A DNA stretch of 64,000 nucleotides from Monosiga brevicollis MX1 (Eukaryota > Opisthokonta > Choanoflagellata > Craspedida > Salpingoecidae): the NCBI RefSeq assembly GCF_000002865.3, contig NW_001865040.1, positions 132,888 to 196,887 of the forward strand, read 5' to 3'. The position numbers were made by a program, and so were the translations under genes. The notes below the pieces were generated by a model. It was not told the origin of the DNA and did no database searches. It worked only from the letters and a program-made list of their open reading frames with translations. Below, piece by piece: positions 1 through 64,000 of the stretch. Each line of letters starts with the position of its first letter. The first letter of the stretch is position 1.

Positions 1-3000
1 CATCCGCGACGCCCTCCAGGTCATCATGCGCCCTTCAACAGGTGCTTCGCCCAATAAGCGACTTCAAAAGACGGCCATCGACTATTTTTGTAAATACTTG
101 GATGATTTCACGGTGGGTCCCGTGCACTCCACTGTGCATTCGTGCTTTGCAATTGGCCCTTGATTGTCCATCGGCCCGCGCGCACCAGCCTGGAGCTGCA
201 CCCCACGCTGCCTTTGCCAGTGTCTCATGAACATTGTCATTGAGGATAGATTCCATCCACGGAGCGCTTTGGCGAGCAGTACGTTCAAGCCATTGACATC
301 GATCAGTTTGATGCTGTGCGTCAACTCGTCCTGGCAGAAAAGGCCAAATCCCAAAGTCCAGGCCTAGCAGCGTACGTTACATACACGCCCTGGCCATGAG
401 CAAACGTTTTGGGGTCGTCAATGGATACGTAAAACACCCTTCGCCATTATCCTCTCACGCACCCCTTTGGCCCTTGGTGTTTGCGCCGCTTGACACAGGA
501 AATTTGGCTTCATCTTCATGCTGTTTATGTTTGAGAGTTTCAGCATGTGGCTCACTCGCTTCATTCAAGGTCCGCTTTGGCTCAGTCCCCGCCTGCCCAC
601 TTCTCTCTTGTGACCTCTTTAGCAAGCTTCGTGGTCAAGTCACTCCATTTGTAAATCGGCACTCACTCTGATAATTCTCGAATTAGATCCCGCAATCAGC
701 AAGCTGAGCGAGGCACAAAAGGCTGCTTTCCAGGAGCTGCCCAAGATTTTGGAGAAAGTACAACAAACTTTGCAAAGCAACTCGCAGGTGAGCCATACCT
801 GCAAGCGACCGGCTGTACCCCAGTCGGATTTGGTGCTACGAATGTGGGGCAGGCAATCTCATCTTTGCGGATTAGATTTGGAAACGACGAGCTTCCCAAA
901 CTGCCAAGCGAGCCTCCTCGGCTACAGCCACGCCGAGCTCAAAGCGCACTTCCCACAATGCTGCCTCACCGGCTGTGCAGACCCCCGGCCCTGGTCAGTG
1001 AACTGCTTGCATAGCTTTTTTTTTTTTCATCTGGTTTTGAACCCACCGCCCCCTTTTTTTTATTTCACTCATGGTCAGCTTTTTCGGTGGCTCTCGCTTT
1101 GCTCACCTGTCATCACACTCCTCGGGAACGCCTTCATCATGTTGTCCAGGTGAAGATACACCAACACCATCCGTCAAGAGCAACGCATTACCGACACTCC
1201 CCCGTGTGGGTGATGGTGCCTTGGGTATCACCGACGGGTCCTACCTGTACCCGTCTCCTGCTGCGGCCGTATCCCCTGCAACGGCAACCACGGCATCAAC
1301 TTCGATCAATCAGGTTGTGTCACAAACAATTCAAGGACCACCAGGCACTGCAACTGCTGGCCCTGTCGGAGGAGCTGATGATCCCGTGATCTTGCCCAAG
1401 CCTGCGCAATTACGTGAGCTGGTCAAGGAACAAGGCATCCCCCGACATTGGCCCCACAATCTCAAGGAACTTGCTCTCAACCTCAGCCATGAAAGCATGT
1501 TTGAACCCTTTTCAAAGAGATACCACCGAGTGACGGCCATGATAGAGGCCGCCAATCCCCAACATGCGAGCGTTCTAGCGCGTGAAGAGGTGACGCAATG
1601 CGGTCGCGACGCTTTTCGGGCCCTGCCACTTGAGGAGCACTCCTTTGAGATGAATGAGAAGGGCCGCGATGCGCAAGCGCGCCTCGAACTGCACTCTGGC
1701 AATTTGCAGGCACGTAGTGTTCCTGCACGATCGATCCGATGACACCACAGTTTGGCCGTCTGATACACTCGAATTGGCACGAACCAACCTCAGGTGTCTG
1801 TGGCAAGCTCTGCCATGTATTTGGCCGGCGTCCTGGATGCCAATTCTGGACAGACCACGCTGCGCCACCTCCTTGGGTCTGTAGTAATCATTGCCTGCAA
1901 TTTGCTCTGATCAACATACAAATAGGATGCTAACCTGGCAATTGTGGCATGGATGCGGCCACCTTGTAGGGCTCGCAACCTCTTCTCCCGTTCGTTGCGC
2001 AACATGCCCAAGGATTACATTGCACGCATCGTGTTTGATATCCGCCACCGCACGCTCTATCTCTCCCGTCAAGACCAGGTGAGCTGAGCTCGGGTGAAGT
2101 GGTTTTAGACCAATCTTAATGCTGATGCTCGCGTTTCTGATACTCGCTTCTCCGCTTGGATACTCGCGCAACCGCAACGCGTGCCACAAAGGTGGTTGCG
2201 GGAATCAATTTTCGCTGTTTCCCAGAACACGCGATTGTTGAAATTGTCTTTGTTGCCGTCGACTCTTCGGAGCAAGTCAAGGTGCGTTCTTCCAGGTGCT
2301 CGTCATGTAATTTCGTTTCCTCTGATTACTTCCTACTGCATGAGTGTGCCATTTGTACCTGTGGTATTCACACTGCGCCATATTTTCATGCACCTTCTCC
2401 TTGATGCTTCCTCAACGCGGCGCTTGGTCTGTTGGTCATGGCACAGGGCTTTGGCACTTACTTGATGAATCATATGAAAGCGTATGCGCTGAAGCTGCAT
2501 TGCACTGCTTTGGTGACGTTTGCCGATGACTCGGCAGTCGGATACTTTAGCAAACAGGGCTTTACCCAACACCTCACCCTCGCACCAAAGCGCCTTGCCG
2601 TGGCCAAGGTCAGTTAATAATGAGTCAGAGCCATTGACAGACCCCCGGCAGAACTCAATCCTGAGCTCAGACACATTTTCATTCGTGGTCTGAACAATCG
2701 CACGGCATGTAGCTCTACACGGGTGGCGTCCTCATGCAGTGTGAACTGCACCCTGCGATCCCCTACCTGAATCTGAGTCAAATGATCAGTCGTCAACAGC
2801 AGGTGAGGCTGCACGCCTGGCTCAACCTGCCACCCATGAGGCATCTCTCGATCTCTCGAGCGCGCGAACATATCGCTCACGTGCCTTGTTTGGGGACTGG
2901 GTGGTGGTGCAACGATACCCCTCGATGGCAGGCTGTGTTGGACGCCAATTCACTCTCCACCCAGACGGAGCACCCGAGCGTTCCGGTGAGGTTACTTGCC

Positions 3001-4077
3001 CAACACTCTCATCAGTCGTGAAGCAACGCCAATGCACTTGCAGTCATGCTAGCATGCTAGAGAAGGTGCCACTCACCTTGGCTTTTGGACCACGTGTGGG
3101 CAATTCTACCTTTATCTACTGGAACATTATGGGTTCCCGTGCTTGTTAGGCCTTTGTCAGGGGCGAGGGCTTTGTCGCCGTCAAGGACATTCCTGGCGTT
3201 CTTGAAGCCGGCTGGTCTGATGCCATGCTGCTCCAATCCAAGCCAAAGGCGAAGCCCGCTCAGAAACGCAAAGAGCAACACAGCAAGAGCAAGCGCGGCG
3301 GACCAGGTAGCACCGGCAATTCGGGGCGTCAAGGTACCAACATAGTTCAATTGCGCAAGGTATATGGCCCACGCGTATAGCAGTCTCTCACTCTTCCTCT
3401 CGCTTTTTTTTTTTTTTTTCCTTTCTTTCTTTTTTTTTATTCTACCACTAAGGTCAACAAAGCAAAGTCATGGACAAGGCGGTGCAGACGTGGATACGCA
3501 ATGGTGGGTCTGGCAATATAGGCTTCGCTTCAAGTATCTCGATTGTCATTGTGCTTGGGCTCCTTGTTCTGATCAAACCTGACTGCTCTGGCAATGCCTC
3601 GCTTGCCCCATCAGTAATTCGAGATTTGCGTAACCACTCGCAATCATGGCCTTTTCGAGAGCCAGTCGACCCAACGGTCGGTCACTCACCCTTATCACTG
3701 CTCACGATGGAGTTGTCGCTTTTTTTGCCTCATTCCAATCTCCTCGCCGTACCTCGCCTCACACTCGGTCTCTAATGCTAGGTCTACCCCGAGTATTACG
3801 AGACCATTGCGTATCCCATGGATCTCAAAACCATTGCCGCTAAATTCAAGGCCAAGGTTTGTCGCACATTCCCCAATCAATCATATATGGTTGGCCTGAT
3901 CAAACCTAACGGCTGCTGCTTGAATCATCTTTTTTGCACGCTTGTGCCCAGGAGTACTTGACCAAGGATGATTTTGTAAATGATTGCAACCTCATGCTCG
4001 ACAATTGCGTCAACTACAACCCCCCCGACTCGGATTACTACCGCTGTGCGGAGCTTCTTCGTGTGTTCTTACAGTAG
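1..4077 (+). CDS. KAT2: GCN5/PCAF-type histone acetyltransferase (KAT2), 5' incomplete
   Basis: Lysine acetyltransferase of SAGA/ATAC-type complexes, acting on histone H3 in the nucleus. The gene is split by many short introns and its start lies before the window. Codons 2-112 and 250-371 match the PCAF-N region. The GNAT fold is clear: MPKDYIARIVFD near 2004-2040, VEIVFVAVDSSEQVK near 2240-2281 with the catalytic-type Glu of EIVF, then GFGTYLMNHMKAY from 2447, which completes the acetyl-CoA Q-x-x-G-x-G motif across an intron. The fold ends with MQCELHPAIPYLN near 2735-2775. The linker VPGI/ETGW is conserved as IPGVLEAGW near 3190. The bromodomain runs from SWPFREPVD (3640s) through PMDLKTI (3810s) to the last exon, which carries NYNPPDSDYYRCA with the acetyl-lysine Asn and stops at 4075-4077. 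Exons between about 371 and 1970 and around 2800-3150 are less certain. The family assignment is firm. Confidence 0.93.
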
Positions 4078-4605
4078 GTTTCCTCGTCATGCGTTCCTGC
4101 TTTGCGTGCCCACGCCTCTGCTCTCTCATCTCTGGCATTCGGGGCCCTCGCATCCTATTTTAGGTCCCGCTTGTTGGAGGCGACTGTGTAGAGGCATTCT
4201 CGTTTTAGGTTTAGCGCACCCGTGCCTCCCGCCAATCATGTCGCGCGAGCCCTCCTTTGATGCACGGCTCAGGTATTAAGTTGTATCCTTGCCCAGAACT
4301 CCAGAATAATAGACGTTACCATTCGGATGTGGAAATTTGCGAAGGGGGAACGCAAGTGAGGGGCGCCCTTCAAAACAAAAGCTCACACTGAAAATCAAAA
4401 AGAAAGAGAGTAGGAACAAAACTTCATGTCGAACGAAACGACAGGACAAGAACAAAATGAGAAAAAAAAACCAAAGATCTGGCCTGGTTGAGGGTGATAC
4501 TAGAAGACGCGTCTGAGAACGTTCAGGGTTAAGATATGACCCTTGACTTTTGTACTTTTTATTCGGTTCGAAAGGGATAGGGTATGCCGAGTGAGCCAAC
4601 GAGGA
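4078..4605. other. convergent 3' intergenic region
   Basis: Space between the stop codons of KAT2 (+) and the CI-MPR-like gene (-). It should hold both 3' UTRs. I see A/T-rich patches near 4380-4470 but no convincing coding region or RNA gene. Confidence 0.6.
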
Positions 4606-7600
4606 CTAGTCGAGAGCAATGATTTCATCGTCGTCATCGTCGTCATCATCCTCGGCGTGCACGCCAACGCTTCGCTCCGGGCTGAACGCCGCAGGACGAC
4701 CGCCTGGTGCAGGCTTGAAGCCAACTAGGGCGCCTTCGTCGTCGTCGTCATCATCATCATCAAAAAGATTGCGCGCCTCATCGGGCAAGGCTTCGACATC
4801 GCCCATCTTGCGATACTGATACTGTGGCTGCACGGTTGAGCGTCCAAAACAGCCCAGAATGGATGCCCGGCGTGTCGGCGACATGATAAGTACACCAGCA
4901 CCAATGGCCACGAGAGCAACGACAATGACCACCGCTGCAATGACACCACCCTTGGAGTGTTTGCCACTGTTGCTGCCGCCTTGCGAGCTGCCCTTGTCAC
5001 CGCCAGCCCCGGAAGGGCTCAGCGTCGTGGTTTCATCCTCTAGATCATGACAGGGGTCCGCTGACGGGCAGACCTCACATGTTGGCCACTCGATGCGAAC
5101 CAGACAACTTGAGGTGGGGCTCTTGGTTACCTTGGGTGTTTGCTGTTCATCGAGCGAGAGAGGCAGAAGAGATGATCTGTGAGATAAAGGCACCGCACAC
5201 CAGAGCTGCACAGGCTCTCCTTACCGTCGTGGTTGTCGAGCAGACAAAGTCGATTTGCAGAGAGTAAGCACCACCAGCCCCAACGTCACAATCGTCCCCG
5301 CCATCCGTGTACTGCAGATAAACACTGTTGCCCAGTGACTGAGGCTTGGCGTTGTCAAAGCTACCCAGCGAGACAGCTTGGTCCTGCCCATCCAAGTGCA
5401 GGCAGGCCGCTGTGTTGTCGGAGCAGCCTCCATCCTCGACGGCAGCGCACACGTTGATGTCAATGTAGCCACCCGAAAAGTCCACCCGAGTAGGCGTCTT
5501 GCTTGGCTTGGACAGAGGCGACAGGTCAAAAGTCCAGCCATTTGACTCAACCAAACATTCATCGCTTGATTCCTTGATTGGGCAAGCCATGTGGGTATAC
5601 CAAGTGAAGTAATAATGACAGTACGAATCTTCGCCATCATATTCCAATCGATTCTCGGCCAAGTCCGCCTGCGAAGCCACAATAAAGTGAATAGAGTGCA
5701 AATAACTACAGCAAGCCCACCATGAACGAGTTGTCCCAAAAACACATGACAACTTTGACATACCACGCATTGAAAAGTGACGGTGGCCGCACGTGTATAA
5801 GTTCCGTGGCACTTGCTGGTACCACCCTGCATTTGCATCACAAGCTCACCATCGGGAGAAATCTCAATACCCAAACTCTTGCCGAGGGAGATGCCACCTT
5901 TACCATTGGGCTGTTGGCAGCCGCTGGCCGCCTTGTCATCGCCGCAGGTGATAGTGTCGCACACACTGATGGTATAGCTTGTATCCGTGGCCTTGTCGAC
6001 GCCTACCCCGGTCAAGCTGGCACCCTGGTTCAGCATGGCATACTTCTCATTCGTGATGGGATTGCGGAGCACGCAACCAGCCTGTAGCTGAGACTTGACG
6101 GGACAGGCCGCTGTGGTTTTCCAGTGCATGACGTAGTGGCAAGCTTGGTCCTCCGCGTGAAAGTAGGGCACGCCCAAGGGCGAAGCGGTTTCAGGATCCT
6201 CATTGCACTCAAAGATGATATCAGTTGAGCGCTCGACCGTCTGGCCTCCCACATGGCAAGCCGTGCCCCCTGAGTAGTGAAGCTTGAGTTTGCCATCCTC
6301 CAAGTAAGGTTCCGTGTCCAGCGTTCCCAACTTGTAGGCTGCGCCAGTGCTCTTTTCAATCTAAAACCACACACGAGGTCGGATCACATCTCGTTCAGAG
6401 TCGAGTCATTGTCGCACCAAAGGCACTACCTTACAGACTCTTGCTTCTTCCCGTCCCTGCCTCGCCCACCCTGTGCCGCCCTCTCCCCTGTATCTCCCCC
6501 TTGCTCATGTTGTACGCACCTGACAGGCCGCCGAGTTGCCACATTGCCGCGTCTCTGTGGGCAAGCCCGTCAAGAGATGGCAGACGTTGATAAAGTAGTC
6601 GTGCTTGGCATCAGAGTCTTCGTTGCGAACCTGCCAACTATCTTGGTGGGTATAGCGCTTCAGGACTGATAGATCGTAGGCCGTGCCGTCTGCGCTGACG
6701 ACCGTGCAATCCATGTCCGTGGTCTCGGGGCAAGCGTACTTGGTACCAACATGGAAAACGTTGACGCAGTCGTCCGCCGTAGCGTCAAGCGTCACCTCCT
6801 TCTCTACCTCTGGGTCGCAGTAGAATTGAATGACAGAGCTATAGGTAGATGTCCCTTCTCCGCAAGGGTCGCCGTTCTTGTACTCGAGCTGCAAAGAGTG
6901 ATCCACAATCGTCAAGTTGGCATTGACCTCGCCCAAGCCTGTTTGCTGGCCCTTGCACACGCCGCTGCCCGCAGAGCTGCTGCATCCATTATGCGACTCA
7001 CAAATGGCCACGCTGTAGGAGCCTTGGCCATCAGTGTATGGAAGTGCGGCCTTGCCCAAGGGCGACAGATCGTACACCTGGCCTGTCATGGGATCCGCCA
7101 CGGTGCAGTCACCAGTCACTTCCGCCTCCTTGGGCGCGCACGCATACATGGTATCCCAGCGGAATTCGTAATGACATGCTGAGGATTCACCAATGAAGAT
7201 GGGATAGCCCACCTCGCCCTCGTGCTCGGCGCAATAAAAGTTGATCACGGCTGAACGGTCGGCGCCGTTGCAGTCGGTGCTAAAGCCTTGTGGCAGGTCG
7301 TAGCTGAGCTGAAAGTGAACGTCGCCATCGTCGTCCTCAATGGCCACGGGTTCGTGGCGAGCCTGACCCACCACACGCGGGGCGTAGGAGGCATCGTTGG
7401 GCGCAGTCTGGCACATAGAGGCCCCCAGACAAGCACCCATACCAGCAAAGTGGTTCAAAGACCCACAGACGTTGATATCAAAGACGTACTTGTCCTTCTC
7501 AGAAACGTTCTCTTCGTTGTATGCGACCCAATTGGGTGGGTCGTCCGTGGCCATCCTGCGGAGCTCTCCAAAGTCGTAGGTGATGCCCTTGTGGTTCACA

Positions 7601-10600
7601 GCACATTCAAGCGGTGTGATGGGCTCAAGGCCGCTGCTGCCACACGCGTACTTGGTGCGCCAGGTGAATTCGTACTGGCACTGATTCGTCTCGCCCACAT
7701 AATATGGGGTCCCTTCGTCCACCTCCGGTGCGCATTCAAAGTTAATAACGGTACCGCGCGTCATGCCGTCGCCGCAGCCGTTGGAATCGCCATCCGTGTA
7801 CTCGAGCACAAGCTCGCCGCTCTTGAAGTACGGCGCACGGGTAAAGTGACCCAAGCTGTGGGCACTACCACTTTTCTTCTGACAGGCGCCGGCTGTACCA
7901 ACGCCCGGCTGGCAGGTCTCGGCCAGGTCGCCACACACGTGCAGCAAGTAGGAGTACTCCGGATCCGAGTCGGACTGAGCAGTAAAAGTCTTGCCTGCCA
8001 GGGCAGTGAGATCGTAAGTCACACCTTGGATGTCCGTCACAATACAGTCCTCCTTGGTCAGGGTGTGCGAGGGTGCCACCGTGGTGCTCTGTTCATTCTC
8101 ACAGTGAGCCAGGGGATGAACCCAAGAAAAGATGTAATCGCAGTTCTCGTTTGGCGTGTTGATCAGTTCAGGGACACCAATGCGACCGTCAGGGCTGCAC
8201 ACTAGATTGATGGTGGCTGTGGACGTGCCGCTAGTGAATGGGCAATCACCGCCCGCGTAACTGATGACGTACTGCCCGTCCACGTTGATCATGGGTTGCT
8301 GGATGTTACCAAGAGAATAGTACTTGTCGTCCACATTCAGGCAGATACCCGAGTTGCCGCCACAGGCTGTGGAAGGCGGGGCGACCAACGTGCGGCAGAC
8401 ATTGAAGATGACTGTGGACCCTGGCACGCGGAAGCTGGACGAGGCCACGTAGTCCATGTCATTCTTCATCAGGTCGGAGAGATCAAAGCTGGGCGAATCG
8501 CTGTTGATGGGATCAGTTGCCTCGCAAGGCACACGTCGCGTCTCTTGGCATGCGTACTTGGTAGCAACTTCAAGCTCGTATTGGCACGAATTCTCACCGA
8601 GAAAAGAGAGATCGGCCTCGATCGACTCGTTACAGCGAAAGAGCACCGTCGTGGAGCGGAGGACAGACCCGTCAAAGCAACCAGAGCCGTTGGCATACTG
8701 AAGCTTGAGGGTGCCGTCGTCGGCGTAGAGGCGGGCACTTGGCTTGCCGAGCGCGTTGGCCTTACTCGGGTCGTCAATCAATGCCTGACAGGCGCCTTGA
8801 CCCTGGCAAGCTGTGGGAACGGATGTGCCGAGCTTGCCACACACGGACAACGAGTATTTGTACGCGTCAGTGCCGTGCGTGTAAGTGGTCGTCAAGGGAT
8901 CGTGGTTCATCAACGCGGAGAGATCAAAGATGTTGCCATTCTGCTCCACCTTGCAATCGCCCACAACTTCGCCCTCGTCGTCATCTGCCTCTGCGCAGGC
9001 GTAGCTCGTTTGCCAGGTGAACACATATTCGCAGCCGTTGGCAGAGGTGTACTGATACTCAGGGGCACCGATGTAGCCCATCTCGTTCTTGCAGACAAAG
9101 AGAATGCGAGCGCTGTAGCGCGTCTCGACGCCGTCCGAGGTGGTGCATTCATCACCGTACGAGTAGCTGAGGGTCAGAGTGCCGTCTGCGGCAATGTATG
9201 GGGCGCTCGGGTTTCCGAGTGAGATGTGCTCACCGCTGCTTTCTGTGAGACAAGCCGCTGAGAAGCCACCACAGGTTGTGCTTTGCTCATTGAGGCGTCC
9301 ACAGACGTTGAGGGCAAAGTGCACGCCACCTGCGCCAACGGCGACGTAGTTGGATGAGGACTGCTTGAGAGCATCGAGGTGGTAGTCATGACCATTGTTA
9401 CTAGCCCGGCATTCAATCTCCGGCAGACAGGCTAAGGGGGTCTTCCATTTGAAGACATAAATGCATGGGTCAATCTCGGTGAAAAACTGTGGCGCGTCAT
9501 CGGGGTTGGCTTCCTCACACTCGAAAAAGATTTTGGTGGTGCGATGCACCGAGTTACCGCAGGTCTCGCCACCAGTGTATTTGAGCATGAGTGTATCATC
9601 CTCAAACATGAGGTCGCCGTTGGCATCACCCAGAAGCTTCGGGAACTGATCATCACCGGGTTTGGTCTGGCAGGCCCCGACGCTGGCGTCGCTCGTCTTG
9701 CCCGGACAGGTGATGGCGCGGCAAATATCCACGTAAAAGGTGTAGCCATGGATGGGTTCTGTGACGGCGTACCCGGTGCTGGTGGTGGCTTGCAAGCTCG
9801 TTAGGTTGACGAGCGTGTTTGTCACTGGATCGCGAACGGCACAATCCTTCCCTTTGAGCACCTTGACCGGGCAAGCAACGGGCGTGCGCCAGCGGAAGCG
9901 ATACAGGCATGTGTGGTACGTCATCTTTTCCACAAACACTAGGCCCTCATCGGAGGTGCTGCACTCAAAGTCCAAGCGCGCCTCGCAGCCGTCCTGGCCC
10001 CCTTGATAGAGAATATAGAGCTGGTTGCGGTCGGCATCGTATTGCGGAGCACTAGGGGTACCGAGACTCACGTCCGTGTCACCTACGGCATCCAGCTGAC
10101 ACACGCCGGCATCGACGGGACAGTTCTCGCCCGAGATGGCAGTGACGGGGCGGCAGACATTAATTTGAAAGGTGCTGCCCCCGCCGCCAGCCTGATAGTT
10201 GCTGTGTGAGTTGACCAGACGAGTCAAATCATAGTAGTCACCGTGTTCACCCAAAACGCTGCAGGGAATGGGCTTGAAGGCGGACGTGCACACAATGTCT
10301 GTGTACCAGGTGAGGAGGACAGTGCAGCCATCGTCATCAAAAACGACCACGTCGTTGTTCTTGTGAGCGCCCTCGGGGCAGACGAAGGAGATGATTGTTT
10401 CCTTCTTGACCATGTCACCATACGCTGAGCACGTTTGGCTTGAGACGAGGGTCATGAAGACGTCATCGTCCTCGACTTGGATTTTCGAAGTGGCATCGCC
10501 AAACGCTTGCTGGCCATCAAGATTGCAGACAGCGCCCTGTCCGGCGCAGTGGCTGTTGGTGCCACACACGCTGACGTGGTAGGCACTCTGGCCGTCGTGT

Positions 10601-13127
10601 TTGGCGATAAATTCCTGATCCTTGAGGCGTGAAAAGTCAAAGATCTGGCCTTCGGGGCTGGTGGCTTTGCAGTTGGTGCTGTTGGCCTCATGCAGAGCAC
10701 AGGCCAGCGGTGTCTCCCAACTAAACTTGTAGGAGCAGGTCGACACCTCGCCTAGAACGACGGGTGATCCCTGGATCTCACTGCAGAGGAGAATAAGGCT
10801 TGCGTTTCGATAAGCATTGGCGGCAGGACACCAATCGCCCGTAACAAAGTCAATCACGAGCTCGTTGTCGCCATTGACGTAAGGCTGCGTAGCCTGACCG
10901 AGGCTGCGAGGCTCAAAGCTCGCCGAGCTTGATGGGTCGGCCAGGACCTGGCAAATGCCGGCATTGGCCCGGCAGCCAACACTTTCCTCATTCTCGACAA
11001 TATTCTGACAAACATTGATCAGGTATGCATACTTGCCTGCCAGCCGGTTGAACGTCACGGAACACAACAAGGCGTGAGAGTAGACCGGACGAGTGGACAC
11101 AGCGGTAGAGGAATGAACGGGACAAGGTTTTGGATTGAGAGACTCGGGAAGGATGAGCGTCGCGGGAGCCAAACACCTACCATCCTCTTGATCTTCGTCA
11201 ACGGTGCGCCAATTGTCGTGTTCCAAGGTTAGGTCGCTGAGATCAAAGTTGTAACCGGGAACGCCGCAAGGGATGGCTTCGGGTTGACAAGCAAGAGCGG
11301 TCAAGAGCTCAAAAACAGGCTCGCAGTCATGCTCAACATCCAGAGTTGTATCGGTACGATGGATAAAGTTGGCATCCAAGCGCGTGGCTTCGGGGTCGCA
11401 CACAAAGTTGACAATGGCGTGGAAAGACTGCGTCGGGTCCATGTGGCAAGTTTCGGCGGTGAATTCCATGCGCAAGTTTTCGCCGTCAGCAATGATGCGA
11501 TGGGCAGGCGAGGCCAGTGTCTCGTTGATCGGACCCTCATCGTCTTCATCCTCGGTGAGGCAGATGCCCGCAAGGTCGTTTCCGCAGCGATAGCCGCCGT
11601 CGCAAAAGGAGATGGCCATGCGATGTTCCTCGTTATATTCAACGTTCTCAATCGTGTTGATGGCGGAGAAATCATACTGGAAACCACCGGCTGTGGTGAT
11701 GGTGCAGGTGGTGTTAACGGTAACAACTTCATCCTCGCCGCCGCTGGTCTTGGAGGTGACGGGACAGGCGTAGGGTGTGGTCCACTCGAACAAGTAAACG
11801 CAGGTTTCAATCTCAGATTTATAAACGGGCTCGGCCGTGACCGGGCTGTCAGGATCACACGTGAGCTCGATGATGGTGCGGCGCTGACGCGCACCGCAGG
11901 GCGTGCCACCCTCGTACACAAGCTTGACAATGCCATCGCTGATCTGAGGCGTAGCGACCTGGCCAAGTGAGAAGCTGGTGCCGTCAACATTAGTAGTGTT
12001 GATTTTGCGCTGACAAGCGGCGCTGACGTCGTCGGCGCACGTGGCCGGTAGAGAGCCGGTGGGCACAAGGGAGCGACAGACGTTGATCTCCATGGAATAG
12101 TCCTCGCCGCCGCCATCCAATCGGAGCACCTCCCAATTAGTGGTGGAACGGATGAGGGGAGAAAGGTCGTAGTAGTCCTTCGTAACCGGATCGGTCACCG
12201 AGCACTCCACCTCCGTGCCGTGATGAACGTTGGCGCAGGCCAAATCAGTCTCCCAGCGAAAGAGATACTCACAGGCGTGGTGGAGTTCACCCTCGTAGAT
12301 CGGATGACCACGACCGTGGGTATTGCACACAAACTGGATGTTGCTCTGGCGGGGCAGCTTATCACACTTGGTACCGTCAAAGTAGGTCAGCTCCATCCCA
12401 TGGCTCTTTTCCGTCTACGGGTGAGCGATCGCGGGGCGAGTACATGATGTGCTGCGGTGAGTACTACCACTCGCTTTCGTCCGTTGCGAGAGCCGGAGAT
12501 ACACAACGAGGGCACCCAAGAGAAAACAACGCAGAAACGCTACCTCGTCGATCCATTGCAGGGACGTGGTGCGGTGGCCCAAATCAAAGGGGTATGCGTC
12601 GCGGTCGGCAGCCGGAGCCAGCGAAGGATCAACGAGAGCTTGGCAAGCCGCCGAGTCGGCGCTGAGTGAGTGGCAGCGCTGACCCGAGGTACCGGCCTTG
12701 GTAAGGTTGGCGCACACGTTGATGTAGTACACGGTGTTGCTTGAATCCAGATCATGCAGCATGTAATCGGGCTGATTTCCCCTGTGACGATCAGCCGAGG
12801 CAAGCGAGGTCGAGGAGCAACACGAATGAAAGGAGGTCTGGACATGATCTAGAATCTGTCTGCGAGAGTGACCCTAAGCAGCCCCACGCCACCCGACTTG
12901 GTACGTTGCTGTGCCGGGCGCGAACATTGGCACAACTTTGACGCCATGGGTGGTACTTACGTGCGGGTCAAAGGCCGGAGATCAAATGCTGCGACGCCTT
13001 CGGCCGTCTCATACTGTAGGCAGCAGCCATCGTTGCAGCCAGCAGCCGTCGCACGGTCAAGGCTGGACCAGCCAATGAGAAGTAACAGGCCAATAAAGGC
13101 CATTTTTTGCCCGCTGCGCGTCCCCAT
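4606..13127 (-). CDS. IGF2R: cation-independent mannose-6-phosphate receptor-like protein (16 CIMR/MRH repeats)
   Basis: Type I membrane receptor, likely carrying lysosomal cargo between Golgi and endosomes. Modelled exons are 13127-12961, 12781-12544, 12414-11181, 11036-6520, 6360-5764, 5668-5225 and 5142-4606. All phases agree and give about 2577 residues (vertebrate CI-MPR is about 2490). A signal peptide (MAFIGLLLLIGW) is followed by 16 repeats with the pattern FDLSPL...YxINVC...C..AC...LG...L.Y.GG..C...I.F.C...C.Y.F.W.T..ACP, then a partial repeat half, a Gly/Ser stalk, one membrane helix (GGVIAAVVIVVALVAIGAGV, about residues 2465-2487) and a tail of about 90 residues. The tail has YRKM (a YxxPhi motif) and two Asp clusters, and ends DDDEIIALD, close to the acidic-dileucine signals of animal MPRs. 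Several repeats keep the Arg and Glu/Tyr positions used for M6P binding (for example TRGTVINFEC then GETNQCQY). The Gln position could not be assigned, so ligand specificity is inference. Human IGF2R is the reference; IGF2 binding is not implied. Confidence 0.92.
11037..11180 (-). other. in-frame, stop-free intron within the CI-MPR-like gene
   Basis: 144 nt read on the minus strand between donor GTAGGTGTTTGG and acceptor CGGCTGGCAG. Its length is a multiple of three and it has no stop, so a naive translation reads through it and inserts 48 residues (Cys-poor, Pro-rich) in the middle of repeat 4. Removing it joins EDG to KYAYLINVCQ and restores the spacing seen in the other 15 repeats. An intron is the best explanation; regulated retention cannot be excluded. 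Confidence 0.85.
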
Positions 13128-13923
13128 GGCGCTGGACGCCGCAGCCAATGGCGCGATCTGTGTGTGCGGCTCTGCGAACCGACCAGCTGGCCTCAAGCCA
13201 GTGACACCTTGCAACCAGCCCGCCAAGCCAGCCACGCGATTCTATTAACCACGGCAGTGCCACCAGGCCCCTGGCTCATGAGAGGTCAAGGTCCAGAAGG
13301 TAGAAGGTGAAGAGGAGGCAAGGAGGTGAGATGAGAGAAGACCCGAGAGTCAAGTCAACCAGCGAGCGAGCGCGTGCGCGGGGTGATGGTCGATGATAAA
13401 CTGACGGCGCGCACACACACAGAGCCACGTCGGTCTTTTGAAATTTTTTCTTCTGCCAAGAAGAAGATGTAGATAAAAGAGCAGTTAATGCAGATAACAA
13501 TAACAACATAAAGTTATAACATGAAGATCTAATTCAAGTAAATGGGTGTATAGAACAAAAGCGCTGGCGGTCGACGACGACGTTACTTCTTCTCCCTCAG
13601 CTACCACATGTCACAACTCATTCCTGTGGTTGAGTGAGCGCACGTTGTCTCTGACAACGTCACAAGCAGTTGCCTCCAACGCACACAAGTCGAAACTGTT
13701 TGGAGGAGAAAGGGGCATCACGGCCACACCTTGCTATGTCAGATAAAATGATAGTGTCAGCAAAACTTGCGCGACGACTTTAGGCATGAATTGGACTTGC
13801 GCGGCAAGTCACGACCCAGCAACCACTCGTGCACGGGACACTGGACAGCACGACGCAATGGAGGGAGAGCCAGGCCGCTTCATCCTCAGCAGACTACAAG
13901 ATGAAAAGATCAAGAGCAACGCT
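13128..13923. other. intergenic: CI-MPR upstream region and TRAPPC5 3' side
   Basis: About 0.8 kb between two genes transcribed in the same direction (-). It should hold the promoter and 5' UTR of the receptor and the 3' UTR of TRAPPC5. I saw no conserved coding signal. An upstream in-frame ATG at 13235 exists but its translation is unlike a signal peptide, so the receptor start was placed at 13127. Confidence 0.55.
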
Positions 13924-15174
13924 TTATTTGGCATCGAGTGCCTCTGGGGCAATGCGCGAGGCATCCAGCGTAATAACAAAAATGTCGCCGTTCTCCGCGC
14001 CATGGGCCACAACCGAACAGGGCTACCGGGGAAAAAAAAAAAAAATGAGCATACACACACATACTCACACACATGCACATAGGTTCAAGCTGTGGATGCG
14101 CACGGCATGCAAACATGCCAAGAAGCACCTCGCACAGCGGGGCAAGCCCATGGCAACTTACAAAGCGCGCGCCAGCCATGATAGCCTCGATCATGCCACC
14201 AACAAAGGCACCGCAGTTGACTTGGCCTACACGCATACAAGACAGCCAGGCATGATGTTGAGAGCACAGCAAGAAGACCGTAGTGCACCATCAGCCGAAC
14301 GAGGGTGACCGCGACACGCACTGCCTCGAGGCGCAGAAATGAAGCGGTTCACCAGTAGGTCCGAGTCCAAAATCATGTCTGAAAGGAGCAGGCACCACCA
14401 CGGGGCAGCTGAGCAAGCTGTAAAAAGGATGGCATACGCCCAAAGGCAAAACTTGGAAGGCAGCACAACGGAAAGAGGGTCACGCCAAGGCCAGCCTGAA
14501 GCATCAATCACATCATCGCACATTGGTGAGGCTCCTCTCCCTGGCTCAAGGCATCGGCCTGCTTGCCAAACAAGATCTACAAATGGATGGTGAATTTTGC
14601 AAGTGTGCATGAGCGACACCAGCACCAAAGCCCACACGTCAGACCGGGCCTCAAGCGGCCTCGTCGCACCTTCCACAGGTTGGTCTGAATTTGGATCAAC
14701 TGGTTGATGGGCTTGAGCTCGCGCTTGTTGTTCCGGTCGCGAATCACGAACAGCTCCCCGAAACGATCTCCCACCTGCCGACCCAGCGCGCTCAGGCTAA
14801 TCGACCAAAGAGCAGTGAGGAGCTTGTTGATTACCCAAAAAGGACCCGTGACCGACAACTTGTGCTCGTCGAGCCATTGGGACAGACAACACGCAAGTTA
14901 ACGTGGCCAATGTCAACTTACCGTCGTTCAAATTCCTCGGTGCTTGTGCCAAAGCGACGATAAAGGTAGCGCACGATTTCCGCAAACAACAGGGCAAACG
15001 CGTGTAGATTGATCTAAGAACAAAGCGGCCCGCATGGTGCAGCCAAGTGAGTTTCTGATCGCATGACACAGAGCAAAGGTCGAGCCTGTGAGCTTGGACC
15101 GGGCTACTGACATCGGTTCGGGGTCGCGTGAGGGACCGCTCCAAGATGGCCGAGTAAGCGCCCCGGTCACCCAT
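13924..15174 (-). CDS. TRAPPC5: TRAPP complex subunit 5 (Trs31/Bet3 family)
   Basis: Core subunit of TRAPP, the tether and Rab1/Rab11 exchange factor of ER-Golgi and Golgi traffic. Seven small exons join in consistent phase; those fixed are 15174-15112, 15013-14922, 14796-14670, 14576-14522 and one from 14378, then the INCGAFVGGMIEA exon near 14230-14145 and a last exon ending with TAA at 13924. Diagnostic matches to human TRAPPC5 in order: ILERSLTRPRTD (human LLERALARPRTE), HAFALLFAEIV, LSALGRQVGDR, LFGKQAD, DLLVNRFISAP, NCGAFVGGMIEA, and a C-terminal VVAHGAENGDIFVITLD in place of the human TAHWHKGTTLMIKFE. Length is about 170-185 residues, normal for the family. It lies between CI-MPR and WASH, both on the same strand. 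Confidence 0.93.
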
Positions 15175-15863
15175 GGCGCCGACCTGACCCAATCTTTATT
15201 AATCAATCCACCTTTGCGCAAGGGTTCCCGCGAGCAATCCGCTCAACGACTCGGAAGGATGCGTCTTCAAACGTGTCGCACCACACTGCCAGTCAACACC
15301 CCAAAAAAAGGGGAAAAAAAAAAGACAGCAAAGCGTTCAGCGTTCACTACAAATACTTGATTTCTTTGGATTTTTCTCCGAATTTTAGGGGAATTATTTC
15401 GAACAAAAAGGGGGTCTGTGGGCTTGCTTTGATTGATGATTGATTGAAGAGGATTCATTATCCAGGCTGTGCATACGTTGCGTCCCTCGTGCGGTTTAGT
15501 CCAACCCTCGCATTTCTCATTGGCGCGGGTGATGAAACACCATGCGTACTCGTTCTGGGCTTTACTCTCTTCCCCTGTCCCTCTCTTGTTCCTGTTTCAA
15601 GTTTCAATGACGCCAATACAAAATTGGACTTCAGTCTACAGAAGGAAACCACCACGGCTGAGTTCAAGTCCGAAAAAAGGTTTGCTTCTGACACTTGGCT
15701 AATCTTGCAACGATAATACAATTGGCAGTCGACAGCCATGGACGATGATGTCTGGCGCCACGAGATGAAAAAAAAAAAGGGCACGCTAAACAATAAAAGA
15801 AACAACAAAGCAAATATTTTGTCGTATGTCCTAACTTTTGTTTGAAACGAATTACAGTTGGGT
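15175..15863. other. intergenic between TRAPPC5 and WASH
   Basis: Both flanking genes are on the minus strand, so this should hold the TRAPPC5 promoter and the WASH 3' UTR. There are A- and T-rich runs (15300-15320, 15770-15780) but no gene that I can support. Confidence 0.55.
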
Positions 15864-18579
15864 CTAGTCCCAATCATCACCGTCGTCGCCGCCATCGTCA
15901 TCCGAGCCCGGCGGCAGTTGCGGGATCATGGCGGCCAGGTTGTCCATCATTGAATTTCCCGTCTTCAAAGGCTGCAAAGAATAAGATTGGTAATACCCCC
16001 CAAGGCCATCAAACAGAATCAAACAGTCAGGATTTGGCAACAAAATCAGCGACTGATGGTCACAAGCCTGTGCCTCACCGGAGGGGCCGGACGATCATCC
16101 TCATCCTCCTCTGCTTCTTCCAGCACAGGCGGGGCTGCAGAGGCGGCGGCAGCGGCAGGCTTGGGTTTGTCCTTGTCCTTTTTGGTATTCCCGGCCATGC
16201 TGCGGCGTCGCATCTAACATGCATAAATCGGAGCGTGAGCACAAACGCCAACTACCAGACGAGCCCCGGAAGACGGTCGGGGTGAAGGGAGGCAGCGGAG
16301 GTGGGCGTACCATTAGATGCTGACGCATTTGTGACATAATGTCGCCACCGCCGGCAGCCACGGACTGCTCTTCCTTGGCCTTTTTCTTTTCTACTTTGCG
16401 TTCCTGGACGCAGAACGATGGTTACACCGCGCGCTTGGCTCGTGGCGCGTACCAATCCAGCCCAGATCACAAGGAAGGGATTAGCATCAAGAAGCATTGA
16501 ACGCGGGAACGTACCTTGACGGATTTCAAATTGGCCTTGTTGTTGCGACGAATGGAGGCGAGCAAGTCGTTGCGCGCGTCACCCTACGCCATCGATCGCA
16601 TCGGTATTGAGCAGAGCACAAGGCCACAGGCTTATCATCCAAGTCAAGCGTCATCACTCTGACTTACGCCGCCACCTTCGCCATCGTCGCTGTCGACATC
16701 GTCGACCGCAAGAGTTGGGGTTGCTGTAGCCGCTGGCGGTGGTGCTGGAGGTGGTGGTGCGCCTGCAGGCGGGGGCGGGGGCGGGGGCGGGGGACCACCG
16801 GCGGGCGGGGGCGGAGGCGGCGGCGGCGCAGCACCACTGGGGGGAGGTGGCGGTGGCGCACTGCTGGTTGGAGCACTCGCCGGGGCTGCGGCCTGCGTGA
16901 CAGTTTGATCGGGGGCAGCCGGTGCCGGGGCGGCCTCAAATGCTGGTAGGTTGTCCAGGGTTTGACTGCAAGACCAAGAAATTGACAGGTCAGGATCATG
17001 ATGTTCATCTCTTGGTTGATTGGTTGCTGGGCAGAGGTACATACTCCATGGCAGAGGGGGCAATTGAGGCTGAATTTTCTTCCACAAAGGCCAGGTCGGC
17101 CACGCCTTGAAGATCCGGCAAGAAGGCGGGGGCATCGATGGTGGGCACGGCACCCATGCCAGGTTTGTATTTGTAATTCTCGCCCTCCTGCAGTGTCGGT
17201 GCACGCGTGGTCAGAAAGAGTGTGAGAGTTTAAAAGTGTCTGATGGCCGATATGGGTATGCCCTGTTGCATACATACCGCAGACACGTAGTGCTCGCCCA
17301 TGAGGATGGTTTTGGGAGCGTCGGCCAATGCTTGCTCCTCGTCCACATCTATCAGGTTCATAGAGACGAGATGAGAATCAAAGCGCAATCAAACAAAACA
17401 AAACAAAACTGCTTGTCAAAGGCATGGTGGGGGGTGGGGGTCAAAACCCCGTGTTCGGCGAGGAAGGAAGGCACGGACCGTCGCGGGTACGAGTGACGGT
17501 GCCTCGAAGAGGATCAACCAGCGTGTACTTCTTGTAGGGGTTTTCTGCCGTGTTAAAGAGGAGGAGGCCGCTCACAGATTGTAGTTGCGGGGGCAACCCA
17601 CCCAGACCTTCGTGCTCTTCGTCAACGGGATCGGCACCACGCTCGCGTTTACGAATCGTGTTCTGTTGCAAAGGCATCCAGAACAGCCAGGTTATCATAT
17701 GAACAAAGAGGCACAGGTCATGTCAGATGCAAGTCGATGCTTTTTGAGGGGACGGAGGAACGCACCGATTTGAAGTTGTAAATGCGATCGCGATCGACCA
17801 CGTCCTCAGGCTTGGGCTAAATGTATTTAAAAAAAAAAAAAAAAAAAAAAGGTCAGAGGAGGGTTGCGTGTCAGGTTACAGTGTACGCAGTGCTACCATG
17901 GGTATCGTGACGCGGGTGGACGAGAGGAGAGTGCACAAAAGCAGGCCACGGGCACAGATCACGGTTTAACCCACAATGCGGCTTTCGATCGAGTGCTCCA
18001 CAAATCCGGGACCAAGATGTGATTCTTGGAAAAGAGCTTGTGGATAGTCAAGTTTATCATCCGCCACGTACTTGGCACTAAGCCCCGGTCATCGCAACGT
18101 GAGCCACGCAAAATCATGGACACATTACCCTCGTTTCTGCAACCAGTTTGCCTTTCGAGGCGTCAACTCACCTGCAGAAGACGGTGGTGGCGCGACGAGT
18201 GCCGACGATCTTTTGCACTTTGGCATTGGCCGTGTTGATCCGGTTGTTGACGGCTACCAGGCGTTCCTTGTTGGCATTGACCTGTGGTTCAGTCATGAGC
18301 AGAGTTAATACACACGCGCAAAAGCCTTTGTCGGCGTGCAAGCAAGCCTGGGTGCGCAGGAGCCCAGAGCCCCTTGGCGCCACTGCCACAACCAGCCAGC
18401 CCGAAACGAACCGAAGTGGTAATCTTGCCAAAAATATCGTCCACAGTAGCGGAGAGGTACTCTAGCGCATCCAACATTTGCTGAAGCGATTCTTCCTCTC
18501 GCAAATGTGCCGGCACCACCGGCACATGATAGACCTGTGGCACCACGGCCGCCGCCGACGGTGCAGGCAACGTCGCCAT
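15864..18579 (-). CDS. WASHC1: WASH complex subunit 1 (Arp2/3 nucleation-promoting factor)
   Basis: Activates Arp2/3 on endosomes to drive retromer-dependent sorting. Start at 18579. The N-terminal WAHD1 region reads [20 protein letters not shown] then [17 protein letters not shown] (human [32 protein letters not shown]). Next come the [15 protein letters not shown] helix, the hallmark [20 protein letters not shown] with [12 protein letters not shown] near 17490-17620, and a polyproline stretch near 16740-16870. The C-terminal VCA module has the WH2-type [11 protein letters not shown] region near 16380-16400, MSQMRQHLM, and the acidic DDWD end at 15867-15890 typical of Arp2/3 binders. About ten introns. 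The protein keeps all known WASH modules. The identity is secure; exact exon borders are approximate. Confidence 0.93.
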
Positions 18580-18600
18580 TCTCAACCTCCAGAAACACAA

Positions 18601-18893
<293 letters not shown>

Positions 18894-19174
18894 TCTAGAT
18901 GAGAAAGTGTGCTGAAAATCACACTTCCGCTGAAGACCCCTTTCGTTGTTTTCTTTTTCTTTCTGGAACGGAACGCGTTGATGTGAGCACCTCTCTCGAG
19001 GAGAAAAGGGCAGCGGGCTTTATTGGCTGTGGTGCTTGAATGCCGAGGGGTGGCAAGCGCGTTTGGTTAGGTCTTGTTGGATAGAAAGGGGTTTGAATGT
19101 GGGAAGATAGGTCATGCTTCAGACTCATCAGGCGTGTCATGTGGCTGGCGGCAGTCACGTTTATCAACGTCAGC
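18894..19174. other. intergenic, divergent WASH (-) / CHORDC1 (+)
   Basis: About 280 bp beyond the GA tract that, with the tract, forms a shared divergent promoter region of about 600 bp. No coding signal was seen. Confidence 0.5.
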
Positions 19175-21196
19175 ATGCCCATCTGCCAACATCGCGGCTG
19201 CGGGCAGGACTATGACCCGGCAAACAACCCTGATGGTCAGTTGGCATAGACACATGAGGCATAGACGCAAGGGCATGGGCGCAGGGTCACAGGCATAGGA
19301 GCATAGGCATTCTGGCTTCCAGCCTCACTTCACAAATGATGTTCTTTCCTCTGCAGGGTGTTGCAAGTATCACCCTGGCGCGCCAATCTTCCATGAAGGT
19401 CTCAAGGTTTGTCCATGCAATTTGAGAGCGCATCGACCCCACGTCTCTGCATCCTTGCTTGCCTTTCAAGGGTACTGTGAGAAGGGCAATCCTATCCTTG
19501 TTGGACGATTTATTTTCTGGTAGCATTGTCTTTTGGTGGCTGATTTTCATGCGCTGCTCCGCCCTCGCTCTTGCTTTGCAGGGTTGGTCATGTTGCCCAA
19601 AGCGGTTCACCGATTTTACCGACTTTCTGAATTACCCCGTACGTGCCCTTGGGCTCTGGAACCGCCTCAAACTTTGGCTTGAAGGAGAGCCTTCATCGTT
19701 CCTGCTGGTCCTGACTTTTCTTGTGCAGGGCTGCGCGTCGGGAGCACACACGGATGAAGCACCACAGGATGACAGCAAGGACCCAAATGAAGCTCTGAAG
19801 GAGGTCTGATGAGCGGCGGCTTGCTTCGCACTTTCCCAGCAGTGCCCCCTCCCTCAGCTCTCACACGCCGCTTTGTTATACTTTCTCCGTTTGTATTCCA
19901 GCTGGCTCAAGTGAAGGTTGATCGATTGTCACTCGAACAGCGTACAGCCGCTTCCTCGATGCGGTGAGACCTTTGGCGCGCCAATGCCATGTCCCCTTCA
20001 CCTCTTTTGTCGGCGAGGATAGAATTGCTCAAGGCTGTGCTATATCGTGAAACATGCATCAGGGACGGCGCACCAAAGGTTGAACTACCTCTGAAGACCA
20101 CGGCCTCGCTCGAGCGGGCGTTGGCGCAACAGGCGGAAACGGCAGCCAAGGAAATTGGTAGGCTCCTATACACGGTGCTATATGCTGGGTTCAGTGTCGA
20201 TCAGATCCTCTGGCACATTAGGCTATTGGCATGGGCACGACGTCGATATTTAGAAACTGCCGGTGCAGTTGCGCTCTCATTGGCATGCGTGGTTGACTTG
20301 CTCCGCTTGTAACAGAGTCGCAAGAGGTACAACCGGGGCAGGCCTGTACGCACAATGCATGCAAGGGGTCCTACGTTGACGAATCCAGCAACGAAGAGGA
20401 TTGTTTCCATCACCCAGGCACGCCCGTGTTCCACGAAGGGTATGTGTAATGTGCCTGCCGTGGACTTTCTGACCGTGCAAGAATCGCTTTTACTTTCCAA
20501 CCCTGTGAACTCAATCTCGTAAACTGCTATGGTACGCTAGCTACAAGTACTGGAGCTGCTGCCCCAAGAAGAAAACCTACGAGTTTGACGAGTTTTTGGA
20601 CTTTAAAGGCTGCACGGTTGGCAAGCACCGCTGGTTCAAGCCTGCAGAGGAATCGGCCAAGGCCAAGCAGTGCCGTTACGATTGGTTCCAATCGGACACT
20701 CATGTCGTGTTGACCGTTTTCGCCAAGTGCATCGAGCCCAGCCGAACCTCCGTCAAGGCCAACGCTGACTCGGTACGTGATGCTGTCCCCAATCGCCCCC
20801 GATGCTGAATCTTGCATGTCCTCATTCTTTGCACAAAACCAGATTACGATCGATATTGTCTACTCAAAGTCCTTCACCTTTCAGCTTGAGCTTCATCTCG
20901 GCGGCGTAAGTAGCACAAGGAACGGTTTGACACTCTTAAACAAACGCCAAAGCACGAGCCGAAAATGACATGATGGCCTTGATGTCAGGCTTTGTTTGTT
21001 GAGGCTAGCAAGGGTTCTCTGATGGTGCTCAATCCCGTTCTCACATCCTTCCCTCGCTTCTTGTCACCTGGCGCAGAACATCATTCCAGCCGAATCAACG
21101 GTCCAGTTGCTGTCCACAAAGATGGACATCAAGCTCGCCAAGGCCCCGGGAGAAGCGTGGGCCGCACTCACAGCCGATGGTGCAAGCTCACAGTAG
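19175..21196 (+). CDS. CHORDC1: CHORD-CS protein (CHORDC1/CHP1, RAR1 family)
   Basis: Zinc-binding HSP90 co-chaperone family. The start MPICQHRGCGQDYDP at 19175 matches the beginning of CHORD I. The domain continues over introns as CCKYHPGAPIFHEGLK, GWSCCPKRFTDFTDFLNYP and GCASGAHT (about 19357-19760). A variable linker (19760-20330) leads to CHORD II: CTHNACKGSYVDES, CFHHPGTPVFHEG, YWSCCPKKTYEFDEFLDF and GCTVGKHRW (about 20345-20635), with the Cys/His zinc ligands in place. The CS (p23-like) domain follows: CRYDWFQSDTHVVLTVFAK, ITIDIVYSKSFTFQLELHL, then the TKMDIKLAKA strand and TAG at 21194-21196. This is the animal order CHORD-CHORD-CS; plant RAR1 has two CHORDs and a CCCH motif with no CS domain. 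Linker exon borders are uncertain. Confidence 0.93.
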
Positions 21197-21598
21197 CCAT
21201 GCTACTTGCCGGTAGATGTTGGGACGCCTGTTGCCGACTGCCTCGTCTCTCTTCGCATCGTGTATGTTTCTCGAGCGGCATCCGAGCGCAGCAGCCTAGA
21301 ATGAGCATAGAAAAGTCGGAAGGGCTTTGCAAAGCATTTATCCAGACGAACCAAAAAGGTACTTCTTGACATGTCAATTTATATGACTAGAGTCGCGATT
21401 GATGCTTTCAAGAAACCATGCATTGAGAATAAACTCGATTGTAAGTACAGACTTTTTTTCACGAGACACATGCTTTTTAAGTCGACTGATACGGAAGCAA
21501 CTCAAGCCAAGGCAGCAGCGATGATAAATAACGGTGCTCGGCACCGTTTGGAAGACACGAGTCTTCCTTTCTCTCTTTTTTTATTTTATCTTTCTGTT
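21197..21598. other. convergent 3' intergenic region
   Basis: 400 bp between the stops of CHORDC1 (+) and the PDZ/WH2 gene (-). It has T-rich runs near 21570-21600. Nothing else was seen. Confidence 0.55.
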
Positions 21599-24500
21599 TT
21601 ACGGAGACGAAGTAACATCCCAAGCATCAGTATGCGCCGCGCCCGGGCGTGGGCTCCGACAGTTTTTAAACTTTTCGGCCAGCGCGGCGTTGAAAGAGGA
21701 CACGAGGCCAGCCTTGGGGCTGACAGGCACTCGGACAGGCGTAGTTGGGCGCCGTAGGCTGTTGTACTGAAAGTCGCGAATATCTGTCAGCACAGAGCTT
21801 CGTGGGCTCCGAGGTCTGGACTGTACTGCCTGCAAGTTTGTTGCCTTCAGCTGATGGCGGCCGTGACGCAATTCGAGCAAGACAGTCTCGTGTGGGCTAA
21901 GCTGTGGCGTAGAAGAGGTTTGCGCGTCTTTGGCCGGTGAGCTCACTTGCTTCAAGGGGTGTAGTTCAGCTGCAGCACGAATGGCAGTCATAAGAGTAGA
22001 GTGTGGATCACGCGATGCGGCAGGTGCAACCACGGGGGCTTTGCGAAGGCTGGAAGTTGAAAACGCTCGGATTGCTGTCAAAACCTGGTCGCGAGGCGCT
22101 GACATTGGAGCCTGGGGTGCCGGTGCTGGCCGCAACCGCGTTGTGTCAAAGTCAGCAATGGTTTGTAGCACTTGGTCTCGCATTGACACCGGTCGGGCGG
22201 CTTGTTGACCTACCGGCTGCAGGTTTTGGCGATCAAAACCCTGCAGATCAACAGTCAACGAAGAGCTGCCCTGTTTGCCGGACGCCATTGTCCTGGGCAT
22301 GGGTGGCGCAGGCGGCGCAGGGGGCACGGGCGGCGCAGGGGGTGCAGTATAAACATTGACGTGTCTGGCTTGTGCTCCTTGAGATGAGGGAAGCACAGCA
22401 GCAGCCGGTGGTGCTTGAGGTGCCACTTGCGTTCGAACGCGGGGGGGAGGTGGTGGGGGAGCTGATGGCGTCGGGGTGCGGCGCGCAGCCGACATGGGCC
22501 CGGCACATGGGGTGATATTGTGTGTTGTAGGGGTCAGAGGCTGCGACAAGGAACCTGAACGCGAGCGAACACGTGGGGGCGGAGGTGGCGGCTGCTTGCG
22601 AGTCTGTGATGCAGCACTTGTGCTAGCAGCAGGACTTGGTTTGAGGACCGGCGGCGGACGCAGTGCCACTCGCTGCGGTGCGACGTCAGTGGCAGAGACT
22701 GGGGCGTCCTCGTGCTTGCCCTTCTGAGCCGGCACCACAGAAGCGCTGATTGAGGTGGCTGCTGACAAAGTTGGAGCTGGCAATTGATCCGGTACCACTT
22801 GTGAGGCGCGCACCTTTGGTGCCATGGTTTTTTGGCCTCCTTGAGCAAGGGGGCGACGCTGTACACCAGACGGTTCCGGTGAGGCCGTAGCAGACGTTGG
22901 TCCGGCCAACGCAATGGATGCACCAGCATATCGCCGACGGGCTTGTGCGAGTTGCAACTCAGCCATGAGTGGGTTAGCGCTTTGGGTGGCGGGCTCCTCA
23001 AGCTTGGACTCCATAGGCGGCCGCAGTGCTTGACGTTTAAAACCACGAATCTGATCGAGCAGGTCGTGTTGGGCCGGACCCGATGCTTTCGGTTGCACCA
23101 GCGGTTGCCTCGACGATAGTCTTGGTGCTGGTGCTGGTGCTGGTGGTGCTGGTGCTGGTGGAGCAGGCGGTACACTGGCCGTGCGCCCTGGGGCCGGCAG
23201 CGCCGGACCGGGTGCTGGGCTGTGAGGATCAGTCTCTGATTCGCCCATGGGCTCAAAATCCGAAAAGTCACTGTCGCTGAAGGCGTCACGGTCATCTGGT
23301 TCCAGGAAAGACATGGCCAATGGTGGTGGCGGCGGCGCCTGCCGTGGAGGTGACGGCGTGAGGTTTAGGCGCACCGCGCCCACGGTCCGAGTAGGGGAGA
23401 AGGACTCGTCAAAGTCCACGCGGTGACGTATTGGTGAGTGGTTTGTCATAGATCCCGGCAGTGCCAGCATGTTGGCCGCCATGTGCCTTGCTCGATGAAG
23501 GCGGGGTCCACTGCTGCCACGGCTGCTTGCAGAGGACATGGGCGAAGGCAATAGGTAGTGTTGCATGCGTGCTTGGCGGGAACGACGCGGGGAAGCTCCG
23601 CGCAAAGGCGAAGCCTGTCGAACAGGGCTGCGCGGGCCGCTGGAAATGTGGTGTTGACCCCGCGTGCGGCTCAGGCCAGGAATCCGAACCCGAAGTCGCT
23701 GGGTACTACGCGTGGGGCTTGGCACAATGTGGCGGGGGGAGGTGTGGCCCGGGGCTGCGGGTGCTACCCGAGTGACAGGAAGCTTGGCTCGATCATGGCT
23801 GGTGTGACTCGAGGAGCCCAGAGCCAAGCGACTGGGGCTAACGGGGCGACTGCTGCTTGCACTCTTGGGTGCCTGTTGGGGCTGGGACTGTGAAGAATGG
23901 GCAGCGGGTGCGTTGGTGGGGGCATCATTGGAAGTTGGCCTAAAGCGTCGGCGGACCTGCAAGCGCAGGTGCTCGCGCTCACGAATCAGCTGCACGGCAA
24001 CTGAGTGTAGGATGCCACTCGTTGAGGCCCCGTTGACCGTCACGATTTCCTGCCCAGTTCGCAGGCCAGCAGCGTAGGCGAGCGAATTGCGATGAACATG
24101 GCTGACAATGAGAGGTCGTTGATACTCTGCACCACCCGCAATGTTGAAGCCCAACGCCTGTCCACTCAGGACAGGGATCACAATGTCGTGGTTGGGGGTC
24201 GTGCTGGTGTGACTGGCTGCAGCAGAGCTGCCTTTGGAGGCAGCGGAGCGAGCCGACGGTGCAGGGGAGGCCCAGTCATCATGTGTGCGGGGACCAGCCT
24301 TGGTAGGTGAGGTTTGGCGATTGCCAAGATCAGCCAGGGCGGGGCGGGTTGCGGGCTTGGTCGCCAGTTTCTGGCTCGAGGTATTTTTCTGGGGTGCCGC
24401 GACTGAGGCACGAGTGGCAGAGGCACGAGCAGCAGCGCCGCTGGGAAGAATGAGTAAGCGCACTGTTTTTTTACACGTCGCAAGCAGGTGCTTGAGATGC

Positions 24501-25173
24501 TCAGCCGCCGTTGCGCGCGATGTTCCGGCCAAGCGCGCTTGATTCAGAACCAGAAGGACGTCTCCCTCGCGCAAGCCGGCAGCGGCTGCCGGTGAGCCCA
24601 GGTCAACGCGGGTGACGATGGGCAAGTGCTGATGGATGTTCACAGAGAAGCCCAGGGGCAGGCGGGTGGACGAGCGGCGTAATGTGACAACCAGCAGCTG
24701 GCCAGCCTGAGCACCATCGAGCTGCAGCAGCTGGTCGAAGCGGCAGGGGGGGTTGGTGGCAAACTGCCAGATGCGCCGTTCGACATCAAAAGCGTCTCGA
24801 TGCTTGGGCAAAACTAGCGGTGCCACGAGGTCAAGAAGCTTGATGTGACGAGGCCGCGAGATGACTCGGCCGAGGTTCAGCAGAAAGTCTTCAAGGTTGG
24901 CAGCGGTGGCATACTCTTGCCAAGCCCTAGCGTCGCGAGACCGTGACATGAGCTTATCCGAACGGGCAGCAAAAACGCTTGGCGATTGTCGAGGGGAAAC
25001 AAACACAAAAAAAAAAAAAAAAAGAAACAAGCACACCCTCAAGGGTACCGGGGTTGAACCTACGTCGCAAGAATTTGCTGCTCTATGCTGGTCAGGGCCG
25101 ACCGAGCTTTGCGGGCCAGCATGCGGCGCTCGCGTTCAAGCGCACCACGCTCCAAGGCCACCAGGCCCACCAT
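21599..25173 (-). CDS. harmonin-N/PDZ/PDZ scaffold with C-terminal WH2-like repeats
   Basis: Two exons, 25173-25064 and 24977-21599, join in phase to about 1162 residues. Residues about 1-120 form a charged helix (ERGALERERRMLARKARSAL) and then NLEDFLLNLGRVISRPRHIK, LLDLVAPLVLPKHRDAFD, which resembles the helical N-domain of harmonin/whirlin (harmonin: LFDAIRPLIPLKHQVEYD). PDZ1 is at about 130-215 (LPLGFSVNI loop), PDZ2 at about 315-400 (ALGFNIAGG loop). A Pro/Ser-rich region follows to about 935, with polyproline stretches. WH2-like motifs lie near DNA 23070 (LLDQIRGFKRQALRP), 22265 (LTVDLQGFDRQNLQP), 22185 (VLQTIADFDTTRLRP), 22098 (VLTAIRAFSTSSLRK), 22005 (LMTAIRAAAELHPLKQV), 21890 (VLLELRHGRHQLKAT) and 21799 (VLTDIRDFQYNSLRR). 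These suggest actin binding or nucleation as in Cobl or Spire, targeted by PDZ domains. Function is inferred. No single known orthologue was recognised. Confidence 0.85.
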
Positions 25174-25622
25174 GGTGGATTGTCCCGATGCAAAAGAAGC
25201 GCGCTTGGCGTGAAGGAAGAGGGACTGGCACCCCCAGGCCAGACGAGCCTGTCACGTCAACCGGATCAGCACGCGGGCAAGACAGGGCAGGCAACGAGCC
25301 CAAAGAACGAAAAGTCAGCTCGGCGCGCTCCTCTTTCGAGCAGATTCACGGCTTTGTTCAAATTTGAGCGGCAATTTATAAAGTGTGAACACAGTCACAC
25401 TAACACAGGAAACCCCTCCCAACCAGTGCAAAAGATAACAACAACAGCACAGCGAAAGCGAGCAGTCGTCCCCTCAATAACATCAATATCTTCTGCATAA
25501 ACTACACTGAGTTTTAGTAGTAGAGCTAGTGTATGTACTGGTTGAAGATTCAAAAACCATGTATGTTACTGCTTTAAGTGGTATTCAATACCAACACCTT
25601 TTGAACTGTTGGTTTACACAAC

Positions 25623-25675
<53 letters not shown>

Positions 25676-25876
25676 AAATTTTATTTTTCGTTTTGCTCTC
25701 CCTGGCGTTTCATCTCGTTTGCTGCGCCTGTCTCTTCCGTTTCGGTTCCTGTTCGTCGCGTGTGGGGGTTGCTACCTACCTGGGCTTGGACGTTTCATCT
25801 TGTTCTCCTGTTGAGCCTGGTGGTTTGCTTTTGCCTTGACGAGGGGACGACCGGCATTTCAAGCGGAACCAACACC
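25174..25876. promoter_or_regulatory. divergent intergenic region (PDZ/WH2 gene - / lebercilin +)
   Basis: About 700 bp between two start codons pointing away from each other, so promoters of both genes should lie here. It contains a (CA)n microsatellite (25625-25672). The stretch 25680-25876 has no stop in the lebercilin frame, but its translation has no coiled-coil or conserved character and was treated as 5' UTR. Confidence 0.5.
25625..25672. repeat. (CA)n microsatellite
   Basis: About 24 uninterrupted CA units in the probable 5' UTR or promoter of the lebercilin gene. Confidence 0.97.
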
Positions 25877-27979
25877 ATGTCGGACGCCGAGAGTGACTTT
25901 AAGATGTACAGCGATGACTTTGACACGGAGGACGAACAACGCCTGCCCGTGGCTGCTCAAGCTCCCCGGCGTCAACCCGCTCCCCCGAGCACCACCAACG
26001 GCACGTCCAACGGCAAGGTGCGCCGCCGAAAAGTGTCGACCAAGCCTTCTCGGGGTGGCCCGCGTCGGGTCGTCAGCTCAGCCGAGCGCGAGTATCAGAA
26101 CGGCCTCCAGAGTCGCCTGCAGGCCGCCGAGAAGGAGAACCAGGAACTGAGGCGTGAACTCAAGCTTCTGGAAAAGATTCAACGTCGCCAAACAAAGGCC
26201 ATTGATCAATATGAGGGCTCCAACTCTGAGTTGCCATCACAATTGCGGCAGCGCGAGGAGGAGCTGCGCGCTCTACGTGAACAAATGCGCAACCTGAAGG
26301 CTCGCAACACCGAGCTCGAGGCCAGCCACCAGAAAAAGGACAAGCACATGCAGCAGGTACGGGACAAGGCCCGCCGCTTGGAGTCGCTCGTCAAGGACAA
26401 AGATCTTCTCGAGGCCGCCACCGCCACCGAGCGGGTACATCAGCTGGAGCAAGAACTGCAGACGAAAAATGAAGCAGTCTCAAAGCTGCAGCACCATTGC
26501 GACCTGCTGCAAAAGCAGCTGGCTCGTGCCGAGGCCAGCCAGGGGAAGCAGGTGTCGCAGGTCAAAGGCGAAGTGTCTCATCTCGAGCGACGCATTGAGG
26601 AGCTGGAGGACAAACTTGCAGCTCGAGACCGCCAGCTTGAGAAGCTCAACATTCTGGCCGCGCGGGATCGTCGAGCTCCCGTCATGGAAGCTCGTGCGGA
26701 CAACACACCGGCTAAACCCGCCATCGCACGTGAAGCAACTCGTTCTGCTTTTATGACCAACCCCTCTCCCTCTCCTCCCCGCAGTCCGCCAACCAAGGCC
26801 CAGGCTCAAGCGCCGTCACAGCCTGCTGTTGCCCCGGTGCGCCGTAAGCAGCCCGCCTTGCCGCAAGCCGCAAAGGAACCCGCGCCGCGTGCGCCAGTCG
26901 CGGCCAGCCCTTCTCCAGTTCCCGACGTGCAAAATTTCTCCCTTCCAGAGAGCCCAACGCGAACCGTCACGCCGGCGCAAGCCACCCCGCGCACCACTAC
27001 AGCTGGGTTTGATGCCGATCGCGATGCCCGTGAGCGCGCAGAGCAAGAGGCCCGCGAGCGGTTGGAAAAGGAGGCCCGTGGGCGGGTGGAGCAAGAGGCT
27101 CGTGAGCGCGCAGAGCAAGAGGCCCGTGAGCGGTTGGAGAAGGAGGCCCGTGACCGCGCAGAACAAGAAGCCCGCGAGCGCCTGGAAAAAGAGGCCCGGG
27201 AGCGCCTGGAGAAAGAGGCCCGGGAGCGTGCAGAACAAGAGGCTCGCGAGCGCTTGGAGAAAGAGGCCCGGGAGCGTGCAGAACAAGAGGCTCGCGAGCG
27301 GCTGGAAAACGAGGCCCGTGAGCGTGCAGAACAAGAGGCTCGGGCCAAGGCCGAACAGGATGCCGCCGAGGCACGTCGCAAAAAGGATGCTCTCCTGGCT
27401 AAACTTCAAGCGATTGACGACGTTACCGACGTGGGTAGCACAACAGCACCTGCACCCACGGCAGCAGCAGCGCCTGCCCCCATCCCGAATGCAGGGAGTG
27501 GCGTGCCTCTTTGGATGCAAGCTGGCCCTCGCAAGGCCCGTGAGGTACCCGATTCGGTCCAAAACTTGCACCAGGGCAAGCCCGCGCGGCCCGACCTTCT
27601 GGAGGACTTCCGTGATCGAAAAGCAGTCACTTCGCAGCGCCCAACGGGTACCAATGGTCCCCTCCCTGACTTTCTAACCAGCGCCCCCAAGTCTTCGAAA
27701 GGTCCAATCGGCACAAGCGCAGGTAGCGCTCAAAATGCCCTGAGCTTCTTTGACAACGCTGCCACCAAGCCGCGCGGTGGCGGCAACACAGCGCTGCCCT
27801 GGGAGCAGAAAGCTGCAGCTGCCTCTGTTGTAGAGGCACCGAGCGTTGCTGCGACATCGGCGCCCGCACCCTCCAGCGCCAGTTCTTCCCTGCCCTGGCT
27901 TCAAGGGCCTGCGTGCACGCGCGCGGCGCCAAAGGCACGCTCGTTCTTGGATGACAATCTTGAGAGTATAGCAATTTAA
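25877..27979 (+). CDS. LCA5: lebercilin-like ciliary protein (LCA5)
   Basis: Lebercilin binds intraflagellar transport particles at the ciliary base and axoneme (human LCA5, a Leber amaurosis gene). Single exon of 700 residues; the ATG at 25877 starts an acidic MSDAESDFKMYSDDF segment. The lebercilin coiled coil is at about residues 70-265. It contains ELKLLEKIQRRQTKAIDQYE and SNSELPSQLRQREEELRALR (human LLEKHQNKALRQTEESNSELPQLL), and ends with DRQLEKLNIL (human DRELEIKNIY). Then come a Pro-rich linker, a 13-unit octapeptide ER/K helix (about residues 390-495) and a Pro/Ala-rich C-terminus with the short motif PLWMQ/LPWEQ/LPWLQ seen three times (near 27510, 27795 and 27890). It fits a flagellated organism. 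An intronless gene is unusual in this window. Confidence 0.88.
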   Translation: MSDAESDFKMYSDDFDTEDEQRLPVAAQAPRRQPAPPSTTNGTSNGKVRRRKVSTKPSRGGPRRVVSSAEREYQNGLQSRLQAAEKENQELRRELKLLEKIQRRQTKAIDQYEGSNSELPSQLRQREEELRALREQMRNLKARNTELEASHQKKDKHMQQVRDKARRLESLVKDKDLLEAATATERVHQLEQELQTKNEAVSKLQHHCDLLQKQLARAEASQGKQVSQVKGEVSHLERRIEELEDKLAARDRQLEKLNILAARDRRAPVMEARADNTPAKPAIAREATRSAFMTNPSPSPPRSPPTKAQAQAPSQPAVAPVRRKQPALPQAAKEPAPRAPVAASPSPVPDVQNFSLPESPTRTVTPAQATPRTTTAGFDADRDARERAEQEARERLEKEARGRVEQEARERAEQEARERLEKEARDRAEQEARERLEKEARERLEKEARERAEQEARERLEKEARERAEQEARERLENEARERAEQEARAKAEQDAAEARRKKDALLAKLQAIDDVTDVGSTTAPAPTAAAAPAPIPNAGSGVPLWMQAGPRKAREVPDSVQNLHQGKPARPDLLEDFRDRKAVTSQRPTGTNGPLPDFLTSAPKSSKGPIGTSAGSAQNALSFFDNAATKPRGGGNTALPWEQKAAAASVVEAPSVAATSAPAPSSASSSLPWLQGPACTRAAPKARSFLDDNLESIAI
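27046..27357 (+). repeat. 24-bp tandem repeat, 13 units, coding an ER/K octapeptide helix
   Basis: Inside the lebercilin-like gene. Each unit codes E-A-R-E-R-(L/A/V)-E-(K/Q), with small changes between copies (EARGRVEQ, EARDRAEQ, EARERLEN). The i to i+4 Glu/Arg pairing predicts a stable single alpha helix of about 15 nm rather than a normal heptad coiled coil. Confidence 0.92.
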
Positions 27980-28243
27980 ATGCTGGGCTTGTGACATGCA
28001 ATCGGGCTGTTTTCTTGGCACTTATTCTGAAGCGGACGCTTTTTTTTTTCTTTTTGTCTTGGATTTAATCGAAGTATTTTGACAATTGAAACTTTGAACG
28101 CGATGCTCACTAAGCTACCTGTCACAATAGACACGCCACGCGCTTCATCAAGACTTAATGACATTGTATGATTGAAGTACTGCTTGATTGAATATTGACA
28201 TGAGACAGAGAGGGCCCAAGGCGCTGAGGTGCAGCAGTTTTTA
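27980..28243. other. convergent 3' intergenic region
   Basis: 264 bp between the lebercilin and PrpD stop codons. T-rich runs near 28040-28060. Nothing else was seen. Confidence 0.55.
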
Positions 28244-29863
28244 TCATACCGAGCCTGGCTCCTGAGCATCGTTCACATCGGGGATGGATGCTTGCAAGTC
28301 GGCCACAAAGGTGTGCATGTCTTCCAACTGAAGCTCCTCCAGGCGGGCGGCACGCTGGACGCGCTCTAGCGTGTCGGGATCATCGAGGAAGGTTTTCATC
28401 TTGTGCGTCAAGAGACGAAGACAGGCAGCCTCGTCCGGGTAGGCGGCATGACCCAGGGGGGCGTGCACGGTGCGAGTGAGCTGCCGACCGTCAGCCAGGT
28501 CTACAATGACACGGGTGGGGATGCCGGCCGGGTAGTGGGCATCTAGAGCCGGGTCGTGCTCAACCCGGACCTGGCTAATGCACTCGCGTGTGGCATAGTC
28601 TTCCAGAGCCTCGGCATTGTAGTCTTCCGGGGTGAGCATGAGGTCCTCCCAGAGGCCCACGAGGTCGTGGTCGGTGGACTGGCCCGCGCGCTCGGCGGCG
28701 CGGGCTTTGACGAGGAGGCGGGCCAGAATATAGGGGAGGGAGTGGTCGGCAGACTGGCGTGTGGTGGGTGCCCATTTGGCTGGGTCGCAGATTATGCCGT
28801 AGGCCGGGTCGTAAATGGCGACGGTGATACCGCGAATGGCGCTGGCCTGCAATCCGGGCTCCTCGGCCAAGAGGGCCAAGAGGGCGTGGACGGCACCCGC
28901 ACTCTGGTGCTCGTAGAGGCCAAGCTTGAAATGCATGTTGGTGATGGCAAAGTCTTCGGGGGTAGCGGTGGGGCTGGGGTCGGCCAGAAAGAGGTCAAAG
29001 GGGCTCTGGCCATCCGACTGGGGCTCAAAGACGCGGAAGAGGCTGGCCGGGTTGCGGAAGATGTCAGCGGGGCCCTCAAAGCCCAGGGCAGCGCGATGAA
29101 CGGATTGGACGGCCATTTCGGTGGTAAAGGCGGCGCTGCAGCCCTTGGAATCGTTGAGTTGGTGGCCTGCCCGGATGGAGCGCCAAGGGACGTAGTGAGA
29201 AACGAGGAGGCTGATGGCAGATTCAATCTGCTTCTCGGTGCAGTCCAGGAGGGCGCCATAGACGGCGCAGGTGGCAATGCCGCCGTGCAAGACGTGATCG
29301 ATGCGGTGGGATTGAAGGCTAAAGCTCTCGCAGAGGCGCCCTCGAATTTCATCGTGAAGGATCATGGCCTTGAGGGCGGTCTCGCCGTCTAGCTGGTGGG
29401 CTTCAGCGGAGGCCAGCACGACGGGATAAAAGTCGTTGTGACCAAATTCGCCGGCGTTGCGGTCGGTTGGGTGGCGGGGGTCAAAGCCAAAGACGGTGCC
29501 GTTGGCATCCAGCTCGCGAACGGCGGCGCAGTTGAAGAGGACGGCCTTCTCCAGGGGCACAACGGCGGTGGTGCCCAGCACGGTGGCAGTGGGCACGGAC
29601 CAGGGCAGCTTGGTGTAGCCTGGGATGGGTGCAGGCGGGGCCAGTGTGTAGGCCAAGGCCTCCTCCTGCAGCACCTGTAGGCTGGGGTAGTTGCGCTTGA
29701 CGGCGCTGAGGCCGCAGGCCAGCGAGTCCATGAGAAAGAGCTTGGTCCGTTCCTGCACGGCTCGCGGGATGTCGGCCGCCAGGCTCCTCCCCATAAACTC
29801 TTGCGCATACGCCGCCAGCAGCCGTGCCTGGTTGGCCTCGCGGGCCAGCAGGGTTCGGGACAT
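28244..29863 (-). CDS. MmgE/PrpD family protein (2-methylcitrate dehydratase-like)
   Basis: Family members dehydrate 2-methylcitrate in propionate breakdown (PrpD) or decarboxylate cis-aconitate (ACOD1/IRG1). One exon codes 539 residues from the ATG at 29863, slightly longer than bacterial PrpD (about 480). Family features are RELDANGTVFGFDPR with GEFGHNDFYPVVLA (about residues 120-155), HEIRGRLCESFSL (written HDEIRGRLCESF here), the HVLHGGIATCAVYGA segment, the central KGCSAAFTTEMAVQS region, and the DHSLPYILARLL motif near 28720-28750, where family members have a conserved A/D-H-S-L-P-Y. No mitochondrial targeting peptide is obvious. No intron is visible, in contrast to most neighbours, so bacterial origin is possible. 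Substrate cannot be decided from sequence alone. Confidence 0.88.
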   Translation of the reverse strand: MSRTLLAREANQARLLAAYAQEFMGRSLAADIPRAVQERTKLFLMDSLACGLSAVKRNYPSLQVLQEEALAYTLAPPAPIPGYTKLPWSVPTATVLGTTAVVPLEKAVLFNCAAVRELDANGTVFGFDPRHPTDRNAGEFGHNDFYPVVLASAEAHQLDGETALKAMILHDEIRGRLCESFSLQSHRIDHVLHGGIATCAVYGALLDCTEKQIESAISLLVSHYVPWRSIRAGHQLNDSKGCSAAFTTEMAVQSVHRAALGFEGPADIFRNPASLFRVFEPQSDGQSPFDLFLADPSPTATPEDFAITNMHFKLGLYEHQSAGAVHALLALLAEEPGLQASAIRGITVAIYDPAYGIICDPAKWAPTTRQSADHSLPYILARLLVKARAAERAGQSTDHDLVGLWEDLMLTPEDYNAEALEDYATRECISQVRVEHDPALDAHYPAGIPTRVIVDLADGRQLTRTVHAPLGHAAYPDEAACLRLLTHKMKTFLDDPDTLERVQRAARLEELQLEDMHTFVADLQASIPDVNDAQEPGSV

Positions 29864-30302
29864 GGCTCCCACTCCTTTCTTAGACACTCACCAGCACAGC
29901 AAATCTTCAGGCCACACTCCCGCAGGTACCCAGCTACCGTCTCAGCCCACTGCTTCACCGCATTCCCATCACCAATGGCGGGCAGTATGGCAGGCCGTCC
30001 AGTCAGCTCAGTGGGTCGTGTTCGTGGTCCAGTCGGAGTCGTTCGTTCATTCGTCCACAAATTGCTGACAATCCATTTCGCCTGCATCCGTGCGTGTGTT
30101 TGTCTCTGCGGAGTAAGCCATCATTACCCATATCTCTGCAGCCCCTTGGGTTTTGCGTGAACTTTGCGGCTTTGGTGTTATGGTACGGAATGCCTCTCTC
30201 AGGCTCAACCACGGATGCGCAGCATCTCTGTGCAGCTGTTTTTACTTCTTCTTCTTGACGGATGCAGCAGGTCATCGGGAAAACCGTGCGAGGGACGTCG
30301 TC
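29864..30302. promoter_or_regulatory. divergent intergenic region (PrpD-like - / SRA1 +)
   Basis: About 440 bp between two start codons facing away from each other. A GTGAGT donor-like site lies just upstream of the PrpD ATG on the minus strand (29884-29892) and could mark a 5' UTR intron. No other structure was seen. Confidence 0.45.
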
Positions 30303-31370
30303 ATGAGTGAGCCGCAACCGCAGGCGTTGACGCTCGAAGCCGTGTCACAGCAGCAGCGCGATCAGCTTAGGTGCGCGTGGGTTGTTGCAACCAAACTCTT
30401 TCTTGCCATGTTTCATGCTCTCTGGCTCAGTTGATGATGGGACGGCGCTTGTAGAGGTTGGAATGACCCACCTGCAGCATTGGGTAGTCGGGAGGGGCAG
30501 CGCCGCACGCGTCACTATGCAACCGTGCCAACGACAACCACAGCGCCTGCAGACGGTAGTACAGGTGCTCAAGTTTTCGACTCGACAGCCGGCCCACCGC
30601 TGATGGACAAGGACAAGCCTCCGCCAATCTCAAAGGCGAGCGCTCCACCCACATCAATGGCCGAGGCCGAGGGACCAGCAGTCAGCGCTGCGCCAGCTGC
30701 TGCTGAGGGCACAGCAAGCGACGAGAAGACTGTCGCGGTAGGTTTCCGCACGAGCTTTTAGGTCGATGTAGGCTCTTGACCCAGATTGGATGTGGGGCTG
30801 TCTGCGACTTGCTTTTGGTCTCACAGTGGTTTTCCCTCTTGAAACGCCACAGTCTGAGCTGGAGAACCTGCTCACGGAGGCCCAAGCCAAGGTGGGTTAA
30901 CTCGTGGGTTTGGTGTGCATTGCTTTGGAAGATGCTGATCGGGGCTGACTGCTGTGCTTTATTGTGCTTGGGGTAGGCGGGAGCGAAATTGGGTGCGGAC
31001 TTGAGCAAACGTTTGCAGCCCTTGCTGGCCAAGGTCGATGCCTCTGGGGAGGCGCCAGTAGGTGCTCGACAGGTCCTGTATCAATGGATTACCGGTGCGT
31101 AGTCAAACATCGGGTCACTTCAACACTTTGTATTGATGGGACGTAAGCGCTTCGGTCNNNNNNNNNNNNNNNNNNNNNNNNNNNNNNNNNNNNNNNNNNN
31201 NNNNNNNNNNNNNNNNNNNNNNNNNNNNNNNNNNNNNNNNNNNNNNNNNNNNNNNNNNNNNNNNNNNNNNNNNNNNNNNNNNNNNNNNNNNNNNNNNNNN
31301 NNNNNNNNNNNNNNNNNNNNNNNNNNNNNNNNNNNNNNNNNNNCACGTAGCAACTTGGATAACGGACTGA
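30303..31370 (+). CDS. SRA1: steroid receptor RNA activator protein-like (SRA1/SRAP), interrupted by assembly gap
   Basis: Exon 1 codes MSEPQPQALTLEAVSQQQRD to QLR. Splicing to about 30455 gives RGWNDPPAALG; GWNDPP is the N-terminal signature of SRA1 and also occurs in SEC31. A Pro/Ala/Ser-rich linker to about 30740 follows, then the helical SRA1/SEC31-type C-domain: SELENLLTEAQAK near 30852-30892 and KLGADLSKRLQPLLAKVD with ARQVLYQWITG near 30984-31094. The 186-N gap removes the next part. Eight codons after the gap (HVATWITD, stop at 31368-31370) resemble the human VDHVTEVSQW end, so the stop placement is inference. Small size favours SRA1 over SEC31. In animals the SRA1 locus also makes a functional RNA; nothing here tests that. 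Confidence 0.75.
31158..31343. other. assembly gap (186 N)
   Basis: Run of N inside the 3' part of the SRA1-like gene. The true length is unknown. Confidence 0.99.
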
Positions 31371-31615
31371 TAAATCGATTGTTGAGAGGCAGAACGCCAT
31401 TTCAACCAGAAGCACAGGGCCGACAAAAGAGGCTCGCCAGGGCCTGAGCGCGTAGGCATTGACAATAATATCAAGCCAGGAAGACAGAAAAAAAAGAAAA
31501 AAAAAAAGGAACAGCATACAAGTTGAATTCATTCAGTTAATCGGGTCAGGTCTAGTCTGGCTTGGAGTGGTCCGCGTGGCGGAGTGGGCAACGCGCGCAC
31601 AGCACGGCCGCTCGT

Positions 31616-32294
31616 TTAAAGGTTTTTGGCAATAAGGTATCGGGCTATCAATTCAGCCAAGCGTCAGGTTGCGGCCACGAGGAGGGGCATTTGCGAGGCG
31701 AGCAGGGAGACCGATATGGGACGCACCAAGAAGCTCGATGGTTTCAACGCAGACGGCGGGTGTCATGTCTGCTTCGTAGAGACCGACAACAATGTGGTTG
31801 GCAGTTGCGTAGGCAATCAGACCGCGGCGACCCTAGCGTGGTGGGAGCTTGAGCTGGTCAGGCAACGTGCTTTGCTTGGCTGAGTCAGCACGAATCGAGG
31901 AGGCCCGGGAGGAACAACCTACGTCTCGGGCGTAGACGGCATCGTGATCGGCTCTCAGGCAAAGCCAGTTGCGGCCATCATATACAAGATTGTTCTCGCG
32001 CACGTAGCGCGTATCGCGAAAGGCCTCGAGCAAGTGCTTGAGGTCATTTGTGGGCTGTGGGGGCGGGGGAGGAGCCAACCAGCAAATTTGTTCTCAGATT
32101 AACAACACGGCCGGGCCTGCATCCCTCGGGGGAATGGTTGGGGACCAAAGGCGAGGGTGAGCCATCCCCCTGACCGTAAATGCCTGCGAGTGGCAATTGA
32201 TCTTGGCGTCGCGGCGGCGAATGATGGCAGCGGAGTGAACATGAGGGGTCGCGGCCACCAGCTGATCGACCAGCTCCTGCAGCGGCTGCTCCAT
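31616..32294 (-). CDS. PFN4: profilin-4-like actin-regulatory protein
   Basis: Four exons in consistent phase. Exon 1 from 32294: MEQPLQELVDQLVAATPHVH, SAAIIRRRDAKINCHSQAFT (human PFN4: LLLDTLLGTKHVDSAALIK). Exon 2 (about 32060-31920): PTNDLKHLLEAFRDTRYVRE, then NLVYDGRNWLCLRADHDAVYA, very close to human [21 protein letters not shown]. Exon 3 (about 31835-31720): GLIAYATANHIVVGLYEADM, then TPAVCVETIELLG. Exon 4 is a short end, ARYLIAKNL, TAA at 31616-31618. About 125 residues, a normal profilin length. The profilin-4 type (testis and sperm in mammals) lacks the classic N-terminal W/Y poly-proline surface and binds actin weakly or not at all. The gene converges on SRA1. Confidence 0.9.
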
Positions 32295-33004
32295 CTTGTT
32301 GTCGCCAAGCGCCAGAAGTAAAATACTACCACCCTCACAGGTATTTAGTAAAATACTTTGAGTGTCTTGTTTTGGCGGGGTCATGATCTTTAGCAGAATT
32401 TGGAATGACCCCGAAGATCAAGGTTGTCCGCAGATACATCGATCTGTCATAGTAATCACACTTTAAATATCAAGAAGTGTTTTAATAATCACACTTTTGA
32501 AGAGTCCATGACGCTCATGTGGCGCGAGCGGTCGGCGAGCACAAGGGCTGATGATGGTCAGCACCTCTGGCAGCGGCGCTGCGACGGGGTTATCGGCTCG
32601 TCTCATGGCGGCGGTTGGTGATTTTGATCACAACGCTGTTTATGGTTGGATCGTGTGATTATGATCGCTGGACGGCGGCCCGATCCAAGGATGGCTCTAC
32701 CATGGGGTCCTTTGATTTTCATTTGTCCGCCGAGTTATCAGAGTCACGCTACGTGTGTGCCGTAGTTGTCGAGGTTGACGTCAAGTCGATCTTGCTTGAC
32801 GTTTGCCTTTACGTCAGAGCGAGGATATGATCAGGGATTATAAAGCCCAACCTGGGAGAAGCCGCCGTCCTCCTTTGCCCGACGCTTTGAGGATTCCCGA
32901 ACGGCTTGAAGAATAACCAGGTGTGCGTGCCTTAGGCCCACGCCCCGAGTCGAGCACAGCCATCGGTTGATACGCACCACCAAGAAATGTTGCGTTGCGA
33001 ACAT

Positions 33005-33112
33005 TAGACGACAGAGAGAGATGAGAGCGATATGAGAGATGAGAGAGAAGAGATGAGTGAGAGAGAGAGATGAGAGGAGATAGAAGAGAGAGATGAGAGA
33101 GAGAGATGAGGG
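33005..33112. repeat. GAGAGATGA-type purine repeat
   Basis: Imperfect 7-13 bp units of GAGAGATGA/GAGAGAG on the + strand. Confidence 0.9.
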
Positions 33113-33346
33113 ATGACAGATCCAACGTCATGCAAAAAACACACTTCTTTTGTTTGCGTCAGATACATACGTTCCACACAAAACGAGAGAGCGAGAGAGA
33201 GAAAAGAACGCAGCACATGTACTCCCCCATAGAGAGTGCCAAAGGTGCACTGACTGCCATTTTCTCTCTCTCTCTCTCTGTTTTGTGTAGAGTTTCTTTT
33301 GTATTCTTTTGTTTAACGACCTCGGTCGATCAGCCGACCAAGCACG

Positions 33347-33409
33347 ACTCTCTCTCTCTCTCTCTCGTCTCTCTCTCCTCTCTCTCTGTGTGTGTGTGTG
33401 TGTGTGTGT
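33347..33409. repeat. (TC)n followed by (TG)n microsatellite
   Basis: CT dinucleotides with a few interruptions switch directly to about 12 TG units. Confidence 0.95.
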
Positions 33410-34217
33410 GGCGCTGTCGGTGGAACAAGGGCGGACATACGCATCTCGTTCAAGCGTTGAATCGCCCTCACCGTCGTTGCACAGCCACGTCAACGCGTCA
33501 TCCATTTTCAAAACCTTGCTCCTCTCGCTGTCCTCTTCCCCGCTGCCGTTGTTGCCGTCCCCGCTTCCGTTGCGCTGTGCCACAATAACCACGCATCCCG
33601 GAATTCGGTCGCTCGACCGCTTGGTGACCGCGACACAGACACACGCATCCCCCGGCACGCCGCTCGTATTTGCGCCTTGACTAGGCAGTACCTGCTGCCT
33701 CTTCCCAGTCTTCTCGGCCTTCTTTCCAATCGCCGTTTCTCCAATCACTTGGTTGTGTGTAAAGGAAATGGCCACTGCCATTTACATCGCCTAAGCGGCG
33801 CCCTCCCTCCTCCTCTCCTGTCGCCACAAACTCGGATCTTTGAATTGTCATGCGTTTGGGCTTGATCACCATCACCCCTGAACTTGGCTGCTGCTGCTTT
33901 CGCTGCTGCCACTTCTTGAAACACTTCCACGACACACTTGTCCAACCAGTCCAGGCCCACGTCGGTTAATGCCTCGGCATCGACTGGTTCTGAAACTTTT
34001 CTAGTCGTCCTGCGCCCCCCCCCTTCAAATACCAGCGTGTGGTGCTGAGCAGTTGCCCGTCATTTCCTGCTTCTTCTCGCCTGGCGCCCCTATCAACTCG
34101 CGAGACCACCGCCATTTGGACGTGAACCTTTTCGTTTTTCAACACACGTAGACACCCCCAACCCTATTTGTCTTTTGGCAACAACTTTTTTTTTTTGGGC
34201 CGCGCCAACCCTGGGCA

Positions 34218-36305
34218 ATGGCGACCACAACGTTGGACAGTATATCTCTGAGCTGCGATGACCTCGCTAGCATGCTGACCTCTCAAAGTGCCGTCTGCAT
34301 CATCGACGTCCGCAGCTTTGATTGCTACGCGCGGCGTCACATTCGCTCTGCCCTTAGCATTCGCTGCTCCAACATTCATCTTCGCCGTCTTAATAAGGGT
34401 TTGATGGACTTGGTCGATATTCTCAATGACACAGAAAAGCGCTGGGCCAAACGCAGCCCGGATGACTGGGTTGTTGTCTACGATGACCATGCTTCCTTTC
34501 CCGGCGAAACGACTTTTGATGGCAACAACGTCCTGCATGTCGTCCTTCGTGGCCTTCAACAAAAGCACATTAATTGCGCTTTTTTGCACGGTGTGTAGCT
34601 CCCTCCCCTTTTCTCGGCCCGTGATTTACCTGTGCATGCGCTCAACCCCATCAGCGTCTAATGGGCGTCTGATGGGCGGGATGGCTCCTTGAGGATGCCT
34701 GGCGTCGTGCTTGATACGGGGCCCTGTGTTCTCTCTCCTCTCCTTGTTGTTCTCAACACCCAAACAAAGGAATGAGGCCAATAATGGAAGCACACGGCAT
34801 CTTTTGTTTGTGCATTTGCGCGATTTGATTTGGGTTCAGGGAAGATGTTAAATCTGGCTTACTGTCCGAGTTGGATCCACTTGTTCCTTTGCTCTCTCCG
34901 CTCTCTGCTCGACCCTTGCTTGCTCGACTGCCACATTTTCTTTTCAAGCTTCTTCTCCACACAGAGCCTTATGGCCTTCGATTGCCGTGCACCTTGTCTG
35001 TTGCCTCGATTTCTTCTTCCATTGGCCTTTGATGATGATGATTTATAATTTTTTTGTTTCTGTTTCTGGCTTTTCCCGCACGCTTGTTCGCCAACCCCGT
35101 CGCCTACCCATTGTTTTGACTCACTGCCCCTCTTGTCTTTGGGAATTGGCGTGCGTTTTGGTTTGCAGGCGGCTTTACGGCGTTTGAGGCTGCGCATGCC
35201 GAGCACACGGTGGCTTGTCAGCCAGACGTGTCCTTGGCACATCTGGGCGTGCCCTGCCGTGGTGCCCTATCCCGTGGGCCATTCGGGGGCCCCTGTAGCA
35301 CCCCCTGCGTCGGTGGTGGTAATGGTAGCGGCGGTAGTGCCACCTTGGCCTCTTCCTTTAGTGCTGTGGCCATGGCCCCCCGGCAACGAACCGCGCCGTC
35401 ATCTAGCTCCGGCCCGGTCTTAGGCCAGGCGGCGCCCTTGCCGAGCTCTCCAGCTCCCATGCACCATCAGCATCAACGCGTGCACCATCGTCGTAGTGGC
35501 AGTGGGGGCCTTGGCTTTGGATTTGCACAGGCTCCTCAATCGCCTGCTCCGTCACAGCTGCACCAACAAGCTCCTGCATACGTAGCACCTCCACCGCCTG
35601 GACCCTATAGCGGCGTCTTGGGGCATGGTACGGGTGGCTATTATCATCAACACCATCAGTGCCAGCAGGCTGCTCGTCGCAGCATGCCCATGAGCCAAGT
35701 CTTATCCTACCTCTTCTTGGGCTCGGCTGTGGATGCAAGTAATCTGGCTGCCCTCCGTGAGCATCGCATCACTGCCATTCTCAACATTACAACAGACGTG
35801 CCCAATACATTTGCGGACAGCCTGCAGTATCAGCAGATCCCCATCCTCGACACGTCAGAACAAAACATTCAAAACTATTTCGAGGTTGCATTTGAGTTTA
35901 TCAATCAAGCTAAACAGTACGTGCTGCCTGCCTGCCCGCTCCTCGACTCGGCGCGTGGTGTCTTGAGTCTGCTTGACGCACAGCTTGTGCTGCTTGACTG
36001 ACCACGGGATGTCTGGTCCACTCACTTGTCTGTCTCTTCATAGGGAGGGGCGCAATGTCTTGGTACACTGCCAGGCAGGCATTTCTCGCTCCGCTGCCTT
36101 TGTCATTGGCTACCTAATGTACGAGCGCAACATGAACTTGAACGATGCCCACAATTACGTATCGGTCTGCCGATCCATTATTTCCCCCAACTTGGCCTTT
36201 ATGGGCGAGCTGAAGGAGTACGAGGGCAAGCTGGCTCACGATCGCTCCTCGAAAACGACTCCCACTTGCCCAAACCAAGTGATTCAAGCCGTTCCCACGT
36301 GGTGA
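34218..36305 (+). CDS. MAP kinase phosphatase (rhodanese + dual-specificity phosphatase)
   Basis: Dual-specificity phosphatase of the MKP group, expected to inactivate MAP kinases. Exons 34218-34590, 35169-35916 and 36044-36305 join in phase to 460 residues. Residues about 10-140 are a CDC25/rhodanese-like domain (AVCIIDVRSFDCYARRHIRS, VVVYDDH, and FLHGGFTAFEAAHAEH, which matches the MKP YLEGGF motif across intron 1). A long Gly/Pro/Gln/His-rich linker follows. The catalytic domain starts at VLSYLFLGSAVDASN (MKP: YLFLGSAYHAS). Asp of PILDTSEQNI is in the general-acid position. HCQAGISRS is the C-x5-R(S) loop, and RSIISPNLAFMGEL is the MKP-specific end. The closest human subtype was not decided. 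A KIM basic cluster in the rhodanese part is plausible (RRHIRS) but unproven. Confidence 0.94.
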
Positions 36306-37033
36306 TGCCACGCTTTGCAAAGGCCTTGCCCGTGGTAACAGTCATTTGCGCGCCTGATCTGCCTGGATCCCCGATGTCGATTTATTTGTTTGTGCGCGCA
36401 CTTCGCTGTCCCTGGCCCACGCCCTGGTTCGGCACGTGTCGGGTTGGAGTTGGCAGGTTGCCTCAAATGTCAGGCAGTGACCCCACAGCCAACCCTTGTT
36501 CAGGGGCATCCCACCACCCGTATTTGTGAAACGTCTGTGTGCTCCTTCACCATTGATCATCCGGCCTTGATTTTATGTTTGAATCTTGCGCCCTCAACGC
36601 CTTTTGAGTTCTTTTGAGCTCTTTGTGGTTGTGATGTTGATGGATTCTCTGAGAGGAGCCACGCTTTTAGGTCCATGTTTGTGGCAGAAACTCAGTGGGG
36701 TGTTGATGTTTATGTGTTCCCCTTGTATGGATGTCTTTTCATATTGGTGAAGGCGCTTCATGTGCCAGCCAATCATACTCTAGACTTTGACTGGTGCAAT
36801 TCGTGCGCCTGGCCCCCCTCACTTTCTTTCTATTGGCGCTTTAAGGCTGGGATTTGGCCCTGTGCGACCATCCGTGTCCTCCCCTTAATTGACCCCCTCC
36901 CTTTGTTTTGGTGTGCTTTGCCATGGCAAACCAGGTTTGCCTTGCAAATGTCAAACAATACGGTTGAATTCGGAGGCTAGAAGCTGCGGCTCGGCCGCTG
37001 GAACAAGAGGCAGGCAGGTGTGGTGGCGGCTGT
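36306..37033. other. convergent 3' intergenic region
   Basis: About 730 bp between the phosphatase (+) and ISCA2 (-) stops. T-rich with no coding exon that I can support. It should include a long 3' UTR. Confidence 0.5.
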
Positions 37034-37988
37034 CTAGACATCGCCCTTGCGCATGAAGGAAGTTCCACAGCCGCAGCCCGTCTCTGCTTGCGGATTGTCT
37101 GAAGCAAAACCCGCCAGCGTAAGGACCAACATCGTCAAAAGACAGGCGCGCGAGTGCAGGTTCGGGTGAGCGTTAAGATGCATCCACAACGCACCAACGA
37201 TGGCAAAGGAGGAGCCCACAAGCTCCTTGACGTAGTCTAACTTGGAGCCGCGGATCAGCTCGAGCGAGGTCTAGATGAACGACATCAAAGGCAGGCCGGC
37301 AAGGATGAGAGGCTGGGGCCAGGAGGCAGCGAGTCAATGCCACGGGGCAAACAAACCTCGTCCACCACCACTTGGGCGCCATCACGCTCAAAGAGCCTGT
37401 GACAACAAAGCCAAGCACGAGGAGGGGCACGAGCATGTGTGAGAGGTTTGACTCGGCGGACCGATGCTCAACAATCAACATTAAACACAACACAGCAGCA
37501 AGCAAAGTTTGCTCGGCAAAGGGCGCGCCCATGCGCATGCGGTTAGGCGTACACGTCGTCTTCCTCGAGGGCGTTATCGAAGGAGAGCTTGTAGACAAAG
37601 CCAGAGCAGCCACCCGAGGCAATCTCTACGCGCAGGCGCTTTGGTGGGTCGTAGTTCTTGGTCTTGTTGACGTGGTGGATTCGCTGCAATAGGCAAACCA
37701 CCACTTGGTGAGACTAAAGGTCGCTGGCCGTCAATGACCAGGGCTAGCTGGCGGGGCACGCACCTCGACGCAGGCTGGAGTGATGAGAATGTCGTCATCA
37801 TCATTCGACCCGGTCGCCTGTGCGGCGGGCATGGCGCGGCCATGGGCCAAGCTGGTGGAGATAGCCCGGTACTTGTGGGCCAGAGGTCCTGCAGTGGACC
37901 AGCGGCCAGCAGCAGCAGGTAGAGAGGGCAGGCGCAGCGGTGCACGCCACGCCGTCGTGGCGAGGACTGCCAAACGAGAACGCAACAT
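37034..37988 (-). CDS. ISCA2: mitochondrial iron-sulfur cluster assembly protein ISCA2
   Basis: A-type scaffold for mitochondrial [4Fe-4S] assembly with ISCA1 and IBA57. Five exons join in phase. Exon 1 (37988 to about 37763) gives an Arg/Ala/Ser-rich leader (MLRSRLAVLATTAWRAPLRL) and DDILITPACVE. Exon 2: RIHHVNKTK and LRVEIASGGCSGFVYKLSFD. Exon 3: FERDGAQVVVDE. Exon 4: SLELIRGSKLDYVKELVGSS. Exon 5: NPQAETGCGCGTSF and TAG at 37034. The three cluster-ligand cysteines (GGCSGF, and CGC in GCGCG) are present. Human ISCA2 has VEGGGCSGFQYKF and NPQAQQGCSCGSSF, so ISCA2 fits better than ISCA1. Confidence 0.93.
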
Positions 37989-39265
37989 GATCTGTCTTTA
38001 TTTTAGACGCCTCGCTGCGGGGTCTAATCAGCAACAGACAAGGCAAAGCAGCCCGTGGCTCTGACCAAATCCAACCAAGTCAATAAATGCAATAATGCAA
38101 GCTGCACCCGCACTCAAGCCACCAATTGAGACCTGCCGCTGCCAAATCGAGCGAGCAGAGAGCAGAGAGCACAGAGAGCGAGAGAGAGAAAGAGAGAGAG
38201 AGAAAGCAAGAGAACGAAATGAAAGACTTTCTTTGTTTTTCCTCTGACGCACACACTTACAGTGAGAGAGTGTGTGCGTGTGCAGAAGCAGAAGCAATGA
38301 AAATGTCAGACGGAATGGTGTCACGATGATGAAACAGTCGCTCAAGCAGTTCAACAGATGGAAGCGAGGAGGGAGGAGAGCCAGGACCGAGGTCAGGAGG
38401 CCAAGGTCTGTCAGGGTACAAGGCCAAACTGCTGCTGCAGCGTCTTGACGTGCGTGCCTTACTGAACCGGGGTCGGCGCCAGTGGCAGGTTTCTTCTTCG
38501 GACCCGAACGCCACTCGTCCAATGTCAGACTTTTATCAACGTCACACGATACAGTTGGTAGCGTTTGCCTGCGAAACAGAAAGCGTAGCGTGCATGTGTG
38601 TGTGTGTGGTAGCTTGTCGTGTTAAGTGTGATACTTCACCGCTTCATGTGTGGGGATTTTACGTATTAAGGCTATGCTATTCTCTTTTGTGTGTGCTCGT
38701 TTCCACGCACAGGTAGAGTTGTTTCACCTCTCACGTGTGTCCCTGGGTTTTTAAAATTTTAATTTTCAAGTGTGGTGTTTGAAGAACCAAAGGGCAGCGC
38801 CCCTGTGCCCCTTTGCCAGTGCCCTGACGCCCAACGGTCGTGTCAACTCGGCTTTGGCGGTGAATAGGGCAGTGTCGTCGTGGTCGACACCCCCTTGGGC
38901 GTCAAACGTGTTTGACTTCTCAAACGAGCATCCTGTGCCTCCGTCCGCTCACTGCTTTCAAGACGTCTGTGTGGGCCCCTGACGCTCAAGCTCAAGCGGA
39001 TTACGTACCGGGTCCCCCCCACTGCTTGTGGTAGTTCGCACGTCGCACGTCGCACGTCGCGAGCTGCCTTGGGCCAGTGACTGCTCCAGTGCGCACGCTG
39101 GGTTTGTGTGCATTTCTTGAAATCTGGCCTTTGATACACGGCTGGCGTTAGACTGCGCTCCTTTGATTTGAGCGTTGCCGCGTTGGCTCGTTCGAGGCAC
39201 GATTGACGTCGTCCGCCAGCGCACATGGGCAACGCATGGTTGTGTGACAAGCGTCACCCCACCTT
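37989..39265. other. 1.3-kb intergenic region, possible orphan exon
   Basis: Divergent space between ISCA2 (-) and the coiled-coil gene (+). GA-rich patch at 38160-38210. On the minus strand 38545-38460 reads KSLTLDEWRSGPKKKPATGA before a GTAAGG donor and might be a real exon of a small gene, but I found no consistent partner exons. The + strand 38770-38985 is open without recognisable content. Confidence 0.4.
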
Positions 39266-42200
39266 TTGAACTTGACGGCGACGTGCGTGTTTGACACGGC
39301 GGTCACCAGCTTCATGGCGGAGAGTCTCTTCTCAAGCCCAACTGGATCGCCGCGCCGCCCGACCTCGCACGCGCATGCCATCTCAGCACAGCCCCCCAAG
39401 AGCGTGGGCAGCCCTTTATCCGCTGAGACGCGGCGCCATGACGATGCCGATGAGCTCGTCAACACGAGCAGCAGTGAGGAGGTGTTCTACACGCCTAGAG
39501 CCGAGCTTTTCACAACGCACAGTGCTGGCAAATCGGCTCGCTCAATGCGGCACCGCTCAAGCCACTCGCCCAGCATCAACTCCAACTCGTACTCGCTGGT
39601 CAGCCCCACCTCGTTCCTTTTGCGTGGCCCCCGCTTACTTGCATCATCTGGCCATACTAACCATTTCATGCCCCCACATGACCTTGCTTTCCCGGCCACC
39701 TACGACTTGTCTCCCCGCAACATCCGTAGCGAGCTCGAGCATCGCGACATTATCAAGACGATTTGAACAACGCCAATGTGGTGGGCGAAGCCCCGGCTCT
39801 CTCCCCGGCTCTCTCCCCGGCCCGCGCCCTCCATACCCATCTTGAGCGCGAACTTGCCAACTTGGAAGAGGTACGCTCAGCGATATTTCCGTCGCGCATC
39901 GTTCCACATCTTCGTACGACACAACAGCCTGCGCGTCACTCAAAGCCCTCATCACCCCATTGGCTCATTTGGAGTAGAAGTTGCAACAAAGTCAGCACAT
40001 GGAACAGCGATATGCCACACTGTATGAGGATTTGCGAAATGAAAAGAGCAATGACGACAAAGTCGGTTTCTTGTTGCCCACATGGCACGATGCCTTCTTG
40101 CTGGCATCCAAAACTCACCCGGCTTTCTACACCAGTACATTCTGGAACTCTGCGAGATGAACAAAACTCTTGAAACCGAAGTCAAGCTTTTGCGCAGAGA
40201 GGTTCGTCGCACCCACCCAGACACGGCCTCGTCTACCATGCTCGTGAGGCACACTATTCTTTCTTGCTCATGTGTCTGAATCGCTTCGACACATCGGTGA
40301 TCTCACGTTTCCGACCAAACCTATGCCCAGGTTACATCCTTGCGGGAAAAGCAAAGCGCCCTTGAGCTGCGCGAGGCTGAAGTTCGTCAGAACGCTGCCA
40401 CTGCGGAAGAAATGACCATCAAACAAATTCAGCGCCGTAAGTCCCCACCTTCGCGCGCATGACCTGCGTTGGGCCCCAAATCCATACTCGCGGGCAGCAT
40501 GATCGCCTTGTTGAATTTCAGCATCACGCTTGTCTTACACTGCTCCATTCGAGGCAGGCCTTCCAAGTTTACCAAGCAGCTCCAAGATCTGGACCAGGGC
40601 TGAGCTCTTGGATCATATCGACCAACTCACCATTGACTTGAATGATTGTCAAGCCCATAACCAAGCGCTCTGTGAGCAGTTTGAAGCCGACATGCATGAA
40701 CTGATCTTGCAAAACAGTCAAATGCTGGACGAGCGCGATGGTCTTGTGTTCAAAATCAGTCAATTGCAGGTGAGCTGCACATCAGCTGCCTCCGGCGTCT
40801 GAATGTTGGGAAACAGGTCCTCTGGCGCTAGATCCAGCCGTAGTCCCTGCATCATTTTCATGCGCGTGCGTGTGTTCGTCGTCTCACACCTCACCTCTCT
40901 GTCGACATGCAGGAATTTGAAACGGCTTGCTATGAGCTGCAGGCTCAACTCGACGACAAAGCCGCACAGCTGGTGAAAGCGGACTGTGATCGAGTTGCTT
41001 TGGAAGAGGAGCTTGAGATCCTTGCAGATCAGCAACAACATCATCCAAGCTTAGCCGAATGCACCTCTGAATCGCTTGAGGCCAGCCCAAGGTCTCCTGC
41101 AACAGCCGTGGCGTCTGTTTTTGACCACCAGTGCTCTCTGGCTGACGAGCTTAGTATAAATCTCATCAGTCCTGCGCCTTTCTGTCTTCAAGACGTCGGC
41201 TGTCAGACAGACGATGAGTTGTTACTCGCGGCATTGCAAGATTGCACCCAGTACGGGTTGAGGGTCCAGCCATCATTGCCCCAGTTTGAGGCAGCTACTC
41301 AAGCTGGGAGCACCATTTCACAGATGGAGGCTGGTGTGCAGGCCGAGCACCATGTGGAGCAGGTTCATGCTGGTGTGCAGCACCATGTGGAGCAGACCCA
41401 TGCTTCTGTGCAGCACCATGTGGAGCAGGTTCATGCTGGTGTGCAGGCCGAGCACCATGTGGAGCAGGTTCATGCTGGTGTGCAGCACCATGTGGAGCAG
41501 GTTCATGCTGGTGTGCAGGCCGAGCACCATGTGGAGCAGGTTCATGCTGGTGTGCAGCACCATGTGGAGCAGGCCCATGCTTCTGTGCAGGCCGAGCACC
41601 ATGTGGAGCAGGTTCATGCTGGTGTGCAGCACCATGCGGAGCAGGCTCATGCTTCTGTGCAGGCCGAGCACCGTGTGGAGCAGGTTCATGCTGGTGTGCA
41701 GGCCGAGCACCATGTGGAGCAGGTTCATGCTGGTGTGCAGCACCATGTGGAGCAGGCCCATGCCTCTGTGCAGGCCGAGCACCGTGTGGAGCAGGTTCAT
41801 GCTGGTGTGCAGGTCGAGCACCATGTGGAGCAGGTTCATGCTGGTGTGCAGCACCATGTGGAGCAGGTTCATGCTTGTGCAGGCCGAGCACCATGTGGAG
41901 CAGGTTCATGCTGGTGTGCAGCACCATGTGGAGCAGGCCCATGCTTCTGTGCAGGCCGAGCACCATGTGGAGCAGGTTCATGCTGGTGTGCAGGCCGAGC
42001 ACCATGTGGAGCAGGTTCATGCTGGTGTGCAGCACCATGTGGAGCAGGCTCATGCTTCTGTGCAGGCCGAGCACCGTGTGGAGCAGGTTCATGCTGGTGT
42101 GCAGGCCGAGCACCATGTGGAGCAGGTTCATGCTGGTGTGCAGCACCATGTGGAGCAGGCCCATGCTTCTGTGCAGGCCGAGCACCATGTGGAGCAGGTT

Positions 42201-42539
42201 CATGCTGGTGTGCAGCACCATGTGGAGCAGGCCCATGCTTCTGTGCAGGCCGAGCACCGTGTGGAGCAGGCCCATGCCTCTGTGCGACACTGTGAGGAGC
42301 AATCACATGCATTGACGGGAGCCGATCAACTTGTTGAACTTAAGCCCTCGACGCAGGAGCGTTCAGATCCTTTGTCAGCTGAGATGTCAAAGCCTTTGCG
42401 TCAGCCGGTGCAATCACAGCCGGCGTCATCGTTTGCAGGCGCATGGTCTCACCAAGTGGCCAGTGCCAGCTTTGATCGCACATGGGTTTTATGGGTTGCA
42501 GCGAGCGTCGCTTTGGGGTCGCTGGCCAAAAGTGTGTAG
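39266..42539 (+). CDS. tail-anchored coiled-coil protein with large tandem repeat (unrecognised)
   Basis: Not recognised. The first exon (39266 or 39314 to about 39765) codes a Ser/Pro-rich head. Short exons with long helices follow: LHTHLERELANLEE, MEQRYATLYEDLRNEKSNDD, QYILELCEMNKTLETEVKLL, SLREKQSALELREAEVRQNA, HIDQLTIDLNDCQAHNQAL and EFETACYELQAQLDDKAAQL. From about 41330 a tandem array of about 27 units ((G/S)VQ(AE)HHVEQ(V/A)HA) runs to about 42300. The C-terminus (SFDRTWVLWVAASVALGSLA) is one membrane helix 5 residues from the stop, as in tail-anchored golgins or ER/nuclear-envelope proteins. Two frame problems exist: the first exon's frame closes near 39765 while a helical frame opens at 39763, and inside the array the frame changes near 41875 where a unit is 2 nt short. 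Either the gene is broken in this allele or the sequence has errors. Confidence 0.65.
41330..42300 (+). repeat. tandem array of 39-bp and 33-bp units, about 27 copies
   Basis: Two unit types alternate irregularly: 39 bp coding GVQAEHHVEQVHA and 33 bp coding GVQHHVEQVHA, with G/S, V/A/T and H/R variants. Because unit lengths are multiples of three and stop-free, more than one frame on each strand stays open across the array. Near 41874-41880 the sequence is atgcttgtgc where other units have atgcttctgtgc or atgctggtgtgc. Confidence 0.97.
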
Positions 42540-42982
42540 AATGCTATTGCCGCCAAAGGCCTTTTCTTCTATGATACTGCAGGACGTACCCATAAACGGA
42601 CGCATTTGGAAGCTCTAGCGATGTACACATTCGTTGGGCTCTCCGACTCTCTGAACTGAATTTATGATTAGCTTTCTTGCTTCAGAACCAGCTGGGCATT
42701 GTAATGTGAAGTGGCGCCTCAAGCAAGCGCAGCGGTGATGGCTCATGCGTGTGAAATTGTGGTTCTCCAAAAACACATGAAATCAACAAAGCAGGGAGAG
42801 CGAGAACGGTGAGGAGAAACAGACAAGATGAAGCAACAAGACAACGATTCGAAAAGAAAAAGAGAAGGAAACAAAGTCAAACATTCTACAACAGGAAAGA
42901 AGGGCCAAGTGACCCTCTGCCGAGACAAAATCAGGGCATTCCGTATTTATCGGGGAGCACGTCGTGGTGCAAACAAGCCTGC
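42540..42982. other. convergent 3' intergenic region
   Basis: 440 bp between the coiled-coil gene (+) and LMBRD1 (-). A-rich near 42845-42900. Nothing else was seen. Confidence 0.5.
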
Positions 42983-45900
42983 TCAGGCCCACGACGGGTT
43001 GAACGGCTTCATGTCATCATCGCTGTCGTAAAAGTCGTGTTTGGCATCACTAAAAAAGAAAGAGGGAAGAAAGCTCATGTCAGTCACTTTCGCAGTCAGT
43101 GTGGAGCAGGAGCAATTTGCTGGAAAAAGAGACACACCTGACGAGAGAACGAATGAGACTCTTGCGTTGGGTGCACGTCAAATAGAAAAGTCCTGCCAGG
43201 AACACAAGGAAGAAGGCCCAGTTGGCCCAGTAGTAGATCAAGCCTAAAATTGTGAAAACACGAAGCCATCCATGAGCTGGTGCAACCCAAGCAAAGGCAG
43301 AAAATAAAAGCTCGCTTGGAAACAGCTCTGACACACCAAAGAACCACAGGTTGTAGAAGAAAGCGTGCAGCAGAGCCGCGATACGCGTTGAGACACACGC
43401 CGGTTCACGGCGACAAGACTGCCATGGAGAAGCAGGACCAGCCAAGTGTCAGGTGAGGCTGCGTCTTGAGCACGCTGTTGCATCCCGGCTGAACGCGACA
43501 CAACATGCGCAACGGACTGTAATGTTGCTCAAAAGCTCTTGGGGGTAAAGCGTCAGCTCTTTAATGGCTGTCATGTTGCATGTGTCCTTCTTCTCGTCGT
43601 AAATGTCTAAGAAGCAAATCAGGATGAGGAGAGCAACCCGAGGCGTTGAGCTCGCGGCGTTCCCGCATCGCACCAATGTTAAATTGAATCGTGTCTGTCG
43701 CGTTCTCAGCCGTGTAGACATAAAGGGGCGCCTGCGACAGCCCAGATGTGAGGACTGCGGGTCACGGACTGGCCATAAAACCTGCACAGTTAATTAAGCA
43801 ACCCAACTTGGCGTAAAAGACAGACCTTGGAGCTGCATTGGGATGGATGAGACGGGTACAACTGGTAAGAACCAGTGACGTTGGCCTAGAGCGCAAGAAA
43901 ATGCATGAGCACAAATCGTTCACCCGATCGAGCCGAAACGAATGGCCAGCTGCTGAAGTGTTCCGTACGTCTTTGGGGAATGATGAATACATTTGGTTGC
44001 CGTAGGTGACGTATTGTGGGGCAAGGGTCAAGAATACAACATTCAAGAATAGCAGCGTAAACATGACGATCGTGCACCTAGTGACGAGTGCACCAGTGGT
44101 GTGATTAAGATGGCATGCAAATGTCATCATGCAAGACACACGAGTCAAGAGTGGACCACCGAATCATGCCAGCTCAAGTGCCGCGCAAGGGCTTACATGA
44201 ACAAAAGAGCCTGGGGCACAGTGCGCCGGGCTTTGATATCATAAACCTGAGCATGAAAAATGATCGTTAAAATGCCATGACCAGCGTATAATTGCGATTC
44301 TTTCAAAGACAAGCGGGGCTGTGCGGTTTCGATACACTGTATAACTAGGATGACGCACCTTCATGCCGCAGAAACGGACGCCGAGGTGTTTGATGCCAGA
44401 CATGGTGGTCAAAAGGAAAAAGTAAATCACGAGGGACAACAAAACGTAATCCACTGGGAATGCCTGCGGGAAGAACCAAGGAGAAAAGAGCAAGAGCAAA
44501 AGTGAACGATTGATTGATTGAATGAGGCAGGTCGCGCCACCTGATTGTTGCTATTAGCGACAGGATTGTGATGCTGCGAGCACGGGGGTCGACGGACCTT
44601 TTGAAACGTGGTCATGGCCAAATCCACGGGGTTGATCAGCTTGGGGGCGGCATGGGTATAGCCAGTCTTCCAGTTAAGATGCTGCTGGGTAATTTGCAGC
44701 AGCTTATCACCCGCCGTCATGGTCAAGCAAAGGACCAGAAACAGGCTCAGGAGGAAGAAGACGATGCCAAAGATGAACTATTCGATCGACATGCCACGAT
44801 GAAGATGATGAAGATGATATGTCAAAAGGATGGATCATTTAAAAAAGAAAAAAGAAAACCATCTCGGGCAGAATGACGTTTAACACAGCCGCGGCTGACC
44901 TGGAAGGGGCGTAGGCATTGACCGACACGACCGCAAAATCCGCGCTCAATCTGATCCGCCTTTGCAGTTGCTCGGCTCAATACACTGGAAGAAGAGAACA
45001 GCAGAGAAGCAATGAACCAAGCCGGGGGGGGGGGGGGGGGATGAACAATTAGGTGCAGGACAAAGTGCAGAAGAATCACGGCTGATCGTCGCAAGAAAAA
45101 GCAAATGGGAGCGGGATGAGCCGAGCCGAGTCGGGAACACTCACCGGTGTTCGTGCTCCATCTTCTCGAGAGTCCGGCGGTCACGAGCAGACATGGATTT
45201 GCCCTTTTTGTTTCCACTGCGGTACTTGTTGCGAATTTCCTGCCGATCGACAGTATGAGGGAGGCGCAGAGCTGCAAAAGTTTACAACTGTTGGCAACAC
45301 TCAAACATACGTCTTGCTTCTCTTCATTGATGCGCAGCTGGTCATCAGCTTGAGCACGATCCTCCTGAACGGCGCGCAGCGCTTTGTAATGAGTCTTGCA
45401 AACACGCGGCAAGAAAAACGGGCATGCTGGTGTTATTTGAGTTGAGTAGACAGCGGTCAAGCTTACCGAGTTGTTGCTGCGACTGCGGATCATATCGATA
45501 GGCATGGCCACCATGCCCCAGGCCTAGAGGAAATAGCAGCCCACAATATGCAACAAAAAATGAGTGCAGCTGCCTGAACGGTTCATCGAGGCGCGTGAAT
45601 GAGGGGCAAAGAAGGCCAAACGGACCGTGTAGTATACGTAGTAGCCAACACCGATGGTGGTCAAAAGGCCAATGGCGAACGAAATGGCGTTATTGCCACC
45701 TGGTACAGACAGAACCCAGGATGAGGGCCGAAAGCAATGAAGAGATTAAATGAGGATCGAATCCGGGTCCAATTTGAAACGAGTCGGCGCTTCAAATGCA
45801 GGCCAGGCCTCCTACCGTTGCTTGTCAATGACTTTTCGGCATACTCAGCGCGACACTTGGACGCATCCTCGGCAGCCTTGGCCTGAAACATGTGGGCGCT

Positions 45901-47554
45901 AAATGAGCACGAGCAGAGCCAGGTCGGTCGAGCAGACGTGATAGTCGCGCCGGTCGACAAGGCACGGCACAGACTAAGGTGCCGCCGCGAGGGGGGCGAA
46001 GACACGCACGAAGACGGCCACCCACCGAATTGATATCGTCCGAGCAATTGGTGCCATCCGTGTTAATGGCAAAGGCACCGACTACCATAATGATGGCAAA
46101 GACAATCAAGATACCGAGGGTATACTTGATAGCCGAGGAGAAACGCTACACAATGGGCAGGACCCAACCAGACGAGTTGACAGACAGGGCGTTTGTGAAC
46201 AAGCCCAGTGATTGTGTGTCATGAAGATGGCAAGTGTCGGAGCAGAGGTGGGAAGCCAAAATGACAAACCTTCATGCAGGAAGTGCCCTCGACCTCGTCC
46301 TTGGCTTCAAAGAAGAAGTAGGCCATCGGGATGATGCAAAAAACGAAGGCACAGACCAGGGCATAGACGGCTACTCACATGTCGTCAGGTGCGAAGAAGG
46401 CCATAAAGCCAAGCATTAACGGGACATGAGATGTACACAGACACAGACACACATACACACACATACGCAAGGCGAGGATGGTATTTCTTCCGCAGAGACC
46501 AGCAGGGCGACAAGGGAGGGGGAGCTGGCGTACTGTAGTAGGCAAAGCGCACAGTGTCGGTGACATCTTCATAGTGATCAAAGGCCCAGTCCTGTAGATC
46601 GATGGTATGGTCAAGGGGAAACCGTGCAGTACCGAAATGTCAGGTCATAGCACGTGGCCTGGGCAAATGGGTTGCTTGTGAAGGGATTACATACGTGAAA
46701 GCCACCGTTGCTACCCTTGAAGGACGAAACGAGGTAGATGTCGACAGGGACCAGGGCACAGGTCAAGAGAGACACAACAATGGCCATGATGGCCACGATG
46801 GTTGAACCTGCAATCAGCCAGATCCGTGGTCAGGCACACGACCACGCCACGCAAGGTTTGATGGAGGATGCGAGACACACCCAGTTCTTTCTCGCGTTTG
46901 TGTTGGTAAAAGCCGACAAAGGACCAGGCAAAGATGATGGAGACACCGACGAAGGCGACAAAGGGAATCCAGCCACCGGCAATGATGCCCTAGAGCAAAG
47001 CCAAAGCCATGATGGGCCACGGGTCATCACGGGTTGCATGAATGTCTACTTGCACAGAATCGCAAAGCATCTTTCACCGCTGTGGCGCTGTATACCTTTT
47101 TCAGCTCGGCAATGTCACGCTTGATCTCCGGCTGAGTCGTGGTGGTGGAAGTGCTCATCGTCGTGGTCATGTTTCCCGTCTCAGTGGGCACGGGCGAGGT
47201 GGAAGAACTTGTTTTGGGAGACACTGGAGTGGTTGTCGTCGTGTTAGGCTGGGTGGTCGGCGCCGCAGTGCTGATGGTTGTCGGCACCACGACGGTCGTC
47301 GTAGCGTTGGCTGCGCTGCTAACTGCCACAGCCACGGCCAGCAGCTTGCAATGCAAAAGGATATCAAACCAGTCGAGGGAAAGCGTGGGAGGTGAGTGAG
47401 GTTCGAACCGAGCTCAAAGATCCATCGAGCACACGCGGCGAGCTCGGATTTGAAAAAAAAAAAAAAAAAAAAAAAAAAAACAGCATTAAAAGGGACGGGC
47501 ACATACCAAAGCTGCCAGGCAGCCAGCGCCAGAGCGCAACGTCAAACGCGCCAT
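42983..47554 (-). CDS. LMBRD1: LMBRD1-like lysosomal membrane protein (cobalamin export) with mucin-like N-extension
   Basis: Nine-helix LMBR1 family protein; human LMBRD1 works with ABCD4 to release vitamin B12 from lysosomes. About 14 exons. After a signal peptide (MARLTLRSGAGCLAALLLAV over one intron), about 70 residues of Thr/Ser/Pro (47340-47110) precede the normal first helix (IPFVAFVGVSIIFAWSFVGF, then YQHKREKEL). Family matches in order: LLTCALVPVDIYLVSS with NGGFH (human LITSALLPVDIFLVSYMKNQNGTF), FFFEAKDEVEGTSCMKRFSS, IKYTLGI (about 46290-46120), the YRNKKGKSMSARDRR-type hydrophilic loop (about 45250-45100, exons partly read), LDYVLLSLVIYFFLLTTMSG with IKHLGVRFCGMKV (human YFIFTSMAGIRNIGIWFFW), TLAPQYVTYGNQMY, and YYWANWAFFLVFLAGLFYL. 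It ends FYDSDDDMKPFNPSWA. The extension is absent from human LMBRD1. Its SP and first exon are joined by inference. Confidence 0.9.
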
Positions 47555-47755
47555 TGCAAGAGGCCTCTCAAGCAGACAGGCACAGATCTACACGCTCTAC
47601 CACAAGACACACCAGCGTCAGAACGAGCAGAAGATCGTGCCGATCCCAAGCCGCCAAAAGACCGCAGAGAGAGAGAGAGAGAGAGAGAGAGTGTGTGTGT
47701 GTGTGTGTCATGAGAGCCAGGAGAGTCAGAGTCATGAGAGAGAGAAACAGAGAGG

Positions 47756-47845
47756 CAGAGCGCGCGCGTCACGAGAGAGAGGCAGAGCGCGCGCGTCACG
47801 AGAGAGAGACAGAGCGCGCGCGTCACGAGAGAGAGAGAGAGAGTC
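47756..47845. repeat. 27-bp tandem repeat, 3 copies
   Basis: Unit begins gcagagcgcgcgcgtcacga and ends in a GA run. Three nearly identical copies differ at one or two bases. The GCGCGCG core alternates purine/pyrimidine next to the GA run. Confidence 0.9.
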
Positions 47846-47926
47846 ATGAGAGAGGAGAGAGCCGAACGTACTTGTGCAGGAAAATTGCGTGTGGCGTCAA
47901 AAAAAAAAAAGATCTCTCACTGTTTG

Positions 47927-47929
<3 letters not shown>

Positions 47930-48011
<82 letters not shown>

Positions 48012-48014
48012 TGT
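47930..48014. repeat. (TG)n microsatellite ending at gap
   Basis: About 40 TG units run into the N gap. After the gap (48065-48083) the sequence resumes as (AC)n, the reverse-complement phase. Confidence 0.97.
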
Positions 48015-48064
48015 NNNNNNNNNNNNNNNNNNNNNNNNNNNNNNNNNNNNNNNNNNNNNNNNNN
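48015..48064. other. assembly gap (50 N)
   Basis: Run of N between a (TG)n and an (AC)n tract. The round size suggests a placeholder. Confidence 0.99.
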
Positions 48065-48180
48065 TACACACACACACACACACCAGTTGCATTTTGTCAG
48101 ATTATTTCGTGCGGTTCACTGTTTTCGTGCTCTGTTCTTAAGGGGGGGTCGGACGGGCTTTGCGACGAGGCACCGCTGTC

Positions 48181-49347
48181 ATGCCACCCCGTAAGGACGG
48201 CGGTGGTAGCAAGCATGCCTTTGAGGCTATGCTGGATGCTCAGCTTCAGCAGCAAGTGGATGTGGCCCGCTCATCGGTCGCTCATCAAAGTCAGAGCCAA
48301 GCGAATGCTCCCCCCGGTACACAAGAAGGTCACCCAGACCGCTATGATGATGTTTACTTTGACAGCGACGACGACGCTGATGCCGATGAGAACCGGCGTG
48401 CTCAACGCAAGGTGCGGCCCGGTGCCTCAGAGACAGGTCGCCTGTCGAGTACTCGTGCTGCAATTCACCCTCGACTCTGCTGGCCCTCCCCCGTCTCCTA
48501 GCTCCGCACCGACGAGGAGTTGTTCTACGACCCAGACCTGGATGACGACAATCAACGTTGGCTGACGGAACAACGCACGGCAAATTTACCCTTTGGTCAG
48601 TCACGCTCTTCAGCCACAAGCTCATGTTTGGTACCCCAACTCCTCGCTGCTTCGACTTGCACACATCGTGTCTTGACTGACCGCTTGCGTCGCTGCGTCC
48701 TGGCACACAACCAGAGTTGCGCGCAGAACATCAACGGCAAGCAGCTGAACACGCCTCGGCACGCCGCGTCAACCAAAAGCGCGCTGTGCGAGCTGCTCCA
48801 GAGTCTGATGCTGTACGTCTGCAACGGCTTGATGTGTGCCGCCATGCCACGTGTCACGGCAACCTCACGTTTGGTCTCGGGTTGGCCCGCCTTTGTGTAG
48901 ATTCTCAACTGCCCGGCGTGTATGACCACGCTTTGTCTTGATTGTCAAGCCCATGAGGCTTATACCAACCAATTTCGCGCCATGTTTGTTCTCAACTGTC
49001 GGGTGGATACCACCCAGGTGAGTCACAACGCCTGGTTTTGGTGGAAGGAACAGCATCGTCTCCTCGACCAGCTCAGCTGAGAGAGCATATGCCATTTTTT
49101 TTCCCATTTGGTGCTGGGCTCTTCGTCCTTCCTCCCTTAGGTTGTGCAGGTGCAGGAAAAGGACGCCTCGGGTAAGCGCACCGCCAACGCAGCGCATGCA
49201 GCTCAGAGCCCTGTACAAGCCAGTGGAGCGGCTCATATGGAAGATGATTTTCACCCCGTTCATTGCACCGAGTGCAATACCATTGTGGCCATGTATGACC
49301 TCGATGAAGTCTACCACTTTTTTAACGTTCTTGCCTCAGAGCCGTGA
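48181..49347 (+). CDS. EAPP: E2F-associated phosphoprotein (EAPP) homologue
   Basis: Nuclear protein that in mammals binds E2F factors; its cysteine pairs suggest a zinc ribbon-like fold. Start MPPRKDGGGSKHAFEAML at 48181. Family blocks: DRYDDVYFDSDDDADADE near 48335-48390 (human RYYDDIYFDSDSEDED), TDEELFYDPDLDDDNQRWL near 48505-48560 (human NDELLYDPEKDNRDQAWV), then LNCPACMTTLCLDCQAHEAY and FRAMFVLNC near 48905-49010, then FHPVHCTECNTIVAMYDLDE and VYHFFNVLASEP to the stop at 49345-49347 (human YHPVMCTECSTEVAVYDKDEVFHFFNVLAS). At least four introns. Strong conservation of the Cys blocks makes the identity firm. Confidence 0.93.
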
Positions 49348-49673
49348 ACCAATGCCCAAAGCACAGCTGTGGGCATGGGGCCGAGCCCCAATGGTCCGTC
49401 AACTCCAGAATACCGATATCATGGAGCCTGCGGGCATCAACCGTAGGCAGCAGAGCCCGCCAGACCTGGATACCAATATGACCACCCCTGCACGTCTGGA
49501 CTGAAATTGCATGTGGCATAGCCACTCCAGAGACAATCCATCGATTATTTCATTTCACTTTCGAGTTTCTGTTAGCTGGGCAGAGACATCACCCTTGCCC
49601 AGTTCAGCCCCACCACAACAACAACAACCCCACACCGGGCAAAATGATGGCAAAAGAAGTGCAGAGGCCACTT
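49348..49673. other. convergent 3' intergenic region
   Basis: 326 bp between the EAPP and SLC25 stops. Nothing else was seen. Confidence 0.5.
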
Positions 49674-51583
49674 CTAGAGCTCCTTGACGCCGATCCAATT
49701 GCGGAGTGCCTCCCACACGACAAAGGTCAGGACAGTATGGGGGCCAATCCGCAGGTATAACGCCGTCACGCCCTGCGAGTGACCAGACAAGAGTTAGCCA
49801 GGCTGTCAATAGGCAGGCGACTTGCCAACACTTGCTCCTTTTGGTAAGCGTGAAGCAAAACCATCAATGATACTGAAACAAACTTTGTAAAAGCCGAAAG
49901 GACCTTCCGCCTTGGCCGTCTTCTTGATGCAGTCGAACCAGCCAGAATAGTACATGCCCTGCTTGGTGCTGGGGTCAACGGGCTGGTTGTACAACCTAAT
50001 GCGCGCACACACATTCGTGTAACTTACAAGCCAAATAGGCAGGCCCAGGCTGGCGTATGCCTGTCACAAAGCGACGTACCGTGTCATGATGACGTCAAAG
50101 GGGTTCATACACAGTGCCACAAAGCCACCCGCTATCATACTAGCAGAAAAATGCAGAGGGGTTCCTTGCAAGTTGGGAAAGGCCTCGGTCACAAAAGTCT
50201 TGGCCTGTTCGCCAGAATTAGATCAAAGAATGAAAGAGAAAAAAAGGTTTGAAGCATTAGACTCGGGACATGCCACGACGGTGTGTAGCCACTCTAGGCG
50301 GCGAGCGTGGCCACTCTTGAGGCGGCGCTGAAAGGCGAGTTGAACAAACCTTTCCATAGCTAACGAGCTGGGACATTGAGCCTACGGCTAAGCGAGGCAC
50401 CGAGCCGAAAATGCCACGCCAGAGACCTAAGACCCCCTCTTGCTGAATGATGGCTCGGAAGGCTTGCAAAGCGGATGAATGCTTATGCTGGAAAACCACG
50501 AAAGGACAGTTTTTTTTTCGTGTCAGCATCCATGGACTATCCCACTCCACTTTGCGGTCTTGGCTCTGCACCCCCAGCAGTCGGTTCACACAGTCCAGGT
50601 CACTGGTACCTGAAAGCCAACACCAGAGGCACTTTGCGCCTGTTGTTGCGTCTTGACGAGGAATAGCGGGCTGCCCAGAAATGCCGAGAGCGCGCCTGCC
50701 GTTGCACCTGCGAATGGCCCCAGCCCAGATAGGAGGAGGTCATCACTGGTTTGATATGTTCCGGCGGTTCAGCAAGAGCTGCTGGGCCCGCGTACCTGCT
50801 AGCATGTTTTCAGGTAGCGTCATGGGTCGCTTAAACTCTTCAAAGTGCCGATCCACAAAGTAGTCGTACATGCTCAAGCGCGGACCATTCATTGCGGCTA
50901 TTCCAGTGACACATTCAGCGGAAAAGGTAAACGTGAGGCCCGGGTAGACCAGGCCATGATCAAGGCCAGCGCGCTCGCTTGCATTTGAACAGGGCACGGT
51001 ACAAACCTTGATAAAGAATGCCCATGCCCAAACCGGCTTGGACGCCGCTGGGAGATAGAAGAAGGGCAGCAGATGAGTAGAAGCCAGGCCTCAAAAGGTT
51101 TGTGTGCAATGCTCACGAGCGGCGGCCACACACCGGATACCCTCGGTTCGAAAGACCTCATAAAAAGCGTGAAACACGTTGCGATAAGCACGCTGATAGG
51201 CACCTGTTGCCTTCATCTCACCCTGCATGCATTGAGCAAAATGAGATGAACTAGCCCCTGGTCAGTTGGAGCCAAAGCATTTTGGCTTGAGGTGTGTTAT
51301 TGAGACCCAGAACAAGACCATCGTTCAGTCAAAAAAAGCTCGATCCTATGCTATGCTGATGCACGGTTCGCACCTGGAGTTGAAGGCGAGTCTTCATCAC
51401 CTCAAATGGATTGCTAACCAAACAGGCCGTCATGGTGGCTAACGCGCCAGTGGAGTATCTGCGGTATCACAGCACCGCACAGTGATATAAGGTGGAAAAC
51501 TGGCGGGTCATGAGCTGCGCACCCCACTACATGCGTACTTGATCCAGGGCGAGATGGGCTGAGTCTGTGTGTTGCTGGCCATC
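49674..51583 (-). CDS. mitochondrial carrier, SLC25A34/SLC25A35 (OAC1-like) group
   Basis: Inner mitochondrial membrane carrier with three Mito_carr repeats. Start MASNTQTQPISPWIK at 51583. Repeat 1: SNPFEVMKTRLQLQ near 51430-51375, the P-x-[DE]-x-x-[KR] signature. Repeat 2: SAFLGSPLFLVKTQQQAQ near 50675-50610 and GLWRGIFGSVPRLAVGSMSQ near 50430-50370 (human SLC25A35: LGSPIYMVKTHLQAQ, GLWRGALGGLPRVIVGSSTQ). Repeat 3: MNPFDVIMTRLYNQPVD near 50110 and 49990-49970, YYSGWFDCIKKTAKAEGPFG, and a final LRIGPHT-type helix ending in NWIGVKEL at 49677. The LYNQP motif is typical of the A34/A35/OAC1 subgroup; yeast Oac1 moves oxaloacetate, sulfate and isopropylmalate, so a small dicarboxylate/anion substrate is likely but not proven. 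About eight introns. Confidence 0.92.
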
Positions 51584-52232
51584 GCTCCGATCGCGGCAGT
51601 ATGGGCACCAAAACTCGGTCGCAAATGAGGCCAACAGCGGCTGTTCCGAACAGAGAACGGCCTCAGACCTGCAACAAAAGAAGACACAGCATATGGATCA
51701 GAATCAGCACAGAGCGCAAACATGGTTAAACAAATGCACCCCGCACCAGCCTACGCTTGTTCTAGCCTCCCTTCATGGCACGTACTCGCACTCAATGTCG
51801 ATGTCGCAAAGGGCAGCGGGGGTTCAATCGACCCCTGCGCGTATCTGCAAAAGGAGACTGACATCCGGTTCAATATTTTTTTACTATAAGCGGAAGACTG
51901 ACTTTTGTTACACTTGTGCCAAAACAAAAGCCAAGCCCGAGTTTTTGCCTTGCCCATGATTCAGAATCCGTGGTGCTCAAGCAGTTTTTCTTCATCTTGA
52001 ACGAAGAGAGAGCGAGAGAGCGAGAGAGCGAGAGAGCGGAAGCCAGACGAACGAATAGGTGAGGAGGGGTGCTGGCTCGACTGGCTGGCGGGCATTGAAC
52101 GGTGGTTTAATGGCGCTGGGTGGCTCGGTTTGCTGGTTGGCTCATGATGTTTTGGATCGCTTGTTCCCAAGGTGGAAGTGTGGACTTGGCCTTGGTGCTT
52201 GGTGATAGAGTGCTTCTTTGTCACCAAAGAAC
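51584..52232. promoter_or_regulatory. divergent intergenic region (SLC25 - / acinus +)
   Basis: 650 bp between opposed start codons. A GAGAGAGC repeat patch lies at 52005-52040. No coding signal was recognised. Confidence 0.45.
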
Positions 52233-54953
52233 ATGGCTGAGCTTCCTGAGGATTTGTCTGAGCTGACCGTAGTCCAGCTCAAGAAGGAGCTCAGTGACCG
52301 CGGCATCACCGTCAAGGGCCGCAAGGCCGATTTGGTCGAGCGCTTGGATGAGGCGCGCACGCACGAGCCGGAAGGCACGGCTGCTGGAGAAGATGGCACG
52401 TCCTCCCCGGCTGAGAGCGCGCCAACCAAGGCGGCAGCTGAGGCCACTAGTGAGCCGACCACTGAAGACAGCGCACCTGCGGCGTCGGAGACCGCAAAGA
52501 CTGATGAAGCAGATCAAGAACGCGTCGGTAACGTGACAGCAGCCGAGCCAAAGCCCGTGGCCCAGGCTTCTACCAACGTCGATGCCCCCGCGGTCGCTGC
52601 AGCAACGAAGGAGCCTCAGGTTGGTCCCGTGCCTTGGCCAGTACCTGCCCTGCTTTTTCGCAATCACCGGCCGAGCACATTGGCGTGGTACCATGTCGCT
52701 TGGTCTAACCCATTGCTACCCACTCATTGTAGCCCCAGACCACATCAACAGATTCTGCAGATGCGTCGAATGGGGCGCCAACCCCGAAGCGCCGCCGCTG
52801 GCGCCAAAGCACCGAAGCACGGCAGCAATCAGCTGAGGATGCCGTGATTGATGCCAACGCGCTTCAGGTATGATCATGTTGCCACAATTCTTCATTCCGT
52901 TGCTTATTGTGCCCGTCCCACGGAGAGTGCGAGTTGATTTCAAAGGATGATCTGGCCCGGTGGTGCGCTCATCAGGCATGCTGCTCACGACCATTCTAGG
53001 CCATGGTACAAGAGAGCCTGCCCACACCAGCAGAGGCGATGGATGACGGCCAGGATGACGTCAAAGAACCCAAACCCGGTGCCATGAATCGAGACAACGA
53101 TGCTGGCACGGAGGATAGTACAGGTCCTGCTGCCGAAACTGGACCCTGCTTTGTTCAAGTGCGCAACCTCAAGCGCCCGTTTACGCTGATAGCACTCAAG
53201 GAATTGCTGAGTCAGGTATGCCACAGCCACATGTTTTGAATGAGCAGCATGTTGACCTGTTATCCTGACCCTGACTGGGTGCTTCAAAGAGATCCCTGCT
53301 TCAAACGTGTTTGACAGCGTACCGATGGTGATACTCATTCACTGCCCGTGTTTTTTTGGTCACGGTTAGCATGGTACCATCTTGGACAATACATTTATGA
53401 CTGACAAAGTGCGCTCAAGGTGCTTTGCAAAGGTAAGCACCAACTCACTTCGGCCTCGCCTTGACCCGGTGGAGCTCGTGACCCTGTGACAGCCCTGTCG
53501 ATGCGTTCACCCCACAAAACTTGCCCGACAGTTTGAAACGCCGGCGCAGGCGCGTGCCACCGCAGATGCACTCAATGGCATGCAGTGGCCCAGCATTCAC
53601 GGCCAGGTTAGAAATTGTTGGCGCACGACTTGAAAATTTGATGGACACACCACAAGTCGTTCTTCTTCTCTTCATCCTTTCTCTCTCCTCTTTGGCTCTC
53701 CCTCTCTTTGTCCTCTCCTTCTGGCCTTTTGCTCAATGGCATGACGATGGCACGCAATTAGAACCTCCGAGTGACAGTTGAGGCAACGAATACACTTGCG
53801 GAACAAGTGGCCGAACAGCAAGCAGCCGCAGCTGCCCAACACCGTGAACGTATGATTGTCATCCGCGCGTTGCCGCCGCATCATGTGCTTCGCGAATGCG
53901 CCCTCTTGATGTTGGACCCGATAGAGACCCGACTCGAATCCGCTCACCTTGCTATGGCCATGTCTGTGCCTGTGTCCGTGTGTGTCACAGAGCCCCCGAC
54001 TGCTGATGCTCCCAAACAAGCTCGCCCAGCGGCACCCAGGAAACCCAAGGAAGAACCGGTCGTTGGGCTCTTGGATGATTTGTTTCGCAAAACCAAGGTA
54101 TGTCATCGTTCTGACGACGCAGTGCAGCCCACGTTGCTGCCCCTGCGATCTCACTGTGATTGCAACGAACTGCTAGACCCATCCCCATCTTTATTGGCTA
54201 CCCAACTCTGAAGCTGAGGCGCAGGCGGAGGGCGAGCGGCGTCGTGAACGCCAAGCGGCGAAGGAGGCACGCGAACGCGCGCCAGCACGTCGCAGCCGTA
54301 GCCGCAGTCGCTCGCCGCCCATGCGTCGAGGTCGCCGACGCTCGTTTAGCCGCAGCCGTTCGCCCGTCGGCCGTCGCTCGCCTCTTGGCCGACGCCCACG
54401 CTCGCCATTTGGCTCGCGGTTCCGTGGTCCACCAAGTCCACGCGGAGGTCGTCGTTACCGCCGCTCGTTTTCCCGTTCGCGATCACCGCCGGGCCGATCT
54501 TACTCGCGCTCTCGTAGTCGGAGCCGCTCTCCCCCACCTCGCCGTGGCCGATCTTACTCACGGAGTCCACCGCCAGCTCGTGGACCACGCTCACCTGGCC
54601 GTGGCCGATCTTACTCACGGAGTCCACCGCCAGCTCGTGGACCACGCTCACCTGGCCGCGGCCGAGGTCAAGCACCGATGTCGCCCATTCACTCGGCACC
54701 ACGCCACCGCATGCCCTCACCACGAGGGGCTTCGCCACCTAATCGCATGCCTCCACGTGGCGCTCAGTCACCTGAACGCATGCCCCCGCGGGGTGCGCGG
54801 TCGCCTGGCCGCTTGCCGCCTGGTCGGGCCTACCCTACTGGCCCTCCCATGAACATGTCGGGCCGTGCGCCAGTCCCGACCAATGCCAACCTGGCGCCTC
54901 CGCCCGCTGCCCGCCCATCCAATCTACCATATTGGATGACGCAGCAAAAGTAG
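52233..54953 (+). CDS. ACIN1: acinus homologue (SAP-RRM-RSB, ASAP/PSAP splicing complex)
   Basis: Acinus scaffolds RNPS1 and SAP18 at the exon junction complex. Residues 1-45 are a SAP DNA-binding domain (LTVVQLKKELSDRGITVKGR, KADLVERLDEA). An Ala/Glu/Thr-rich spacer follows, then PKRRRWRQST near 52775 (close to the KRKW-type motif before the acinus RRM). The RRM is spread over four exons: FVQVRNLKRPFTLIALKELL (53152-53215), HGTILDNTFMTDKVRSRCFA (53369-53430), ARATADALNGMQWPSIHGQ and LRVTVEA (53550-53790). The RSB motif is VVGLLDDLFRKTK then PSIYWLP after an intron (human LLDDLFRKTKAAPCIYWLP), near-identical. An RS/PR-rich tail ends at 54953 and includes a 60-bp duplication. Seven exons were read with phases that fit. 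Confidence 0.94.
54544..54665 (+). repeat. 60-bp tandem duplication in the acinus RS domain
   Basis: Two adjacent copies, almost identical at the base level, each coding GRSYSRSPPPARGPRSPGRG. Identity at synonymous positions indicates a recent duplication. Confidence 0.92.
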
Positions 54954-55269
54954 AATGGCAAAGCGCCCCAATACATGGCCGGGCAACGCATCTGATTGCC
55001 GTGCCACCCCGTGTAATTGATATGCCACAAGATCACTATCGGTTCAGTTGGATGAAAGGAGCCATCTGCAAGACCTCTCAACCGGATAATTTAATTCTTG
55101 TCAATTCTTGGCGGCATCAAAAAGAGAAAAAAAGAAAAAAAAACTGACTTCTACGTTCATTTACATGTTAAGTCTTCTATTTACGCTCTCGAACGGCAGA
55201 GACACACAGACAAATGTGCCTGTCTCATCGACACCGTGCCTGGAGGCACCTAAAATCTTTGCCAACCAA
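54954..55269. other. convergent 3' intergenic region
   Basis: 316 bp between the acinus (+) stop and the unrecognised minus-strand gene. An A-rich run (55118-55142) is the only feature seen. Confidence 0.5.
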
Positions 55270-57244
55270 CTAGCTGTTTGAAACGGCCTCGCAGCTGCCA
55301 TTGGGTGGAAACATTTGTAACAGCCGCACGCCCCAGGTCCAGATGGTGCCTTGACTCAGGCCATCAAATGCACAGGGCTCCCTGCCTTCTGCAATCTGGA
55401 CAATCTGCTGCAATACACTGGCCAAAGCGGCTGAAGGGCGATCTGTAAAGGGGACATCGGTCGGGATAGGCGAGGCGGGGTTGACACCTCTGACAGCATC
55501 GATCATGCGGCCCATGTGGTCTAGATCTGAATCCAAGGCCACAGCCACCCCCGGCTTTTGTAGTTCTTGCTGAGCTCGACGTAACACGCTAAGCGCGTAG
55601 GTTCGAGATTGGGCGTAGTTTTCCTCGTTGTTTGGTGCAGAGCTCAAAGGACCTGCAGGAGCACCATTCGCGAGTATACTGCCGTACCCGCCGCCTGCAG
55701 CAGCGGTGGCAGCGATTGAAGTTGAGTTAGACGGGCCGTCAAAGCGAGCCGATGCTGTAGGGGCCCCGAATGTCGCGGAGTTATAGCCACTGGCCACTAG
55801 GCTAGTAGGCTGGATCTATCAGGGTCATGCTTGGTCAGCTGGAGTTGTTGGATTGGGACCAGGGCATGGGCACGGGCCTTGATCTCACCTGAACCTGAAA
55901 GCCAAGCAAGTCTTGTTGAACGTGCGCAGCATGCTGCTGGAATTGCGGATCCTCGTTCAAGTGAGGAACGTACTGCACTTCTAGCAAACGCCCCGAGAAG
56001 AAGGTAATGGGCGCGCCCAGTCACCACGAGCCGCGCCGTTAGCCCAAACGAATCATATGTGCGTCCCAGCACCGAGTCGCTTGTGTGCCATGGTTGAGAG
56101 GCGTACCAAAGACCTGGCGCTGAATTGAGGTCATGCTCGTGGCTGGAGTGCCTGTGCTGGATGCACCAGGCTCGGCATTCTCGTGGGACCGCCCGCTTGT
56201 GGGCGGGCGTAGCACGTCGCGCGTTACCAAGGTGGCTTTGAGATTATACACGCCAAGCACCCGGTTGAGAAGCTGAAGCTGAGCCGCAACCTCTGGGCTG
56301 CGAATGGCCGCAATGACACGATTCTTGCCGCATGGCAGCAAAAACGCAATGTTTCTTGTTACAATGTCTAGTCAAAGGAGCAAAGGCGGTGCTTGCCACA
56401 TAAAATGAGACCAAAGTTACCCTTGTTCCTCCTCGTGTCTGGCTCATCTCCATGCGTTATAAACCCCTTTTGACTGGCCAGGAGAGCAGCATGCACAATG
56501 CTGTACCTTTGCGTTGCTTCTCGTTGGCCTGCGTCAGCGCGAGCTTGGCTGATTTGGTTAGAAAGAGTGCTTGTACCACCGAGCCATGTACCTAGACAGG
56601 AGTTGGGTTGAGGCACGCACAATCATGCAACGTACACATGCCCTGATTCACCCGTACGAGCCTATCCATCGGCACATACCGAAGCAGCAGTGCGACCAGC
56701 GTCACTCCACCAAGGTGATTTGAGGCCCAGGAGAGGATCAAGAAACTGAGCGAGGTCCGCACGGCGCATGTAGCGGGCCAGAAAAACGCTGGTATGAACC
56801 CCTGCCGGCAGATTGCGCCGCACGGCATCGAGATCGACTACGCTCTTTAGTACGCTCTCCTCGCGCACCACTGCAGTGGCTGCTGCCGGGGCCAAGGTTT
56901 CTGCAAATCTCTGCACGTCCCCCTCCAGCTGCAATGGCCCGCCCACATTCCGACCTGGCAGCAAAGCGCGACAACAACAACACCAGACATCGTGTAAACA
57001 CGGGAAATCGAAGCGCATTGGTGCTCAGCCCATGCCGGCACATACTGGTGTGCTGGAAAAGTTGTGCCCCGGCCACTTCAAGCAGCAGCTGAAGGTCCCA
57101 GCTCTGCTCCAACCCGCCTACAGCACTCAACGGCACCCAATGGCACCCAACGGCACCAGTTTCACAGAGGTCAGGGCAGCACAAGCGTTGCCACGCCAAG
57201 TCGTTCGGCCCAATCGCGCTATCCACCAGACTGACCAGCCCCAT
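55270..57244 (-). CDS. unrecognised multi-exon protein, mostly helical
   Basis: Not recognised. Exons with fitting phases: 57244 to about 57053 (MGLVSLVDSAIGPNDLAWQR... to LFQHT), about 56960-56690 (NVGGPLQLEGDVQRFAETLA, SVVDLDAVRRNLPAGVHTSV, FLARYMRRADLAQFLDPLLG), about 56592-56504 (VHGSVVQALFLTKSAKLALT), about 56368-56110 (DIVTRNIAFLLPCGKNRVIA, QLQLLNRVLGVYNLKATLV), about 55980-55890 (EVQYVPHLNEDPQFQQHAAH) and 55805-55270 (Gly/Ala/Ser-rich start, then QSRTYALSVLRRAQQELQKP and a C-terminus ending in SNS). No signal peptide, membrane helix or known motif is visible. The start is the weakest point; an upstream exon is possible. It is coding because the splice phases agree over six exons and amphipathic helices continue across the joins. 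Confidence 0.6.
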
Positions 57245-57707
57245 TCATGCCCTCGACACCAAAAACAAAAGCCCCTCTTCTACCCGGCACACCCAGGCAA
57301 TGCCGCCGGCTCGGTGACACGGGCCCCGGTCCAGGCCAGCACAGGCAGGAGCCCTCGATCCAGCGCCCACCCCCCGCAGGCCAACGTCTCGCGTGCTCTG
57401 ACGTGATCCCGCGTTTGCGCGCTCAGCTCAATTCACGCCAGATAACACCAAAGCAAATATGGAAATATAAAGCGTAACAATTTTCTCACTGTGTTGATAT
57501 CTGGCGTTTTCAAGCGGTATTTGGCGTAAGTGCACTCGTGTCACAGAGGGCAATCACACAGGACGAAGGGCAACGACCAAGGTGAAAGACGAGACCAACA
57601 ACGGCAGCGCAGCCGCAGTCGAGGTACACACACAGGAGCGTGTGAACGATTGTTCGAGGCGGATCTGACGACACGTCCAGCTGCGCGGCTGGTGGGAGCA
57701 GAATAAC
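57245..57707. promoter_or_regulatory. divergent intergenic region (unrecognised gene - / SRP9 +)
   Basis: About 460 bp between opposed start codons. No coding signal was recognised. Confidence 0.4.
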
Positions 57708-58302
57708 ATGTATTTGAAGGAGTGGACGACGTTTTGCGAGGAGGCGCAAGCCCTCTTTGTGCAACGACCGCGCGAGGTAGGCCTCGAGCTTGAAGTCGGG
57801 CTTCCGGGCTTGGGCATTCCAAGCTCGGTCGCCTGACTGTCTGACCCTAGCAGTTTGGTCGGTGGGGTTGCGATTTTGTTTGTTGAGGTGGCGGCTCAAT
57901 GATCGACCCCTTTGACCCCGCAGACGCGCTACTTGCTCAAGTTCACAAAGCCGGAGGAGGAGTTTGTGATCAAAGTCACCGACAATGTCAAGGTTGGTCC
58001 CGCGCTCAGCCTCAGGTTCTTGGTCTTCGTCTGCCAACGCGTGCTACGCAAGCGTCCCTGCCCGCTTTTGTTTGCATCATGCCCACCAACAACACGGCAT
58101 TGCTTGTTTGGAATATGCTTTGGCTTTGCTGATACCGTCGACCCGTGCGTGCTTTGGCCTTGCTGTTCCCGTGCAGTGCTTGAAGTATCGTGGCAAGTAC
58201 CAGCATGAGGTGCGCCTGCTGGATAAGTTTAATCAGGACATGATGAACCTGATGCTGGGTCGCAAGCCCGCCAGCAAGACGACACACAAGGCTGCCGCTT
58301 GA
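57708..58302 (+). CDS. SRP9: signal recognition particle 9 kDa protein
   Basis: Alu-domain subunit of SRP; with SRP14 it binds SRP RNA and slows elongation. Three exons: MYLKEWTTFCEEAQALFVQR (from 57708), TRYLLKFTKPEEEFVIKVTD (57924-57990), CLKYRGKYQHEVRLLDKFNQ then DMMNLMLGRK (58177-58300). Human SRP9 aligns throughout ([63 protein letters not shown]). About 87 residues, the same as human. Stop TGA at 58300-58302. Confidence 0.93.
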
Positions 58303-58806
58303 GAGTTCGGCCCTTCTGATTAAGGAAAAAAAAAGAAAAACGGACAGAGGGCAGTTTCTCCAGTTTTCCGCCATCGGCTGACGTGTGCCGAGCACTACTT
58401 TTGGGCGGCGCCTGGCGCTGCAGACAAGAGTCTTAGCCATGGTCTACGCTTGATGTTTTCCCAGGCGTGTGCATGTCTTTTGGAGGATTGAGTTGGCTTG
58501 TGCTGAAGCCGGAACGCCTTTTTGTGGCGTCTTCGGCGTGCGTTTCTCGTTGATAGACGGCCAATCGCCGGTATACCTGCCTGCTCGTCGTGTTGCCAAC
58601 AGGAAGCGCTTCGGCCAGTCATTCAGGTTTTGGTTTGGTTTTGAGCATCGTCGAAAAAAAAGAAATCTCAAATCAGATCTGATTCCAAGCACGCACTCAC
58701 GCGATTTGACTGTTTGGCGTACACATTATATGCATTCCCATGACATGACATGCCTCACGTGGTAGGGCTGGCCATTCAAAGAGACTCGCCACGCAACACC
58801 TTCTAA
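58303..58806. other. convergent 3' intergenic region
   Basis: 500 bp between the SRP9 (+) and tomosyn (-) stops. Several open frames but no recognisable protein. Confidence 0.5.
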
Positions 58807-61800
58807 CTAGAGCTGCCACCACTTTTTATTCTTGTAATATTCTGCCAGTTGACTGCAGGGTGAAAGGGTTGCATGGGCTACGTTAGCACACCTCATGGCA
58901 AACATGGCTAGCCACCTTCACACACGGGCTCTCTCGCACGACTGATATTAAGCATGCACACAAAGAACAAACCTTGCAGCCGAATTAAAGTTTTCTGCCT
59001 CAGCAGCCATCTGCTGTGCCTGTTGCTCAAATTTGGCGAGCCGCTCCTCGCGCTTGCGCATTTTCTGTGATGGCGAACCAAGTGAGGCTGGCCAACGAGG
59101 CTGCACGCAACAAACAAACAGTATAAAATGCTGACCTCGTGCAATTCGGAGAAGCCTCCATGCGCCGCATCAGCGTGTGCTGTCCGATCAGCAACGTGAC
59201 TCTTGTCACGCCGATCCACCATCTTCTCAACTGTACAAGTTCAGAAATATGAGATGAGACAACAAAAAGGTCCTGATTCGCCAATCCAGCGCAAAAAACA
59301 CACACACACACACACGCACACACACAAAAACCTCCACGCGTCCACTCACAGAGCTCGTCGCGCTCCGTGGCTGTTGAAATTTTCTTGCCGAACAAGCCGG
59401 AAAGCAGTCCACCACTTTGACGTTCTTCCTTGCGTACTCGACTCGGGTCAAAGACACTATCCAAGCAAATTTTGTTGTTGAAACGCCAGCGTGAGAATGA
59501 CTTTGCGACCAAAACCCCTCCAAATCAAAGGAAAAAAAAAAGGGAAATTGCAATATACCAGTTCACTGAGCGCTCGCTGTCCGCGCTCTCTTGACCACTT
59601 GCGCCTTCGCGCACCGCTGTTAATCGAACCGATTTCCAAACGCCACGCAAACGCGTGCGACAAGCACGAATGGGTGAAATTGATCTTCATTATTAAAAAA
59701 ACAAAAAAACAGAATCAACAAAGACCAGACCATGCCAACGCCGCCATTCAACTTACGGGCTGTATCTGCGTTGATGAGATGCTTGAACACAAGACCTCCG
59801 CTTCGAGTTGGCGAAATAAGAGAACCATCTTGCGTGATGACAAGCGTTTGCACAGCTCTGCGGACAGGTAGCCAGTGAGCATCAATTGATCCAGACGCCC
59901 CAAATCACAGCCCACCACAGGCAGGAAACGCGTACCGCAAGCCACGAGGGAGGTGCGTGGGGAGCTGCATTTCCCCATGCAGATTGTCAGCCGGGTAGAG
60001 GTGGTACACACCATCTCGCGAGACAGCAGCCACTGTTGGTACCCCTATCAATGTGCAACGCATCCACATGCGCCATTCATGCGCCAAAGGCAATGAGCTG
60101 GCAGGCATTGCAACCAGCCAAGCAGCACGGCACGGCATGTCACAGCCTTTCGAGCAACAGTCTTTCGAGCGTACCATCCACCGACACGTAAGCCCACCGA
60201 GTCAGTGGACTCGCTTTGACGGCGTGTGTGCGTGCTTTAACGGCGCCTTTCTTAAGGCAAAGAACGCCGGTTGCGGTGACCACCAACACGCTCGCATCGT
60301 TCAGCATCTGCGTGGAGGAACCACTCAATCCCCCCTTGCGAAAGGCTGTGGCTGCTGCTAGCACCAGGCTAGCATCCCCAGCCGGAGTGCTTTCTGCGTT
60401 CCCTGGACCATCCGGAGCGCCTGCTTCAGCAGCCGGGGTTTTGTTCGATGACGCTTGCTGCGCCGTGGTCGAGGATTCCGCGCCGTGCTCTTGCTGCCAG
60501 AATCATCAGTTCAACCCAAATATAGGATAAATCGACATTTCGTATGAGACCATTGATGAGCTGTCAGACAACGAGCAAACTTGGGGGGCCTCAGCGTACC
60601 AGCCAAATGCGCCGGGTCTCCCACTCGGCCCGTAGCTGATGAAGCTCATCCTCGTCCAGCTTTTGCGCCTCCTTCAAGTGCTATCAAGAGCCAGCAAGGG
60701 CGAGTTTATGTGCACGCCGTTGGGCTCTTGTTGTGCCACGATCATTCTGTAACCAGACCCAACGACACCATACCTTGATGTGGTCTCCGTACGTCTTCAT
60801 CCGGTCAAGATCAGGTGCCGTGGACAGAAGCGCGCGCAGCTCTGTCAACGTCGCAGGCAAAGTCGCTTGCTCGGCAGCAGAGTCCTGCGCTGGCATGGCC
60901 TTGGCAGTCTGGCATTGGGTTTCGGCATCGAGTGAGACCCGAGCATCAGATGCCTCCAATTTTTCCTGTGCACCCCAAAATTGAACGTCCAGAGGGTGAT
61001 GATGTGCATCCTAGGTAATACAACCAAAGACCAACAAGATTCATGAAAGGGCAATGTCGAGCATGCACAAGTCGCTGGTTCAGCAGCCCAGATCTCGTGA
61101 CACACCAATGCTTGAAGACCGATAATGGGCGAAGGAGCCTTGAGTGAAAAGTAATGTTCTATCCCATCCCCACACATGCGCCGTGCCCATGAGAAGAAGC
61201 AGCGAGTCGCATTGCGCCGCAATACAACGCGAACGGGAGTCAGACTAACTTGCGGCGCCGCTCTCTGCAACGGGCACTGCGTAAATGTCCCCGAGCAGTG
61301 TGGCCACAAGAAGTACGGCGGGTGCTTGGATGGAGTCCGCCTCTTTGGTGCGGAGGATGACCCCGGGTACAGCGCTCAACGCACACACGCCGTCAGCCTC
61401 GCGATTCTCTCGCGATGGATGGTGGAGGCTGAGTTCTGCCAGTGCCAGTGCACGGCTCCACCGCAACCGCTGACCTGCCTTGACTTGACACCTGGGGGCC
61501 ACAAAAGACAGCATGCAGACCCCGCGCGTGTTGCCAAAGCAAAGCACCCCGCGGTGGGCATATAGCTCCAAACATGCCACGTGATCCACCACCCTGAGAA
61601 ACAGCAGCGCCCCACCGCGCACACATAAGACGGGAATGAAACAATAAAATCAAGCAAAATAAAATCAAGTGGAATGAAATAAACAGGCGTAGACGTACTC
61701 GTCATGCTCCTGGCCCATAACCGTACAAATCGCGGCCAAATACAATTGAAAACCGGCGTGGGCTTGGTACGAAAGAACCGTCGAGTCGGGCAATGATGCC

Positions 61801-64000
61801 AAGGGCAGTTTGTATTCCTCCTCCGACTCCACCCCGGCATCATTCCCGCCCGCTTCATCCTGGGTCCGGACATCGTCGCCCGCGTCTTTCTGTGCGGTTG
61901 CCGATGGTCCCGATTCGGGTGCCGATGGTCCCGATTCGGGTGCCGCAGCTGATACTGGGTGATCGAGCTCTGAAGTTTCTACAAGCTGCTGGCCATCACT
62001 AAGCACGATAATGGCTGTATCACTATCTGTTGCCCCGGCATGATCAGCTCCACGTGCGCCTTGTTGCTGTTCTTTGCTTGCCTTCGGGTTGGCAACATGA
62101 CCACGATCATCCTCGCGATCAAAGAGGTTGGCAGCTGCCTGATTCATATCCCCTTTGGTAGTGGCTAGTTCGGCACGCACACTCGCTTCAGAAAAGCCGT
62201 ATTCCATCAGCTCCTTGACTTTGGCCTCACTGACAACGTTGTCCGAGTCCGTGACACTTGTATTGCCTGCGACCTCGCGCTTCGACTGCTCCTGGGCCAT
62301 GGGCACCCTGCCTTCTGGCGCGGGAGGACGAGGGGGCCGAGTCTTGCTCGGTGACTGACTGCGACTCGAGTGTGGTGAACCAGATGGCTCCAAAAGTTGC
62401 ACGCGTCGCAACTTTACCAAGAAAGAGGAAAAGAGGGGGTGAGTGTCAAGATGGAATGACCATGACAAGGCCTGGAAGAAAGAAATAACGATGAAACCAG
62501 AGAACGCTGACGCAAACTGACTTCAAACTCAGTTGGTCCAGCTTGGGTGGAAAACTGATAGACCAACACATGGCCCGAGGCGTGGGAGACGGCTAACAGC
62601 AGCTTTGTGACATCGAACACGACGTGCATCACGGCTCGATCGTCTGCAGACGGACAGACAGACAGACAGGGAGTTGATAAAAAAATACACAAGTCAAGAG
62701 CTCAAACATGAGATGAGGCGCTAGTTGCACACCCTAGCCAGCCCCCATGCGTTCTGCCACGCATCCAAACGTACCACCATAGGGCATCAGCGTCACGTGC
62801 TCTGGACTGTAGGGCAAGCGCAGCTTGTGTACCAGTATCACATCGTCTGGCAGAATTTTGGCAGGCAAAAAGGTCATCAGTCCTTCCAGAACGACCAAAG
62901 TAAAACAAAAATATGTGCACAAGAATCAAACTTACCGGTAGCCCAATTCCAAAAGAGCACGCTGCCATCAGCGTGACCTGTGATTAAGAGGTCACCAAAG
63001 GGTGGGGTGGTTGAGCCCCGTTGGCTGCCGCCATTGATGGGCGAGCGGGCGGATCGAGGACTAGTGGGTGTGGCCTGGCCCTGATGCATGTGCTCATCAC
63101 GAGCAGCTAGCACCAAGGCATTGAAGACGGCTGCTCCTGGACTGGAAATGTGTTGACTGCACGTCAGAACGCTGTCTTGCACTTGCAGACCGTGCATAAC
63201 ATCGATGGAGGCTAGATGCGCATCGACGTCCAGCACTTGCAGTTTATCAGACGTCAGAAGCACCAGCGTGTCCGCCGACGCCCCCTAATTTGAGACAACC
63301 AAGCAAGACAATCCCAAATCAGTCGACATATGATGCCTTATGGCACAAGCTTGAATGACAACGCTTGTGCAAGGCTTGTGCGAACAATAGAATGCTTTTG
63401 CGGCAGCAGTGCCAGGAGTTGCACCCTACCTTGGGGCCATCGGAAAGGAGAAGGATGTCCATCACGTCATTGTCCAAAAAGGAGTTGCGCACGCGTCCGT
63501 CCGGCATGAGTATGGACAGCGTGTGTGCTTGCCCGTCCAGAGGGGCGGGGCCACCATCGTGTGCCAGCAGCAAGCCACTGTAAAAAAGTAGATCAGAAGA
63601 GGAAGCGTAAGCAATGACGGCAGTACCAAACAAAGAATGCTCATCGCGCAACAATGCAGAAGCCTCTCCGCATAACCTACCCTTTAGTCTGCAGCGCACT
63701 CATGTGCAAAACGGGCTCGCGGAAAGAAAAGTCCTCTTCAGTTTGCACCTGCTCGGGCAGTGGCTTCTTGGCATCCCAGCTGTGTAGGCCGCGATGGCTG
63801 TGAGGGGTGATGACTGATGCTGCAGCGCGCAGGGCGAGGGCAAAGACGGCATGCGCCAGTGCGAAGGCTCGGACACAGACCGCATTATGTCGCCATTCAC
63901 GTGACCAGTATAGAAAAACTTGCCGTCAGGGGCCCAACAGGCGCTCGTGGCCACCTATAAGGGACCAAGGACGAAGACGTCAACAAAGTTGTCAGCGACG
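58807..64000 (-). CDS. STXBP5: tomosyn (STXBP5, Lgl-family) with a UBA-like insert; 5' incomplete
   Basis: Syntaxin-binding beta-propeller protein that regulates SNARE assembly. The 5' end lies beyond the window. WD-type blades: SACWAPDGKFFYTGHVNGDI (63900s; human EASWHPSGKQFVCSHSDGTL), FGDLLITGHADGSVLFWNW (63000-62940; human PEIIITGHADGSIKFWD), VMHVVFDVTKLLLAVSHASG (62630-62570). A Ser/Pro/Glu-rich loop follows (62410-61800) with a UBA-like domain (KVKELMEYGFSEASVRAELA, then MNQAAANLF). Later blades include SYQAHAGFQLYLAAICTV, VVTATGVLCLKKGAVK, RWAYVSVDGTL, VAAVSRDGVYHLYPA and VITQDGSLISPTRSGG. The tail has GLLSGLFGKK (the tomosyn GLFGG motif), then the R-SNARE: MRKREERLAKFEQQAQQMAA with the zero-layer Arg aligned to human LDERGQKL, ending EYYKNKKWWQL (human KYKDKKWYQF). 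About 16 introns were crossed. Tomosyn rather than Lgl, because Lgl lacks the SNARE end. Confidence 0.92.
59298..59328. repeat. (CA)n microsatellite in a tomosyn intron
   Basis: About 15 CA units with one CG interruption, between two SNARE-proximal exons. Confidence 0.9.
61913..61956 (-). repeat. short tandem duplication in the tomosyn loop
   Basis: Two adjacent 21-bp copies encoding PESGPSA, in the disordered loop downstream of the UBA-like domain. Confidence 0.8.

What the first reader, a model, noticed from the sequence alone, without database searches (positions are those of the whole stretch)
21599..25173. PDZ scaffold fused to an array of WH2-like motifs
The sequence directly shows two PDZ-like domains after a harmonin-N-like helical region, and later about seven short segments of the form L-x-x-[IL]-x-x-[FG]-x(4-6)-L-[KRQ], six of them within about 180 residues of the C-terminus, plus polyproline stretches. 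Families: harmonin/whirlin HHD-PDZ scaffolds organise stereocilia; tandem WH2 proteins such as Cobl and Spire bind several actin monomers and nucleate filaments. I know of no described protein that joins them. Inference: a membrane- or cadherin-anchored actin nucleator, perhaps for the actin-filled microvilli of a choanoflagellate collar and related to the origin of stereocilia links.
Basis: partly seen in the sequence, partly recalled or inferred. Interest (0 to 1): 0.85.

Follow-up and report, generated by a model that had tools for sequence, protein, structure and literature searches.

The report
Harmonin-type scaffold with actin-binding repeats
A choanoflagellate protein appears to join a hearing-protein-like scaffold (HHD plus two PDZ domains) to a row of seven short actin-binding-type repeats, so one molecule could gather actin monomers at chosen membrane proteins; the combination is unusual and its activity is untested.

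Summary
The minus-strand gene 21599-25173 is Monosiga brevicollis MX1 MONBRDRAFT_5536 (1145 aa). It encodes a harmonin homology domain (HHD), two PDZ domains (Pfam 1.1e-19), a long Pro/Ala/Ser-rich linker, and seven mutually related segments, six of them stepping every 29-37 residues near the C-terminus. Pfam WH2 reaches only 20.1 bits (cut-off 23.1). A profile of the seven segments alone matches 12 PDB sequences at E<=10, of which 10 are WH2 proteins, three with E<0.01; permuted and reversed controls give no WH2. The HHD crosses the intron: 5 of 5 PDB matches are HHDs (weak, E 0.13-1.5), and similarity to whirlin HHD2, not HHD1, exceeds 2000 shuffles. The closest precedent is delphilin/GRID2IP (PDZ-HHD plus formin), so scaffold plus actin assembler is known; WH2s in the formin's place were described in no paper found. 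Capped searches found no homologue of the array or of HHD-PDZ1 outside M. brevicollis. Actin binding, nucleation, collar location and cadherin anchoring are inference. A tentative Arp2/3 C-region-like helix follows the last repeat.

The parts
25064..25173 (-). Exon 1 (residues 1-37), first helices of the HHD
   Evidence: two-exon join reproduces P0001 exactly; deposited model of MONBRDRAFT_5536
24927..25063 (-). Intron (137 nt, GT...AG)
   Evidence: with a nearer acceptor (intron 25063-24978) the N-terminus finds 0 PDB sequences, with this one 5, all HHDs
21599..24926 (-). Exon 2, one uninterrupted frame to the stop codon (21601-21599), residues 38-1145
24776..25098 (-). Harmonin homology domain (HHD), residues 26-87, split by the intron
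   Evidence: CCM2, PDZD7 and harmonin HHDs are all 5 PDB matches, best E 0.13; score 53 against whirlin HHD2, z 7.1, 0 of 2000 shuffles; against HHD1 z 1.1, 295 of 2000
24440..24700 (-). PDZ1, residues 113-199
   Evidence: PF00595 two stretches; PF13180 26.0 bits, just under its cut-off of 27; whirlin PDZ1
23945..24187 (-). PDZ2, residues 284-364, whirlin/harmonin-like, His at start of helix alphaB (class I type, recalled rule)
23123..23170 (-). Pro-Ala-rich run before W1
23021..23062 (-). W1, residues 659-672, isolated WH2-like segment (LLDQIRGFKRQALR)
   Evidence: Pfam WH2 13.8 bits, below cut-off; 0 of 2000 shuffles
22559..22591 (-). Polyproline run (PPPPPPRVRSR)
22427..22459 (-). Polyproline run (PPPPPPRVRTQ)
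22295..22342 (-). Polyproline run (PPAPPVPPAPPAPPMP)
22217..22258 (-). W2, residues 927-940 (LTVDLQGFDRQNLQ)
   Evidence: 1 of 2000 shuffles reaches it
22130..22171 (-). W3, residues 956-969 (VLQTIADFDTTRLR)
   Evidence: 0 of 2000
22043..22084 (-). W4, residues 985-998 (VLTAIRAFSTSSLR), best Pfam WH2 match
   Evidence: best stretch of the whole-protein match, 20.1 bits; 18.3 bits alone; cut-off 23.1; 0 of 2000
21950..21994 (-). W5, residues 1015-1029 (LMTAIRAAAELHPLK)
   Evidence: 0 of 2000
21845..21883 (-). W6, residues 1052-1064 (VLLELRHGRHQLK), among the weakest members
   Evidence: 5 of 2000
21752..21793 (-). W7, residues 1082-1095 (VLTDIRDFQYNSLR); modelled as helix then a tail mostly without regular structure
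   Evidence: 0 of 2000; helix 4-14 of a 33-residue piece, mean pLDDT 83.6
21659..21709 (-). Segment resembling the Arp2/3-binding C region (residues 1110-1126), tentative
   Evidence: best of all windows in the protein; 18 of 50554 background windows and 8 of 5000 shuffled tails reach it; no PDB match
21614..21628 (-). DAWDV near the C-terminus (residues 1137-1141), only Trp after residue 255; possible weak acidic-Trp motif

Best explanation
It is a single scaffold-plus-actin-assembly protein. The N-terminal HHD and two PDZ domains dock it on partner proteins: PDZ2 has the class I groove signature, for C-terminal S/T-x-hydrophobic tails of membrane proteins, and the HHD would take a helical partner. 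The polyproline runs recruit profilin-actin or SH3 proteins. Six tandem WH2 motifs, with one more upstream, hold several actin monomers in a row and so promote filament nucleation or barbed-end elongation at the docking site. Supported by computation: one gene model, HHD-PDZ-PDZ, and a seven-member WH2-like repeat family. Inferred: actin binding, nucleation rather than sequestration or severing, membrane partners, and location in the cell.
For: Continuous 3.3-kb exon frame carrying both halves. Pfam PDZ 70.9 bits and WH2 E 4.9e-4 for the whole protein. The segment profile against PDB gives 10 WH2 proteins of 12 matches. The five segments that Pfam does not call give 6 WH2 of 10. Controls give 0 matches, and 3 matches none of them WH2. 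Regular spacing of 29, 29, 30, 37 and 30 residues. The strongest of the 12 WH2 candidates scored in this genome (46.1 bits, L001) has the same I-x-x-F-S-x3-L-K spacing. HHD tests. M. brevicollis SPIRE with two WH2s was tested in vitro under the heading 'nucleates and depolymerises actin', and the actin residues that contact Spire WH2-D are conserved (PMC11231147, passages).
Against: No single segment reaches Pfam's WH2 cut-off; 2 of 7 are reported at all. The genome-wide Pfam WH2 search did not list them among its 12 scored candidates. In the PDB test 7 of the 10 WH2 matches have E between 0.05 and 1.6, and single stretches are weak. The second position of the L-K pair is Arg or Gln in 5 of 7, and the residues after it vary. 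No homologue of the array elsewhere, so conservation cannot be used. The full-length model failed (mean pLDDT 33.8) and no complex with actin could be modelled. WH2 tandems can also sequester or sever. No transcript, expression or localisation data were seen.
Confidence: 0.55

Rival explanations
1. The WH2 array is real but ends in an Arp2/3-activating C-like helix and a weak tryptophan motif, so the protein is a PDZ/HHD-anchored Arp2/3 activator (WASP/WAVE-like output) rather than a Spire/Cobl-like nucleator.
For: Residues 1110-1126, directly after W7, are the best match in the whole protein to three C-region helices (one read from this genome, two recalled); 18 of 50554 background windows and 8 of 5000 shuffled tails reach the score; the only Trp after residue 255 is at 1139, within DAWD. 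Another M. brevicollis frame, C55:53960-57049, has two Pfam WH2 stretches followed, by eye, by a C-like helix and an acidic tail.
Against: The tail is barely acidic (two Asp in the last 16 residues). PDB search with the last 40 residues gave 0 matches. The seeds were chosen by me after seeing the tail, so the counts are not a clean test.
Confidence: 0.15
2. The array sequesters monomers, or caps or severs filaments, or feeds profilin-actin to an Ena/VASP- or formin-type elongator, without nucleating by itself.
For: Tandem WH2 proteins such as Spire and Cobl are described as sequestering, nucleating and severing (PMC13364712, passage). Polyproline runs lie beside the array.
Against: Nothing here separates this from nucleation; the near-constant 29-30 residue spacing resembles nucleating arrays (recalled).
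Confidence: 0.2
3. The segments are filament-binding short linear motifs (SFM, VxxLxxxFE, as in Lifeact and ITPKA), making the protein an F-actin decorator.
For: Five segments share I/L-x-x-F, superficially like the L/IIxxFE motif named in a reference title of PMC13364712 (passages).
Against: No match in the protein to [VIL]xx[VIL]xxx[FY]E or a relaxed form. Set to that register, the P4 position is Q, D, T, A and D in W1, W2, W3, W4 and W7. The profile finds WH2 chains.
Confidence: 0.05
4. The segments are chance or low-complexity look-alikes in a disordered tail.
For: Individual Pfam scores are low; residues 366-1145 are 16.5% Pro and 13.7% Ala.
Against: Leave-one-out scores, shuffles, permuted and reversed controls, and the window-wide frame scan.
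Confidence: 0.05

Closest known systems
Delphilin / GRID2IP (PDZ-HHD-FH1-FH2 formin)
   Same: Joins PDZ and HHD modules, on one chain, to FH1-FH2, an actin-assembling output (PMC5628938 passages)
   Different: Output is an FH2 formin, not WH2s; that paper calls its PDZ-HN N-terminus a metazoan innovation; PDZ-PDZ-HN-PDZ-HN order
Whirlin / harmonin / PDZD7 (Usher scaffolds)
   Same: HHD followed by two PDZ domains; two fish whirlins are the only other proteins with E<=0.01 among the 7989 candidates scored, and whirlin (KIAA1526) and harmonin chains are among the best PDB matches of PDZ2
   Different: No third PDZ or second HHD seen; a C-terminal WH2 array is not described for these proteins as far as I recall
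Spire, including Mb-SPIRE
   Same: Tandem WH2s; a Spire-derived chain is the top profile match
   Different: Spire has KIND and FYVE_2 domains and, in M. brevicollis, two WH2s (PMC11231147, passages); no PDZ or HHD (recalled)
Cordon-bleu and leiomodin
   Same: Both match the profile; leiomodin-2 aligns without gaps over 21 positions
   Different: No PDZ or HHD (recalled)
Choanoflagellate PHCF formins
   Same: Choanoflagellate actin assemblers that carry a PDZ domain (PMC5628938, passage)
   Different: PH-PH-PDZ-FH1-FH2-PH; WH2-like motifs were not considered in that paper's domain analysis

Membership tests
WH2 (PF02205) | Score over the curated Pfam cut-off (23.1 bits) | tested here: not met
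   20.1 bits for the whole protein; 18.3 and 13.8 for two single segments, none reported for five
WH2 (PF02205) | Sequence relationship to WH2s of known actin complexes | tested here: met
   Profile of the seven segments: 10 of 12 PDB matches are WH2 proteins, three with E<0.01; permuted and reversed controls 0 WH2
WH2 (PF02205) | N-terminal amphipathic helix, then extended L-K/R stretch | tested here: met
   W7 piece modelled as helix 4-14, later residues mostly without regular structure, mean pLDDT 83.6; one segment, monomer only; Foldseek found no match
WH2 (PF02205) | Binding to actin between subdomains 1 and 3 | not testable with these tools
   No complex with actin could be predicted here; needs an assay
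PDZ (PF00595) | Score over the curated cut-off | tested here: met
   70.9 bits over two stretches, cut-off 23.2
Harmonin homology domain | Sequence similarity to known HHDs | tested here: met
   5 of 5 PDB matches are HHDs but the best E is only 0.13; z 7.1 against whirlin HHD2, though only z 1.1 (295 of 2000 shuffles) against whirlin HHD1
Harmonin homology domain | Five-helix bundle of about 70 residues | tested here: inconclusive
   Five helices between residues 2 and 93, pLDDT only about 48-62 over residues 11-80 and lower after that
Whirlin family | HHD1-PDZ1-PDZ2-HHD2-PDZ3 order | tested here: not met
   Only two PDZ stretches and one HHD match in the protein
Delphilin / GRID2IP | FH2 domain | tested here: not met
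   No FH2 in the Pfam scan at E<=10
Arp2/3 nucleation-promoting factor (WCA) | C helix after WH2 | tested here: inconclusive
   positive with seeds chosen afterwards; no match
Arp2/3 nucleation-promoting factor (WCA) | Strongly acidic tail with Trp | tested here: not met
   Two Asp and one Trp in the last 16 residues
SFM filament motif | VxxLxxxFE or close variant | tested here: not met
   0 matches in P0001, strict and relaxed

The most novel reading that the evidence does not exclude
A harmonin/whirlin-type membrane scaffold that is itself a multi-WH2 actin nucleator (possibly with an Arp2/3-contacting tail), so that PDZ docking on membrane tails directly seeds actin filaments in a close unicellular relative of animals, for example at the base or tips of collar microvilli.
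Probability: 0.25. Interest if true: 0.75.

Novelty: new variant of a known kind. Interest (0 to 1): 0.55.

Why it matters
In animals, Usher-type scaffolds and actin assemblers are, as far as I recall, separate proteins brought together at microvilli and stereocilia; delphilin is the known exception that joins the two. A choanoflagellate protein that fuses the scaffold to a WH2 array would be an independent solution to the same coupling. It would also give a single, directly testable link between membrane tails and actin assembly in a unicellular relative of animals. It does not by itself explain stereocilia origins, because no relative of the array was found outside M. brevicollis.

Tried and rejected
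Tried without use: full-length structure prediction with two whirlins as companions (mean pLDDT 33.8); Foldseek of the 33-residue W7 model (no match); PDB search with the last 40 residues (no match); PDB search with the N-terminus under a different splice acceptor (no match), which speaks for the deposited splice; search of the DAMM paper on M. brevicollis PDZ domains for whirlin, harmonin, 5536, WH2 or 'Table S' in its main text (0 passages); text search for the locus tag (0 papers). The genome-wide Pfam WH2 search did not list the finding's segments among its 12 candidates; its first look passes on only the best candidates.

Rejected: chance origin, the SFM filament motif, and membership in whirlin or delphilin (see rivals and membership test). 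A second M. brevicollis HHD-PDZ protein was looked for with P0001 and with a fish whirlin. Judged by query coordinates, the matches apart from the gene itself (3 of 5; 26 of 27, the other being this gene's PDZ2) lie in or around the PDZ regions and none covers a whirlin HHD. An HHD model made from four whirlin HHDs found nothing in the frames of the 15 loci held then. That model is insensitive: it gives only 5.4 bits on P0001 itself and did not list this gene's own frames, probably because the intron splits the HHD there.

Limits: expression and splicing were not checked with reads. Homologue searches were word-limited (7989 best-sharing candidates scored, 5565 scored), so a diverged choanoflagellate relative could be missed. 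The permuted and reversed controls used 18-residue cores, shorter than the 24-position profile.
Full report
What it is. The finding lies in a 39.5-Mb, 57-contig genome, window C55:132888-196887. The spliced protein is identical to MONBRDRAFT_5536 of Monosiga brevicollis MX1, 1145 aa, named 'uncharacterized protein' and 'PDZ domain-containing' by its sources. The gene runs on the minus strand from ATG 25173 to stop 21601-21599, with one 137-nt intron at 25063-24927. My first splice guess, with an earlier acceptor and 1162 aa, is worse: the N-terminus from that guess finds nothing in PDB, while the deposited splice finds five sequences, all HHDs.

One gene or two. Exon 2 is a single frame of 3.3 kb that carries the end of the HHD, both PDZs, the linker and all seven repeats. 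G+C differs between codon positions by 0.1 or more in 8 of 12 blocks of 100 codons; the four weak blocks are residues 201-300, 401-500, 501-600 and the last 45. So codon asymmetry supports translation of the W1-to-W7 region but says little about the middle linker. Transcripts were not available.

N-terminus. Pfam gives PDZ at 70.9 bits over two stretches. Apart from the protein itself, the only ones with E<=0.01 among 7989 scored candidates are two fish whirlins; for the one compared directly the best alignment is at PDZ2. The best PDB matches are KIAA1526 (recalled to be whirlin), PDLIM2 and harmonin PDZs. PDZ2 keeps the histidine at the start of helix alphaB shared with whirlin, the class I ligand signature (recalled). 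PDZ1 has arginine in the aligned place. The HHD at residues 26-87 is weak by single-sequence statistics (best PDB E 0.13), but 5 of 5 matches are CCM2, PDZD7 and harmonin HHDs, and it scores z 7.1 against whirlin HHD2, 0 of 2000 shuffles. Against whirlin HHD1 it is not significant: z 1.1, 295 of 2000. The AlphaFold model of the whole protein is poor (mean pLDDT 33.8), though this stretch is its most confident part and is helical.

The repeats. Among 230 frames of at least 100 aa in the window, no other has more than one. I count seven segments, W1 to W7; W2 to W7 start 29, 29, 30, 37 and 30 residues apart. A profile built from the other six recognises each held-out segment: 0, 1, 0, 0, 0, 5 and 0 of 2000 shuffles reach W1 to W7, so they form one repeat family, W2 and W6 being the weakest (6.4 bits each). 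Pfam's own WH2 model reports 2 of 7 singly, both under its cut-off, and 0 of 7 shuffled versions.

Identity of the repeats. The seven-segment profile matches 12 distinct PDB sequences at E<=10: Spire, N-WASP twice, Cobl-containing chains four times, leiomodin-2 twice, WAVE2, and two troponin I. The three best (Spire, N-WASP, Cobl) have E 5e-5 to 0.002; the other WH2 matches have E 0.05-1.6 and troponin I 3.5 and 6.2. An earlier set with one mistyped residue gave 9 WH2 of 11, the others being obscurin. The five segments that Pfam does not report alone give 10 matches: six WH2, three obscurin, one UvrA. Permuting the columns gave none, and reversing gave three aerotaxis-transducer chains. In the frames of 15 fetched loci, the next best after this gene were frames that Pfam WH2 had brought in, but with E of 0.05 or more. 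The strongest of the 12 WH2 candidates scored in this genome (46.1 bits) reads LLGSIQSFSKRGLKK, with the same helix-to-LK spacing and the same Phe as W1-W4 and W7, so that form is a legitimate WH2 here. The W7 piece models as a helix followed by a stretch mostly without regular structure.

How it probably works. PDZ2 and HHD dock the protein on partners, polyproline recruits profilin-actin or SH3 proteins, and the WH2 array lines up actin monomers. M. [quoted passage not shown] brevicollis actin (PMC11231147, passages). Seven motifs are therefore a plausible nucleating unit. The same anatomy would also fit sequestration, severing or elongation support. A segment just after W7 resembles the Arp2/3-binding C region of WASP-family proteins, but the tail is scarcely acidic, the seeds were picked afterwards, and no database match supports it.

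Comparison with the known. Delphilin/GRID2IP joins PDZ and HHD modules to FH1-FH2 and is described as having a metazoan-invented N-terminus that resembles animal and choanoflagellate whirlin homologues; the same paper reports a PDZ in choanoflagellate PHCF formins (PMC5628938, passages). A survey of HHDs reports no significant new architecture and has no occurrence of choanoflagellate, Monosiga or WH2 in its main text (PMC8048344, passages). In freshwater sponges harmonin is choanocyte-enriched, whirlin homologues were found in one of two species, and Cordon-bleu in neither (PMC4942974, passages). Text searches for PDZ with WH2 in Monosiga, for harmonin and whirlin in choanoflagellates, for PDZ domains in M. 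brevicollis, for delphilin with HHD, for choanoflagellate WH2 nucleation, for WH2 with PDZ nucleators, for the locus tag, and for harmonin with Cordon-bleu (listings, and passages of the six papers opened, of which PMC8512817 gave none) showed no description of a PDZ-WH2 fusion. The library holds open-licence papers only, and no supplements were read.

Verdict. Observation confirmed and interpretation partly supported. The architecture is a new variant on a known theme (PDZ-HHD scaffold with an actin-assembling tail). It is so far known from one species, and no functional step has been measured.

Noticed in passing
L015 3461-6550 (-), genome C55:53960-57049: A 1030-aa frame with a proline-rich stretch and two WH2 stretches (whole-frame score 23.4 bits, just over Pfam's 23.1), followed by eye by a C-like helix and an acidic tail (SDSEDDGF): looks like an Arp2/3-activating protein.
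   Followed up: partly
L001 1492-1773 (-), genome C47 around 1005899-1005988: Best of the 12 WH2 candidates scored in the genome (46.1 bits), with I-x-x-F spacing and NDRSG after it, as in WIP/verprolin (recalled).
   Followed up: partly
L005 1387-2742 (-) and L007 568-2223 (-), genome C26: Two more proline-rich frames with, by eye, several WH2-like motifs each (Pfam 23.3 bits with neighbours, and 20.3 bits), so M. brevicollis seems to have several multi-WH2 proteins.
   Followed up: no
L014 3912-7469 (-) and 282-3122 (-), genome C51: Neighbouring long frames with, by eye, many PDZ-like repeats, one followed by what looks like SH3 and guanylate-kinase-like sequence.
   Followed up: no
window 18289-18902: Long (GA/CT)n microsatellite stretch that gives open frames of SLSLSL and RERERE on both strands.
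   Followed up: no
window 25877-27979 (+): Divergently transcribed neighbouring frame encoding an acidic N-terminus and a long charged stretch with ARERxEQE-type repeats, coiled-coil-like.
   Followed up: no
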